A stretch of DNA of 64,000 nt. Source: Vreelandella subglaciescola (GTDB taxonomy: Bacteria; Pseudomonadota; Gammaproteobacteria; Pseudomonadales; Halomonadaceae). The stretch is from NCBI GenBank assembly GCA_030454225.1, contig JAKDRW010000001.1, positions 62,001 through 126,000 of the forward strand, written 5' to 3'. The position numbers and the translations under genes are program-made. This document shows positions 1 through 64,000 of the stretch, one piece after another. The notes under the pieces are model-generated. The model was given only the letters and a program-made list of their open reading frames with translations, had not been told where the DNA came from and did not search any database. Every line of letters starts with the position of its first letter. The first letter of the stretch is position 1.

Positions 1-222
1 CGATTGCGCAAGCCGGCTTCTACCGAGCATTTATGCACCGCCGAAGTGGCCGCCGAGCTTTTGCGTCAGGGTGGCGACGCCAACGCCGCTGACGTGCTTG
101 ATGATTACTTCGAGGCGTTCAACGAAAGCTACGCGGCCAGCCGCGGCCACCGTAAAATTGACGCGCCAAGCCCGGCCATGCAGCGGCTGCTGGCGTGGAA
201 AAACCCTGCAAGGAGTGAATGA
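1..222 (+). CDS. C-terminal part of an unrecognised protein (cut by window edge)
   Basis: The reading frame is open from the first base and ends at TGA 220-222, so only the last 73 or so codons are present. The peptide is soluble-looking and mostly helical, with no transmembrane stretch and no motif I recognise; it ends in a basic, Pro-containing tail. Its stop overlaps or abuts the start of the symporter gene downstream, and the AAGGAG ribosome-binding site of that gene lies inside its last codons. The two genes are therefore probably co-transcribed and perhaps translationally coupled. I cannot name a function from the fragment. Confidence 0.6.
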   Translation, partial: RLRKPASTEHLCTAEVAAELLRQGGDANAADVLDDYFEAFNESYAASRGHRKIDAPSPAMQRLLAWKNPARSE

Positions 223-224
223 TA

Positions 225-1175
225 ATGCGGTATTTCGAGCGTTTTAACCGGCTTTTCCCCGTCTGGGCCGTGCTGCTGGCCGGCGTGGCCGCGGTGGTGC
301 CGGGCTGGTTTTCGGGCCTGGCCGGCCAGATTCAGCTGCTGCTGACGGTAATCATGTTTTCCATGGGGCTGACGCTGTCCGGGCGTGATTTTGCCCGCGT
401 GGTGAAATCCCCCGCGCCGATTGCCGTTGGTGTGGCGCTGCAATTTTTGATTATGCCGCTGGCGGCGCTGCTGATTTCGCTGGCGCTGTCGCTGTCGCCC
501 GAGCTGACGCTGGGCATGGTGCTGGTCGGCGCGACCGCTGGGGGAACTTCATCCAACGTCATGACGTGGCTGGCCGGCGGGCGCGTGGCGCTGTCGGTAT
601 CGATGACGCTGACATCCACGCTGATCTCGGTGGTGGCCACTCCGCTGTTAACCTGGCTGCTGCTTGGGCAAAGCGTGGACGTGCCGACGTGGGGGATGCT
701 TATGAGTATTGCCCAGCTGGTGGTGGTGCCGGTGGCTGCGGGGGTTGTGGTGCATCACTTTCTGGGAGAGCGCATTCAGCAAGTTGAGCCGGTGCTGGCG
801 ACGCTTGCCATGCTTGCCATCGTGCTGATTATCGCCATCGTGGTGGCGCTGAACGTCGATCAGCTGCTGACGCTAGGACCGATTGTGGCGCTGGCTGTAG
901 TGTTGCATAACGGCGTGGGGCTGGCCGGCGGCTATTGGATGGCACGAGCGGCGCATTTTGACCAGCGCACTGCCCGCACTATCGCTTTTGAGGTTGGGTT
1001 GCAGAACTCGGGGCTTGCGGTCAGTCTGGCCGGCCAGTTTTTCACCCCCGGCGCGGCGTTGCCCGGGGCCATTTTCTCGGTCTGGCACAACGTTTCGGGC
1101 TCTTTGCTCGCCGGCTGGTGGAAGCGCCGTGGGGTAGCGGACGATACCGCTATCCCGAGCTCCCCTGCCAAATAA
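225..1175 (+). CDS. Bile acid:sodium symporter (BASS) family transporter
   Basis: About 316 residues, almost wholly hydrophobic, with roughly nine or ten predicted membrane helices, which matches the BASS/SBF fold. The loop GGTSSNVMTWLAGG near residue 110 matches the conserved crossover-helix motif (G-T-x-S-N-V) that forms the Na+ and substrate site in ASBT-type proteins. These inner-membrane carriers use the sodium gradient to import organic anions such as bile acids, pyruvate or pantoate; the substrate here cannot be read from sequence. ATG 225 is preferred over ATG 219 because AAGGAG at 210-215 sits 9 nt upstream of it but only 3 nt from the first ATG. The gene ends 10 bp short of the convergent EamA gene. 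Confidence 0.85.
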   Translation: MRYFERFNRLFPVWAVLLAGVAAVVPGWFSGLAGQIQLLLTVIMFSMGLTLSGRDFARVVKSPAPIAVGVALQFLIMPLAALLISLALSLSPELTLGMVLVGATAGGTSSNVMTWLAGGRVALSVSMTLTSTLISVVATPLLTWLLLGQSVDVPTWGMLMSIAQLVVVPVAAGVVVHHFLGERIQQVEPVLATLAMLAIVLIIAIVVALNVDQLLTLGPIVALAVVLHNGVGLAGGYWMARAAHFDQRTARTIAFEVGLQNSGLAVSLAGQFFTPGAALPGAIFSVWHNVSGSLLAGWWKRRGVADDTAIPSSPAK

Positions 1176-1185
1176 GCCGGCAGCG

Positions 1186-2076
1186 TTATCGCCGCCTGCG
1201 GCGCAGGGCGGCGGCGATCCACTGCCAGCGGTTGATCAGCAGGGCTAAAAAGATCAGCCCGCAGCCGCAAAGCTGAAGCGCGGTCATGGTTTCGCCGTAC
1301 CACAGGGCGGCGAACAGCGCCGTCCACACCGCTTCGAGCATTAAAATCACCGAGGCGTGGCTGGGGGTGGTCAGGCTTTGGCCCTTGATCTGCAGGAAAA
1401 AACGCAGCGCGCTGGCGAGGATGGCGCTGGCCAGAAACCAGCCCCAAATCGAAGGGGTGAGGGCATAGGCGCCGTGCTCAAAGGCCAACGAGGCCGGCGT
1501 CAGCACAAGGCCGACCACCAGCAGCTGCAGGGCGGTGAGCGGCAGCGCCGGCAGGTGGCGCACCACGCGGATATTGACGTTGATCAACAGCGCAAAGCAC
1601 GCCGCCGAGCAAAGCATGAACAGCTGGCCTGCCTCGAGCCGAAAACCGGCGTTGAGCGACAGCAGCGCAAAGCCGAACAGCGCGACCGGCATGGCCACCC
1701 AGGTGGTGCGCGGCGGCGTTTCGCCGAACAGCAGGCGCGCCACAACCGGCACCATCAGAATACCCAGGCTATTGATAAAGGCGCTTTCACCCAGATGGTG
1801 CGAGTGCGCCAGCCCCAGCACCCAGAAGGCGATGGCGGCGCTGAACAACAGGCCTACCAAAAGCCCGCGGCGCAGTGCAGCAGCGGAGAGCCGGCGCAGC
1901 CCCGGCCAGGCAAAACCCGCCAGCAATACCCCCGCGAGCAAAAAGCGCGTGCCGATAAAACCGATGGGCGGCATGCCCGCCAGCGTTTCCTTGGAGAAAA
2001 TCCAGCCGGCGGCGGCAATCAGGGTGACGAGCAGCAGCAGGGCATCGGCCTGCCAGGAGGCGCGTGCGTGGCTCAC
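1186..2076 (-). CDS. EamA/DMT-family inner-membrane transporter
   Basis: About 296 residues with ten hydrophobic segments and the two-fold repeat of EamA domains expected of drug/metabolite exporters (each repeat has five helices). The first repeat runs from the start to about residue 135 and the second to the basic C-terminal tail, which ends in a run of arginines. GTG 2076 is chosen as the start: it overlaps the stop of the TraB-like gene in a GTGA arrangement, with GGGGAG just upstream; a longer frame upstream would run far into the TraB gene and codes for a non-membrane, Arg/His-rich peptide. Substrate unknown; family members export amino acids, nucleosides or metabolites. Confidence 0.8.
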   Translation of the reverse strand: MSHARASWQADALLLLVTLIAAAGWIFSKETLAGMPPIGFIGTRFLLAGVLLAGFAWPGLRRLSAAALRRGLLVGLLFSAAIAFWVLGLAHSHHLGESAFINSLGILMVPVVARLLFGETPPRTTWVAMPVALFGFALLSLNAGFRLEAGQLFMLCSAACFALLINVNIRVVRHLPALPLTALQLLVVGLVLTPASLAFEHGAYALTPSIWGWFLASAILASALRFFLQIKGQSLTTPSHASVILMLEAVWTALFAALWYGETMTALQLCGCGLIFLALLINRWQWIAAALRRRRR

Positions 2077-3317
2077 ACCTCCCCGCCAAACAGCGCACCG
2101 GCGATGCGAAAGCCGGCGATCCAGGTGCCGGCCGCCGAGCCGATGGTCGCAAGTAGAAACACCAGCAGCGTGCGCGAAACGCGGTTTTTCCACCAGCCCT
2201 TAAGCTGGGTGACGTCGTTTCGCAGGGTGGCAAAGTCGCGCACCTTGGGCCGGCGCATGTACAGCTCGACGCCGGCGGCGACAAAGCCCGCGCCAATAGT
2301 GGGGTTTAGCGAGGTCAGCGGGGCGGCGACAAACGTTGCCAGCACCGTTACCGGGTGCGCCAGCGCGATAATCGTGGCGCCGGCGGAGAGCACGCCGTTG
2401 ATCAGGAACCACTCGCTGACCAGCTGCCAGCCCAGATCGGTGTTGCGCGAAAAACCGATGGCAAAGCCGATCAGCACCAGCGCTGACACCACCCACGGCA
2501 GCGCCTTCCAGATTTTTGACGGCGCCGGCGTGGCCTCGAGGGTTTTCCGCTCCTCGGCGGGGGCCTGCGGCAGCGGCGCGTCCAGGTGCTCGCCGGTGCC
2601 CTGCAGGTGCCCCGCACCGATCACCACCAGCACGTTGTGATAGCGTCCGGGCGGCGCGGTTTCGGCAAGGCGCAGCGCCATGTAGCGGTCGCGTTCGCGG
2701 ATCAGCGGCGTATACAGCGCCTCGGACTCGGCGGCAAACTCGCTGAAGGTGGCTTCCAGCACGTCGCCTTCCTTGAGTTTTTCGATCTCCTCGGCGGAGA
2801 TTTTCTGGCGCGACAGCACGCTGCCCAAAAGCCCCGACAGCAGCCCGAAACGCTGCCACCAGGGCACGCTGTGATAGACCCGCTTGAGCGTCGTGCCCAC
2901 GTCGCGGTCGATGAGCAGCAGCGGCAGCGTAAGACGCTCGGCCTGCTCTACCGCAGCGCGCATCTCGGCGCCCGGTTGAATGCCGGACTGCTCGGCGATG
3001 CGCTGCTGAAAAGCGCCCAGCGCCAGGCTGGCGGCGACCATGCCGGCCTTGCCCTGCTTGAATACCTGAAACAGATCCTGTTCGCCCATGGCATCGGGCT
3101 GGGTCATGCTGTGGTGGCGCGCGGCGCACAGTTCGATAGCCACGGCGTCGAACTCGCCGGTGGCCAGCAGCGCGTTGACGTCGTCGGCGCTTTCCCGGGA
3201 TACGTGGGCGGTGCCCAGCAGGGTGTACTGCGTGGTCCCGACGGTGACGGTTTTCAGCGGCCCGCTGGTAGCGGGTAGCGCATTGGGCGCGGGTGACAGA
3301 ACTTCATCTTCGCTCAT
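2073..3317 (-). CDS. TraB/PrgY-like (TraB/GumN superfamily) membrane protein
   Basis: About 414 residues. The N-terminal two thirds is the TraB domain, with the GTAHVS motif near the start and a second conserved motif, GAGHL, around residue 235. The C-terminal third has several hydrophobic helices, as in full-length TraB/PrgY homologues from bacteria and archaea. PrgY of enterococci reduces peptide pheromone activity, and the wider family is thought to be metal-dependent peptidases, but the role of these chromosomal proteobacterial members is not established. ATG 3317 is taken as start; an in-frame TTG lies 24 nt upstream. It shares a 4-nt overlap with the EamA gene and follows trkH by about 40 bp. 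Confidence 0.75.
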   Translation of the reverse strand: MSEDEVLSPAPNALPATSGPLKTVTVGTTQYTLLGTAHVSRESADDVNALLATGEFDAVAIELCAARHHSMTQPDAMGEQDLFQVFKQGKAGMVAASLALGAFQQRIAEQSGIQPGAEMRAAVEQAERLTLPLLLIDRDVGTTLKRVYHSVPWWQRFGLLSGLLGSVLSRQKISAEEIEKLKEGDVLEATFSEFAAESEALYTPLIRERDRYMALRLAETAPPGRYHNVLVVIGAGHLQGTGEHLDAPLPQAPAEERKTLEATPAPSKIWKALPWVVSALVLIGFAIGFSRNTDLGWQLVSEWFLINGVLSAGATIIALAHPVTVLATFVAAPLTSLNPTIGAGFVAAGVELYMRRPKVRDFATLRNDVTQLKGWWKNRVSRTLLVFLLATIGSAAGTWIAGFRIAGALFGGEV

Positions 3318-3347
3318 GGCAAGAGTCTCAATCGTCGACAAATAAGG

Positions 3348-3365
3348 GGCGCCGTTAGCGGCGCC
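3348..3365 (-). terminator. Possible hairpin at the trkH stop codon
   Basis: A 7-bp inverted repeat GGCGCCG/CGGCGCC with a 4-nt loop spans the trkH stop. On the reverse strand it is followed by CCTTATTTG, a poor U-tract. It could weakly terminate or pause transcription between trkH and the TraB-like gene. Confidence 0.3.
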
Positions 3366-4803
3366 AGAAAGCGGGGGTAAACAGTACTAAAACGGTAAAT
3401 ATTTCCAGCCGGCCGAGCAGCATGGCCACTACCAGCACCCACTTGGCAAGGTCGGGCAGGTTGCCGTAGTGGACGCTGGCCTCGCCAAGCGCCGGCCCCA
3501 GATTGTTGAGCGCCGAGCCGACCGCCGACCAGGCGGTGACCTGATCGACGCCGGTGGCCATCACCCCGACCAGCATCAGGAAAAACAGCATGACGTAGAC
3601 CGAGAAAAAGCCCCACACGGCCTGGGCGATGCTGTCGGGCACGCTGACCTTGCCCACCTTGACCGCGATCACCGCGTTGGGGTGGATCAGTCGCATGACC
3701 TCGCGCATGCCCTGTTTCAAAATCAGGATAATGCGGATGACCTTCATGCCGCCGGCGGTGGAGCCCGAACAGCCGCCGACAAAGGCGGCGACAAACAGCA
3801 GAAACGGAATCGCGCCCGGCCAGGCGGAAAAATCGGCCACGGCAAAGCCCGACGTCGTGGCGATAGACACCACCTCGAACAGCGCGTGGCGCAGCCTGAG
3901 CTCGCTGTCGTAGGTATCGGTCAGCCACAGGGTGGTGACCGTCACGCAGAACAGCCCCAGCAGGAAAAGCATCAAAAACCGCGCTTCGGGGTCCTGGAAG
4001 TAGTGCAGCAGGCGCTTTTCGCGCCAGGCAATAAAGTGCAGGCTGAAGCTGAACGCCGAAATCAGCATAAAGCCGGCGCCGATCATCTCGATGGCGGCGT
4101 TGTCAAAAAAGCCGATGCTGGCGTCGTGGGTGGAAAACCCGCCAATCGACACGGTAGAAAAGCTGTGGCCGATGGCGTCAAACCAGTCCATGCCCGCGGC
4201 CGCGTAGGCGAGCATGCAGCCAATGGTCAGGGTGACGTAAATGTACCACAGCGCTTTGGCGGTTTCGGTGATGCGCGGAGTGAGCTTGGAATCCTTGAGC
4301 GGGCCGGGGATTTCGGTGCGGTACAGCGCCATGCCGCCCACACCCAGGGTGGGCAGAATCGCCACGGCCAGCACCACGATCCCCATGCCGCCAAGCCACT
4401 GCAGCTGCTGGCGATAGTAGCGAACGGACTCGGGCAAAAAATCGAGCCCGGTCATTACCGTCGCGCCGGTGGTGGTGAGCCCCGAAAACGACTCGAACAC
4501 CGCGTCGGTGGGCGACAGCGCGGCCTCGCCGAAGAGCATCAGCGGCAGCGCACCAAACAGCGCCAGCACCGTCCAGAACATCACCGCGATCAAAAAGCCG
4601 TCGCGGATGCGCAGCTCCTTGCGCTCGCGGCGGTTGGGCAAAAAAAGCGTCAGGCCGGTGAATACGGTAATGGCGATACCAATGAGAAACGCATCCCACA
4701 CGCCGTCGCGAAACCACAGTGACACCAGCATTGGCGGCAGCATGGTAAGGCTGAAGAGCATCAGCAACAGCCCCAGAATACGCAGAATCACCCGCAGGCT
4801 CAT
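3355..4803 (-). CDS. trkH: Trk-type potassium uptake channel subunit TrkH/TrkI
   Basis: 482 residues, the standard TrkH length. The protein is highly hydrophobic with the four M1-P-M2 repeats of the SKT superfamily; selectivity-filter-like stretches are visible, such as TTGATVMTG near residue 110 and CSGSTAGGMK around residue 345. TrkH forms the membrane pore for Na+- or H+-driven K+ uptake and is gated by the cytoplasmic TrkA ring. The trkA gene lies immediately upstream on the same strand (64 bp apart), so channel and regulator are made together. In Halomonas elongata K+ uptake by TrkH/TrkI is part of the salt response; that this protein has the same role is inference. ATG 4803 is preceded by AAGGAG about 11 nt away. 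Confidence 0.93.
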   Translation of the reverse strand: MSLRVILRILGLLLMLFSLTMLPPMLVSLWFRDGVWDAFLIGIAITVFTGLTLFLPNRRERKELRIRDGFLIAVMFWTVLALFGALPLMLFGEAALSPTDAVFESFSGLTTTGATVMTGLDFLPESVRYYRQQLQWLGGMGIVVLAVAILPTLGVGGMALYRTEIPGPLKDSKLTPRITETAKALWYIYVTLTIGCMLAYAAAGMDWFDAIGHSFSTVSIGGFSTHDASIGFFDNAAIEMIGAGFMLISAFSFSLHFIAWREKRLLHYFQDPEARFLMLFLLGLFCVTVTTLWLTDTYDSELRLRHALFEVVSIATTSGFAVADFSAWPGAIPFLLFVAAFVGGCSGSTAGGMKVIRIILILKQGMREVMRLIHPNAVIAVKVGKVSVPDSIAQAVWGFFSVYVMLFFLMLVGVMATGVDQVTAWSAVGSALNNLGPALGEASVHYGNLPDLAKWVLVVAMLLGRLEIFTVLVLFTPAFWRR

Positions 4804-4867
4804 GGTCAGCGCGACTCCTTATGGTTAGGTGCGCACGGTGCTTGTGTACGGTAGCGGGGAAGGCGCG

Positions 4868-6241
4868 TCAGAAAAAGCTCAGCCCGACCTGGAACAGGCG
4901 CTCGACGTCGCGGATGCGCCGTTTGTCGATGACGAACAGAATTACATGGTCGCCCGACTCTACCACTACGTCGCGTCGCGCGATCATCACTTTTTTGCCG
5001 CGCACAATGGCGCCAATGGTGGTGCCTTGGGGCAGGTCGATCTCGCTGATGCTGCGCCCCACCACCTTGGACGACTGTTTATCGCCGTGGGCGATGGCTT
5101 CGATAGCCTCGGCCGCGCCGCGGCGAAGCGAGTGCACGTTGACGATATCGCCGCGGCGCACGTGGGTGAGCAAGCTGCCGATGGTGGCCTGCTGGGGCGA
5201 GATGGCAATATCGATTTCGCCGCCCTGGACCAGGTCGACATAGGCGGCGTTGTTGATCAGGGTGAGCACTTTCTTGGCGCCCAGCCGCTTGGCCAACAGC
5301 GACGACATGATGTTGACCTCGTCGTCGTTGGTCAGCGCGCAGAAAATATCGCAGTCGTCGATGTTCTCTTCTTCCAGCAGGCGCTTGCTGGTAGCGCTGC
5401 CGTGCAGCACCACGGTGCGGTCGAGGCGCTCGGACAGCTGGGTGCAGCGTTTCAGGCTATGCTCGATGATTTTGACCTGGTGGCTGTGCTCCAGGTGCTC
5501 GGCGAGGCGCTCGCCGATGTTTCCGCCGCCGGCAATGACGATGCGACGAAAGGTGCGCTCGATACGTCGTAGCTCGCTCATTACCGCGCGGATATCGCGC
5601 CGGGCGGCGAGGAAAAATACTTCGTCGTCGGCCTCGATCACGGTGTCGCCGCGCGGCGTAATCGGCCGGTTGCGGCGGTAAATGGCCGCCACCCGGGTAT
5701 CGACGTTGGGCATGTGGCGGCGCAGAAAGGCCAGATCCTGGCCCACCAGCGGGCCGCCGTAGAATGCCTTGACCGCCACCAGCTGCACCAGCCCGCCGGC
5801 AAACTCCAGCACCTGCAGCGCGCCGGGGTGCTCGATCAGCCGGCGAACGTGATCGGTGACCACCTGCTCGGGGCTGATCAGCACGTCGATGGGAATCGCC
5901 TCGTGAGCAAAAAGCCCCTTGCGCGTCAGGTAGGCGGTGGTGCGTACCCGGGCAATTTTGGTCGGCGTACGAAACAGCGTGTGCGCGACCTGGCAGGCGA
6001 TCATGTTGATTTCATCGGTATTGGTCACCGCAATCAGCATGTCGGCGTCTTCGCAGCCGGCTTCGCGCAGGGTGATCGGGTACGAGCCGGGGCCGGTAAT
6101 GGTGCGGATATCCAGCTTGTTATGCAGCTCGCGTAGCCGGTCACCGTCGGTGTCCACCACGGTGATATCGTTTTCTTCGCGCGCCAGGTGCTCTGCCAGC
6201 GTGCCGCCGACCTGGCCGGCGCCGAGGATAATGATTTTCAT
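4868..6241 (-). CDS. trkA: Trk system K+ uptake regulator TrkA
   Basis: 457 residues, matching E. coli TrkA (458). Two RCK units are present: each has a Rossmann NAD-binding domain ([14 protein letters not shown] at the N-terminus, [14 protein letters not shown] near residue 238) followed by a TrkA-C domain. TrkA binds NAD(H) and ATP/ADP and gates TrkH from the cytoplasmic side. ATG 6241 is chosen because it directly precedes the KIIILGAG nucleotide-binding strand; the upstream in-frame sequence is Arg-rich and overlaps rsmB. The gene begins 4 nt after the rsmB stop, so def, fmt, rsmB, trkA and trkH form one reverse-strand series, the usual order near the replication origin in gammaproteobacteria. 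Confidence 0.96.
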
Positions 6242-6245
6242 CGCG

Positions 6246-7595
6246 TTAGAAGGTGTCCGTCGCCGTGCGTTTTTCCAACCGCGCATAGAAAAAGCCGTCG
6301 TGGCTGTCCTGGCGCGGGAACAGCTGCCGGCCGGCGCCGCTGGGCTGGCCCCAGGCGACGTCTCCGGGCGTGGTGATGCAGGCGTCCGGCGTGCGCGCTA
6401 AAAAGGCGCTGACCTGCTCGGCGTTTTCTTCCGGCAGCACCGAGCAGGTGGCGTAGAGCAGGGTGCCGCCTTCGACCAGCAGCGGCCAAAGGTTGTCTAA
6501 AAGACGCGCTTGCAGTGCGGCCAGCCGGGTGATATCCGACGGGCGGCGCAGGCGCTTGATGTCCGGGTGGCGGCGGATGATGCCGCTGCCCGAGCAGGGC
6601 GCGTCGAGCAGGATGGCGTCAAATTCCGACTGGCTCCATTCGCCGCGCTGGCTGGCGTCGGCGTGGTGCAGCTCGGCGTGCAGCCCGAGCCGCTCGAGCG
6701 TGTCTTCTACCCGGCTCAGCCGTTCGCTGTCGCTGTCCAGCGCGGTCAGCGCGATGTCGAACTGCTCGAGCAGGTGCGCGGTCTTGCCGCCGGGGGCGCT
6801 ACAGGCATCCAGCACGCGGGCGCCGGGGCGCGGCGCCAGCACGGGGCCGAGCAGCACCGCGCTAAGCTGAGCGGCTTCGTCCTGGACGCTGACGCGGCCC
6901 GCCTTGAAGCCGGGCAGGGTGGCGACGTCGCAGGGCGTTTCCAGGGTAATGGCGTCCGGCGCGTGGGGGCACAGGCGGCCCTCCATGCCGTGCTCAGCCA
7001 GGGCTTTCAGGTAGGTTTCGCGGTGGCCGTGGCGGGCGTTAACGCGCAGCGTCATGGGGCCGGGCTGGTTGTTGGCTTCGGCCAGCGCGCGCCACTGCTC
7101 GGGCCAGGCCTCTTTCAGCGCACTCAGCAGCCATACCGGGTGAGACAGGGCCACGCTGGGATCGCGGTCGACCTGCGCCTGTAGCGCAGCGGACTCGCGC
7201 TGCAGGCGGCGCAAACAGCCGTTGAGCACGCGGGTGGCCCAGGCTTTGTCGAGCAGCCGCGCGGCGCCGGCGGTTTCGCCCACCGCCGCGTGGGCGGGAA
7301 TGCGCATGTACAGCAGCTGGTAAATCCCCAGCAGCAGCAGCGCCTGGACGTCCTGGTCGCGTTTTTTGAACGGCTGGCGCAGCAGTATGCCGGCCAGCGC
7401 TTCAAGGCGCGGCAGGTGGCGGCAGGTGCCAAAGCACAGTTCCTTGAGCAGGCCGCGGTCGCGGGCCACGACGCTGTGTTCGTCGAGGCCGGCAAGCGAG
7501 CCCTGATCCTTGAGCACCGGGGTGAGCCCGCGGGCGGCGGCGGCGCGGACCTCAAGGCCGGTCGAGCCTTTGGGCGTGTCGCGGGGTCGGGTCAT
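6246..7595 (-). CDS. rsmB: 16S rRNA (cytosine-967 C5)-methyltransferase RsmB
   Basis: 449 residues. The N-terminal 140 or so form a NusB-like RNA-binding domain; the rest is a RsmB/NOP-type SAM methyltransferase. Visible motifs are [15 protein letters not shown] (SAM binding), DAPCSGSG with the first catalytic cysteine and [11 protein letters not shown] with the second, as in m5C RNA methyltransferases. The enzyme methylates C967 of 16S rRNA in the cytoplasm. The start overlaps the end of fmt in an ATGA junction, as in the fmt-rsmB pair of most gammaproteobacteria. Confidence 0.96.
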
Positions 7596-8572
7596 TGTGG
7601 GGTTCCTTCGCTTGAGCTGCCCAGGCGGTTACCCGCGATCAGGCGTGGCGGACGGGCATTCAATAGTTCGCGTACGGGCAGCGCTTTGCCGCCGGGCAGC
7701 TGCGCGCGGGTTACGTGTAGCACTTCGTCGCCGCGCTGGCCACAGGCGATACGCAACCCTTCGCTATCCGGTTCGAGCAGCGTGCCGGGCAACTGGGCTG
7801 TATGTTGGCTTTCCTCAGCGCTGGCCATAAACAGCCGCAGGCGCGCATCGCCCAGCGTACACCAGGCCACCGGCCAGGGGTTGAATGCGCGCACGGTAGC
7901 GGCAAGTTCGGCAGCGGGGCGGGTAAAGTCGAGCTCGGCCTCGGCCTTGGAAAGCTTGGCCGCGTAGGTTACGCCGCTGTCGGGCTGCGGCGTGGCGTGG
8001 GCACGGCCGTCGGCCAGAGCGTCAAGCGTGTCGATGAGCGTACTCGCGCCCAGAGCTGCCAGCGTATCGTGCAGCTCACCGCCGGTGGTCGTGGCGGTGA
8101 TCGGTGCGCGCGCCTCGCTGAGCACGGCGCCGGTGTCCAGGCCGGCATCCATCTGCATGATGGCAACGCCGGATTCGGCGTCGCGGGCTTCGATGGCGCG
8201 CTGCAGCGGCGCCGCCCCGCGCCAGCGCGGCAGCAGCGAGGCATGCACGTTGACGCACCCGAGTCGCGGAATCTCCAGCACCGCGCGCGGCAGCAGCAGG
8301 CCGTAGGCCACTACCACCAGCACATCGGCGTTGAGCGCGGCCAGCGTCGCCTGGGCGCCGGCATCCTTCAGCGTAGTCGGCTGGTAGACGTCGAGCGAGT
8401 GCTCAAGCGCCAGCGTTTTGACCGGGCCCGGCGTCAGCTTGCGCCCGCGCCCGGCGGGGCGGTCGGGCTGGGTATACACCGCGACCACCTCGTGGTGACT
8501 GTGCAGTAGAGCCCTGAGGCTCGCCGCGGCAAAATCCGGCGTGCCGGCGAAAACAACGCGCAGTGATGACAT
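7592..8572 (-). CDS. fmt: Methionyl-tRNA formyltransferase
   Basis: 326 residues, close to the family norm of about 315. The N-terminal formyltransferase domain begins [12 protein letters not shown] and contains the [13 protein letters not shown] motif with the catalytic His around residue 115 and the downstream Asp; a C-terminal OB-like tRNA-binding domain follows. The enzyme transfers a formyl group from 10-formyl-THF to initiator Met-tRNA. It lies downstream of def, which removes that formyl group from new proteins, and overlaps rsmB by 4 nt. Confidence 0.97.
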
Positions 8573-8627
8573 GAAAAACGCAGCCCTGAAGCGAAAAGGT
8601 GATGGCTAGGATAGCCCAACGGCGAAA

Positions 8628-8666
8628 GGCCGGAAAATCCCGGCGCGACGGCGGAGTTTTCCGGCC
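8628..8666 (-). other. Inverted repeat between def and fmt
   Basis: A perfect 10-bp inverted repeat, GGCCGGAAAA (8628-8637) and TTTTCCGGCC (8657-8666), encloses a 19-nt GC-rich loop in the 115-bp def-fmt gap. The arms end in A and T runs on the loop side, so it is not a classical terminator with a 3' U-tract. It may be a processing or partial attenuation structure. Confidence 0.5.
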
Positions 8667-8687
8667 CTGACAGCACCGTGCAGCGCG

Positions 8688-9200
8688 CTAGGCGTCCTGC
8701 ATCGGCTTGTGGTGTTTCTGCATTTTTTTGCGCACGCGGTCGCGTTTGAGCGGCGAGAGGTAGTCAACAAACAGCACGCCCTCCAGGTGGTCGAGCTCGT
8801 GCTGAATGCAGTGCGCGAGAAGATCCTCGGCTTCAAGCTCGTAGGGCTTGCCGTCGCGGTCAAGCGCGCTGAGCTTGATACGCAGGTAGCGCGGCACCTC
8901 GGCGTAGTACTCGGGGATCGACAGGCAGCCTTCCGACAGCGGCGCTTTTTCATCGCCCAGTGCGACGTAGCTCGGATTGATGAGCACTAGCGGCGCGTTG
9001 CCGGATTCGCTGACGTCCATCACCACCACGCGGCGGTGGACGTCGACCTGGGTGGCCGCAAGGCCGATGCCGCGGGCGTCATACATGGTCTCAAGCATGT
9101 TATCGACCAGCGTGCGAACGGCGTCGTCGACGGTGTCGACCGGCGCGGCGCGTGTCCGCAACCGATCGTCAGGGAATGTTAATATAGGTAGTTTAGCCAT
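8688..9200 (-). CDS. def: Peptide deformylase
   Basis: 170 residues, the usual size. All three signature motifs are present: GIGLAATQ near residue 44, EGCLSIP near residue 90 with the metal-binding Cys, and QHELDHLEG near residue 133 with the two metal-binding His and the catalytic Glu. The Fe2+ enzyme removes the N-formyl group from nascent chains. ATG 9200 is chosen because MAKLPIL is the standard start; the frame continues upstream without support. It is the first gene of the reverse series and is divergent from the LysM gene. Confidence 0.97.
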
Positions 9201-9266
9201 AGCGTTATCTGTACCGTTATGCTGATTCCGTGAGGCACTCAAGCCTGCGTAAAAGGAAAAATCGGC

Positions 9267-9295
9267 TTGTGTGCTTTGTTACCGTCCACTATAAC
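9267..9295 (+). promoter_or_regulatory. Probable sigma-70 promoter of the LysM gene
   Basis: TTGTGT at 9267-9272 and TATAAC at 9290-9295 are separated by exactly 17 nt, about 110 nt upstream of the LysM start, within the divergent def/LysM intergenic region. Inferred from consensus match only. Confidence 0.55.
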
Positions 9296-9404
9296 ATGCT
9301 CACTTGGGCATGCCGACAGCGGACGTTAGCGGCGCGCTCAGGTGTCACTGGCCGTTTTACCGGCTTGGCTAACGCGCACGATAAATCACAGGGAGAACAA
9401 GTGC

Positions 9405-10484
9405 ATGGCAGTATATGAAAGGCAGCGTAGCAGGCTGGAAACAGGGCTGATGGCGGCGGCAGCAACGGCCGCGCTACTCGTCAGCCAGGCGCTAGCGGCA
9501 GAAGGCGTGCGCGTGCGCGACGACGCCCCCGAGCGCTATACGGTCAAATCGGGCGATACCCTATGGGATATTTCCGGGCATTATTTACATTCGCCCTGGC
9601 TGTGGCCCAAGGTGTGGCGAAAAAATCCGCAGATCGATAACCCCCACCTTATCTATCCTGGCGATGTGCTCACCCTGCGCGACTGCGATGGCAGCCCGTG
9701 CATCGGCCTGGAGCGTGGCCAGCAAGTGGTGAAAATGTCGCCCGAAATGCGTACGCTGCCGCGCCGCGAAGTGATTCCCCCATTACCGATGAGCGTGCTT
9801 GAGAGCTTTTTACGCGAGCACCGCATTGTCGATGACGACGAGTCGCTAGACGAGCTGGCGTACGTTATTGCCGGGGATAACAAGCGCCTGATCAGCGGTG
9901 CCGGCGATCAGATCTTTGTCCGCACGACCGCGTCGTCGGATGTTGCCGCGCTGGCAGCGGGCGAGTCGCTGGGCATTTTCCGCCCCGGTGAGATCTACAC
10001 GGACGCCGAAGGCAAGTCGCTGGGAATGGAGCTTACGGGGATCGGCGAGGCGGTGCTTGCCAGCCACGACGGCGATGTGGCCAAGCTGAACGTACAAAAA
10101 GCCGCGCAGGAGGTGCGCAATAACGACATCCTGCTGCCGCTGGAAGCGCGTCTTGACGCCCAGGACATGATGCCGCGAGCGCCGAAAAACGACGTCGCAG
10201 GGCATATTGTCGGCGTGCCCGGCGGCGTGCGCTTTATCGGTCCTTTGCAGGTCGTGGCAATTGATCTGGGCACCGAAAACGGCCTCCAGCCCGGCCACGT
10301 GCTGCGCATCGATCAGCAGGGCGAACGGGTGGTGGATCCGCGCACCGACGAACTGATCGAGCTGCCTGCCGAAGAGGCCGGCATGCTGGTGGTTTTCCAG
10401 CCGTATGACAGCCTCAGCTACGCTATTGTCATGGAGGCGTCGAATTCGCTGGCCGTCGGCGACTCGGTGCACCCGCCGCGCTAA
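9405..10484 (+). CDS. Secreted LysM-domain peptidoglycan-binding protein
   Basis: 359 residues. An N-terminal signal sequence (hydrophobic AAAATAALLVSQALA ending in an Ala-x-Ala-like site) is followed by a LysM domain at about residues 45-93 (YTVKSGDTLWDIS to YPGDVLTL). The remaining 260 residues are a region found in orthologues next to dprA in pseudomonads (PA0020-like) but without an assigned function. It is likely periplasmic and bound to peptidoglycan. ATG 9405 is chosen because GGGAG lies 9 nt upstream and the signal peptide starts there. It heads the forward cluster LysM-dprA-tsaC-hemF-aroE. Confidence 0.85.
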   Translation: MAVYERQRSRLETGLMAAAATAALLVSQALAAEGVRVRDDAPERYTVKSGDTLWDISGHYLHSPWLWPKVWRKNPQIDNPHLIYPGDVLTLRDCDGSPCIGLERGQQVVKMSPEMRTLPRREVIPPLPMSVLESFLREHRIVDDDESLDELAYVIAGDNKRLISGAGDQIFVRTTASSDVAALAAGESLGIFRPGEIYTDAEGKSLGMELTGIGEAVLASHDGDVAKLNVQKAAQEVRNNDILLPLEARLDAQDMMPRAPKNDVAGHIVGVPGGVRFIGPLQVVAIDLGTENGLQPGHVLRIDQQGERVVDPRTDELIELPAEEAGMLVVFQPYDSLSYAIVMEASNSLAVGDSVHPPR

Positions 10485-10535
10485 GTGAGTCGCGGCCAGG
10501 CCCGCGGGACGTTAGCGACGGCAAGGAGGTGGGAA

Positions 10536-11678
10536 GTGGACGCGAGGGAGTGGCTGGCGGTCTTTGCGCTGCCGGGGCTTGGCCCTCAGCGGCTGGCCAA
10601 ACTGCTTGAGCAAGCGCCGGTGTGGCCCGAAGGCTGGCTGGCGCTATTGCCTTCGCCGGCGGCCGCGGCGCTGCGCCTGTGGCTTGAATATCCGAGTAAA
10701 AGCCCGTTAACGCCGGCTATCGAGGCAAGCCTTGCCTGGGAGCGGGCGGCGCCCGGGCGCGTGATCTTGCACCGCGACCACCCCGATTTCCCCCGGCTGT
10801 TGAATGAGATTCCCGATCCCCCGGCGATCCTCTGGGCGCAGGGCGACATCAGCACGCTCGAGCGCCCCGGGCTTGCCGTGGTTGGCAGTCGTCGCCCAAC
10901 GGCCGACGCGCTGGCCAATGCGCGGGCGTTTGCGGGGGATTTGGCACGGCGCGGCTTTGGTATCGTCAGCGGCATGGCGTTGGGCATTGACGCTGAAGCC
11001 CAGTGCGCCGCACTCGACGCCGGCGGGGCGAGCATTGCCGTGCTTGCCACCGGCATCGACGTGATCTACCCCGCCCGCCACCGCGAGCTGTACCAGCGGC
11101 TAGGCCGCTCGCCCGGCGGGCTGCTGCTGGCCGAGCACCCGCCCGGCACCCGGGCACACCCCGCCTTCTTTCCACGCCGCAATCGTATTGTGACCGGCCT
11201 TTCGCTGGGTACCCTGGTGGTGGAAGCCGCGGAGAAAAGCGGCTCGCTGGTCAGTGCGCGGCTGACCCTTGAGCAGGGGCGCGAGCTCTTTGCCCTGCCG
11301 GCCTCTTTGCACAACGCCCGCGCACGGGGTTCGCTGCAGCTACTACGCACCGGCGCGACGCTGGTGTGTGAAAGCGACGACATCGTCGCCGAACTTGCGC
11401 AGTGGGCCGGCCATTACCCCGCTTGCCAGCCGCCGGCCCAGCGCGATGAAGCGGCGTCGCCGGCGGCCTACGCGCCGGCAGAGCCGCTGGGCGCGCGCGA
11501 GGATGCGCCGCAGGACCCACTGCTGGAAGCGCTAGGCGTTACCCCCGTAGCGCTCGACACGCTGGTGGTACACGTAGGCCTGACGGTAGGCGAGTGCCAG
11601 CAGCGCCTGCTGATGCTCGAGCTTGACGGCCGGGTCGCCCAGCTGCCCGGCGGCTGGGTGCGCTCGATGCGTCCCTGA
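10536..11678 (+). CDS. dprA: DNA-processing protein DprA (Smf)
   Basis: About 380 residues. The central Rossmann-like DprA domain has the expected GSRRPT and SGMALGIDAEAQ motifs and the downstream HP..F..RNRIV..LS stretch; a C-terminal winged-helix-like domain follows a Pro/Ala linker. DprA binds incoming single-stranded DNA during natural transformation and loads RecA. The start is set at GTG 10536, which has a near-perfect AAGGAGG at 10523-10529; an in-frame GTG right after the LysM stop has none. Its presence does not prove competence, since most non-competent gammaproteobacteria keep it. Confidence 0.93.
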   Translation: MDAREWLAVFALPGLGPQRLAKLLEQAPVWPEGWLALLPSPAAAALRLWLEYPSKSPLTPAIEASLAWERAAPGRVILHRDHPDFPRLLNEIPDPPAILWAQGDISTLERPGLAVVGSRRPTADALANARAFAGDLARRGFGIVSGMALGIDAEAQCAALDAGGASIAVLATGIDVIYPARHRELYQRLGRSPGGLLLAEHPPGTRAHPAFFPRRNRIVTGLSLGTLVVEAAEKSGSLVSARLTLEQGRELFALPASLHNARARGSLQLLRTGATLVCESDDIVAELAQWAGHYPACQPPAQRDEAASPAAYAPAEPLGAREDAPQDPLLEALGVTPVALDTLVVHVGLTVGECQQRLLMLELDGRVAQLPGGWVRSMRP

Positions 11679-11748
11679 GGCCTATGCCTGTGGCCTGCGC
11701 GGCTATGTTACGATTGTGGCCGCTTAATTGACGCCGCGAGGAGGCCCC

Positions 11749-12318
11749 ATGCCGACGGCTAACGGTAAACGCCCCACCCTTGACCCCGCCGTGCGCGCAC
11801 TGCGCGACGGCCAGGTGGTTGCTTGCCCCACCGAGGCCGTGTGGGGGCTTAGCTGCGATCCGCATAACGACGCCGCGTTGACGCGGCTGATGAGCATCAA
11901 GGCCCGTGAACCGTCCAAGGGCGTGATTGTGGTGGCTGCCAGCATCGAACAGCTTGAGCCCTGGCTAAAAGATCTGCCGTACGACCTTTATGCGCCGCTG
12001 CTCAAAAGCTGGCCGGGCCCCGTTACCTGGCTGGTGCCGGATAACGGCATCGCCCACGCGCTGGTGCGCGGGCGGCACGACTGCGTAGCGCTGCGGGTCA
12101 CCGATCACTCCGGCATGCGGGCGCTGTGCGAGGCGTTTGGCGGGCCACTGGTGTCGACCTCGGCCAACCGTGCCGGTGAGCCGCCGGCGCTGAGTGCGAT
12201 TGAGGCGCGCGCGACCTTTGGCGCCGAGCTGGGTGCCATCGTGGCGGGCGAGCTTGGCGGGCGCACCCGCCCCAGCCAGATCCGCGACCTTGCCAGCGGT
12301 CGCGTACTGCGCGCCTGA
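11749..12318 (+). CDS. tsaC: Threonylcarbamoyl-AMP synthase TsaC (YrdC/Sua5 family)
   Basis: 189 residues, matching the short TsaC form (E. coli 190) rather than the longer Sua5. YrdC-domain motifs include the CPTEAVWGLSCDP stretch, the K-A-R-E-P-S-K-G loop and VSTSANRAGEPP. The enzyme makes threonylcarbamoyl-AMP from threonine, bicarbonate and ATP for the t6A37 modification of ANN-decoding tRNAs; its partner TsaD is also in this window (58283-59356). ATG 11749 has GAGGAGG 5-6 nt upstream. The dprA-tsaC-hemF-aroE order is the common gammaproteobacterial one. Confidence 0.95.
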   Translation: MPTANGKRPTLDPAVRALRDGQVVACPTEAVWGLSCDPHNDAALTRLMSIKAREPSKGVIVVAASIEQLEPWLKDLPYDLYAPLLKSWPGPVTWLVPDNGIAHALVRGRHDCVALRVTDHSGMRALCEAFGGPLVSTSANRAGEPPALSAIEARATFGAELGAIVAGELGGRTRPSQIRDLASGRVLRA

Positions 12319-13305
<987 letters not shown>

Positions 13306-13308
13306 CTC

Positions 13309-14145
13309 ATGGCAGACCGCTACGCCGTATTCGGCAACCCGGTGGCGCACTCGAAATCGCCGCTGATTCACGCCGCCTTTGCCGAACAAACCGGCCAGAT
13401 GCTGGAGTATGGCACCGTCGAGGCGCCCACGAGTGACTTCGCCAGCGCCTGGCAGCGCTTTGTGCAAGAGGGCGGGCGCGGTGCCAACGTCACCGTGCCG
13501 TTCAAGGGCGAGGCCTTTGCTCTGAGCGATACGCTGAGCCACCGCGCGCGGCGCGCACAGGCGGTCAACACCCTGATTGTGGGCGGCAACGGGCGCACCT
13601 ACGGCGACAACACCGACGGCGTCGGGCTGGCGCGCGACCTGGCCCATCACGGCGTGACGCTAAAGGGTAAACGGGTGCTGGTCGTTGGCGCCGGCGGCGC
13701 GGTGCGCGGCGTGCTGGCGCCGCTACTGGAAGAAAAACCCAGCGAACTGGTGATCGCCAACCGCACCGCCGAAAAGGCCGTCGCGTTGGCCGACGCGTTT
13801 AGCGCTGCCGGGCGCGTGAGCGGCGGCGGGTTGGAAACGCTGGCAGGCCGGTTTGACGTAGTGATCAACGGCTCAAGCGCGAGCCTGGCCGGCGATTTGC
13901 CGCCGCTGCCCGACGGCCTTTTTGCCCCCGGCGCGACCGCCTACGACATGATGTACGGCGCTGCGCCGACGGTGTTTTTACGCTGGGCGCAGATGCAGGG
14001 AGCAGCCCCCATCGACGGGCTGGGAATGCTGGTCGAACAGGCGGCGGAGTCGTTTTTCCTGTGGCGCAGCGTGCGCCCCGATACCGCCCCCGTACGCGCT
14101 ACGCTGCGCCAGGCCCTCGAAAACGCCCTTGAGAACAGTCCTTGA
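13309..14145 (+). CDS. aroE: Shikimate dehydrogenase
   Basis: 278 residues. The N-terminal substrate domain has [11 protein letters not shown] and NVTVPFKG with the catalytic Lys near residue 65, and GDNTDGVG with the catalytic Asp near 102; the NADP domain carries GAGGAVRGV. It reduces 3-dehydroshikimate to shikimate in aromatic amino-acid synthesis. The last codons form part of a 13-bp tandem repeat that continues past the stop, so the C-terminal end ([10 protein letters not shown]) has been shaped by slippage or duplication. Confidence 0.97.
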
Positions 14146-14169
14146 GAACAGTCCTTGAGAACAGCTCTT
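14131..14169. repeat. 13-bp tandem repeat, three copies, at the aroE 3' end
   Basis: GAGAACAGTCCTT occurs at 14131-14143 and 14144-14156 without change, and as GAGAACAGCTCTT at 14157-14169. The aroE TGA (14143-14145) spans the junction of copies one and two, and the TAA of the convergent small membrane-protein gene starts at the last base of copy three. A looser 12-nt version (GAAAACGCCCTT) precedes the array inside aroE. Confidence 0.9.
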
Positions 14170-14432
14170 TAGGCCGTTTTCCGCCGTTGGACGAGCCCTG
14201 CCATGCACAGCACAAGGCCGACGACGGCGGTCATCATGCCGCCGTTGACGAAAAACGGCGCGCGCTCGAGCCACGAGGCGAATTCCTGGGGGGAGTCGCG
14301 GCATACGCTAGCCACGTAATCCCAGTGGCCGCCGTCGAGCTGGCAGGCGCGCACGTCGCCAAGTTCCCAGAAGTACAGCCCGAGCATCATTAAAGGGGGT
14401 AGAATCAGTAGCAGTAAGCCTAAACGTATCAT
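14169..14432 (-). CDS. Small two-helix membrane protein, function unknown
   Basis: 87 residues with two hydrophobic segments (about residues 4-22 and 65-82) joined by a 40-residue loop that contains two cysteines at positions 30 and 44. The second helix is followed by a basic QRRK tail, so the termini should be cytoplasmic and the loop periplasmic, where the cysteines could form a disulfide. It belongs to no family I recognise. It lies 26 bp downstream of the M48 protease gene on the same strand, so it may be co-expressed with it. Codon use and GC look like the neighbours, supporting a real gene. Confidence 0.6.
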   Translation of the reverse strand: MIRLGLLLLILPPLMMLGLYFWELGDVRACQLDGGHWDYVASVCRDSPQEFASWLERAPFFVNGGMMTAVVGLVLCMAGLVQRRKTA

Positions 14433-14458
14433 GGGTCTCTCTGTTGGGTTGGTGTGCC

Positions 14459-15259
14459 TCAGGGGCGCGGGCAGCTGGGCGTCTGGCCGGCGGTGTGGGC
14501 GCGCTGGTAGTCGTCAAGTGCCTGCTGCATGCCGGCTTTTAGCCCGTTGATGCGCTGGCCTTCGCTTGGGTGCGTCGACATCCACTCGGGCGGGGCGTTG
14601 CCGCCGGCGCGCTGCATGTTTTCCCACAGCGAGATGCTTTCGCGCGGGTCAAAGCCGGCCTTGGCCATTAGCCGTAGCCCGATCATGTCGGCCTCGCTTT
14701 CGTGTTTGCGCGAGAAAGGCAGCAGGATACCGTACTGCGCGCCCATGCCCAAAAGCCCCATCAGCTGCTCGCCACCCGCCGATTCCATGCCGGCGGAGCT
14801 CGATAGCACCGAAAGCCCCAGCTGGGTCGCGCTTTCGGTCGAGGCGCGCTCGTTGGCGTGGTGGGCCAGCACGTGGCCGACTTCGTGGCCCAGCACCGTT
14901 GCCAGCTGCGACTGATTGGCAGCGACGTCGAGCATGCCGCTGTTAACGCCCATGTAGCCGCCGGGCAGGGCGAAGGCGTTGGGTTCGTCGGCCTTGAAGA
15001 CTTCGACTTCCCAGTTTTGCTGGCGCTGCTCGCCGGGGAGCTCGGCGATGATCGCCTGGGCGACGCACTGGACGTAGCGCTGACTTTTCGCGTCGGCGGC
15101 GGGCAGCTCCTGCTGATACTGGTCAAACGCCTGGGCGCCCATCTGGTTGAGCTGGTCGTTAGACACCAGCAGCAGCTGCGAGCGCCCGGTCGGCGAGGTC
15201 GTGCAGGCGGCCAGCGCCGTACACAGGGCGGTGACGGCAAGAGGACGAGTCCAGCGCAT
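14459..15259 (-). CDS. M48-family lipoprotein metalloprotease (LoiP/YggG-like)
   Basis: 266 residues. The N-terminus is a lipoprotein signal with the modified Cys at residue 19 (ALAAC). The zinc protease motif HEVGH is at residues 125-129 and the third metal ligand Glu is in the ESEAD motif near 190. This is the organisation of LoiP/YggG and similar periplasmic lipoproteins that degrade misfolded or stress-damaged envelope proteins. It is divergent from the DUF815 ATPase gene and upstream of a small membrane protein. Confidence 0.88.
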   Translation of the reverse strand: MRWTRPLAVTALCTALAACTTSPTGRSQLLLVSNDQLNQMGAQAFDQYQQELPAADAKSQRYVQCVAQAIIAELPGEQRQQNWEVEVFKADEPNAFALPGGYMGVNSGMLDVAANQSQLATVLGHEVGHVLAHHANERASTESATQLGLSVLSSSAGMESAGGEQLMGLLGMGAQYGILLPFSRKHESEADMIGLRLMAKAGFDPRESISLWENMQRAGGNAPPEWMSTHPSEGQRINGLKAGMQQALDDYQRAHTAGQTPSCPRP

Positions 15260-15350
15260 AAACGTTTCCTTATCAATAGGTGAGGATCAGACTCGCAGGA
15301 TAACAAGCTATAAGCGTAACGCGAGCATAATCGACAACGGAGGAAATTTG

Positions 15351-16223
15351 ATGGATGCCGAGCTAACGCATCGACTGACGCAGCTTTTGGACCGCGTTGA
15401 GCACTGGCTGCCGCCGGCGCCCGAGCAGGTTGACTGGGGCACCCACGTAGCGGCCCTGTGGCAGCGCCATCCGCTGGGCGGGCGGCTGGTACCGGTGCCG
15501 GTACGCGACGGCGTGATGCTCGATGACCTGCTGGGTATCGAGCGCCAGAAACTTGCGCTGGTGGATAATACCCGCGCTTTTTTGCACGGACTACCGGCCA
15601 ACCACGCGCTGGTGTGGGGCGCGCGGGGCAGCGGCAAGTCGTCGCTGATGCGCGCGCTGCTCAACTCGCTGGCGGCCGACGGGCTGCGCATGATCCAGAT
15701 CGATCGCTACGACCTGAGCCGGCTGCCCACGCTGGTAGAAGAGCTGCGCTACCTGCCGCACCGCTTTGTGGTCTACTGCGACGACCTGTCGTTTGAAGGC
15801 CACGACGATGCCTACAAGGCGTTGAAAAGCGTGCTCGACGGTGCGCTCACCGGCCCGCCGGACAACGTGTTGCTGTACGCCACGTCGAATCGCCGCCACC
15901 TGCTGCCCGAGTCCATGGACGACAACCGTGCTACCCAGCTGGTGGGCGACGAGCTGCACCACGGCGACGCGGTGGAAGAGAAAATCTCGCTCTCCGACCG
16001 TTTTGGCCTGTGGCTGGGGTTTCATCCGTTCAATCAGGACATCTATCTGCAGGCCTGTGCCCACTGGGTAGCGCAGCTGGGCACGCCCGACGACTGGGAT
16101 GCGGCGGCGCGCGCCGAGGCGGTGCGCTACGCCACGCTGCGCGGCGGGCGCAGCGGACGCGTGGCGTATCAGTTTGCCAACCAATGGATCGGTAGCCGAC
16201 GGCTGCACGCCGCTGACGCCTGA
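15351..16223 (+). CDS. DUF815 P-loop ATPase
   Basis: 290 residues. The Walker A motif GARGSGKSSL starts at residue 90 and the Walker B is FVVYCDDLSFE around residue 138; a sensor-like ATSNRRHL follows. This matches the DUF815 (PF05673) group of AAA-type ATPases, which is widespread in proteobacteria but without an established role. ATG 15351 has CGGAGGAA 6 nt upstream; a longer frame upstream crosses the M48 promoter region and is rejected. No neighbour clearly suggests a substrate. Confidence 0.85.
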   Translation: MDAELTHRLTQLLDRVEHWLPPAPEQVDWGTHVAALWQRHPLGGRLVPVPVRDGVMLDDLLGIERQKLALVDNTRAFLHGLPANHALVWGARGSGKSSLMRALLNSLAADGLRMIQIDRYDLSRLPTLVEELRYLPHRFVVYCDDLSFEGHDDAYKALKSVLDGALTGPPDNVLLYATSNRRHLLPESMDDNRATQLVGDELHHGDAVEEKISLSDRFGLWLGFHPFNQDIYLQACAHWVAQLGTPDDWDAAARAEAVRYATLRGGRSGRVAYQFANQWIGSRRLHAADA

Positions 16224-16252
16224 GGCGTCAGCAATAGCCTGAGCGCGAGGCG

Positions 16253-17656
16253 CTAGCGGCGCGCTTTGCGCGCCTCTTTGGTGCGGTTGAGCTCGCGTTT
16301 TTTGGCCTTGTCCTTGTCGCTGGCGCCGGCCATGCTGTCGTAGGGGTTATCCCCCGAGCGAAACTCGAAGCGCATGGGCGTGCCGCGTACCTTCAGCACC
16401 TTGCGAAAGGTGTTGGTCAGGTAGCGGCGGTAGGCTTCGGGCAGTGCGCCGGTCTGGTTGCCGTGCACCACGATAATCGGCGGGTTGCTGCCGCCCTGGT
16501 GGGCCATGCGCAGCTTGATGCGCCGCCCGTGAACCATGGGCGGGGCGTGCTGGCTGATGGCGTCCTGCAGCAGGGTCGTCAAGCGGTTGGTTGACCAGTG
16601 GGCGTTGGCGGCGTCGAAGGCGCGGTTGATCGACGGGTACAGATCGCCCACCGCGGTGCCGTGCAGCGCCGAGATAAAGTGCATCTCGGCGTAGTCGGCA
16701 AAGCCCAGCCGGCGCTTGATCTCGGCGCGCATCTTGTCTTTGGCCTCGCTTTCCAGGCCGTCCCACTTGTTGACCGCCAGCACCAGCGCGCGGCCGGTGG
16801 TGAGCACGTAGTCGAGCAGGTGCAGGTCCTGTTCGACAAGCCCGGAGCGGGCGTCGAGCACCATCACCGCGACGTGACATTCCTTGATGGCTTCGAGCGC
16901 CTTGATGATCGAAAACTTCTCGGTCGCTTCGCGCACGTTCTTGCGCCGCCGCACGCCGGCGGTATCCACCAGCACGTACGGCTTGCCGCGCCGCTCAAAG
17001 GGAATCTCGATGGCATCGCGGGTGGTGCCGGCTTCGTCGAATACCACCACGCGGTCTTCACCCAGCAGGCGGTTGACCAGCGTTGACTTGCCCACGTTGG
17101 GCCGCCCGATCACGCCGATGCGAATGCCTTTGCTGCCGGTATCGGCCGGGATCGACGCGTCGCGCTCGGGAAACGGCTCAAGCACCAGGTCGACCAGCGA
17201 CACCACGTTGCGCCCGTGAGCCGCGGCAATGGCGTGCGGATCACCAAGCCCCAGCGCCCAGAAATCGGCCATGGCCGAATGCTCTTCGAGTCCGTCGGTC
17301 TTGTTGACCACCAGCCAGGTCTTTTTCTGATTGACCCGCAGGTGATTGGCAATCGCTTCATCGGCGACGTTGAGCCCCGCACGGGCGTCGACCATGAACA
17401 GGACGATGTCGGCCTCGTCGATGGCGGCGAGCGACTGCTCGGCCATGGCGGCGTCGATACCCCGCTCGTCACCGCTGATGCCGCCGGTGTCGATCACCGT
17501 ATAGGCCTTGCCGCCGAGCATGCCGTTGCCGTACTTGCGATCGCGCGTAAGGCCGGGGAAATCGGCCACTAGCGCGTCGCGCGAGCGGGTCAGAAGGTTG
17601 AACAGGGTGGATTTGCCCACGTTGGGGCGGCCGACTAAGGCAATTACCGGTGTCAT
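16253..17656 (-). CDS. der: Ribosome-assembly GTPase Der (EngA)
   Basis: 467 residues with two tandem G domains, each with [10 protein letters not shown] (near residues 7 and 185), DTAG/DTGG and NKxD motifs, and a C-terminal KH-like domain ending in a basic tail. Der is an essential GTPase for 50S subunit assembly. It is the last gene of the reverse hisS-yfgM-bamB-der group and overlaps bamB by 4 nt. Confidence 0.97.
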
Positions 17657-18819
17657 GGAGAAACGTCCAGGGTTTCCAGGGTGCCATCGTTGGCAAGCAC
17701 GTGAATCGTACCGTCTTCGGTGACGGGAGGAACGCTGATGCCGGAGCTATCGATACGCGTACGCCCCACCAGCTCACCTTTACGGGCGTCGAGCAGGTGC
17801 AGGTAGCCGTCAGCATCGCCTACCGCAATGCGGCCGTCGGCAAACGCCGGGGCGGTCAGCCAGCGGCCTTCAAGGTCGTCGTTTTGCCACAGGGTCTCGC
17901 CGCTTTCGGCGTCGAGTGCGACCACGTGGCTGTCATCGGTGACCACAAACAGGTAGTCGCCCACCAGTAGCGGCGTGTGGCGGCTGGAAATCTTGTGCTC
18001 CCACAGTAGCTGCCCGCGGGTGGCTTCCAGCGCCAGCAGACGGCCGTTATAGCTGGTGACGTAGAGCCGGCCGTCCGGGGTCAGGAGCGGCTGGCCGGTG
18101 AGATCCACCAGCCGGTCGACTTCGCTACGCCCTTCGGGAATGGCGACCTGCTGCTGCCACAGCGGCTGGCCGCTGCGGTTGTCCAGCGTCACCAGCCGGC
18201 CGTTGGCAAAGCCGGCAAAGGTCACAGGATCGATAGTCTGGGGGATGCCGGTGCCGCGCAGGGTGAGCGCCGGCAGCGTGCTGCTGTACGTCCACTGGGT
18301 ATCGCCATTGCGGCGGTCAAGCGCGGTGATCTGGCCGTCGGTGCTTTGCACGATCAGCAGGCGGCGGTTGGCCTGGGGCGCGGCCAGCACTTCGCTGGAG
18401 ACGCGCGCGCGCCACTCCTCGCTGCCGTCTTTTTGATCCAGCACGACCACTTCGCCGTTGCGCGTGCCCAGGTATACGTGGCCGTCGATGGCGGTTAGCC
18501 CGCTGGAAATGGGGCTTTCCACGTTGATCTCCCAGTCGCGCTTGCCGCTTTTCGCATTCAGCGCCACGACCAGGCCCTTGGCATCCGCGGCGAACACGCG
18601 CGCGCCGTCACGCGCGGGGGTAATGGGGTAGTGCGCGCGGCCCAGCCCCTTGCCAATCCGCGTGTCCCAGCGGGTCTCAAGGCTTGAGGTGGCGTCAATG
18701 TCGCTGAGCGCTTTGGGCGTATAGATTGGTTCGCCCTTGCTCGCGCAGCCGACCAGCAGGGCAATCACGCCGGCGCCAAGCGTCAGGCGCAGCGTGGAGG
18801 AAAAGCGGGTGGCGATCAT
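17653..18819 (-). CDS. bamB: Outer-membrane assembly lipoprotein BamB
   Basis: 388 residues. A lipoprotein signal ends at Cys25 (LLVGC). The body is an eight-bladed PQQ-type beta-propeller, seen as repeated ALD/LDxxSG.xLW stretches. BamB is an accessory subunit of the BAM complex, attached to the inner face of the outer membrane, and helps deliver beta-barrel proteins to BamA. It is overlapped by yfgM upstream and der downstream (4 nt each), the conserved order. Confidence 0.95.
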
Positions 18820-19502
18820 AGCGTGGCCTCGCGGGTATCGGGAGTATCGCGGCCCAGGTCGTCAAGCTTTAGCGCAACGCCGTAGAGGGGCCGGTCCTGC
18901 TCGTCGGCCAGGGTCTGTGCTTTTTGCCAGGCGGTCAGGGCGGCGTCTTTCTGGCCGAGGGCGAAGTAGGCGTCACCGCGCACGTTATAGCGCTGGGCGG
19001 CAAGCGGCTCGACAATGCTGTCATCGAGCCGTTCAAGCGCGTCTTCGGCGCTGTCGGCGGCGATATCAAGGCGCGCCAGACGCAGCCGCGCCAGGCTTTT
19101 GACATAGTGGCGCGGCGAGTCGTCGAGCACCTGCTCAAGCGAGGCGCGGGCGCCGTCCATGTCGTCCTGCTGCACCGCCAGGCGCGCATCCAGCAGCAGC
19201 CCCAGCTCGGCGTAGAGCGAACCGTCGTGGTTTTCAATCAGCTCATCGGCGGCGTTTCTGGCCTGCGCAAGCGCGGCGTCATCGCGCTCGTCGGCGGCGT
19301 CCTGGCTTTCGGTCATGGCCGTCAGCTGCTGGTAGCGCAGCGACGCCGCTTCGGCTTTGCCTTCCTGGTGGTCTTGCCAGGCGTTCCAGCCAAATATGCC
19401 GCCACCGGCGAGCAGCACGCCGGCGACCAGCGAGATGCCGTTTTCTTTAAACCAGCGCTTGATCGCTGCGACCTGTTCTTCTTCGGTTCTCAACTCCGCC
19501 AC
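18816..19502 (-). CDS. yfgM: YfgM-like tetratricopeptide membrane protein
   Basis: 228 residues: a short cytoplasmic N-terminus, one membrane helix at about residues 19-42, then a periplasmic TPR_21-type domain. In E. coli YfgM interacts with the SecYEG-bound chaperone PpiD and takes part in envelope protein traffic. The start is GTG 19502, with AAGGAGG upstream. It lies between hisS and bamB as in other gammaproteobacteria and overlaps bamB by 4 nt. Confidence 0.9.
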   Translation of the reverse strand: MAELRTEEEQVAAIKRWFKENGISLVAGVLLAGGGIFGWNAWQDHQEGKAEAASLRYQQLTAMTESQDAADERDDAALAQARNAADELIENHDGSLYAELGLLLDARLAVQQDDMDGARASLEQVLDDSPRHYVKSLARLRLARLDIAADSAEDALERLDDSIVEPLAAQRYNVRGDAYFALGQKDAALTAWQKAQTLADEQDRPLYGVALKLDDLGRDTPDTREATL

Positions 19503-19540
19503 GGGCGGCCTCCTTGAATCTGTACGTGCCGGCGAGCGGC

Positions 19541-20860
19541 TTAGGGGGTGTCCGCGACGTGACTTAACAGGGCGTTAAGCGCGTCGGCAAGCTCGCGCTG
19601 CGACAGCTTTTGCTGGTCGCGCGCGTCGCGTAAAAATTTAAGCGATGCCGTCTGCTCGCGACGCTCGTCCTCGCCGAGTAGCAGCGCCACCGTAGCGCCG
19701 CTCTTGTCGGCTTTCTTCATGCGGCTTTTAAAGCTGCCGCCACCGCAGTGCAGCGTCAGGCGCAGCCCGGGCAGCGCCTCGCGCAGCTGTTCGGCCAGCG
19801 TGAGGGCCGCGGGGCTGGAGGCGTCGTCCGTGGGCACCAGGTAAACATCGCAGCTGAAAAGCGCTTCGTCGGGCACCAAATCGAGGGTGTCGAGAAGCAA
19901 AATCAGCCGCTCGATGCCCATGGCAAACCCCACCGCCGGCGTGGGCTTGCCGCCCAGCTGCTCGACCAGGCCGTCGTAGCGACCGCCGGCGCACACGGTG
20001 CCCTGGCTGCCCAGCGCATCGGTGGTCCATTCGAACACGGTACGCGAATAGTAATCCAGCCCGCGCACTAGCCGCGGGTTGATCACATAGTCAATGCCGG
20101 CGGTGTCGAGCATCGCCTTGAGGCGTTCAAAGTGCTCGCGGGACTCGTCGTCCAGATGGTCGATCAGCCGCGGCGCGCCGCCGAGCATCTCGGCCATGGC
20201 CGGGTTCTTTGAGTCCAGAATGCGCAGCGGATTGGTCGCCAGCCGGCGCTTCGAGTCATCATCGAGCACCTCAATATGGCGGTCGAAATAGGCCACCAGG
20301 GTGTCGCGGTAGGCCGCGCGCGCCTCCCTCGAGCCCAACGAGTTGAGCTCGAGGGTGACGTGCTCGGCGAGTCCCAGCTCTTGCCACAGCCGCGCCGAGA
20401 GCAAAATGACTTCGGCGTCGATGTCGGGGCCGTCAAAGCCGTAGGTTTCCACGCCGACCTGATGAAACTGGCGGTAGCGGCCCTTTTGCGGACGCTCGTG
20501 GCGAAACATCGGGCCCTGATACCAGAGCCGCTGGGTCTGGTTATAAAGCAGACCGTGCTGCATGGCCGCGCGCACGCAGCCGGCGGTGCCTTCGGGGCGT
20601 AGCGTCAGGCTATCGCCGTTGCGATCGTCGAAGGTATACATCTCTTTTTCAACGATATCGGTCACTTCGCCGATGGAACGGGCAAAAAGGGCCGTCTGTT
20701 CGACAATCGGCATGCGGATCTCGGCAAAGCCGTAGCGCGCCATCAGCTGACGCACCTTGGCTTCAAAAAACTGCCAGCGCGGGCTGTCGCCGGGCAACAG
20801 ATCATTCATGCCGCGAATTGCCTGGATTTTTTTAACGGGTTGGGCAGCGGACTGGCTCAA
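19541..20860 (-). CDS. hisS: Histidyl-tRNA synthetase
   Basis: 439 residues. Class II aminoacyl-tRNA synthetase motifs are visible: motif 2 around [19 protein letters not shown], the HisA signature [12 protein letters not shown], and a C-terminal anticodon-binding domain. Starts with TTG 20860, supported by GGAG 6 nt upstream. It follows ispG by 31 bp. Confidence 0.97.
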
Positions 20861-20891
20861 TGAAAACTCCTTGTCTATCGCAGGCGGCAGC

Positions 20892-22019
20892 TTACACGCT
20901 GCGGGCGATGGTATCTTGTTCGCGGCGCTGTTTTTCGCGCACTTTGTCGCGGATCAAACGCTCCAGGTCGTCGACCAGGTTGTCGTTGCGCAGCTTTTGC
21001 GCCGGCTTGCCGTCGAGGTAGACCAGGTTGGCCGGGCTGCCGCCGGTAAGGCCCAGGTCGCTCTCCTTGGCTTCGCCCGGGCCGTTGACGATGCAGCCGA
21101 TGATCGACACGTCCAGCGGCGTGCGCACGTCGTCCAGGCGTTCTTCGAGCTGGTTCATGGTGCCGATGACGTCAAAATTCTGCCGCGAGCAGCTGGGGCA
21201 GGCAATAAAGTTGATGCCTTTGGCGCGCAGTTTGAGGCTTTTGAGCATATCAAAGCCGACCTTGACCTCTTCCACCGGGTCGGCGGCAAGCGAGACGCGC
21301 AGGGTGTCGCCGATGCCGTCCATCAGCAGCATACCTAAGCCGATGGACGACTTGACCGTACCCGAACGCAGCCCGCCGGCCTCGGTGATCCCCAGGTGCA
21401 GCGGCTGCTCGATGCGCGCGGCCAGGTCGCGGTAGGCGGCGACGGCCATGAACACGTCGCTGGCCTTGACGCTGACCTTGAAGTCGGGGAAGTCGAGCCG
21501 GTCGAGGTGATCGATGTGGCGCAGGGCCGATTCCACCAGTGCTTCGGGCGTGGGTTCGCCGTACTTGCGCTGCAGCGATTTTTCCAGCGAGCCGGCGTTG
21601 ACACCGATACGAATGGGCACGCCGCTGTCGCGGGCGGCGCTGACCACCGCGCGCACGCGGTCTTCGCGGCCGATGTTGCCAGGGTTGATGCGCAGGCAGT
21701 CAACCCCCAGCTCGGCGACGCGCAGGGCGATCTTGTGGTCGAAGTGAATATCGGCCACCAGCGGCACGTTGACCGCCTGGCGAATCCGGCCGAAGGCCTC
21801 GGCGGCGTCCATGCTGGGTACCGAGACGCGGACGATATCCGCGCCGGCGGCTTCCAGCTGGCGGACCTGGTCGACCGTGGCGGCCACATCAAGGGTGTCG
21901 GTATTGGTCATGCTCTGGACGGCAATCGGCGCATCGCCGCCGACCGGGACATTGCCCACGTGAATCTGGCGCGAAACGCGCCGCTGAATAGGGGACGGGG
22001 CGTGCATACGGCGGGTCAC
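20892..22019 (-). CDS. ispG: 4-hydroxy-3-methylbut-2-enyl diphosphate synthase IspG (GcpE)
   Basis: 375 residues. The [4Fe-4S] ligands are present: Cys pair in ACPSCSRQ near residue 270 and a third in GCIVNGPGE near 305. IspG performs the penultimate step of the MEP isoprenoid pathway. IspD and IspF, earlier in the same pathway, are encoded at 38.1-39.4 kb in this window. GTG 22019 overlaps the rodZ stop (GTGA); an ATG four codons later is an alternative start. Confidence 0.96.
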
Positions 22020-22948
22020 TCTCCCAAGGTAAAACGGGCGACGTTATTGGCGCCGGCGTGCCGGGCAAGATCAATGACCTTGCCCTGATAGCGCAGCTCG
22101 ACGCCGGTAGCGTTGCCGACGGTTAAACGAAACGGCGGTTGGCCTTCCACACTGGCTTCGGTGCCGGGCTGTTGCAGGCCAACAAAAACGCGCTGGTCGC
22201 GGGCATCGAATATTTCCGTCCATGACTGCTGGTTAAACGTTAGCGCCAGGCTGTTGTCGGCGGCAGCGGCGTCGCGCTGCCGGATAGCGTGCGCTATCGC
22301 AGTGGCGGCGGCAATCGCTGCGTCTGAAGGCGCGGCGGCTTCGGGCTCTGTGGTCGAAGCGGCGATGTCGGTAGCGGCGTCGGTATTGACGTTGCGCGCA
22401 GTGTCGCTCTCGTCGTCGCGCGGTTTAGCGCTCGCCCCGGCGTCTTGAGGCGCTTTCGTATCGGCTGAGGTCGACGGCGCGGACGCTGACTGTGCCGGCG
22501 CGCTGTCGTCAAGCCCCGGCGGCGTATTGCCGCCGCGACTTTGCCACCAGGTGACGGTGACGCCGATCAGCCCGGCAATGACTAAAAGCGTCACCAGCTT
22601 GAACAAAAGCCCGCCCAGCCGCGACGGCGGCCTTGTGACCGACACCGGCTTGATCTCGCGCTCGATATCGGGGGTGCCGTGCAGCGCTTCGTAGGCCGCC
22701 AGTACCGGCTTTTCGTCCATATTCAGATACTTGGCGTAAGTGCGCAAGTAGCCGCGGCGGTAGGTGGCCACTGGAATTTCAGCGTAATGATCCTGCTCGA
22801 GCCCAGTCACGACCGCCGGGCGCAGGTGCAGGTCCCGCGCGGCGTCTTTCAGGGGAATCGCCTGGCGCTCGCGTTCCTGCTGCAAAAGCTTGCCGGGAGA
22901 GGCGGCGGGCTGCGGGTCAGCGTATTCGGCTGTGGGTGTCTCGCTCAT
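22016..22948 (-). CDS. rodZ: Cell-shape protein RodZ
   Basis: 310 residues. An N-terminal helix-turn-helix of the HTH_25 type (about residues 22-85) binds MreB in the cytoplasm, a basic juxtamembrane patch precedes one membrane helix near residues 112-132, a long Ala/Ser/Thr/Asp-rich periplasmic linker follows, and a beta-rich DUF4115 domain ends the protein. RodZ links the MreB cytoskeleton to the elongasome. Order pilW-rodZ-ispG-hisS is conserved with Pseudomonas. Confidence 0.93.
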
Positions 22949-22981
22949 GGCTGAGCATCCTTCATCAAAAGGTGGTCAGGG

Positions 22982-23734
22982 CTAGGATCCATTCGTGCGC
23001 TCAAGCTGTTCAAGCTGTCGCTGGTAGTCGGCGGCCAGCGTGTTGTCACCGCGCTCGCGAGCCAGCTCAGCGGCCATACTCAGCGCGTCGCGCGTGGGGG
23101 TGGCGAGCTTTAAAAAGCGCTGCAGCGCTGCCCAAGCCTGATCGTGATTGCCTTGATCTCTTTCCAGTTTGGCTAATAAAAGCGCGCTGCGCGCGCTGCG
23201 CGGATCTATTTTTCCCGCGCGCACCAGACTTTGGCGGGCCTTTTGAGGCTCGTCAAGCGCCGCATAGCACTGGCCCAGGTTGGCAAAAAGCTTGGCGCGA
23301 TGCTCGTACTTGGTGTCTTTTGCGGCGCGCTCAAGCTGTTTGCAGGCTTGTTTAAACGCATCGCGCTGGTATAAAAAAGCCGCGTAATTATTGCGCGCGC
23401 GGGTAAAGTCGGCGTCGGCGTCGAGCGCTTTCCGGAAATACTCGGCGGCCAGCTTATCCTCGCCCTGGCGCTGGTAGACAAGCGCTAGCGCCTGCAGCGT
23501 TTTGGCGTTATGCGCGTCGAGCTCATCGGCCCGATCGAGCGCATCGAGCGCGCGGGTCAGGTTGTTTTTTTCCAGGTAGGCGATGCCCAGTCTGGTATAG
23601 GCGCTGCTGGCGTCGGCCTTGTCTGACGACGAAAGCGATGAAGACGATGCGCAGCCGGTCAACCACAGCGTGCTGATCAATACCCATGTTACAGGTGTAC
23701 GCAGCGTAGGCGTTAGCTGACGGCAAAAAAGCAT
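22982..23734 (-). CDS. pilW: Type IV pilus biogenesis/stability lipoprotein PilW (PilF)
   Basis: About 250 residues. ATG 23734 is chosen because GAGGA lies 5 nt upstream; in-frame TTG and ATG codons further up lack one. A lipoprotein signal ends at Cys28 (WLTGC), followed by several tetratricopeptide repeats, as in PilF/PilW, the outer-membrane pilotin for the PilQ secretin. The position between rlmN and rodZ is the conserved one. No other pilus gene is in the window, so function in this organism rests on orthology. Confidence 0.9.
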   Translation of the reverse strand: MLFCRQLTPTLRTPVTWVLISTLWLTGCASSSSLSSSDKADASSAYTRLGIAYLEKNNLTRALDALDRADELDAHNAKTLQALALVYQRQGEDKLAAEYFRKALDADADFTRARNNYAAFLYQRDAFKQACKQLERAAKDTKYEHRAKLFANLGQCYAALDEPQKARQSLVRAGKIDPRSARSALLLAKLERDQGNHDQAWAALQRFLKLATPTRDALSMAAELARERGDNTLAADYQRQLEQLERTNGS

Positions 23735-23841
23735 CGTTATCCTCATAGCGGTGGCATGCAATCGCAGCGTGAGCGAAGCAATAAAAGGGGCGTAAAGCGC
23801 TGCCGCCTGGAGCGCGGTGTCCGGTGGGCGCCAAGGCAGGG

Positions 23842-25038
23842 TTAGTTGGCGTCAAGCTGGATCGACTGAATGTGGCGGGCGTGGCGCTTGGTACGGTCTT
23901 TTACCCGGCCGACGAGCTGGCCGCAGGCGGCGTCGATATCGTCGCCGCGGGCAGTGCGGATCGGGGCCGTGTAGCCGAGTTCGTCCAGCCGGCGCTGAAA
24001 GCGTACGCACTGGTTGCGCGATGGCGTTTCGTAGCCCGAGTGAGGAAACGGATTAAACGGAATCAGGTTGATTTTGCACGGCAGGTCGCGGAGCACATCG
24101 GCCAGCTGTTCGGCGTGCTCTTGCTGGTCGTTGACGTCTTTCATCAGCGTGTATTCGATGGTCACCTGGCGGTTTTCCGGGCTTTTATCCAGGTAACGCT
24201 TACAGGCATCGAGCAGCGTCTGGATATTGTATTTGCGGTTCAGCGGCACCAGCGTATTGCGCAACTCGTCGTTGGCGGCGTGCAGCGAAATGGCCAGGCT
24301 GACGTCGATATCGTCGCCGAGCTTGTCGATCATCGGCACGACGCCCGAGGTCGAGAGCGTCACGCGGCGCTTGGACAGGCCGTAGCCGTCGTCTTCAAGC
24401 ATCAGGCGCATCGCCGGGACCACGTTGTTGTAATTCAGCAGGGGTTCGCCCATGCCCATCATCACCACGTTGGTCACCGGGCGCTGGCGGGTATCGTGGC
24501 GCGGTCCGGCGCTGCGCGAGGCGACCCACACCTGGCCAATAATTTCGGCGGCGGTGAGGTTGCGCTGAAAGCCCTGTTTGCCGGTGGAGCAAAAGCTGCA
24601 GTCAAGCGAACAGCCCACCTGGGACGAGACGCAAAGCGTGCGCCGTTTGCCGTTATCGGCGGGAATCAGTACCGTTTCCACGTAGCTGCCGTCCTCGACC
24701 TCGAGCACCCACTTGCGCGTGCCGTCCTGCGAGGCGCCTTCATACACTACGCTTGGGCCGCGCACCTCTGCTAAGCGTTCGAGCTTTTCGCGCAGCGACT
24801 TGGACAGATTGGTCATCGCCTCGAAGTCGTCACAGCCTTCGTGGTGCATCCATTTCATCACCTGGGCGGCGCGAAACTTCTTTTCGCCGATGGAGAGAAA
24901 AAAGGCTTCCAGCTGCGCGCGCGACATGCCCAGCAGGTTGGCCCGTGCGGGCTCCTTGGGCGCGGCGTTTTGGGCGCGCGGCGCAGGCGTGTCTGAGGAA
25001 GCGTCGTGAGTAGCGTCGTGGGCAGCGGTGGTGGTCAT
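23842..25038 (-). CDS. rlmN: 23S rRNA/tRNA (adenine C2)-methyltransferase RlmN
   Basis: 398 residues. The radical-SAM cluster motif [11 protein letters not shown] is at about residue 148 and the methyl-carrying Cys is in the C-terminal DIDAACGQL. RlmN methylates A2503 of 23S rRNA and A37 of some tRNAs using a [4Fe-4S] cluster. ATG 25038 begins an Ala/Thr-rich extension of about 35 residues before the conserved [10 protein letters not shown]. It sits between ndk and pilW, as in Pseudomonas. Confidence 0.96.
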
Positions 25039-25120
25039 GGCGGTCAGCGTCGGAAAAGGCGGGAGCCAAGGCTCCCGCGAAAATGGCCGGCAACGTGATG
25101 AAAGCGGCCTTGCTGCGCGT

Positions 25121-25546
25121 TTAGCGCGGGCAGATTTCGTCGTTGCCAAAGAAGTAGGCGATTTCGCGCTCGGCGCTTTCCACGGAGTCTGACCCGTGAA
25201 CGGCGTTAGCGTCGATGGTTTCGGCGAAGTCGGCGCGGATGGTGCCGGCTTCAGCGTCCTTGGGGTTGGTCGCGCCCATCAGGTCGCGGTTTTTGGCAAT
25301 GGCGTCTTCGCCTTCCAGTACCTGTACCACGACCGGGCCCGAGATCATGAAGCCGACCAGGGCGCCAAAGAAAGGGCGCTCCTTGTGCTCGGCATAGAAG
25401 CCGCCGGCTTTTTCTTCAGAGAGCTGCAGCATTTTGGCGGCAACGACCTTGAGGCCGGCCTTTTCAAAGCGAGCGATGATCTCGCCGACGGCGTTCTTGG
25501 CAACGGCATCGGGTTTGATGATGGAAAGCGTACGTTCGTTCGCCAT
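25121..25546 (-). CDS. ndk: Nucleoside diphosphate kinase
   Basis: 141 residues. The family signature NAVHGSDS carries the phospho-accepting His near residue 117; the N-terminus [11 protein letters not shown] is canonical. The enzyme equilibrates nucleoside di- and triphosphates in the cytoplasm. ATG 25546 has a CAGGAGA ribosome-binding site. It has its own promoter at 25661-25689, separate from the isc genes upstream. Confidence 0.98.
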
Positions 25547-25660
25547 GTAAATCTCCTGGATAGGGCGTAACACAAAGTGCCGCTCTGGCGGGCAGGGCGG
25601 CAAATAAGAGGCGCCGCCGCCGTCAACCTCGGAGAAACACGAGCCGGCGGCGGGGGCGCG

Positions 25661-25689
25661 ATTATAGCGCTTCATCAAGGCCGTGAATA
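25661..25689 (-). promoter_or_regulatory. Probable sigma-70 promoter of ndk
   Basis: On the reverse strand TATAAT (25661-25666, a perfect -10) follows TATTCA (25684-25689) at a spacing of 17 nt, in the 164-bp iscA-ndk gap and about 115 nt before the ndk start. The -35 is a poor match. Confidence 0.55.
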
Positions 25690-25710
25690 CTGCCAGTGCC
25701 GGCTGGCGGG

Positions 25711-26037
25711 CTAAACGGTAAAGCTTTCGCCGCAGCCGCACTCGTCCTTGACGTTGGGGTTATTGAAGCGAAAGTAGCGATTCAGCCCCTCGTTGACGTA
25801 GTCAACTTCGCTGCCGTCGAGCATCTCCAGCGCGTCGGGCGCGACAAATACGCGGGCGCCGTGGTCTTCAAAGCTCGCGTCGTCCGGGGCGGCTTCGTCG
25901 GCAAAATTGAGCACGTAGCTGTAGCCCGAGCAGCCCGATGGCTTGACCGAAACGCGCAGCCCGAGCCCCTCGCCGCGCTCGGCGAGGACGTGCTGGATCT
26001 GAGCAGCGGCAGTGGATGTAATATTTAGTGTGGCCAT
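25711..26037 (-). CDS. iscA: A-type Fe-S carrier IscA
   Basis: 108 residues. The three Fe-S cysteines are present: one in [11 protein letters not shown] and two in the C-terminal DECGCGESF. The sequence is closer to E. coli IscA than to ErpA. IscA carries [4Fe-4S] clusters from the assembly scaffold to target proteins. Here it directly follows iscS by 48 bp; iscU, normally between iscS and iscA, is absent, and so are hscB, hscA, fdx and iscX downstream. AGGAGG lies upstream of ATG 26037. Confidence 0.93.
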
Positions 26038-26085
26038 GGATGACCTCCTGTTTAAAGCGGCGTGGTGTTGCCCCAGTGCCCTAAG

Positions 26086-27249
26086 CTATGCGCGCAGGCC
26101 GGTGACTGCATATTGCAGCACGCGCAGCGTATGGTCGATGTCGGCGTCGGTGGTAAAGCGCCCAAAGCTGAAACGCAGCGATGACAGCGCCATCCTGCGC
26201 GGCACGCCGACGCCGAGCAGGACATAGGACGGGTCGACGCTTGCCGAGTTGCACGCCGAGCCGGTGGACACCGCGATGTCGCGCAGCGCCATCAGTAGTG
26301 ATTCGCCGTCAACGCCGCCAAAGGCCACGTTGACGATGTTGGGCACGCTGTGCGCGCCGGCCGCGTTGCGCTGTACGTCACCCAGTTGGGCAAGCCCTTC
26401 GAGAAAACGTTCGGCCAGCGCGGCAATGTGCGCCTGGTCGGCCTCGCCCTGCTGGCCCATCAGCGCAAAGGCCTCTCCCATGCCGGCGATCTGGTGGGTG
26501 GGCAGCGTGCCCGAGCGCATGCCGCGCTCGTGGCCGCCGCCGTGGATCAGCGCTTCCACACGGATGTCGGGGTGGCGTTTGACGTACAGCGCACCGACGC
26601 CCTTGGGGCCGTAAGCCTTGTGCCCCGAAAGCGACATCAGGTCAACGTGCTGGGCGGCCGCGTCGAGCGGGATGCGGCCGATGGCCTGGGCGGCATCGGT
26701 GTGAAACGCCGCGCCGAAGTCGTGGGCCACGTCGGCAAGCGCGGCGATGTCGTTGACGCTGCCCAGCTCGTTGTTGACCGCCATCAATGATACCAGCGCG
26801 GTGTCGTCGCGCATGGCGCCGCGCAGCTGGTCGGGGGTGGTGCAGCCGTCGGGGCCGGGGCTGAGCCATGTGACCTCGAAGCCTTCGGTTTCAAGCGCCC
26901 GGGCGGTATCGACCACCGCCTTGTGTTCAATGCTCGAGGTGACCAGGTGCATGCCGCGCTCGCGGTTGGCGCGCATAAAGCCCGTCAGCGCGAGGTTGTC
27001 AGCCTCGGTGGCGCCGCTGGTCCAGACGATTTCGCGCGGGTCGGCGTGGACGGCGTCGGCCACCTGGCGGCGCGCCTGCTCGACGACCTGTTCGGCCTGC
27101 CAGCCAAGCATATGGCTGCGTGAGGCGGGGTTGGCGTAAAGCTGATCCACCGTCAGGTAGCGCTGCATGACGGCCGCAACGCGATCGTCCACCGGTGTAG
27201 TGGCGGCGTAGTCAAGGTAAACGGGCAGCGGGGGCGTGGTATCGGGCAT
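26086..27249 (-). CDS. iscS: Cysteine desulfurase IscS, lacking the C-terminal tail
   Basis: 387 residues from ATG 27249 (an in-frame GTG is 9 nt upstream; neither has a good ribosome-binding site). The PLP lysine is in SGHKAYGPKG and the catalytic cysteine in TGSACNSAS, matching IscS rather than NifS or SufS. The protein stops at TGLRA, about where E. coli IscS has RLRD; the 20-odd residues that end group I IscS proteins (SPLWEMY...EWAHH), which help bind IscU, are missing. Together with the missing iscU this suggests a desulfurase kept for IscA-linked or other sulfur delivery such as tRNA thiolation. Confidence 0.9.
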   Translation of the reverse strand: MPDTTPPLPVYLDYAATTPVDDRVAAVMQRYLTVDQLYANPASRSHMLGWQAEQVVEQARRQVADAVHADPREIVWTSGATEADNLALTGFMRANRERGMHLVTSSIEHKAVVDTARALETEGFEVTWLSPGPDGCTTPDQLRGAMRDDTALVSLMAVNNELGSVNDIAALADVAHDFGAAFHTDAAQAIGRIPLDAAAQHVDLMSLSGHKAYGPKGVGALYVKRHPDIRVEALIHGGGHERGMRSGTLPTHQIAGMGEAFALMGQQGEADQAHIAALAERFLEGLAQLGDVQRNAAGAHSVPNIVNVAFGGVDGESLLMALRDIAVSTGSACNSASVDPSYVLLGVGVPRRMALSSLRFSFGRFTTDADIDHTLRVLQYAVTGLRA

Positions 27250-27289
27250 GGGGTTCACATCAAGTCAATGGAGCGCAGGCGGGCCGGCG

Positions 27290-27757
27290 CTAAGGCGCAG
27301 ACGCGAGAATGCCGGCGTCCCGTTGGGCCCGCTGGCGCGTGGCGATCTGCTGTATGTCGGGGCGTTGGCGCAGCTGTTCAAGCGTTACGGCGTCGAGAAA
27401 CTGGCGAATCTGGTCGGAAAGCTCGCACCACAGGTGGTGAGTCAGGCAGGTATCGCCCTGCTGGCAGTCGGAAAGCCCCTGGCAGCGCGTGGCGTCCACG
27501 CTTTCGTCGACGGCATCGACAATGTTTGACACCTGGATGCCGGCGGGCGCTCGCGCCAGCCGGTAGCCGCCGCCCGGGCCGCGCACGCTGCGCACAAGCT
27601 CTGCCCGACGCAGCCGGGCAAACAGCTGTTCGAGATAAGACAGCGAAATCCCCTGGCGCCGGGCGATATCGCCAAGGCTCACGGGGGCTTCGTCGGCGTT
27701 GATCGCCAGATCGAGCATGGCGGTCACGGCGTAGCGCCCTTTGGTGGTTAAACGCAT
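27290..27757 (-). CDS. iscR: Fe-S sensing transcriptional regulator IscR
   Basis: 155 residues of the Rrf2 family with an N-terminal winged helix ([11 protein letters not shown]). Cys92, Cys98 and Cys104 hold the [2Fe-2S] cluster, and the nearby His is kept. Holo-IscR represses its own operon in E. coli. The ATG at 27757 has no ribosome-binding site of its own; the nearest, GAGAGG at 27781-27786, fits an overlapping 8-codon upstream ORF whose first five codons repeat those of iscR. Confidence 0.95.
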
Positions 27758-27774
27758 GGCGTGGTCAAGCGCAT
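27748..27774 (-). CDS. Candidate 8-codon upstream ORF overlapping the iscR start
   Basis: On the reverse strand ATGCGCTTGACCACGCCATG shows a second start 17 nt before the iscR ATG. It encodes MRLTTPCV and ends at TAA 27748-27750, overlapping iscR by 10 nt. GAGAGG (27781-27786) is 6 nt upstream of this ATG, ideal spacing, but 23 nt from that of iscR. It looks like a duplication of the first 17 nt of iscR and could couple iscR translation to termination and re-initiation. Inference; no experimental support. Confidence 0.5.
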
Positions 27775-27824
27775 GGCAGACCTCTCAACGCTCGATAAAG
27801 CGTATTGGCGGCAAATGTTGCCTC

Positions 27825-27854
27825 ATTATGGGAAAGCCCGAGCGTTAGGGTCAA
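27825..27854 (-). promoter_or_regulatory. Probable promoter of the iscR operon
   Basis: On the reverse strand TTGACC (27849-27854) and CATAAT (27825-27830) are 18 nt apart. The -35 overlaps the cysE stop. I do not see a clear type 1 IscR palindrome overlapping it, though such sites are degenerate. Confidence 0.5.
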
Positions 27855-28708
27855 CCTTTTGAATCGTCGTGCTCCGCCGCCGGATCGCTGGCGGGGTCGT
27901 TAGAGTGATCTGCGCCGCAGTCGCTGACGGCTTCGTCGAGGACGCTGGCGAAATCTTCGTCACGCAGCTTGGGCAGCTCGCCGTTACGGTAGCTGGCGTC
28001 GAGCCGGGTCAGCGTGGCGCACATTTGCTCGATGCGCCCGTCGACCGCGTGCATGTGGTCGAGCATCGCCTGCATCGAGCGCGCTACCGGGTCGGGCATG
28101 TCCTGGCTGACGCCGTAGGCGTCAAAGCCGAACTTCTGGCGGATGGCTTCGCGCCGGGCGGGGTCGACGTCGAGCGACTGCTGCGCGTCGGGCTCGGCGC
28201 GCTTGACGATCTTGCCGGGAATCCCCACGACCGTGGCGCCGGCGGGAACGTCTTTGGTGACCACGGCGTTGGAGCCGACCTTGACGCCGGCCTCAAGGAC
28301 GAGCGGGCCGAGTATTTTGGCGCCGGCGCCGACAATCACGCCGTCGCCCAGGGTCGGGTGGCGTTTGCCCTTGTTCCAACTGGTGCCGCCTAGCGTAACG
28401 CCGTGGTAGAGCGTGACGTCGTCGCCGATCAACGCGGTTTCGCCAATGACCACGCCCATGCCGTGGTCGATGAAAAAGCGTCGCCCGATGGTGGCGCCGG
28501 GGTGAATTTCGATGCCGGTCAAAAAGCGCGCAAACGTCGACAGCGTACGCGCCAGCCACTTGGCGTTGTGTTTCCACAGCCAGTGGTGAAAGCGGTGCAG
28601 CAGCAGCGCGTGCAGGCCGGGATAGTTGGTCAGTACTTCAAAAAAATTGCGTGCGGCCGGGTCGCGGACAAACACGCTGTTGATGTCTTCGCGCAGGCGT
28701 TCAAACAT
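27851..28708 (-). CDS. cysE: Serine O-acetyltransferase
   Basis: 285 residues. The N-terminal helical SATase domain is followed by a left-handed beta-helix of hexapeptide repeats ([23 protein letters not shown]-like turns) and an acidic, Asp/Ala-rich C-terminal tail. CysE makes O-acetylserine for cysteine synthesis, so it supplies the substrate of IscS just downstream. The trmJ-cysE-iscR order is the same in Pseudomonas. It is somewhat longer than the short (about 260-residue) forms because of the tail. Confidence 0.95.
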
Positions 28709-28742
28709 GCGGCCTTCCTTCAGTGTGTGGGCGCCGGACGCA

Positions 28743-29516
28743 TCAGCGCGGCGGCTGGGTGGTCTGGTCGGTGGCGGCCTTGTCTGTCGCCGTCAGTATG
28801 CCGCGCAGGATGTTGAGCTCGATCTGCTGCGGGCGGGCGCGCAGGTAGAGCCGGCGCATACGTGCCATCAGCTGGCGCGGCTTGTCCGGATCGTGAAACC
28901 CGATCGCGGTCAGGGTTTGCTCAAGGTGGATAAAATAGCGTTCCAGATCGGCGTGGGAGACAAGCTGCGTTTCTTCGCGCTGGTCGCTTGCGCAGGCAAC
29001 GTCGGGTGTTGCTGCCTGCTGCTCAAGCCAGGCTACACGGCATTCGTAGGCCACCACCTGCACCGCCGCTGCCAGGTTGAGCGAGCTGAAGTCGGTATTG
29101 GTGGGAATATGCACGTGGGCGTGGCAGCGGTGCAGCTCGTCGTTGGTCAGCCCGCTGTCTTCGCGGCCGAATACCAGCGCGACCCGGGCGTTATCTTGCC
29201 GGCATTCCCCGGGCAGGCGGTGGGCAAGCTCGCGGGGCGAGAGCATCGGCCAGGGCAGGGTGCGCGAGCGGGCGCTGGCGCCTACCACAAAGGTGCAGTC
29301 GGCCACGGCTTCGTCCAGCGTCTGGCAGACGTGGGCGCTGTGTAAAAGGTGATCGGCGCCCGAGGCGCGGGAAATGCTGTCCTGGGTGATAACCTCGCCG
29401 CGCGGGGCGACCAGCGCAAGATCGCCAAGGCCCATGTTGTGCATGGCGCGGGCAACGCCGCCGATATTGCCGGGATGGCTAGTGCCGATAAGGACAGTAC
29501 GAAGGCGCTCAAGCAT
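28743..29516 (-). CDS. trmJ: tRNA (cytidine/uridine-32 2'-O)-methyltransferase TrmJ
   Basis: 257 residues, a SPOUT-class methyltransferase. Motifs include [15 protein letters not shown] at the N-terminus, [12 protein letters not shown] and the knot-forming [10 protein letters not shown]. It 2'-O-methylates position 32 in the tRNA anticodon loop. ATG 29516 begins the conserved MLERLRTVL; the upstream in-frame extension has no family similarity. It is divergent from suhB with a 248-bp gap between them. Confidence 0.95.
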
Positions 29517-29764
29517 TGCGTGACTCGATCGTTGGAAAAAAGACGGCGGGACCGTTGGGTGACAGTCCGCTGATGCTGGCTCACCCCGGCGGGGCTCAAT
29601 GGGCGCGGGCTTGTGAGCGCAAGCAGAGACTAAGGGGCATAAGTTTAGCATGACTACGTGGCACCCTTGCACGTGCTCTGCTAGAATCGCCGCCCAGCGC
29701 GGCATTCGTTGCCGCCCGTTCTTTAACAGTCCTGTCTTTAACCTTACCGTCACAAGGCTCGCCC
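29517..29764. other. Divergent trmJ/suhB intergenic region
   Basis: A 248-bp stretch without a convincing gene. A TAGAAT -10-like element at 29682-29687 could serve suhB; no good -35 is visible 16-18 nt upstream. It is followed by about 77 nt of leader to the suhB ATG. I see no strong hairpin or palindrome. Confidence 0.4.
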
Positions 29765-30559
29765 ATGAATCCGATGGTCCAGTTCACGCTGCGCGCGACG
29801 CGCAAGGCCGCTGATCAATTTTTACGTATCCGCGAGCGCATCGAAAACGCTCACGATGAAGCCAATATTGAACACCTGCTGGCAGAAACCGCGAGCAAGG
29901 CCGAGGCCACCATCGTCGAGCAGCTGGAGCGCGGCTACCCGCACCACGGCATTGCCGGCCGTTTTACTTCGCACAGGGCCGGCACGGGCGAAGGGCGCGA
30001 TACTGTCTGGAAAATCGAGCCGTTTCACGGCTACTCCAACCTGTCGGTGGCCGGCACCAATTTTGCGCTGTCGGCGGTATGCCTGGTTAAAGGCCGGCCT
30101 GAGCACGCGGTCATCGTCTGCCCCTTTGCCGACGACGAATACATCGCCAGCCGCGGCGGCGGCGCCCAGCACAACGGCAAGCGCATGCGCGTCAGCAAGC
30201 CCGCCGCGATAGCCGGTACGCGCATCGCGCAGAGCCTGCCGCCGACTTGGCTGCGCAGCCGCCACCTGCCCGCCTATCTTACCCTGACCCAGCAGCTCGC
30301 CCCCAACGCCGATACGCTGATTGCCACCGGCAGCGGCCTGCTGGACATTTGCGAAGTGGCGGCCGGGCGCGTGGATAGCGCTTTCGTGCTGGGGCTTGAA
30401 GAGCAGGATATGCACGTCGGTGCGCTGCTGCTCAAAGAAGCCGGCGCGCTGTCCGGCACTCCGGACGGGCAGCCCTCGATCAAGCCCGAAGGCACGTTGA
30501 TGGCCGCCGGCCCACGCCTCTACAAAGCGCTGGTCAAGCAGTTGACGCCGCATTTTTAA
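29765..30559 (+). CDS. suhB: SuhB homologue with degenerate inositol-monophosphatase active site
   Basis: 264 residues, collinear with SuhB along its length (GGGAQHNGKRMRVS, VAAGRVDSAF and LLLKEAG blocks are kept) and in the syntenic place between trmJ and secF. However, the catalytic metal motifs are replaced: DPLDGT is EPFHGY at residues 85-90, the GEE/TEES acidic motif is GRFTS near 65, the first motif Asp is Ser44, and WDFAAG is QDMHVG. Phosphatase activity is therefore unlikely. E. coli SuhB also acts in the rRNA antitermination complex with NusA and RNA polymerase, independently of catalysis, so that may be the retained role (inference). ATG 29765 follows a CACAAGG sequence. Confidence 0.85.
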   Translation: MNPMVQFTLRATRKAADQFLRIRERIENAHDEANIEHLLAETASKAEATIVEQLERGYPHHGIAGRFTSHRAGTGEGRDTVWKIEPFHGYSNLSVAGTNFALSAVCLVKGRPEHAVIVCPFADDEYIASRGGGAQHNGKRMRVSKPAAIAGTRIAQSLPPTWLRSRHLPAYLTLTQQLAPNADTLIATGSGLLDICEVAAGRVDSAFVLGLEEQDMHVGALLLKEAGALSGTPDGQPSIKPEGTLMAAGPRLYKALVKQLTPHF

Positions 30560-30611
30560 GTAGCGATGACGTTAAGTCACGGTAATGTTAAATAACGACG
30601 CCGTGGTATAA

Positions 30612-30647
30612 AAAACGCCCCTGCCGGATATTCGGCAGGGGCGTTTT
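30612..30647. terminator. Bidirectional rho-independent terminator between suhB and secF
   Basis: A perfect 15-bp inverted repeat, AAAACGCCCCTGCCG (30612-30626) and CGGCAGGGGCGTTTT (30633-30647), with a 6-nt loop. The A and T runs at the ends give a U-tract on both strands, so it can end suhB (forward) and the yajC-secD-secF operon (reverse). Confidence 0.93.
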
Positions 30648-30681
30648 GCTGTGGCGAAAGCCAGAAGGCCAGGTCAAAAGG

Positions 30682-31608
30682 CTAAGGCAGCTCTTCCCCT
30701 TCTTCATCCTGGGGTTTGGGTGCCGGAATCAGGTCTTCGCGGCTGAGTTTGAGCGGGATCAGCAGCGCGCTGGAGATATAGATCGACGAAAACGTGCCCA
30801 CCACAATGCCGATGAGCAGGGCAATGGCGAAGTTTTCGATCATGTCGCCGCCGAGTATCAAAAGCGCCAGCAGCACCAGCAGCGTGGTACCCGACGTGGC
30901 CAGCGTACGCGACAGCGTGGCGTTGATCGCCTCGTTGATGATTTGCTGCATGTCGGTAATCTGCGAGATGCGGATATTTTCGCGCACGCGGTCGTAAACC
31001 ACGATGGTGTCGTTCAGCGAGTAGCCGATGACCGCAAGGATTGCGGCCAGCACCGTCAGGTCAAACTCCAGGCCAAACAGCGCGAACACGCCGATTACGA
31101 TAATCACGTCGTGGAGCAAAGCGAGCAGGGCGCCAACGGCGAACTTGTACTGAAAGCGGAAGGCGACGTAGAGCATCACGACCCCGAGCGCCATGAGCAT
31201 GCCCAGGCCACTTTGGTCGCGCAGCTGATCGCCCACCTGGGCGCCGACGAAATCGGCGCGCACCAGATCAACGCTGTCGCCGGCGTCGCGCAGCAGGGTC
31301 ACGACCTGGTTGCCCACCTGGGTATCAAACGCCTGCTGCAGGCGGATCAAGACGTCGGTCGAGGCACCGAAGGTTTGCACGGACACGTCGCGAAAGCCGT
31401 TTTGCTCGAGCGTCTGGCGCACGCTGTCAAGCGCCGGCGCCGTGGCGTAGTGCACCTCGACCAGGGTGCCGCCGGTAAAGTCCAGCCCCAGGTTGAGCTG
31501 CTGAAAGATCAGCGCACCAATCGATATCAGCAGCAAAATACCCGAGAGGATCAGCGCCCATTGGCGCCGCCCCATAAAGTCGAATTGCCGGTTTGTCAGG
31601 GATTTCAT
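30682..31608 (-). CDS. secF: Protein translocase subunit SecF
   Basis: 308 residues with six membrane helices, a large periplasmic loop after the first helix and the GLDFTGGTLVEV motif near residue 35. SecF works with SecD to pull exported proteins through SecYEG using the proton motive force. ATG 31608 has GAGGTGG just upstream. The C-terminal tail is acidic (EEGEELP). It follows secD by 35 bp. Confidence 0.97.
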   Translation of the reverse strand: MKSLTNRQFDFMGRRQWALILSGILLLISIGALIFQQLNLGLDFTGGTLVEVHYATAPALDSVRQTLEQNGFRDVSVQTFGASTDVLIRLQQAFDTQVGNQVVTLLRDAGDSVDLVRADFVGAQVGDQLRDQSGLGMLMALGVVMLYVAFRFQYKFAVGALLALLHDVIIVIGVFALFGLEFDLTVLAAILAVIGYSLNDTIVVYDRVRENIRISQITDMQQIINEAINATLSRTLATSGTTLLVLLALLILGGDMIENFAIALLIGIVVGTFSSIYISSALLIPLKLSREDLIPAPKPQDEEGEELP

Positions 31609-31643
31609 TACCACCTCTTGAAGTCTGGGCTGTGCGCCGGGAG

Positions 31644-33497
31644 TCAAATCCAGAGCTTTTTCACCGGCTTGCCGCCATAGGTCAGGTTGACCATGGCGCG
31701 CGAGACCAGCAGCGCTGTGAACATGGAGGTCAGGATGCCGATGGAAAGCGTAACGGCAAAGCCCTTGACCGGCCCGGTGCCAATCGAGAAGAGAATCACC
31801 GCGACCAGCAGCGTGGTGATGTTGGCATCGATGATCGACGTGAAGGCGCGCTCGTAGCCGGCGTGGATCGCCTGCTGAGCAGACAGCCCGTTGCGCAGCT
31901 CTTCACGAATGCGCTCGAATATCAGCACGTTGGCATCGACCGCCATCCCCAGCGTAAGCACGATGCCGGCAATGCCGGGCAGCGTCAGCGTAGCGCCCAG
32001 CAGCGACATGACGGCAACCAGCAGCGTCAGATTAAACGCCAGCGCAATGTTGGCAAAGATGCCGAACACCTTGTAGCGCAGGAACATGAAGGCGACGACG
32101 AGCAACAGGCCAAGTTCGACCGAGAGCAGGCCGCGTTCGATGTTTTTCTGCCCCAGGCTGGGGCCGATGGTGCGCTCCTGGGCGAAGTAGATCGGCGCGG
32201 CAAGCGAGCCCGAACGCAGCAGCAGGGCGAGTTCCGACGACTCGGACGACGAGTCCAGCCCGGTAATCCGGAAGCTGTTGCCAAAGGCGCTTTGAATCGT
32301 GGCCAGGCTGATGATGCCGCGTTCCACGTAAGGATCGCGCACGGTGGTAACCTCGCCGGTGTCCGGATCGGTGACCTCGTGGTCTTCGCTTTTATGCTCG
32401 ATGAACACCACCGCCATGTTGCGGCCGATGTTGGTGCGCGTGGCGCGGTTCATCAGCGTGCCGCCGGTGCCGTCAAGGTTGATGCTGACCTGGGCGCCGC
32501 CGTTTTCATCAAAGCTCTGGCTGGCGCTGGAAACGCTGTCACCGGTGATGATCACGTCGCGCAGCACCGTGGCGTCGCGCGCGGGATCATTGCGAAAGTC
32601 GATGGTTTCGGTTTCGCGCTCGGGGGTATCGCCGCGCGCTTCCAGGCGGAACTCGAGGTTGGCCGTAGCGCCGACAATGCGTTTGGCCGCGGTGGTGTCC
32701 TGCACGCCGGGAAGTTCCACCACAATGCGGTTGGGGCCCTGGCGCTGGACCTTGGGTTCGGAGACGCCCAGCTCGTTGACGCGGTTACGCAGCGTGGTGA
32801 GGTTCTGGTTGATGGCGTAGTCCTGGATTTCGCTGACGTTCTGATCGGTCAGCGTCATCACCAGGCGCGCTCCGCGGCCGTCGCTTTCGGTGGTGTAATC
32901 GAAGTCGGGAAAATCGCGGCGAATCAGGCTGCGCGCGGCGTCGCGGTCGTCGGCGTTGGTAAACTCAAGCGACAGCGAGCGCTCGTCGATCTCGGTATTG
33001 CGATAGCGAATGCGCTCGTCGCGCAGCAGTTCGCGCATGGCGCTGGCGTTGACCTCCAGGCGCTGGGTGAGCGCTGCGTCCATGTCGACTTCGAGCAAAA
33101 AGTGTACGCCGCCGCGCAGGTCAAGCCCCAGCGACATGGGCGAGGCGTTGAGGGCGCTGAGCCAGGCGGGCGTCGCCTCGGCGAGGTTGAGCGCCACGGT
33201 GGCGTCGTCGTCAAGCGTTGCGCTGATGATGTCGCGGGCGCGCAGCTGGTCGTCGGCGTTTTTCAGCCGCAGCAGCCACTGGTCGTTCTGTTGCTCGACG
33301 TTTTTGACGGCGATGTTCTGGTCGTCCAGGGCCGTGGTAATGCGCTCGAGCTGACGCTCGCTTAGCGCGCCGTTGGCCTGGGTGCCGATCTGCACGGCGG
33401 GATCTGCGGGGAACAGGTTGGGAAGCGAATAAATCAGGCCGGCCAGCAAAACGACCAGAATAATCAAATACTTCCACAGGGGGTAACGGTTGAGCAT
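31644..33497 (-). CDS. secD: Protein translocase subunit SecD
   Basis: 617 residues with one N-terminal membrane helix, a large periplasmic P1 region (about residues 30-440) that includes LGLDLRGGVHFLLEV, and five C-terminal membrane helices with GMAVDANVLIFERIREE. Forms the SecDF export motor. ATG 33497 (MLNRYPLWKYL) is the family start; the longer frame upstream runs into the leader. Part of yajC-secD-secF. Confidence 0.97.
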   Translation of the reverse strand: MLNRYPLWKYLIILVVLLAGLIYSLPNLFPADPAVQIGTQANGALSERQLERITTALDDQNIAVKNVEQQNDQWLLRLKNADDQLRARDIISATLDDDATVALNLAEATPAWLSALNASPMSLGLDLRGGVHFLLEVDMDAALTQRLEVNASAMRELLRDERIRYRNTEIDERSLSLEFTNADDRDAARSLIRRDFPDFDYTTESDGRGARLVMTLTDQNVSEIQDYAINQNLTTLRNRVNELGVSEPKVQRQGPNRIVVELPGVQDTTAAKRIVGATANLEFRLEARGDTPERETETIDFRNDPARDATVLRDVIITGDSVSSASQSFDENGGAQVSINLDGTGGTLMNRATRTNIGRNMAVVFIEHKSEDHEVTDPDTGEVTTVRDPYVERGIISLATIQSAFGNSFRITGLDSSSESSELALLLRSGSLAAPIYFAQERTIGPSLGQKNIERGLLSVELGLLLVVAFMFLRYKVFGIFANIALAFNLTLLVAVMSLLGATLTLPGIAGIVLTLGMAVDANVLIFERIREELRNGLSAQQAIHAGYERAFTSIIDANITTLLVAVILFSIGTGPVKGFAVTLSIGILTSMFTALLVSRAMVNLTYGGKPVKKLWI

Positions 33498-33625
33498 GTA
33501 AGCCCTGCCTTCAATAACGAACGGAACGCTGCGCGCTGTAAAGCAGCGCGCAGCAAGGCTTGCCATCGTTCACCGGGGCATCCCTGCCGGTGTGTAGGCG
33601 GCGTCCGGCAGGGGTGGCGCGATGG

Positions 33626-33958
33626 TTAGATGGACTTGATAGTGCCTTTGGGCAGTACGGCGGCAACAGCGCTTTTCTGCACGTTCACGGTCGTGCCATC
33701 GGCAATTTCGATGCTCAGAAACTCGTCGCTAACCTTGGTGATGCGCCCGACAAGGCCGCCACCGATGACGATTTCATCGCCTTTGTCCAGGTTGCCGATC
33801 AGCTGTTTGTGCTGCTTGGCGCGCTTGGCCTGGGGGCGCCAGAGCAGGAAATAGAAGATCACGACAAAGCCGACCAGCATGACAATCTGAGCGATACCGC
33901 CGCCGGCAGCGCCGCCGGCGTCTTGGGCGTTAGCCTGGGAAATGAAAAAGTCCAGCAT
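33626..33958 (-). CDS. yajC: Sec translocase accessory protein YajC
   Basis: 110 residues: one membrane helix (residues 21-42) followed by FLLWRPQAKRAKQHKQL and a small beta-rich cytoplasmic domain. YajC associates with SecDF-YidC at the translocon. It precedes secD by 128 bp in the same operon and follows tgt. Confidence 0.95.
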   Translation of the reverse strand: MLDFFISQANAQDAGGAAGGGIAQIVMLVGFVVIFYFLLWRPQAKRAKQHKQLIGNLDKGDEIVIGGGLVGRITKVSDEFLSIEIADGTTVNVQKSAVAAVLPKGTIKSI

Positions 33959-34054
33959 TCAAAGCACTCCTGGGTTGACGAATAATTAGCGTCTAAATAG
34001 GCCTGAAACAGGCAGATGGCTGTTTTCGAGAACGACGTGCCGGATAGGCAGCGG

Positions 34055-36303
<2,249 letters not shown>

Positions 36304-36419
36304 GGCAAGGCTCGTGATTCAATCAGTGGGCAAGGGGCGGAAAAAACAGTAACCGTCAGGCTGAGTAAAAACCGGGCGCCTAGGATAGCGCCTCGGCGCG
36401 ATAAAGTCAGGGGTTACAA

Positions 36420-36447
36420 TTGACGCTGAAGAAAGACGGCGTATAAT
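36420..36447 (+). promoter_or_regulatory. Strong sigma-70 promoter of tRNA-Leu
   Basis: TTGACG at 36420-36425 and a perfect TATAAT at 36442-36447 with a 16-nt spacer, ending 11 nt before the mature tRNA. Fits a stable-RNA promoter. Confidence 0.85.
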
Positions 36448-36458
36448 GCGCGCCTGTT

Positions 36459-36544
36459 GCCGGTGTGGCGGAATTGGTAGACGCAGTGGATTCAAAATCC
36501 GCCGCTTAATAGGCGTGTCGGTTCGAGTCCGACCACCGGCACCA
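36459..36544 (+). tRNA. tRNA-Leu (anticodon CAA)
   Basis: An 86-nt class II tRNA. The acceptor stem pairs GCCGGTG (36459-36465) with CACCGGC (36534-36540), followed by A and an encoded CCA. The anticodon stem is GTGGA/TCCGC around the loop TTCAAAA, giving anticodon CAA, which reads UUG. A long variable arm and the TTCGAGTCC T-loop are present, as expected for leucine tRNA. Confidence 0.97.
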
Positions 36545-36555
36545 TTGAATACGAG

Positions 36556-36590
36556 AAAAGGCCCGATGCTTTATGCATCGGGCCTTTTTT
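36556..36590. terminator. Rho-independent terminator after tRNA-Leu (also facing hexR)
   Basis: A 14-bp perfect inverted repeat, AAAAGGCCCGATGC (36556-36569) and GCATCGGGCCTTTT (36575-36588), with a 5-nt loop and a T-run. It ends tRNA-Leu and, thanks to the A-run on the other side, may also end hexR on the reverse strand. Confidence 0.93.
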
Positions 36591-36599
36591 GTTAACGGC

Positions 36600-37466
36600 T
36601 TACTTGTCGCTGCGTTTTTCTACCGGAAAGCGGGTGTCGCGCAGGCTGTCCTTGATCTTTTTCAGGTGCGGAAGGAAGGCCTCGCCGCGGCGCAGGGTCA
36701 CGCCGGTGGCCAGCGTATCCACCAGCGCCAGCTGGATCATGCGCGAGGTCATGGGCATGTAGTGGTCGGTGTCTTCGGGGGTGGCGACTTCCAGAACGGC
36801 ACTGCATTCGTGGGTTAGCGGCGAGTGGGGCGCGGTAATGCCCAGCACCACGGCGCCGGACTCGCGCGCGACGCGGGCGATGTCGACCAGCTCGCGGGTG
36901 CGTCCGGTGTAGGAGATCACCACGACGACGTCGCCGGTGTGACAGGACGCGGCGACCATGCGCTGCATGAGCACGTCGACGTAGGCCATGACCGGCAGGT
37001 TGAAGCGGAAAAACTTGTGCTGGGCATCCTGCGCCACCGCGCCCGATGCCCCCAGGCCGAAAAAATGGATCTGCTTGGCCTGGGTGAGGTAGTCGACCAT
37101 GCGCTCGACGGCGTCCATGTTGATGTCGCGGCGCGCCTCGTCAAGCGCGGCAATGGTGGCGCCGAAAATCTTGTGGGTGTACTGGCTGGCGTTATCGCCA
37201 GGCTCCACCGCGCGAGTGACGTAGGGGGTGCCGCCGGCCAGGCTTTGCGCCAGTTTGATCTTGAAGTCGGGGTAGCCCTTGGCGCCGAAGTTGCGGCAAA
37301 AGCGGTTGACCGTGGGCTCGCTGACGCCGGCGGCCTGGGCCAGGATCGCGATGCTCAGGCTGGTGGCGGCGGCCGGATCGTCAAGAATGACGCAGGCCAC
37401 CTTGCGCTCCGAGCGGTTGAGGTCTTCTTGGCGCTGGCGTAAGCGGTCGAGCAGATCGTGGGCCAT
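36600..37466 (-). CDS. hexR: HexR-type regulator of central carbon metabolism (RpiR family)
   Basis: 288 residues: an N-terminal RpiR helix-turn-helix (residues 1-75, with [21 protein letters not shown]) and a C-terminal SIS domain (about 120-250) with [16 protein letters not shown] and [10 protein letters not shown]. HexR of Pseudomonas binds KDPG and represses Entner-Doudoroff and related genes such as zwf and edd. ATG 37466 is chosen since GGAG lies 8 nt upstream, inside a longer frame. No sugar gene adjoins it here, so its targets are elsewhere; a canonical HexR box is not visible next to it. Confidence 0.87.
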
Positions 37467-37770
37467 CAGGGTCTCCATAAGCGGTTGGCGTCATGCTGGC
37501 CGGGGGCATTTTCCCAGGTGGTACACAGCTAGGTGAAGGCGCTGGCGGCGCGCATGAATGGCCGTGCAGATTAAGTCGTGGCGTAGCGTGCTGGCTAGTT
37601 TAGCAATTTCCAACGACTTGAGTCGTGGGCATTTGGCGAGGGAAATTACTTGCTTAGCGTGGCCGCCTGCCTGCGCTTAATGGCATAATGCGTCGTTTTA
37701 ACGTGGGGCTGCCAGATACTGGGGTGTCAACGTGTATGATTTCTGCATTTTACTTTAATAGGCGTATGCG
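37467..37770. other. Divergent hexR/ftsB intergenic region with palindrome
   Basis: 304 bp without a gene. A palindrome ACGACT-TG-AGTCGT lies at 37613-37626, a further AAGTCGTGG copy of the half-site is at 37573-37581, and a looser inverted pair AATTTCC (37605-37611)/GGAAATT (37641-37647) flanks it. A CATAAT -10-like element is at 37684-37689, without a good -35. In Pseudomonas and E. coli, eno precedes ftsB; here it does not. Confidence 0.5.
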
Positions 37771-38139
37771 GTGAGTAGCAAAACCAAGGCGTGGCCTTTT
37801 CGTAAGTGGCTTGTCGTGGGGCTTTTGGCTCTGCTGGCGCTTCTGCAATACAAGCTATGGCTGGGGCGTGGTGGCTGGCAAGACCTGCAGCGGGTGCAGG
37901 CCCGGGTTGACGCCCAGGAAGCGGCCAACGTGCCGATGCGCGAGCGCAATGCGCGGCTTGCCGCCGAGGTCCGGGATCTGAAAACCGGCCTTGATGCGGT
38001 GGAGGAGCGCGCGCGCAGCGATATGGGCATGGTGCGCGCCGACGAGCAGTTTTTCTGGGTGCCGGGAGTGCACGCTGACGACTCGCCGGCGCCGGAAAAT
38101 CCGGGCCTTTCGGCGACGTCCGACGGGGCAGGTTCGTGA
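37771..38139 (+). CDS. ftsB: Cell-division protein FtsB
   Basis: 122 residues: short cytoplasmic N-terminus, one membrane helix (about residues 13-28) and a coiled coil rich in Arg/Glu/Leu heptads, with the conserved RARSDMGMV segment after it. FtsB joins FtsL and FtsQ in the divisome. The start is GTG 37771. The Pro/Ser/Asp-rich C-terminal tail makes it slightly longer than E. coli FtsB (103). It overlaps ispD by 4 nt (GTGA). Confidence 0.9.
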   Translation: MSSKTKAWPFRKWLVVGLLALLALLQYKLWLGRGGWQDLQRVQARVDAQEAANVPMRERNARLAAEVRDLKTGLDAVEERARSDMGMVRADEQFFWVPGVHADDSPAPENPGLSATSDGAGS

Positions 38140-38831
38140 GCGCGGCTACCTGGCTGATCGTTCCCGCGGCGGGGCAGGGGCGGCGGATGGGGGCCGGCCG
38201 TCCCAAGCAGTACCTGCCCCTTCTCGGCGAGGCGATCCTGACCCGCACGCTTGCGCGCCTGCACGCGGCACTGCCCGACGCGCGCCTGGCGCTGTGCCTG
38301 GATGACGACGACGACTGGTTTTGCTCCGATGGGGTGCCTTTCTCACGCTGGCAGCGCGTGGCCGGCGGCGTGGAACGCATGGACAGCGTGCTCAACGCGC
38401 TGCGCGCTATGCCCGCCGCTGAGCACGACCTGGTGCTGGTGCATGACGTGGCGCGGCCCTGCGTAACGCCGGATGATGTTCGTGCGCTGGTGGAGGCGGC
38501 TGCCAGCCACGCTGACGGTGCGCTGCTCGCCATGCCGGTGGCCGATACCATGAAGCGCGCCACGCCCGCCGGCGACTGCGCGCATACCGAGCCCCGCAAG
38601 GGGCTGTGGCACGCGCTGACGCCCCAGGGGTTTGCCTACGGGCTGCTGCGCCGCGCGCTGGAACAGGCGCGCGATAGCGCGCTAGAGGTGACCGACGAAG
38701 CCTCGGCGGTCGAAGCGCTGGGCGGCCGGCCGCGGCTGGTCAGCGGGCGGCGGGATAACCTCAAGGTGACCCACCCCGACGACCTGGCACTGGCCTCGGC
38801 CATTTTGACGGCGCAGGGCGAGCGTGCATAA
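38136..38831 (+). CDS. ispD: 2-C-methyl-D-erythritol 4-phosphate cytidylyltransferase
   Basis: 231 residues. The nucleotidyltransferase signature VPAAGQGRRMGAGRPKQY is at the start and VHDVARPCV near residue 105. IspD is the third step of the MEP pathway. Starts at GTG 38136 overlapping the ftsB stop. ispF lies 66 bp downstream, the usual ftsB-ispD-ispF order. Confidence 0.97.
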   Translation: MSAATWLIVPAAGQGRRMGAGRPKQYLPLLGEAILTRTLARLHAALPDARLALCLDDDDDWFCSDGVPFSRWQRVAGGVERMDSVLNALRAMPAAEHDLVLVHDVARPCVTPDDVRALVEAAASHADGALLAMPVADTMKRATPAGDCAHTEPRKGLWHALTPQGFAYGLLRRALEQARDSALEVTDEASAVEALGGRPRLVSGRRDNLKVTHPDDLALASAILTAQGERA

Positions 38832-38897
38832 ACGCGGCGTGTTACCCGGGCGCTGGTGCTACCCGTTTTTCTCTCAGTTTGCTATCAGGAGTGTTGC

Positions 38898-39380
38898 ATG
38901 CGCATCGGCCACGGCTTTGATGTCCACCGTTTTGGCCCCGGCGATCATTTGATGATCGGCGGCGTCAAGCTGCCTTTTGAACAGGGGTTTGTGGCTCACT
39001 CGGACGGTGACGTGCTGCTGCACGCGCTGTGCGATGCGCTGCTGGGCGCCTGCGCGCTAGGCGATATCGGCCGCCACTTCCCCGACACCGACCCGGCCTA
39101 TAAAGGCGCCGACAGCCGCGAGCTTTTGCGCCGGGTGCTCAAACGGGTCGAAGGCGAAGGCTTCACCCCGGTCAATCTGGATGCCACGCTGATGGCGCAG
39201 ACGCCCAAGATGGCCGGGCATATCGACGCCATGCGCGAAACCATCGCCAAGGATCTCAAGCTGTCGCTGGGCCAGGTCAACGTCAAGGCAACGACAACCG
39301 AGCGGCTGGGCTTTACCGGCCGCGGCGAAGGCATTGCCGCTGAGGCGGTGGTGTTATTGACCCGGCGCAGCGGCTCATGA
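38898..39380 (+). CDS. ispF: 2-C-methyl-D-erythritol 2,4-cyclodiphosphate synthase
   Basis: 160 residues. Metal ligands Asp8 and His10 are in [10 protein letters not shown], and the [10 protein letters not shown] motif carries the third; [15 protein letters not shown] is the C-terminal signature. Cyclises CDP-ME-2P in the MEP pathway. ATG 38898 follows AGGAGTGTTGC. It overlaps truD by 4 nt. Confidence 0.97.
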
Positions 39381-40444
39381 GCCCGGCGCTTGACTGGGCG
39401 CGTAGCCTGGGCGCGACGTTTGGCCCGCCCCAGCCCGGCGACTACCGCGCCGTAGCGGAAGATTTTCTCGTCGATGAGGCGCTTGATTTCGCCCCCGAAG
39501 GCCACGGCGAACACCTCTGGCTGCGCATCGAAAAGCGCGGCCAGACCACGCTCGACGTCGTCAATATGCTGGCACGACTGTGCGATGTAACGCCCAGAGA
39601 TATTGGCTATTCGGGCATGAAGGACCGTCTTGCGGTAACGCGCCAGTGGCTCAGCGTGCATCTGCCCGGCCGCGACGCGCCGGAGCCGCTTGAAGAACGG
39701 CTGGCGGCGCTTGGCACCCGGGTACTTGAGCGTGCCCGCCACCCGCGCAAGCTCAAGCGCGGCGTGCACCGCAGCAACCGCTTCAGCCTGCGCCTCAGTG
39801 GCGACGCCGTCGCGGCCGATGATTTTAGCGCGCGCTGGCAGGCGCTGTGCGCGTCTGGCGTGCCCAACTATTTCGGCCCCCAGCGGTTTGGCGCCGGCGG
39901 GCGTAACCTTGAGCGGGTGCAGGCGCTGTTTGCCCGCGGTTGGCGCAAGCGCGAGGACCGCCAGGGGATGCTGCTGTCGAGCGCGCGCAGCTTTTTGTTC
40001 AATGAGCTGTTGAACGCGCGGGTAAAAACAGGCTGTTGGGCGACGCCGCTGGACGGCGATACGCTGATGCTGGAGGGCACCCAAAGTATCTTTACCGCCG
40101 AGCACGCAAACGCCGAGCTTTGCCGCCGTGCCGCCGAGCTCGACCTGCACCCGGCGGGCCCGCTATGGGGCACGGGCATGCCGGTGGATTTTGAGTCCGC
40201 CGCGTCGGCGCAGCGCTTTGAAGTGGGGCTGAAACAGGCCCACCCGATGCTGTGCGACGGCATCGAACAGGCCGGTGCCAAGTGCGCGCGGCGCGCGCTG
40301 CGCCTGCGTCTCGGCGAGCCTGAGTTTGTGCCGCTCGATACCGGCGTCAGGCTGTCGTTTTCGCTGCCTAAGGGCAGTTTCGCCACCGCCGTGCTGCGCG
40401 AGCTGATCGCGCACCCGGACTTTGCTCCGTTGTCGGTCGGTTAA
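39377..40444 (+). CDS. truD: tRNA pseudouridine-13 synthase TruD
   Basis: 355 residues. The catalytic Asp is in [15 protein letters not shown] near residue 80, and NYFGPQRFG marks the TRUD insertion domain. It makes pseudouridine 13 in tRNA-Glu. It is translationally coupled to ispF by an ATGA overlap and is followed by surE, an order shared across gammaproteobacteria. Confidence 0.96.
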
Positions 40445-40459
40445 ACAAGGAGAGGCACC

Positions 40460-41206
40460 ATGCGGCGATTGCTGCTTTCCAATGATGACGGCGTCCACGC
40501 GCCGGGGCTGCGCGCGCTTTACGACGCGCTGGTGGCCCATGCCAAGGTGCGCGTGGTGGCGCCCGACCGCGACTGTAGCGGCGCCAGTAATTCGCTGACG
40601 CTATCGCGCCCGCTGTCGCTCACCGCGCTGGAGAGCGGGTTTTACAGCGTTGACGGCACGCCCGCCGACTGCGTTTATCTAGGGGTTAACGGCGTCTGGG
40701 ATGAAAAGCCCGACCTGGTGATTTCGGGGATTAACCACGGCAGCAACCTGGGCGACGACGTGCTCTATTCGGGCACTGTGGCCGCGGCCATGGAAGGGCG
40801 CAACCTGGGGATGTCGGCGATTGCCGTATCGCTGTGCGGCAGACGCCACTTTGACAGCGCGGCGCGGGTGACGGCCACGCTGGTCGGCGCGGCAGCACAG
40901 CTGTCGTTGCCGCCGCGCACGCTGCTCAACGTCAACGTGCCGGACCTGCCCTGGGACGCCATCCAGGGCGTCAAGGTGACGCGGCTGGGCTATCGCGGGC
41001 CCGCGGCCAGGCCCGTGGCCACCCAGGACCCGCGCGGACGGACGCGCTACTGGATCGCGGCGCTGGGGGCCAACGCCGACGACGGAGAAGACACCGATTT
41101 TGCCGCCATTGAGGCCGGCTGGGTGTCGATCACCCCGCTGCAGACCGACCTTACGCGCCATGCGGCGCGCCACGACGTGCAGGATTGGCTGGATGCTTTC
41201 GCCTGA
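40460..41206 (+). CDS. surE: 5'/3'-nucleotidase SurE
   Basis: 248 residues. [13 protein letters not shown] at the N-terminus holds the metal-binding Asp pair, and [22 protein letters not shown] is the core signature. SurE is a stationary-phase nucleotidase. ATG 40460 has AAGGAGAGG upstream. First of the surE-pcm-(DUF368)-nlpD-rpoS group. Confidence 0.97.
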
Positions 41207-41237
41207 ATTAACGCTTCGCGCGCGGCGCGGTCGGGGA

Positions 41238-41870
41238 ATGACCTCGCAACGAACCCGGGATCGTATGGTCGAACGCCTGGCGCAGCAGGGGATCAGCGAT
41301 GCGCGTGTGCTTGAGGTTATGGCGACCGAGCCGCGCCACCTGTTTGTCGACGAGGCGCTGGCCCACCGCGCCTACGAGGATACCGCGCTACCTATCGGCT
41401 TTGGCCAGACGCTCTCGCGCCCGCTGACCGTGGCGCGAATGACCGAGCTTACCTTGCAAGAGTCGCCCGGCCGGGTGCTGGAGCTGGGCACCGGATCGGG
41501 CTATCAGGCGCTGATCCTGTCGCGGCTGGTGCCCGCGCTGCATTCCGTCGAGCGTATGTCGGCGCTGCACCGCCGCGCCGCCGAGCGGCTTAAATGGCTC
41601 GAAGCGCCGGTGCGGCTCAAAGTCGCCGACGGCAACCAGGGGTGGCCGGAGGCGAGGCCTTTTGATGTTATTTTATTGACCGCCTGCGCGCGTACGCTGC
41701 CGGCGGCGCTGCTTGAGCAGCTCAGCGATGGCGGCGCGCTGATTGCGCCGCTGGAAATGTCTGACGGCAAACAGCGGCTGACGCGGGTGCGGCGCACCGG
41801 GCATAGTTTTGAACAGCGCTGCCTTGAAGTCGTGCATTTTGTCCCCCTGTTGGAAGGAGTTGTGGATTGA
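41238..41870 (+). CDS. pcm: Protein-L-isoaspartate O-methyltransferase
   Basis: 210 residues from ATG 41238 (MTSQRTRDRM), which matches Pseudomonas Pcm. An in-frame ATG at 41193, overlapping surE with AGGA 8 nt before it, would add 15 residues and cannot be excluded. SAM motif VLELGTGSGYQ and the PIGFGQTLSRP substrate loop are present. Pcm repairs isoaspartyl damage. Overlaps the next gene by 4 nt. Confidence 0.95.
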   Translation: MTSQRTRDRMVERLAQQGISDARVLEVMATEPRHLFVDEALAHRAYEDTALPIGFGQTLSRPLTVARMTELTLQESPGRVLELGTGSGYQALILSRLVPALHSVERMSALHRRAAERLKWLEAPVRLKVADGNQGWPEARPFDVILLTACARTLPAALLEQLSDGGALIAPLEMSDGKQRLTRVRRTGHSFEQRCLEVVHFVPLLEGVVD

Positions 41871-42856
41871 ACCGTTCCACGTTACGCGTGTTTTTAACCG
41901 GTGCCGGCATGGGGGCAGCCGACGCGGTGCCCGGCGTTTCCGGCGGCACTATCGCTTTTATCAGTGGTTTTTATGCCGAGCTGATTCATACCATTCGCCA
42001 GTTTGGCCCCGGCGCATTTGGCGCCTGGCGGCGCGGTGGCCTGAAAGGGCTTGCACAGCATTTGAATCTGGCCTTTCTCGTGCCGCTGCTGGCGGGCGTA
42101 GCGCTGGCCTTGTTCAGCGTCGCTCACTTGACAGTGTGGCTGATGGACACCTACCCGCTGCTGCTCGACGGGTTCTTTTTTGGCCTGGTGGCGGCCTCGA
42201 TGCTGGTGGTGTATGAAGCGCGCACGCGCTTTAAGTGGCGCTACCTGGTCGCGCTGGCTCTGGGGCTGTGGCTGGCGCGCTCGCTGCCGTCGCTGATGCC
42301 GCTGTTGCTTACCGTGGGTAGTGACTCGCTGGTGATCGTGCTGGCCGGCAGTATCGCCATTAGCGCGATGTTGCTGCCGGGCGTGTCGGGCAGTTTTTTG
42401 CTGCTTTCCATGGGGCTTTACGGCACGGTCATGCAGGCTATCCGCGGGCTGGATATGGGCATTATCCTGCTGTTTGGCGGCGGCTGTGCGATCGGCCTGA
42501 TGCTGTTTTCGCGGCTGCTGTCGTGGCTGCTGGACCGCTACTATGCGGCTACCATGCAGCTATTATTAGGTTTTATCATCGGTTCGCTGCCGCTTCTCTG
42601 GCCCTGGCGCGAACTGCTACGCTACCAAATAGGCCCCGATAAGCAGTTGATTCCACTGGCGCACCGCTACCTGTTGCCCGAGGACTACGCCATGCTTACC
42701 GGCCAGTCGGCCCAGACCCTCGGTGTGATAGCGCTGATGGCCGCTGGCGCACTGCTGGTGATGGCGTTGAGTCGCCACGCCAAACGCCGAACCCTCCAAC
42801 CCGACCGGGCGGAGCTAAACGCTACTCGAACAAGCGCTGATCAACAGGAGACTTAG
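41867..42856 (+). CDS. DUF368 polytopic membrane protein (PopT-type undecaprenyl-phosphate translocase candidate)
   Basis: 329 residues, highly hydrophobic with eight or more membrane helices. It begins at TTG 41867 overlapping the pcm stop, and has the conserved GAADAVPGVSGGTIAF and a second similar LLPGVSGSFLLLSMG, the two re-entrant-loop-like motifs of DUF368. Some DUF368 proteins were recently assigned as undecaprenyl-phosphate (C55-P) flippases, which recycle the lipid carrier for cell-wall synthesis; this assignment is by family. It is inserted between pcm and nlpD. Confidence 0.85.
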   Translation: MNRSTLRVFLTGAGMGAADAVPGVSGGTIAFISGFYAELIHTIRQFGPGAFGAWRRGGLKGLAQHLNLAFLVPLLAGVALALFSVAHLTVWLMDTYPLLLDGFFFGLVAASMLVVYEARTRFKWRYLVALALGLWLARSLPSLMPLLLTVGSDSLVIVLAGSIAISAMLLPGVSGSFLLLSMGLYGTVMQAIRGLDMGIILLFGGGCAIGLMLFSRLLSWLLDRYYAATMQLLLGFIIGSLPLLWPWRELLRYQIGPDKQLIPLAHRYLLPEDYAMLTGQSAQTLGVIALMAAGALLVMALSRHAKRRTLQPDRAELNATRTSADQQET

Positions 42857-42860
42857 TCGC

Positions 42861-43970
42861 ATGCGCAAGATTTTCGTGATGTCTGTACTGGCGTTGGCCA
42901 TTGCCGGCTGTTCCAACCAGCAACATTCTCGTCCTCAGGTGCGCGATGTCAGCGATGCCCAGCAGGCGGTGAAAAACACGCCGCAATACGCCGTTAAAGA
43001 GGGCGATACGCTCTACGGTATCGCTTGGGAGCACAACCTCGACTACCGCGAGCTGGCCGCGCTCAATGACATTGATCCGCCGTACAATATTTTTCCCGGT
43101 CAGGAAATTCGCCTGCGCAAAGGCGGACAGGCCGACGGTGCTCGCCAGGTAGCGCAGGCCGACTCGGGCGCTGACAAAGGGCAAAGCGGCGCTGGCGGTG
43201 CTGTGGCCACTGGCCTTGGCCAGGCTAACGCCGGCAGCGGCGGCGTGGAAACCGACGGTCAGCAGGGTGACGACCAGCAGGTCGACTGGCTGCTGCCCGA
43301 CGAGCCGGCAGACGCCTCTTCTGCGTCACCGTCGGATAGCGATACGTCGGACAAGGATAAAGACGCCGACGATAGCGCGGAAAAGACCGTCGTGGCTCAG
43401 CCTGAAAAATCGGGATCTGACGCCTCTCAGTCTGATAAGAAGGCAGCGAACAAGAGCGACGCCGACAAAACCCAGGTCGCCAAGGCGAAAGCGCCAAAGG
43501 CCAGCGAAGAGGCCGCGCCCAAGAGCGCCAAAAAAGATCAGCCGGGCACCGCCAAAGAGCGCGAAAAGCGTGCCGAGCGCAGCTACTCACCGACTAAAGA
43601 TATCGCCTGGCAGTGGCCGGTAGAGGGTAAGATAACCGGGCGTTTTGATGAAGATGGCGGCATCACCGCCGGCATTGATATTGCCGGTAAAAAGGGCCAA
43701 TCTGTCAAAGCGGCCGGTCCCGGTATCGTGGTGTATGCAGGCAGCGGCGTGCGCGGCTACGGCAATCTGGTGCTGCTCAAGCACAACGACCAGTTTCTGT
43801 CGGCGTATGCGCATAACGACAGCCTGAACGTTAGCGAAAACGACGTGATCGAAGCAGGGGAAGTGATTGCTACCATGGGTGATAGCGATTCGGAAAACGT
43901 CAAGCTGCACTTTGAGGTGCGCAAAGACGGTGAGTCTCAGGATCCGCTGACCTATTTGCCTTCGCGCTAG
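42861..43970 (+). CDS. nlpD: Lipoprotein amidase activator NlpD
   Basis: 369 residues. Lipoprotein signal to Cys17 (LAIAGC), LysM domain at about residues 43-86, a long low-complexity Asp/Ser/Lys/Ala linker (about 90-245), and a C-terminal M23/LytM domain. The zinc ligands of active LytM enzymes are absent (GGITAGIDIAG in place of the H...D motif), as in E. coli NlpD, which activates AmiC rather than cutting peptidoglycan itself. Located directly before rpoS; in E. coli the main rpoS promoter lies in nlpD. Confidence 0.95.
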   Translation: MRKIFVMSVLALAIAGCSNQQHSRPQVRDVSDAQQAVKNTPQYAVKEGDTLYGIAWEHNLDYRELAALNDIDPPYNIFPGQEIRLRKGGQADGARQVAQADSGADKGQSGAGGAVATGLGQANAGSGGVETDGQQGDDQQVDWLLPDEPADASSASPSDSDTSDKDKDADDSAEKTVVAQPEKSGSDASQSDKKAANKSDADKTQVAKAKAPKASEEAAPKSAKKDQPGTAKEREKRAERSYSPTKDIAWQWPVEGKITGRFDEDGGITAGIDIAGKKGQSVKAAGPGIVVYAGSGVRGYGNLVLLKHNDQFLSAYAHNDSLNVSENDVIEAGEVIATMGDSDSENVKLHFEVRKDGESQDPLTYLPSR

Positions 43971-43987
43971 AACTTTTGGCGCGGGTG

Positions 43988-44155
43988 CCTCCTCCCTGAG
44001 AGCGTCGATATAACGACGCGATAGCGGGTTAACGGCGGCCTATATAACAATAACGGCGGGGCATAGCGCTCGCCACCACCCGCGTTTTTTGCCCCGACGG
44101 CGCTACCTTTAGCACCGCTGTCGGGTAGCAGGCGCAAGGTGTGTCAGGGAGGAGG
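43988..44155 (+). promoter_or_regulatory. rpoS leader with self-inhibitory antisense element
   Basis: CCTCCTCCCTGA at 43988-43999 is perfectly complementary over 12 nt to TCAGGGAGGAGG at 44144-44155, which contains the rpoS ribosome-binding site. Between the arms are a GCGTCG/CGACGC hairpin (44002-44019) and a 10-bp stem with one G-U pair (44093-44102 with 44116-44125), which could bring the arms together. The layout resembles the E. coli rpoS leader, whose upstream strand hides the start until small RNAs and Hfq open it. Inference from complementarity. Confidence 0.7.
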
Positions 44156-44161
44156 GTAACA

Positions 44162-45136
44162 ATGAGCATATTAGGACAGGATCCGCGCGGGGAATTGAAC
44201 ACGGTCGAAGAAGTGCTGGCCGAGCTTGATGACAAGCAGGTCGCGGCCGAAGAGGAGGCCTTTGAAAAAGCCCTGGGGCGCGAAGCCCGGCCGCACAAGC
44301 GGAGCCTCGATGCGACTCAGATATACTTGAATGAAATCGGTTTTTCGCCGCTGCTGAAGCCGGAGGAAGAGGTTTATTACGGCCGCCTGGCGCGCAAGGG
44401 CGATCTGCTGGGCCGCTCGCGGATGATCGAGTCCAACCTGCGGCTGGTGGTCAAGATTGCCAGACGCTACCTGAACCGCGGGCTGACGCTGCTGGATTTG
44501 ATCGAGGAGGGTAATCTGGGGTTGATTCGCGCAGTCGAGAAGTTTGACCCCGAACGCGGCTTTCGGTTTTCGACCTACGCCACCTGGTGGATCCGCCAGA
44601 CCATCGAGCGGGCGCTGATGAACCAGACTCGCACGATTCGCCTGCCGATCCACGTGGTCAAAGAGCTCAATATCTACCTGCGCGCGGCGCGCGAGCTGAC
44701 CCAGCGGCTGGACCACGAGCCCACGGCGGAAGAAATTGCCGAGCATCTGGATAAGCCGGTCGCCACGGTGAAAAAAATGCTGGGCCTCAACGAGCGCGTC
44801 TCGTCGGTGGATTACCCCGTCGGCGGCGACAGCGATAAACCGCTGATCGACACCCTGGCCGATGATGACGAGGCCGGACCCGAGGCGTTGCTGGTCGACG
44901 GCGATGTTAAAGAGCACGTCGACCACTGGCTGGGCTCGCTTGCCGAAAAGCAGTGCGAAGTGGTCGTACGCCGCTTTGGCCTGCGCGGCCACGAAGCCGC
45001 CACGCTTGAGGAAGTGGGCGCAGAGATCGGCCTGACCCGCGAACGCGTGCGCCAAATTCAGGTCGAGGCGTTGAAAAAACTGCGCCGCCTGCTGGAAAAA
45101 CAGGGCTTGTCGCTGGATGCCATCTTTGAAAGCTGA
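44162..45136 (+). CDS. rpoS: RNA polymerase sigma factor RpoS (sigma-38)
   Basis: 324 residues. Region 1.2 begins [12 protein letters not shown]; region 2 carries [34 protein letters not shown] (two blocks), region 3 [11 protein letters not shown], and region 4 [21 protein letters not shown]. It is the general stress and stationary-phase sigma factor. ATG 44162 follows the strong GGGAGGAGGG, which is itself the target of the upstream complementary strand. The longer frame upstream would place the ribosome-binding site inside the gene. Confidence 0.97.
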
Positions 45137-45189
45137 GCGGGCAGGCCAGCTAACGCCCCGCCTTACACTACCGTCTAAACGAGAGAAAC

Positions 45190-46347
45190 ATGCGTCCGCT
45201 GGTTGCCCGTATTGACCTTGACGCGCTGCGTCATAACTATCAGCTGGCTGTGCGCTGCGCGCCGCAAAGTCGCGCCGTTGCCGTGATCAAGGCCGACGCC
45301 TACGGCCACGGCGCGCTCGCCTGCGCCAAGGCATTGTCGGCACACGCGCAGGCGTTTGCGGTGGCCAGCCTTGAAGAAGCGCTGGTACTGCGCCGCGGCG
45401 GCATCGACACGCCGATTGTCTTGCTGGAAGGCATCTTCAGCGTCGACGAGCTGGCGCTGGTCGACGCGCAGCGGCTGTGGATGGCCGTACACAGCCGCTG
45501 GCAGCTCGACGCGCTGCTGGCTTTTACCCCTGAGATGCCGATTCCCGTCTGGCTCAAGGTCGATTCCGGCATGCACCGGCTGGGCTTTGCTCCCGCCGAA
45601 ATTGACGCCGTGTGGCGCGCGCTAAGCGCCGCTTCGCAGGTAGGCGAGCTGCACTTGATGAGCCACTTTGCCACCGCCGATGCCACCGATAACGGCTACT
45701 ACGCCCACCAGCTTGGCGTGGTGCGCAAGCTGGCCCGCCGGCTTGATGCGCCGCTGAGTCTGGCTAACTCGCCGGCAACGCTTGCCCACCCCGACGCGCA
45801 CGGCGCCTTTAACCGCCCGGGGATCATGCTCTATGGCAGCGACCCGCTGGAACAGGCCAGCGCGGCGTCGCGCGCGCTTGAGCCGGTGATGACGCTGCGC
45901 GCGGAAATTATCGCCCTGCGCGACATCGAGCCCGGCGAGCCGGTGGGCTACGGCGGGCGCTTTCGCGCCGCGCGGCGTTCGCGCATTGCGGTGGTAGCCG
46001 CCGGCTACGGCGACGGCTATGATCGCCATGCCGCAGACGGCACGCCAGTGCTGGTCAATGGCCGGCGCGCCACGCTTGCCGGCAAGGTGTCGATGGATAT
46101 GCTTACCGTCGACGTTAGCGATATCAGCGAGGCGCGCATTGGCAGCGAAGTGGTGCTTTGGGGGCGCGCCGAAAACGGCGCAGTGCTCTCAATCGATGAA
46201 GTGGCGCGCCACTGCGATACCATTAGCTATACCCTGCTCACCGGCGTGCTGCCCCGCGTTCCTCGTTGTTATCACGAACTGACGCACCACGAACGGGCGC
46301 ACCACGATCCGACCCCGACCCACCACGGTGAGAGGCATCAAGGCTAG
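45190..46347 (+). CDS. alr: Alanine racemase with His-rich C-terminal tail
   Basis: 385 residues. PLP lysine is in VIKADAYGHG near residue 36 and the catalytic tyrosine in GYGGRF near residue 258. Makes D-Ala for peptidoglycan. After the usual end of the family (GVLPRVPR) there is a 25-residue tail containing eight His in three HH pairs, not typical of Alr. The tail might bind metal or be neutral. Stands alone between rpoS and the acyltransferase gene. Confidence 0.95.
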   Translation: MRPLVARIDLDALRHNYQLAVRCAPQSRAVAVIKADAYGHGALACAKALSAHAQAFAVASLEEALVLRRGGIDTPIVLLEGIFSVDELALVDAQRLWMAVHSRWQLDALLAFTPEMPIPVWLKVDSGMHRLGFAPAEIDAVWRALSAASQVGELHLMSHFATADATDNGYYAHQLGVVRKLARRLDAPLSLANSPATLAHPDAHGAFNRPGIMLYGSDPLEQASAASRALEPVMTLRAEIIALRDIEPGEPVGYGGRFRAARRSRIAVVAAGYGDGYDRHAADGTPVLVNGRRATLAGKVSMDMLTVDVSDISEARIGSEVVLWGRAENGAVLSIDEVARHCDTISYTLLTGVLPRVPRCYHELTHHERAHHDPTPTHHGERHQG

Positions 46348-46387
46348 AGAGACTCCGGCCAGGACTTCCGACAGGTTTTATTTTTCC

Positions 46388-47302
46388 ATGGCGAAATCGC
46401 ACTACCCCCGCTCGTTTGCTCACCCGCGCTACTGGCCGACTTGGCTGGCCATTGGCGCCATGCACACCGCCGCCCGACTGCCCTGGCGGCTGAAAATGGC
46501 CGCGGGCAGCGGCATTGGCCGCCTTGCGTGGCGTTTTGCCAAGCGCCGCCGGCATATTGCCGCGACCAATATCGCGCTGTGTTTCCCCGAAAAAAGCGCG
46601 GATGCCCAGCGCCGACTAGTCAAAGAGGCGTTTATTGCCAACGGTATCGGGCTGGTGGAAACCGCCACCGGCTGGTGCTACAACACCGAGGCGCTTCGCC
46701 ACCGCGCGGTGTATCTCGGTCAGGAAAACATGGCGCGCGCGCAGGCGCAGGGCAAGGGGGTTCTGATTATCGGCATTCACTTCTCCACGCTGGATATGGG
46801 CGGTGCGCTGCACTCGCTGTTTTTTCCCGCGGACGTGGTCTATCGCCCCCACGACAACCCGCTGTTCGAGCGTTTTATTACCCGTGCCCGCCAGCGTATT
46901 TTTGGCGCGACGATTGACCGCCACGACCTGCGCGGAGTGGTGCGGCGGCTGCGGGCCGGCCACTCGGTCTGGTATTCGCCGGATCAGGATTTTGGCCGCG
47001 AGGCGAGCGTGTTCGCGCCGTTTTTCGGCCAGCAGGCGGCGACCATCAAGCTGACCGCCAAGATCGCGCGGATGACCGGTGCGCCGGTGGTGCCGCTGAT
47101 GTTTCACCGCAACCCCGATAACGCCAGCTATACCCTTGAGGCGCTGCCGGCGTTTGCGGACTTCCCCAGCGGTGACGACGTGGACGACGCCGCGCGCATC
47201 AACGCTTTTATCGAGCAGGCGATCCGCAAGCAGCCCGAGCAGTACCTGTGGCTACACCGGCGCTTCAAGACCCGCCCCGCAGGCGAGGCGGGCTTTTACT
47301 AG
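46388..47302 (+). CDS. lpxL: Lipid A biosynthesis lauroyl-type acyltransferase (LpxL/HtrB family)
   Basis: 304 residues. Catalytic HX4D motif is HFSTLD near residue 137, followed by the VYRPHDNP and YSPDQDFG blocks of the family; an N-terminal hydrophobic helix anchors it in the inner membrane. It adds a secondary acyl chain to Kdo2-lipid IVA. Whether it is LpxL, LpxM or LpxP cannot be told from the sequence alone. ATG 46388 is the start of the conserved region; ribosome-binding site weak. Confidence 0.88.
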   Translation: MAKSHYPRSFAHPRYWPTWLAIGAMHTAARLPWRLKMAAGSGIGRLAWRFAKRRRHIAATNIALCFPEKSADAQRRLVKEAFIANGIGLVETATGWCYNTEALRHRAVYLGQENMARAQAQGKGVLIIGIHFSTLDMGGALHSLFFPADVVYRPHDNPLFERFITRARQRIFGATIDRHDLRGVVRRLRAGHSVWYSPDQDFGREASVFAPFFGQQAATIKLTAKIARMTGAPVVPLMFHRNPDNASYTLEALPAFADFPSGDDVDDAARINAFIEQAIRKQPEQYLWLHRRFKTRPAGEAGFY

Positions 47303-47304
47303 CC

Positions 47305-47724
47305 TCAGGCTTCGACGATTTCAAGCGAGTGGCTGATTTCGACGCCGCCGTTGCCCAGCATGATCGACGCGCTGCAGTATTTGTCGGCGGAAAGCTCGAC
47401 CGCGCGCTGCACCTGCTTTTCTTTGAGCGCGCGGCCGGTGACGATAAAATGCACGTGGATTTTGGTGAACACCGACGGCACGCCCTCGGCGCGTTCGGCG
47501 TCCAGTTCGGCGACGCAGTCGGTCACATCAGCGCGCGCCTTGTCAAGGATATTCAAAATATCGAAGGCGGTGCAGCCGCCCATGCCCATCAGCAGCATTT
47601 CCATCGGACGCGGGCCGGTATTGCGCCCGCCGTAGTCGGGCGGGCCGTCAATCACGACGCTGTGGCCGCTGCCCGATTCCGTGACAAACTGGCGCCCGTC
47701 GGTCCATTTTACCCGTGCTTTCAT
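47305..47724 (-). CDS. OsmC/YhfA-family protein
   Basis: 139 residues, convergent with lpxL (2-bp gap). The OsmC fold is shown by GPPDYGGRNTGPRPMEMLLMGMGGCTAFD with one redox cysteine, and the second in DKYCSAS. OsmC proteins reduce organic hydroperoxides; the YhfA branch has no proven activity. ATG 47724 (MKARVKW) is the family start. Confidence 0.87.
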   Translation of the reverse strand: MKARVKWTDGRQFVTESGSGHSVVIDGPPDYGGRNTGPRPMEMLLMGMGGCTAFDILNILDKARADVTDCVAELDAERAEGVPSVFTKIHVHFIVTGRALKEKQVQRAVELSADKYCSASIMLGNGGVEISHSLEIVEA

Positions 47725-47803
47725 GTCGTGCTCCGTATCAGCCGTCAAGTTCGCTAGCGAGCGTATCACTTCTTGTCTCGCGGGTGGCGCCTGCGTCTGG
47801 GGC

Positions 47804-49476
<1,673 letters not shown>

Positions 49477-49511
49477 GCAAGCTCCTTGCTGGTCGGGCAT
49501 CATGCGGGCTG

Positions 49512-49517
49512 TATAAT
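49512..49517 (+). promoter_or_regulatory. -10 element for lptD
   Basis: Perfect TATAAT about 30 nt upstream of the lptD ATG in the 70-bp gap between amgK and lptD; no good -35 is seen at 16-18 nt, only TTGCTG at a 20-nt spacing (49486-49491). Confidence 0.5.
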
Positions 49518-49546
49518 ACGCCTTCTCGACGCCAAGGATAACGAAC

Positions 49547-51997
49547 ATGGGCAAGCGATTTTCGCACACTGCGCCAATCACGCAGACGCTAGCCGGTCTT
49601 TTACTGGTCGGTGCCCCGTTGGCGGCGCAGGCAAAAAGCGAGCCGCTGCCGGCCAAGGCGCTGGATTGGCAGCCCTGGGGCGATGAGCAGGCCGCCAGTC
49701 ACGTCTGTAGCGGACGCTACGTAATGCCGAGCTACCGATTGGCGAAAAGTGCTAATCCCCGCGAGCTGTCGGTCGAGACCCGCGAGTCGGACTACTCGTC
49801 GAGCGGCGAGGCGCTGCTGCGTGGCGATGTCGTGCTGCGCCGCGGCGATACCCAGCTGGAAGCCGAGCGTATTTTCGTGCCGGCCAACCGCGAGCGCGTC
49901 GACGCCGAAGGGAATCTGGCTCTGCGCGACGGGCGTGCGCTGGTGCGCGGCAGCGAGGCGTCGCTGTCGCTGGTGAACGACACCGGCAACGTCAAAGACA
50001 GCCACTATGTGCTTTACGACGAACGCCTGCGCGGCCAGGCCGACCAGCTTGAGCAAGTCGGCGATCAGCAATACCGCCTGCGCGAGGCCAGTTTTACCAC
50101 CTGCGCGCCCGATGCCAATACCTGGCGGCTGGTGGGCAGCGATATTCGTCTCAACCAGAAAGAAGGCTTCGGGACGGCGAAAAACGCACGGCTTGAAGTC
50201 AAGGACGTGCCGGTCTTTTACTGGCCGTGGCTACGTTTTCCGATCGATGATCGTCGTCATACCGGGCTTTTGACGCCGGCTATCGGCTTTTCCAATGACC
50301 GCCTGGACTACGCGCAGCCGTTTTACTGGAACATTGCGCCCGACCACGACGCCACCATTACCCCGCGCTGGGTCAGCGACCGCGGGCTGTTGCTCGGCGG
50401 GGAATACCGCTACCTGCTGGACGAGAGCCGCGGCAGCGTGGAAGGCGCTTGGCTTAAAGGCGATCGCGGCGGCTCCGGCGGCGATGCCAACCGCTACGAA
50501 GGTGAAGACCGCTGGTACATCGACGCCGAGCACGCCGGGCGTGCCGGGCCGCGCAGTAATTACCAGCTGCGCTACGGGGGGGCGAGCGACGGGCGCTACT
50601 TTGACGACTTCGGGAGCAATTTCGGCGAAAGCGATCGCTACGGCATGGAGCGACTGGCGCAAATCGACTACCGCGGCGATATCTGGCAGCTCGACGCCCG
50701 GGCTCAGGGCTACCAGCGGCTGGACGACCCGCTGAGCGATAGCGACAAGCCGTTTTACCGCCTGCCCAGCGTAACCGCCAACGCCCGCTGGCAGCTGGGT
50801 AACGGCTTCTACAGCGAATGGCGCTCCAACGCGACCTACTTCTGGCGCGACGTCGACGAAACCAAAGTGCCCGAGCGCGAAGCCGCCACCGGTAGCCGCG
50901 TGCATCTGGCCCCCACGGTCGGCGCGCGGTTTGAACGCCCCTGGGGCTATGTCGAGCCGCGCACCGAGCTTTGGAATACCGCCTACGCGCTGGATTACGG
51001 CCGCCGCGAGACCTCGCGCGATACCGCGCCGACGCGCAGCGTAGCGCTGAGCTCGGTAGACGCCGGGCTGACGTTCGAGCGCGAGCTGTCGCTGGGCGAC
51101 GATGACTACCGCCAGACGCTGGAACCGCGCCTGAACTATGCCTTTGTGCCGCGCACCGATCAGCGCGATCTGCCCGAGTTTGATAGCCGCGAGCGAGCCT
51201 TCTCGTGGGATCAGCTGTGGTCGCCGCAGCGTTTTTCCGGGGTGGACCGCGTGGGCGATTTGAACCGGCTGTCGTATGGCCTGCAAACGCGCTTTCTGGA
51301 AGATAGCAGCGGGCGCGAAAAAGTCTCCGCCGGCATCGGCCAGAGCGCGTATTTCGATGATCGCCGCGTAGGGCTCGACGGCAACGATAAAACCCTGCCG
51401 CCGCGCCCCGAAGACCACCCCGGCGTCAACCCGGAAAGCTACTATCAAGCCACGCGTGAGCGCTCGCCGGTCGTGACGCGGCTCGACTGGCAAATCAATC
51501 CGCGCTGGAGCACCGGCGCCGAGTGGCTTTACGATGACCACCGCGACTTGACCGAGCGCTCCAGCGTCGATTTGCGCTATCGCCACCCTAAGGGCCACGT
51601 GGTGAACCTGGGCTATCGCTGGGAAATCGAGGGCTTTGCCCCGAGCGTGGTGCCTGGCGACGACGATTACCGCGATTACGCCCGCGAGGAGTGGGATCTG
51701 TCGTTTGCCTGGAATGCCAGCCCCGGGATTGATTTGATCGGCCGCTATCTGCACGATCAAACCAACAGCCGCTCGCTTGAGCAGCTAGCCGGCGTGCAGT
51801 GGAACAGCTGCTGTTACGGCCTGCAGGTCGTCTGGCGCCAGTGGGTGGATGACAACGATACCGCGTGGGTCGAAGACGATTTCAACGACCGCGGGCTGTT
51901 TTTGCGCTTTGTCCTTCACGGGCTTGGCGGTGCCGGGCAGGAAGCCGACAGCTACTTTGAACGTACCATTCCGGGCTATCGCCCCCCGGCGCTATAG
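49547..51997 (+). CDS. lptD: LPS-assembly outer-membrane protein LptD
   Basis: 816 residues. Signal peptide to about residue 29, a periplasmic OstA/beta-jellyroll domain (about 60-230), and a large beta-barrel. All four disulfide cysteines of LptD are present: one in HVCSGRY, one in FTTCAPDANTW, and the CC pair in NSCCYGLQ near residue 745. With LptE it inserts LPS in the outer leaflet. Directly followed by surA, which folds it. Confidence 0.96.
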   Translation: MGKRFSHTAPITQTLAGLLLVGAPLAAQAKSEPLPAKALDWQPWGDEQAASHVCSGRYVMPSYRLAKSANPRELSVETRESDYSSSGEALLRGDVVLRRGDTQLEAERIFVPANRERVDAEGNLALRDGRALVRGSEASLSLVNDTGNVKDSHYVLYDERLRGQADQLEQVGDQQYRLREASFTTCAPDANTWRLVGSDIRLNQKEGFGTAKNARLEVKDVPVFYWPWLRFPIDDRRHTGLLTPAIGFSNDRLDYAQPFYWNIAPDHDATITPRWVSDRGLLLGGEYRYLLDESRGSVEGAWLKGDRGGSGGDANRYEGEDRWYIDAEHAGRAGPRSNYQLRYGGASDGRYFDDFGSNFGESDRYGMERLAQIDYRGDIWQLDARAQGYQRLDDPLSDSDKPFYRLPSVTANARWQLGNGFYSEWRSNATYFWRDVDETKVPEREAATGSRVHLAPTVGARFERPWGYVEPRTELWNTAYALDYGRRETSRDTAPTRSVALSSVDAGLTFERELSLGDDDYRQTLEPRLNYAFVPRTDQRDLPEFDSRERAFSWDQLWSPQRFSGVDRVGDLNRLSYGLQTRFLEDSSGREKVSAGIGQSAYFDDRRVGLDGNDKTLPPRPEDHPGVNPESYYQATRERSPVVTRLDWQINPRWSTGAEWLYDDHRDLTERSSVDLRYRHPKGHVVNLGYRWEIEGFAPSVVPGDDDYRDYAREEWDLSFAWNASPGIDLIGRYLHDQTNSRSLEQLAGVQWNSCCYGLQVVWRQWVDDNDTAWVEDDFNDRGLFLRFVLHGLGGAGQEADSYFERTIPGYRPPAL

Positions 51998-52010
51998 CGG
52001 CGGAGATCCG

Positions 52011-53093
52011 ATGGCCACAAGAGATAAACATGCTATGACGACGACAACGCCCTGGCGTTTGCGCGCCACACTGCGCAGCCCATCCTTTTTGCCCCGTACG
52101 CTTGCGCTTTCCAGCGCGCTGACGCTGTGCCTTGGCGCCGGTGCGCTGCCGCTTACCGCCAGCGCCCAGCAGGCCGACGGTGGCCAGCCCGCGTTCAGCA
52201 GCCAGCGCCAGCAGCTGGATCATGTAGTGGCGGTGGTCAACGACGACGCCATCATGCAAAGCGAGCTTGACGACCGCATCGCGCAGGTAACCCGTCAGGC
52301 TCGAGAGCAGGGCGGCCAGCTGCCCGAGCGCGGGGAGCTCAAGGAGCAGGTGCTCGAGCGCATGGTGCTGGAAAACATTCAGCTGCAGATGGCGCGCAAC
52401 GCCAAGCTGAGCGTGGACGACACCAAGCTCAACCGCCAGCTGCGCGGCATCGCCGAGTCTAACGGGCTGTCGCTTGAAGCATTCGCCGACCGGCTGGAAG
52501 ACGAGGGCACAAGCCTAACCCGGGTGCGCGAGCAGGTACGCCGCGAAATGCTGATGACCCAGGTGCAGCAGCGCGAAGTAGGCCGGCGAGTGTCGATCAA
52601 CAACCGCGACGTCGACCAGGCGCTCGAGCAGCGGGGCGGGGCTGGTAGTGGAGTGATCGAGGAAATCCGTGCCCGCCACATCCTGATTAAAGTGACCCCC
52701 GAGCGCAACGCCGGCGCCGCCGAGGCGCTGGCGCAAAAAACGCGCCGGCGCATTGAGCAGGGCGACGACTTTGCCGCCGTGGCGCGCGAAGTGAGCGACG
52801 ATGAAGGCAGTGCGATCAACGGCGGCGAGCTTGGCTGGGTGCGCCCGGGACAAACCGTGCCGGCCTTTGAAGAGGCGATGAAAGACCTCGCGATTGACCA
52901 GCTGTCCAAGCCCGTACGCTCGCGGTTCGGCTTTCATATCATTGATGTGGAAGAGCGCCGTGAGAAAAGCGTCAGCCAGAAAGAGCAGCGCGAACAGGCG
53001 CGCCAGGCAATATTTCAGCGCCGCGCCAACGAAGAGATGGACACCTGGCAGCGTGAGATTCGCTCCGAGGCCTTTGTGGACATCAGGCTTTAA
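52011..53093 (+). CDS. surA: Periplasmic chaperone SurA with a single parvulin domain
   Basis: 360 residues (E. coli 428). A signal peptide ends near residue 48; the SurA N-terminal chaperone domain is followed by one parvulin-type PPIase domain (IRARHILIK to FGFHIIDVEERR, about 220-325), then the C-terminal helix. The usual first parvulin domain is missing and the retained one looks like P2, the active one in E. coli. SurA escorts outer-membrane proteins including LptD. The lptD-surA-pdxA order is conserved. Confidence 0.93.
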   Translation: MATRDKHAMTTTTPWRLRATLRSPSFLPRTLALSSALTLCLGAGALPLTASAQQADGGQPAFSSQRQQLDHVVAVVNDDAIMQSELDDRIAQVTRQAREQGGQLPERGELKEQVLERMVLENIQLQMARNAKLSVDDTKLNRQLRGIAESNGLSLEAFADRLEDEGTSLTRVREQVRREMLMTQVQQREVGRRVSINNRDVDQALEQRGGAGSGVIEEIRARHILIKVTPERNAGAAEALAQKTRRRIEQGDDFAAVAREVSDDEGSAINGGELGWVRPGQTVPAFEEAMKDLAIDQLSKPVRSRFGFHIIDVEERREKSVSQKEQREQARQAIFQRRANEEMDTWQREIRSEAFVDIRL

Positions 53094-54151
53094 TGGTGGC
53101 TCTCCCTAGCGTAAGCCAGCTGCCGGTGGCGATTACTACCGGCGAGCCGGCCGGTATCGGCCCCGATCTGGTAGTGATGCTTGCCGCCGACGGGTCGCTG
53201 CCGCCGGCAAGCGTTGCCGTGGGGGATCCGGCAATGCTGTCAGCGCGTGCCGTAGCGCTTGCGCTTGAGGTGACGCCGGTAACCTGCCGCCCGGGCGAGC
53301 CGCTCCCCAGCGGTGACGGCGTGCTTCCGGTATGGCCAGTAGCGCTCAGAGCCCCCTGTACCCCGGGCGTGCTGGACCCGGCCAACGCTGACTACGTGCT
53401 TGACACGCTCGCGCTGGCCGTTGCTGCCTGCCGAGCCGGGCACGCCGCCGCCATGACCACCGCGCCGCTGCACAAGGGCGTGATTATCGACGCCGGGCAC
53501 GCGACGTTTACCGGCCACACCGAATGGCTGCGCGACGCCTGCGGCGTAGAAGACGTCGTGATGCTGCTGGCCACCGACGATGCCCTGCACGCCACCCGCG
53601 CGGGGTTCAGCGGCAGCGCTGACCTGCGCGTGGCGCTGGTGACCACGCATTTGCCGCTGCGCGACGTTGCTGATGCCATTACCGCCGAGCGAATTACCCG
53701 CATTGCCCGCCTACTGGACGCCGAGCTGGGCGGCCAGTTCGGCATTGCCGCGCCGCGCATCGCGGTATGCGGGTTAAACCCCCACGCCGGCGAAGACGGC
53801 CATTTGGGGCGCGAGGAAATCGATACCATCATCCCGGCACTCGAAGCGCTGCGCGCCGAGGGGCGGGATATACGCGGCCCCTACCCGGCGGATACACTGT
53901 TTACTCCGCGCCATCTGGCTGATGTCGACGCGGTGCTCGCCATGTATCACGATCAGGGGCTCGCCGTGCTCAAGTACGCCGGTTTCGGCAGCGCGGCTAA
54001 TATCACCCTGGGTCTGCCGCTGGTGCGCACCTCGGTAGACCACGGCACCGCGCTTGCGCTGGCCGGCACCGGGCAGGCCTCGCCGGCAAGCCTGGGCGTG
54101 GCGATTGCGCTGGCGCGAAGGCTCGCCCATCAGCGCACCAGCCCTGGTTAA
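53093..54151 (+). CDS. pdxA: 4-hydroxythreonine-4-phosphate dehydrogenase
   Basis: 352 residues. Contains GEPAGIGPD at the N-terminus and the metal-binding histidines in FTGHTEWL, TTHLPLRDV and MYHDQGL. It acts in pyridoxal phosphate synthesis. ATG 53093 overlaps the surA stop by one base (TAATG). Confidence 0.96.
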   Translation: MVALPSVSQLPVAITTGEPAGIGPDLVVMLAADGSLPPASVAVGDPAMLSARAVALALEVTPVTCRPGEPLPSGDGVLPVWPVALRAPCTPGVLDPANADYVLDTLALAVAACRAGHAAAMTTAPLHKGVIIDAGHATFTGHTEWLRDACGVEDVVMLLATDDALHATRAGFSGSADLRVALVTTHLPLRDVADAITAERITRIARLLDAELGGQFGIAAPRIAVCGLNPHAGEDGHLGREEIDTIIPALEALRAEGRDIRGPYPADTLFTPRHLADVDAVLAMYHDQGLAVLKYAGFGSAANITLGLPLVRTSVDHGTALALAGTGQASPASLGVAIALARRLAHQRTSPG

Positions 54152-54163
54152 TCCCGTCAGCTT

Positions 54164-54186
54164 AGGCCGTCTTGCGGCCTTTATCG
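54164..54186 (+). terminator. Possible weak terminator between pdxA and rsmA
   Basis: AGGCCG/CGGCCT stem of 6 bp with a 5-nt loop, followed by TTATCGCTTATT. The short direct repeat TTTATCGCT occurs twice just after it. Confidence 0.4.
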
Positions 54187-54221
54187 CTTATTCTTTATCG
54201 CTACCCTGGAAACCCCGCCTC

Positions 54222-55049
54222 ATGTCATCAGTGATGCATCACCGCGCGCGCAAACGCTTTGGACAAAATTTTCTCCGCGACGCCGGCGTTATCGGGCGTA
54301 TCGTCCATGCGATCGACCCGCGTCCGGGCGAGCGCCTCGTCGAGATTGGCCCGGGGCAGGGGGCGTTAACCGAGCCGCTGCTCGACGCCGCCGACAGTCT
54401 TGAGGTGATCGAGCTCGACCGCGACCTGATTCCCGGGCTGCGGGTGCAGTTTTTCAACTACCCCGACCTCGTCATCCACGAAGGCGACGCGCTCAAATAC
54501 GATTTTGCCCAGCTGCGGGGCGAAGGCGCGCCGCTGCGCGTAGTGGGCAACCTACCGTACAACATCTCCACGCCGCTGATCATTCATCTGCTGGACGCCG
54601 GTAGCGCGGTGGCCGATATGCACTTCATGCTGCAAAAAGAGGTGGTCGAGCGCATGGCGGCAACGCCTGGCGGGCCCGACTGGGGGCGGCTGTCGGTCAT
54701 GGCGCAGTATTACTGCCAGGTTGAGCAGCTGTTCACCGTGCCCCCCGAGGCCTTTGTGCCGAGCCCGGCGGTGGAATCCGCGATTGTGCGCCTGACGCCC
54801 CACGCTGCTCTGCCCCACGTGGCAGACGACCCCGCGCTGCTCTTCGAGCTGGTCAAGCTGGCCTTTGGCCAGCGGCGCAAAACACTGCGCAACAACCTCA
54901 AGGGCCGGGTTAGCACCGAGACCCTAGAAGCCTTCGACATTGACCCGACCCGCCGTCCGCAAACGCTCAGCGTGGAAGAGTTTGTCCGCCTGGCCAACGG
55001 CGTGGCAACCAACGAGGCGTCAACCCCCCAGGGAGACGACAGCCAATGA
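54222..55049 (+). CDS. rsmA: 16S rRNA (adenine-1518/1519 N6)-dimethyltransferase RsmA (KsgA)
   Basis: 275 residues. Has RKRFGQNFL, the SAM motif EIGPGQGALTEPL and the catalytic NLPYNISTP. Dimethylates two adenines near the 3' end of 16S rRNA. ATG 54222 is at the usual distance before RFGQNF; overlaps apaG by 4 nt. Confidence 0.97.
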   Translation: MSSVMHHRARKRFGQNFLRDAGVIGRIVHAIDPRPGERLVEIGPGQGALTEPLLDAADSLEVIELDRDLIPGLRVQFFNYPDLVIHEGDALKYDFAQLRGEGAPLRVVGNLPYNISTPLIIHLLDAGSAVADMHFMLQKEVVERMAATPGGPDWGRLSVMAQYYCQVEQLFTVPPEAFVPSPAVESAIVRLTPHAALPHVADDPALLFELVKLAFGQRRKTLRNNLKGRVSTETLEAFDIDPTRRPQTLSVEEFVRLANGVATNEASTPQGDDSQ

Positions 55050-55423
55050 GCGAGCCGCTGATCAAGGTCACCATCAAGCCCCAGTACCGCGAGCAGGAAT
55101 CCAGCGACGCCGAGGCGCGCTACGTGTTCAGCTACGCGGTGACCGTGCATAACCATAGCGACTGCAGCGTGCAGCTGCTGGCGCGCTACTGGAAAATCAC
55201 CGAGGGCAGCGGCGAGGCGCAGGAAGTGCGCGGCAAGGGCGTGGTTGGTCAGCAGCCGTTGATCGGCCCCGGCCAGCGCTTTCGCTATACTAGCCGTGCG
55301 GTATTGCAAACCCCCGTGGGTACCATGGAAGGCGCTTACACGCTGCTCGATACCACAACTCAGCGCGCCTTTGACGTGCCGGTACTGCCATTTCGGCTGG
55401 CGCAGCCCTGCGCCATTCATTAA
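55046..55423 (+). CDS. apaG: ApaG protein
   Basis: 125 residues, a single fibronectin-III-like beta-sandwich (DUF525). The motif RYWKITEGSGEAQEVRGKGVVGQQP is well conserved in two blocks. Its biochemical role is unknown; in E. coli it lies in the rsmA-apaG-apaH operon as here. Confidence 0.95.
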   Translation: MSEPLIKVTIKPQYREQESSDAEARYVFSYAVTVHNHSDCSVQLLARYWKITEGSGEAQEVRGKGVVGQQPLIGPGQRFRYTSRAVLQTPVGTMEGAYTLLDTTTQRAFDVPVLPFRLAQPCAIH

Positions 55424-55447
55424 GTCCGAGCACGTAAGAATGCGACT

Positions 55448-55475
55448 TTAAGCATGAGAACTTAAACATGAGCAC
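55448..55475 (+). repeat. 14-bp imperfect tandem duplication of the apaH start
   Basis: TTAAGCATGAGAAC (55448-55461) is followed by TTAAACATGAGCAC (55462-55475), 12 of 14 identical. The second copy holds the apaH ATG; the first holds an out-of-frame ATG that reads M-R-T-stop. Confidence 0.8.
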
Positions 55476-56289
55476 CTACGTCATCGGCGACTTGCACGGC
55501 TGTCACGCCGAGTTTGTCGCGCTGCTGGAGGCCCTGTCCTTCGACCCGCGCCGCGACTGTGTGTGGCTGGTGGGCGACCTGGTCAACCGCGGGCCGGACT
55601 CGCTTGCCTGCCTGCGCGAAGCCCGGGCGCTTGGTAACAGCGCGCGCTGCGTGCTGGGTAACCACGACCTGCACTGCCTCGTTGCGGCGCGCAGCGGCAC
55701 GGTCAAGCCGCACAGCGCCTTTGGCTCCATCGTCAACGCCGCCGACGGCACGGCGCTGCTGGACTGGCTGCAGCACCAGCCGCTGACGGTGCGCCGCGAT
55801 ACCACACTGATGACCCACGCCGGGCTGCTGCCCCAGTGGGGCCTTGATCAGGCCGAAGCGCTGGGCGCCGAAGTGCAAGCCGCGCTTGCCGGCGAGCAGA
55901 GCGGCGCGTTTCTGGCTTGGCTGTTCGGCGATCAGCCAAGCCGCTGGCGCGACGATCTGGAGGGTATCGACCGACTGCGCTTTATCGTCAACGCCATGAC
56001 GCGGATGCGCTTTATCAACGCTGACGGCCAGCTGGACTTTTCCGCCAAGCGCGGCATGGACAGCGCGCCCGCAGGCTTTGCGCCGTGGTTTCAGTTCCCC
56101 CGCCAAGGCGATGATCCGACGCTGCTGTTTGGCCACTGGGCGGCGCTTGAAGGGCGCACGCCCGGCGCGGCTGTCAATGCCCAGGCGCTGGATACCGGCT
56201 GTACCTGGGGTGGCTCGCTGACCGCGCTTGAGCTGGAAACCGGCCGCCGCACTCGGGTGCCCGGCCGCCAGCCTCAGGAGGCACAATGA
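55468..56289 (+). CDS. apaH: Bis(5'-nucleosyl)-tetraphosphatase, symmetrical
   Basis: 273 residues. Metallophosphatase motifs [22 protein letters not shown] and HAGLLPQW are in order; GHWA comes near the end. Hydrolyses Ap4A to two ADP. ATG 55468 lacks a clear ribosome-binding site (only GAGAA) and lies in a 14-bp tandem duplication, so the start region has been altered. Overlaps cca by 4 nt. Confidence 0.96.
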
Positions 56290-57413
56290 CCCAGCGACAG
56301 CCCGACGCCGGCCTTGAGGTATACCGCGTGGGCGGCGCGGTGCGCGATGCGCTGCTGGGCCGGCCGGTGTGGGACAACGACTGGGTGGTAGTTGGTGCCA
56401 CCCCCGACATGATGCGCCGGCGAGGTTTCAAGCCGGTGGGGCGCGATTTCCCGGTATTTTTGCATCCGGACACCGCCGAAGAATATGCGCTGGCGCGCAC
56501 CGAGCGCAAAGCCGGTCACGGCTACGCCGGTTTTACCCTGTATGCCAGCCCCGACGTTACGTTGGAAGAAGACCTGATCCGCCGGGATTTGACCGTTAAC
56601 GCCGTCGCCGAGGCGCGGGACGGCACGCTGGTGGATCCCTACGGCGGCCGCGCAGACATGGAGCGCCGCACGCTGCGCCACGTCTCCGCGGCGTTTAGCG
56701 AAGACCCGCTGCGGGTGCTGCGCACGGCGCGTTTTTTGGCCCGCTACGCGGAGCTTGGCTTTACTATCGCCCCGGAAACGCAAGCCCTGATGGCGCAGGT
56801 CAGCAACAGCGGCGAGCTTGCCCACCTGGCCGCCGAGCGCGTCTGGGCCGAAAGCGAAAAAGCGCTGGGCGAGTCAAGCCCCGAGGCCTACTTCACAGCG
56901 CTAGACGGCTGCGGCGCGTTGGCGGCGTGGTGGGCGGAAATCGCCGGCGAGGCGTTAGCCGCGTGTTTGGCAGCGATGGCAAGCGTACCCGCGTGGCCCG
57001 AGATTTCGCTGGCCCACTGGCGCTACGCGCGGCTGGTATCGCCGCTTGATGATGAGCGCCGTAACGCCCTTGCCGAGCGCCTCAAGCTGCCGCGCGCGGT
57101 GATTGATCTTGCTCGCCACGGCGCCGCCACGGCGCGATTAGTCAGCCAGCCGTTGACCACTGGTGCGGTAATGGACTGGCTTGATGGCCAGGACAGCTGG
57201 CGCAGGCCCGAGCGCGCCCGCGCGCAGCTTGCGCTGGTCAAAGCGTTGGCACCTGAGCGCCACGAGGCGCTTGAGCAGGCGTTTCAAGCGGCAGCAGCGA
57301 TTAGCCCGCAGGCGCTCATGGCAAAAGGCTATAAAGGCGCCGAGCTGGGTAAGCAGATCGGCGTCAGCCGCTGCGACGCGGTGGAGCGTGCGCTTTGCCA
57401 AAGCTCGGCGTAG
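56286..57413 (+). CDS. cca: CCA-adding tRNA nucleotidyltransferase without HD motif
   Basis: 375 residues (E. coli 412). The catalytic head is intact: [21 protein letters not shown] with the two Asp, RRDLTVNAV. The C-terminal HD phosphohydrolase domain of E. coli Cca, with its HDLGK motif, is shortened and lacks the motif. It should add CCA but not have 2',3'-phosphatase activity. The last 85 nt overlap folK on the other strand. Confidence 0.94.
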
Positions 57414-57877
57414 GTAGCACCGGTTTGCGGGTGGCGTGCGCCGGGCAAAAGTTCGGCCAACGGCCTGAGCACAAAGGCGTGGGCCAGGATGTCGCCGTGG
57501 GGAAGGGAGATCGGGCGGCCGTCGTGGCCGGCAAACTCGCCGCACAGCTCGCCCACCGTCAACAGGTCAATATCGATGGGGTGGGTGGTCGCCCCGGCGC
57601 TTTTGGGCAGGCGGCCCTGAGCGCGCTCCTGCGCCTTGCACCAGGCCTTTAGCTTTGCCGGTGCGGCGGCGCTTGCAAACGCCACCACCATGTTGTGAAA
57701 CAGGGGGGCGTCGGTCGCTGAGCCTGAATTGGCGGCGGTCACATCAGCGCTTTGATACGCCGTCGACGCCTGAATGCTGCCGAAGCGCGCCTCAAGGGCG
57801 TCCAGGCAGCGGCGCAGGTTGGCAAGCGCATTCTCATTGCTGCCAAAGCCCAGCAGCACCAGCCGCGGCTCGCTCAT
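57329..57877 (-). CDS. folK: 6-hydroxymethyl-7,8-dihydropterin pyrophosphokinase
   Basis: 182 residues. [19 protein letters not shown] is the N-terminal signature and [11 protein letters not shown] holds the metal-binding Asp pair. It performs the pyrophosphoryl transfer to dihydropterin in folate synthesis. The C-terminal 25 residues extend beyond the usual end and are the part that overlaps cca. Overlaps folB by 4 nt. Confidence 0.94.
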
Positions 57878-58254
57878 GTGCCGCTTTTCTCAGGGGCGGA
57901 AAAGCTGCCCCGGGTCATCTTCAGCCCCACGCTTTTGGCTGCCGGTACCGCGCCGGGCTTGCGCAGCGTAAGCGCTACGCCGGCGATGCCAAACTCGTCG
58001 CGCAGCGCCGCTACCAGCCGTTCGGCAAAGGTCTCGACCAGCTCAAACCGATGCTCGGCGGCAAAGCGCTGGATGCGCTCGCTGATGGCGGCGTAGTCAA
58101 GCGTCAGCGTCAGGTCGTCGGTGGCCGCCGCGGGGCGAATGTCGGTGGCCAGCGCCAAATCCAGACTCAGCCGCTGCTCAATCAGGCGTTCCCAGGCGTA
58201 GGCGCCGATCACGGTGTCGACTTCCAGCGCTTCAATCAGAATGCGATCCATCAC
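57874..58254 (-). CDS. folB: Dihydroneopterin aldolase
   Basis: 126 residues. Active-site Glu is in DTVIGAYAWERL and the Lys in TLRKPGAV near residue 97. Converts dihydroneopterin to hydroxymethyl-dihydropterin for FolK. tsaD is 28 bp upstream on the same strand; plsY, often in between, is absent. Confidence 0.94.
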   Translation of the reverse strand: MMDRILIEALEVDTVIGAYAWERLIEQRLSLDLALATDIRPAAATDDLTLTLDYAAISERIQRFAAEHRFELVETFAERLVAALRDEFGIAGVALTLRKPGAVPAAKSVGLKMTRGSFSAPEKSGT

Positions 58255-58282
58255 AGCTCTCCTTAAGCCATCTGGCCCTGGG

Positions 58283-59356
58283 TCAGCCGGCCGGCGTCGC
58301 GGCGTTTGACGGCGCGTCGGGGGCGTTTAGGTGATCAAGCGGCCAGCGCGGCGTAGCCTGCATCTGACCGAGGGTGTCGCGCTCGCCGGCCTGCAGGCGC
58401 TGGGCGCCCACATACGCAATCATGGCGCCGTTGTCGGTGCAAAAGCGCCCGCGCGGGTAGTAGGCGCGGGCGCGGCGTTTGTCGCACTCGTGGCCCAGGC
58501 GCTCGCGCAGACGCGCGTTGGCGCTGACGCCGCCGGCCACCACCAGGCGCTTCAGGCCGGTGGCGTCGAGCGCGCGGCGGCACTTGATCGTCAGCGTATC
58601 GACCACGGCGTCTTCAAAGGCGCGGGCAATATCGGCGCGCCCCTGCGCCGTCAGCTCGCCGGCGTCATCGAGCTTGCGAATCGCGGTCAGGGTGTGGGTT
58701 TTCAGCCCCGAAAAGCTGAAGTCGAGCCCCGGGCGATCGGTCATTGGTCGCGGGAAACGCAGGCGCTTGGGGTCGCCCTGCTCGGCCAGGCGCGCCACCT
58801 CGGGGCCGCCGGGGTAGGGCAGTCCGAGCATTTTAGCTGCCTTGTCGAACGCCTCACCGGCGGCGTCGTCGACGGATTCGCCCAGCAGCCGGTAGCGCCC
58901 CAGCCCCACAACCTCGACCAGCTGGGTATGCCCGCCGGATACCAAAAGCGCCACAAACGGAAACTCGGGCGGCTCGTGCTCGAGCATCGGCGCCAGCAGG
59001 TGGCCTTCCATGTGGTGCACACCGAGCGCGGGAATAGCGAGCGCGCGGGCCATGCCATGAGCGGTCGCCGCGCCGACCATCAGCGCGCCGACCAGCCCCG
59101 GGCCTGCGGTGTAGGCAATGCCGTCAAGCTCGCCGCGGGTCATGCCGGCATCAGCCAGTACCTGTTCAACCAGCGGCAGCAGTTTGCGCGTATGGTCGCG
59201 CGAGGCCAGTTCGGGCACCACGCCGCCGTACTCGGCGTGCATGGCGATCTGGCTGTACAGCGCGTCGGCCAAAAGGCCGTTCCCGCCGTCAAGCGCGGTA
59301 TCATAAATCGCCACGCCGGTTTCGTCGCAGGACGTTTCAATGCCCAGTACGCGCAT
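58283..59356 (-). CDS. tsaD: tRNA N6-threonylcarbamoyladenosine transferase TsaD
   Basis: 357 residues. The metal-binding HMEGH is near residue 111, with [12 protein letters not shown] at the N-terminus and [12 protein letters not shown]. With TsaB and TsaE it transfers the threonylcarbamoyl group made by TsaC. ATG 59356 gives MRVLGIETS. It is divergent from rpsU, as in most gammaproteobacteria. Confidence 0.97.
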
Positions 59357-59655
59357 AAGCAGAGCTTTCCTTTTTAGTGATGCCAGCCGCTCGGCCAGGT
59401 GAAGCAAACAGCCGCTGCCGGCGCACGGGCCGCCAACGGGCAGTGGGTAAAACGGTATTTAATCAGCAACAGCCGCCCCAGTTTAGCATTTTCGCGCGGC
59501 GTCGTTGGGTAAAACGGCGGGGAGTTATTTGCAAAATGCGGGGTTCGCTACTAGAATACTGACGCTGTAAAACTGGGTCGTGCACGAAGGTGTTTAACGC
59601 GCCTTGAGCGTGTACGTACTAACCGAACTCAATCCTTAAGGTAGGTGAGTGCTTA
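59357..59655. other. Divergent tsaD/rpsU intergenic region
   Basis: 299 bp with no gene. It holds the rpsU promoter (59529-59557), a perfect 10-bp palindrome TCGTGCACGA at 59578-59587 just after the expected start of transcription, and the AAGGTAGGTGAG ribosome-binding region of rpsU. No LexA box like that of the E. coli operon is evident. Confidence 0.6.
59529..59557 (+). promoter_or_regulatory. Probable sigma-70 promoter of rpsU-dnaG-rpoD
   Basis: TTGCAA (59529-59534) and TAGAAT (59552-59557) with a 17-nt spacer, about 99 nt upstream of the rpsU ATG. Confidence 0.7.
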
Positions 59656-59871
59656 ATGCCTTCTGTAAAAGTACGCGATAACGAGCCGTTTGACGTCGCC
59701 CTGCGTCGTTTCAAGCGTTCCTGTGAAAAAGCCGGCGTTTTGTCCGAAGTCCGTCGTCGTGAAAGCTACGAAAAGCCGACGGCCGAGCGCAAGCGTAAGG
59801 CAGCAGCTGCGGTCAAGCGTCACGCGAAGAAGCTGCAGCGTGAGCAGAAGCGCTTCGAACGGCTCTATTGA
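59656..59871 (+). CDS. rpsU: 30S ribosomal protein bS21
   Basis: 71 residues, full length. [27 protein letters not shown] is canonical in two blocks and the C-terminal half is highly basic. bS21 contacts the anti-Shine-Dalgarno end of 16S rRNA in initiation. First gene of the macromolecular-synthesis operon. Confidence 0.98.
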
Positions 59872-59917
59872 TCCGTACAGGAAGGGCGGCCTAGGCCACT
59901 CTTCTTAGAAGGATGCC

Positions 59918-59950
59918 AAACGGCCGCCGTCCGGTGGCCGTTTATTTTTT
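59918..59950 (+). terminator. Rho-independent terminator between rpsU and dnaG
   Basis: AAACGGCC (59918-59925) pairs with GGCCGTTT (59936-59943), followed by ATTTTTTG. In E. coli a partial terminator at the same place reduces dnaG relative to rpsU. Confidence 0.85.
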
Positions 59951-60082
59951 GCCCGTAAGCGACGAATTATTGGCGGCACGCTGCTAATAAAAATGCGTGC
60001 AGCCGGTGGGCTACGGTGATGTGAAGCGAGCCTTCTCATGACCCTAGCCCAATGAAGAATCGGCGCGGAGACGAAACAGCTA

Positions 60083-61903
60083 ATGGCCGGCCAGATTCCA
60101 CAGCGCTTCATCGACGATCTGCTTGCCCGCGTTGACGTGGTCGAAATCGTGGGGGCGCGGGTCCAGCTTAAAAAAGCCGGGCGCAACCACTCGGGGCTTT
60201 GCCCCTTTCACCAGGAAAAAACGCCGTCGTTTACCGTTAGCGCCGACAAGCAGTTTTATCACTGCTTTGGCTGCGGTGCCAACGGCAACGCGCTGCGTTT
60301 TCTGATGGAATACGAGCGCATGGCGTTTCCCGAAGCGGTAGAGCAGCTGGCCTCGGGCCTGGGACTTGAGGTGGTACGCGACGGCGCCGATGATCCGCAC
60401 GCCAGGCAGCGCGAAAAAAAGCGCAAGCAGGGCGTCAACCTGCTGGAGTTGGCGGCCAGTTTTTACCGTGAGCGCCGCGTTATGCCCGAAGGGCGGGGCG
60501 CGCAGCAGTATTTATCCGAGCGCGGCCTGGCCTCCGAGGTGATCGATACCTACGGCATTGGCTACGCTCCCGACGGCTGGGAAGCGCTCAAGCGCCACCT
60601 GGGCGCGCGCGGTGTCAGCGAAGCGGTGCAGGCAGAGTACGGGCTTTTGATTCATCGCGAGGACAGCGGGCGTACCTACGACCGTTTCCGCGACCGGGTG
60701 ATGTTTCCTATCCGTGATCTGCGCGGGCGCACGATTGCCTTTGGCGGGCGGGTGCTGGGCGATGCCAAGCCCAAGTATTTGAACTCGCCGGAAACGCCGG
60801 TATTTCACAAGGGGCGCGAGCTTTACGGGCTTTATGAAGCGCGCAGGGCGCCGGAAAAGCCCGAGCAGTTGATTATCGTCGAAGGCTACATGGACGTAGT
60901 GGCGCTGGCGCAGTTTGGCGTTCGCAACGCCGTGGCAACGCTGGGTACGGCCACGACCGAAGAGCATTTGCAGCGGCTCTTTCGGCTGGTTAGCCGGGTA
61001 GTGTTCTGCTTTGACGGCGACCGCGCCGGGCGTCAGGCCGCAAGCCGAGCACTGGAGACGGCGCTGCCGCAAATGCTCGACGGGCGCGAGGCGCGCTTTC
61101 TGTTTTTGCCCGAGGGCGACGACCCCGACGACCTGGTGCGCCGCGAAGGCGCGCAGGCGTTCAGGGATCGCGTGACCTGTGCGATGCCGCTGTCGGAGTT
61201 TTTGTTTGAGCAGGCGGCCAGCGGGCGCGACATTCAGGCGGTGGAAGGGCGCGAGCGGTTTGCCAGCGATGTGCTGACGGCGTTGAACAAAATGCCCGAT
61301 GGCATGCTCAAATCGCTACTGCTGGAAGAGTTGGCCGAGCGTAGCGGCCTGCGTCAGGCGCAGCTGGAAGTGCTGCTGGCGCGGCGTAAAAAGCCGGCGT
61401 CAGCGCCCGAAGCCAGCGCCGCACCGATGGTTGTTGCGTCGGCGGCGCCCAGCGAGCCCTCGGGGCGCTGGGCGCTTGAGGTGCTGTCGCCGGAAGGTCG
61501 CGTGCTGCAGCTTCTGGTTCACGAGCCGCGCCTGGTTGAGGCGCTGCCGGCAACGCTTGAGTGGCTGCCGGGAAGCCCCGAAGGGCGGCTGTGCCGCGAG
61601 CTTATCGAGCTGCTTCAGGCCGGGCGCTATACCAGCCCGCAGGTGGTGCTTTCGCACTTTCAGGGCAGCGCGGATGGCAATACGCTTGCCACGCTTGCCC
61701 GGCGTGAGCTGTTGATTCCCGCAGCGACACGCAAAGACGAGTTGGCGGGGCTGGTGCAGCATCTTGAGCGTACGCACCAGGCGCGCTCGCCACGGGCAGA
61801 GTACGACAGTCTGCTGGCCGCTGAACGCGCCGGAGAAAAGCTCGACCATGCACAAAAAAAGCGTCTGGCAGGTCTGATCATGGAGCTTGCTGCGAAGCGT
61901 TAA
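60083..61903 (+). CDS. dnaG: DNA primase
   Basis: 606 residues. CHC2 zinc finger is CPFHQEKTPSF...CFGCGANG near residues 40-65; the TOPRIM domain carries IIVEGYMDVVAL near 265 and FDGDRAGRQAA near 310; the C-terminal DnaB-binding domain follows an Ala/Pro linker. Primes replication. No ribosome-binding site of note; ATG 60083 starts the conserved AGQIPQRFIDDLL. Confidence 0.97.
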   Translation: MAGQIPQRFIDDLLARVDVVEIVGARVQLKKAGRNHSGLCPFHQEKTPSFTVSADKQFYHCFGCGANGNALRFLMEYERMAFPEAVEQLASGLGLEVVRDGADDPHARQREKKRKQGVNLLELAASFYRERRVMPEGRGAQQYLSERGLASEVIDTYGIGYAPDGWEALKRHLGARGVSEAVQAEYGLLIHREDSGRTYDRFRDRVMFPIRDLRGRTIAFGGRVLGDAKPKYLNSPETPVFHKGRELYGLYEARRAPEKPEQLIIVEGYMDVVALAQFGVRNAVATLGTATTEEHLQRLFRLVSRVVFCFDGDRAGRQAASRALETALPQMLDGREARFLFLPEGDDPDDLVRREGAQAFRDRVTCAMPLSEFLFEQAASGRDIQAVEGRERFASDVLTALNKMPDGMLKSLLLEELAERSGLRQAQLEVLLARRKKPASAPEASAAPMVVASAAPSEPSGRWALEVLSPEGRVLQLLVHEPRLVEALPATLEWLPGSPEGRLCRELIELLQAGRYTSPQVVLSHFQGSADGNTLATLARRELLIPAATRKDELAGLVQHLERTHQARSPRAEYDSLLAAERAGEKLDHAQKKRLAGLIMELAAKR

Positions 61904-62147
61904 CAAGCCGGTTGTCAAGTGTTACACGGCGTTTGGGGTTGAATTCAAGGCCCCTAAGCACCACATAGTGAGCAAACGCCAGAAACTGGCCAAACCAAAT
62001 AAGCTAACACACCTGAAGAATCGCGCAAATACACCCTGTTAGAAACGCGCTCGTAGCGAACGCCGGACGGTTCGGCTGTTTGAGCGCTTTTCACCCGTTG
62101 TTTTGTGCTTCAGGTGCTTCATTCTTCTTCGTCGAGATAGGGTTTCT
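61904..62147 (+). other. dnaG-rpoD intergenic region
   Basis: 244 bp with no gene. Visible are a palindrome TTGAATTCAA (61939-61948), a 9-bp inverted pair CACCTGAAG (62010-62018)/CTTCAGGTG (62108-62116), and a small CGAAC/GTTCG stem. rpoD may have its own promoter here, but no -35/-10 pair at correct spacing stands out. Confidence 0.4.
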
Positions 62148-63965
<1,818 letters not shown>

Positions 63966-64000
63966 GTCATCACGACGCCTGAGGGCGTAACGTTGGTCAG

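Follow-up and report, generated by a model that had tools for sequence, protein, structure and literature searches.

A predicted self-inhibited rpoS leader in a halomonad, with a 12-bp helix on the ribosome-binding site and a conserved AAY repeat

In E. coli the Shine-Dalgarno (SD) sequence of rpoS is held in an inhibitory stem of the 5' leader and released by small RNAs with Hfq, as stated in excerpts of two papers (PMC6762075; PMC6215814); the openers of this stem are DsrA, RprA and ArcZ, each with Hfq. The window (the whole stretch of DNA analysed here, 64,000 nt) carries an rpoS gene in whose leader a first-pass annotation had noticed a perfect 12-nt complement of the SD region, and from which it had proposed an enteric-like sealed leader in a likely halomonad. 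The named close relatives are Vreelandella and Halomonas, in agreement with the latter assignment. The locus thus raises the question whether this leader locks its own ribosome-binding site and, if so, what would open it. The features to which the analysis refers are as follows.

42861..43970, + strand: nlpD-like gene upstream, a 369-aa open reading frame, in the E. coli nlpD-rpoS order
43988..43999, + strand: 5' arm of the seal, CCTCCTCCCTGA, with 12 perfect pairs to 44144-44155
44002..44019, + strand: predicted hairpin within the loop (fold)
44046..44053, + strand: AACAATAA, an AAYAAYAA repeat, candidate Hfq distal-face site, predicted unpaired
44055..44074, + strand: GC-rich predicted hairpin directly 3' of the AAY repeat, as in relatives (fold and alignments)
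44144..44155, + strand: 3' arm of the seal with the rpoS SD sequence, paired with the 5' arm in the fold
44162..45136, + strand: rpoS, matched in 273 of 275 family genomes (E <= 1e-100)

The nlpD-like gene owes its name to the first-pass annotation and to its order with rpoS as in E. coli. Both 12-mers are present where they had been placed: CCTCCTCCCTGA starts 18 nt past the nlpD stop and is the exact complement of TCAGGGAGGAGG, the rpoS ribosome-binding region, which ends 6 nt before the rpoS ATG (44162). When 43960-44190 is folded, the minimum-energy structure (-99 kcal/mol, z -3.07, with 0 of 200 shuffles as low) has all 12 seal pairs, and the same 12 pairs are found on folding 43760-44260 (z -2.52, 2 of 100 shuffles as low). 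The stems expected between the arms also appear, at 44002-44019, 44021-44045 and 44055-44074, with a large one from 44077. A further hairpin is predicted at 43961-43985, across the nlpD stop codon and just 5' of the 5' arm.

The 12-nt complement in the window's rpoS leader exceeds chance. No perfect complement of the last 22 nt is longer, and 12 is reached by none of 20,000 dinucleotide shuffles, the best being an 11-nt complement reached once; the corresponding value is at most 7 in all other 115 of the 116 extracted leaders and at most 9 in the other 56 of the window's 57 open reading frames. These leaders come from a subset of the 273 family genomes that have rpoS; no leader was obtained from 16 loci (including seven genus members, L031-L037), and 123 leaders yielded 116 of at least 95 nt for the shuffle and perfect-complement tests, among them six whose starts are mis-set and two from other families. 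By pairing energy, a measure that counts wobble pairs and bulges too, the excess over shuffles is weaker (p 0.010 for the window leader with 200 shuffles; p 0.0035 for its first 45 nt only, with 2000 shuffles), in part since a G-rich SD pairs well with whatever C-rich stretch is at hand. Of 18,230 window positions scanned, 13 have a 12-nt complement about as far away, a count that necessarily includes the rpoS site, so that such inverted repeats arise at somewhat less than 1 per 1000 positions in the window. The seal is thus real and unusually strong, and it is probably functional.

Model transcripts suggest what the helix would do to the ribosome-binding site. For five with 5' ends at 43500-43988 the SD is unpaired with a probability of 0.001-0.026; this rises to 0.44 for a start at 43994 and to 0.64-0.83 for four with 5' ends at 44000-44100. 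In the model, then, a 5' end no later than 43988 buries the site and one from 44000 on leaves it mostly open, a computed dependence on 43988-43999 that amounts to predicted sequestration of the SD by an arm farther upstream in its own mRNA. Pairing of the seal arms is computed at -25.6 kcal/mol, as against -12.6 kcal/mol for the 16S tail with the SD, and exceeds the ribosome's own pairing in stability. By partition function, the SD pairs with the leader's first 45 nt to a greater extent in the window than in any other leader folded (1.00; mean 0.25); values of 0.83 and 0.67 are obtained for two close relatives, G261 and G283, and of 0.76-0.97 for four leaders in another clade of the genus (L016, L025, L147 and L148).

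The temperature switch that had been suggested for this seal finds no support in the model. rpoS is a stress gene, and a thermosensor in which heat melts the seal would suit it, but the model SD is unpaired at 0.013 at 37 C and only 0.030 at 65 C, where the seal pairs are still 0.932 probable. The SD helix of an RNA thermometer would melt in the physiological range, and the modelled one does not; a temperature switch at this seal is unlikely from the folding model, and a heat-melted lock is to be regarded as very improbable. The energy set used in folding assumes 1 M salt, so these values speak to temperature and not to the salt switch that was also suggested at first pass.

How far the seal extends beyond this genome was evaluated among relatives. 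In a tree of 45 rpoS genes the window groups with G009, G261, G283 and G288 with support 100/100 (their leaders being L004, L050, L047 and L048, respectively), the G009 gene being flagged for a letter make-up unlike the rest of the tree. The perfect 12-nt seal is found in the window genome only among the leaders extracted. G283 pairs GGUUC-A-GGGG with CCCC-C-GAACC (leader positions 17-37, as in the window) and G261 pairs UCAGGGG with CCCCUGA (leader positions 8-31); both thus pair their own site at about the same place by letters other than the window's, and the pair matching 93-150, read by eye, is G-C in these two where the window has A-U. Neither is significant alone (p 0.11 for G283, p 0.15 for G261). 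G288, the sister of G283, shows no comparable seal (p 0.95). In G009, TCCCCGCGC stands against GCGCTGGGGG together with a competing local hairpin; the pairing is no better than in shuffles (p 0.60) and its seal is ambiguous. The combined shuffle p for the five clade leaders is 0.024, and 0.32 without the window. An alifold consensus of the five does not show the seal, probably, we think, through failure of the alignment to register the arms of such divergent leaders. Compensatory changes, which the first-pass annotation had proposed to look for in related nlpD-rpoS gaps, stand only in part: they are present only in G283 and G261, and most family leaders are without the complement. The sealing helix, present in two of the four clade relatives and with no family-wide signal, appears to be confined to some members of the window's clade, the covariation being suggestive but not conclusive. 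The best explanation is that the 12-bp perfect form is a local strengthening, of which two clade relatives carry a weaker, differently spelled version.

Swap tests lead to a similar picture. Their premise is that coevolving arms would make the first part of each leader a better partner for its own SD part than for those of other leaders. Nine choices of segment give p values between 0.0027 and 0.116 for 8 lineages, six of them not above 0.05; with the window removed, six choices give 0.0075-0.26, the values varying with segment choice. Own partners beat swapped ones in 11 leaders (p 0.008), and p is 0.031 for 108 leaders (the 116 minus the six with mis-set starts and the two of other families). 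In a less redundant set of 51 family leaders p rises to 0.11-0.16; on removal of the window, L047 and L050 it is 0.57-0.64, with no family signal. A family-wide seal is likewise not backed by the SD-pairing shuffle test, in which only 4 of 116 leaders reach p < 0.05; this test has little power, because the experimentally established E. coli rpoS stem also fails it (p 0.81), although in the E. coli fold the SD region is indeed paired with sequence upstream.

A second element of the leader, which the first-pass annotation had missed, is far more widely shared. The nine bases left unpaired in the fold at 44046-44054, within the seal's loop, contain the AAYAAYAA repeat; AAY repeats of this kind are Hfq distal-face sites. 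The motif is found in 74 of 108 family leaders versus 2.23 expected from shuffles, and in all five members of the window's clade. The window copy is the only match in 64 kb on both strands, with 1.83 expected, so that taken alone it is unremarkable; what is remarkable is its conserved place. The leader thus contains an A-rich motif of the Hfq-binding type, a candidate site as judged from its letters. The element is apparently doubled in L023, L027-L030, L160-L162 and others of that group (e.g., GTCATATAACAATCGTCACATAACAATA). Outside the family, 13 of 60 loci (L082-L141, mostly Pseudomonas) have AAYAAYAA in the nlpD-rpoS interval, and in 12 of these 13 it sits at the rpoS start codon and not in mid-leader, the exception being L093.

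In the aligned groups a hairpin lies just 3' of the repeat. For another genus of the family, represented by 20 leaders, 95.8% of the cells of this hairpin are paired and its covariation score is 0.453 versus 0.237 in shuffles (0 of 500 as high), well above slid controls; two-sided changes occur at 4 of 6 pairs in the same genus (20 leaders), a number reached by 29 of 500 shuffles, and further pair types show no excess (7 versus 7.2 in shuffles). This sample comprises 20 of the 21 listed leaders of that genus, L171 being omitted for an insertion; the hairpin alignment of that genus took in 27 leaders. Rfam gives nothing in the window leader at the gathering threshold and nothing at E <= 1 in 11 loci, with two chance-level matches at E 5-6; it is uninformative here because the E. 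coli rpoS locus, one of the 11, is also without a match. As read from the leaders themselves, an AAY-plus-hairpin rpoS leader is widespread in the family, and this is the broader result of the analysis.

Candidates for the factors that would act on the leader were searched for as well. Hfq was found in 58 of 61 genus genomes searched, and in 53 of 53 good ones; it was not found in the window's own genome, which is 72% complete. In that same genome CAGGGAGGAGG has 20 matches at up to one mismatch (6 for a reversed control pattern), two of which are the rpoS arms themselves, and the search gave no clear small-RNA candidate. On inspection of 17 of the 18 non-rpoS loci (L225 was left out), five of the 17 matches (L228, L230, L234, L235 and L236) lie outside long open frames with a start. 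A promoter consensus scan returned one weak promoter-like match, at 43066-43093 inside nlpD (0.4 expected), and none in the rpoS leader.

The main rival to a functional lock is a start or cut in the A-rich loop, which would free the site too. If the main rpoS mRNA started or were cut downstream of 43999, for example in this loop, the seal would mute only the long nlpD read-through transcript, and a short, unsealed mRNA would make RpoS. The open site of model transcripts from 44000 (0.64-0.83 unpaired) is what this explanation needs, and by eye CTATATAAC (44040-44048) looks like a -10 box; however, the promoter scan has no match in the leader, and at this place the relatives keep AAY repeats, several with AATAATAATAACGG or AAAACAACAACAACG, and do not have TATAAT. 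The conserved A-rich element is accordingly disfavoured as a -10 box, the AAY repeats rather than TATAAT being what is kept and no promoter having been scored, and a downstream start or cut as the principal source of RpoS is considered unlikely.

The inverted repeat could also be a neutral accident of a GC-rich leader, with ribosomes arriving after nlpD translation, or fast folding of the inner hairpins, keeping the site open enough. This explanation draws on the absence of a family-wide signal, on the fact that, of the two relatives with the highest RpoS identity, one is without a seal, and on the 13 of 18,230 window positions with such a complement; on the other hand, 0 of 20,000 shuffles match the observed helix, the arm coincides exactly with the SD, and weaker versions stand at about the same place in two relatives. 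It is judged improbable, to about the same degree as a downstream start.

The preferred reading, held with moderate confidence, is that of a self-inhibited rpoS leader of the enteric-like kind, with a 12-bp helix on the ribosome-binding site, probably opened with Hfq; the sealed architecture proposed at first pass is supported by prediction. Beyond the fold, we infer the transcript start, Hfq binding and the opener. The main rpoS transcript would start upstream of 43988, and the nlpD-rpoS leader would fold back so that the 12-bp helix locks the ribosome-binding site and holds RpoS synthesis low. Hfq would bind the AAY repeat in the loop and, under stress, Hfq and a small RNA pairing to the 5' arm would open the lock; alternatively, Hfq alone or cleavage in the A-rich loop may do so. 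More tentatively, and with belief leaning against rather than for it, halomonads may have their own Hfq-controlled rpoS leader (AAY repeat plus hairpin) to which some lineages added a lock, that of the window having been tightened to 12 perfect GC-rich pairs, so that RpoS translation there would depend wholly on an opener, for instance cleavage of the loop or a matching small RNA.

The kind of leader is known; the group in which it is predicted here is new, and its layout differs. Like E. coli, it has the nlpD-rpoS order, an SD in a stem with the upstream arm about 100-150 nt away, and an A-rich repeat, which in E. coli is AACAACAAGAAG at -196. In E. coli, however, 62 nt separate nlpD from rpoS and the upstream arm, at about -106, falls within nlpD, whereas the window arm lies 18 nt after nlpD; the E. 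coli stem is interrupted, whereas the window helix consists of 12 perfect pairs; and the E. coli A-rich repeat is outside the stem, whereas the window AAY repeat is inside the loop. In P. aeruginosa, according to excerpts of the source, the small RNA ReaL silences rpoS by pairing with the SD in trans (PMC6215814); the control predicted for the window is likewise post-transcriptional and at the rpoS SD, but ReaL represses in trans and the window SD would be sealed in cis. Among titles and abstract openings of the Halomonas rpoS small-RNA and untranslated-region literature, no paper on a Halomonas rpoS leader was found.

Halomonads are used in salt-tolerant biotechnology. The self-sealed rpoS leader is a textbook case in enteric bacteria, and in P. 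aeruginosa, as far as the excerpted source describes it, a small RNA silences instead; a halomonad version would help to decide whether the lock has one origin or several. The conserved AAY repeat is a concrete, testable candidate Hfq site, and the AAY-plus-hairpin leader makes regulation testable beyond the window genome.
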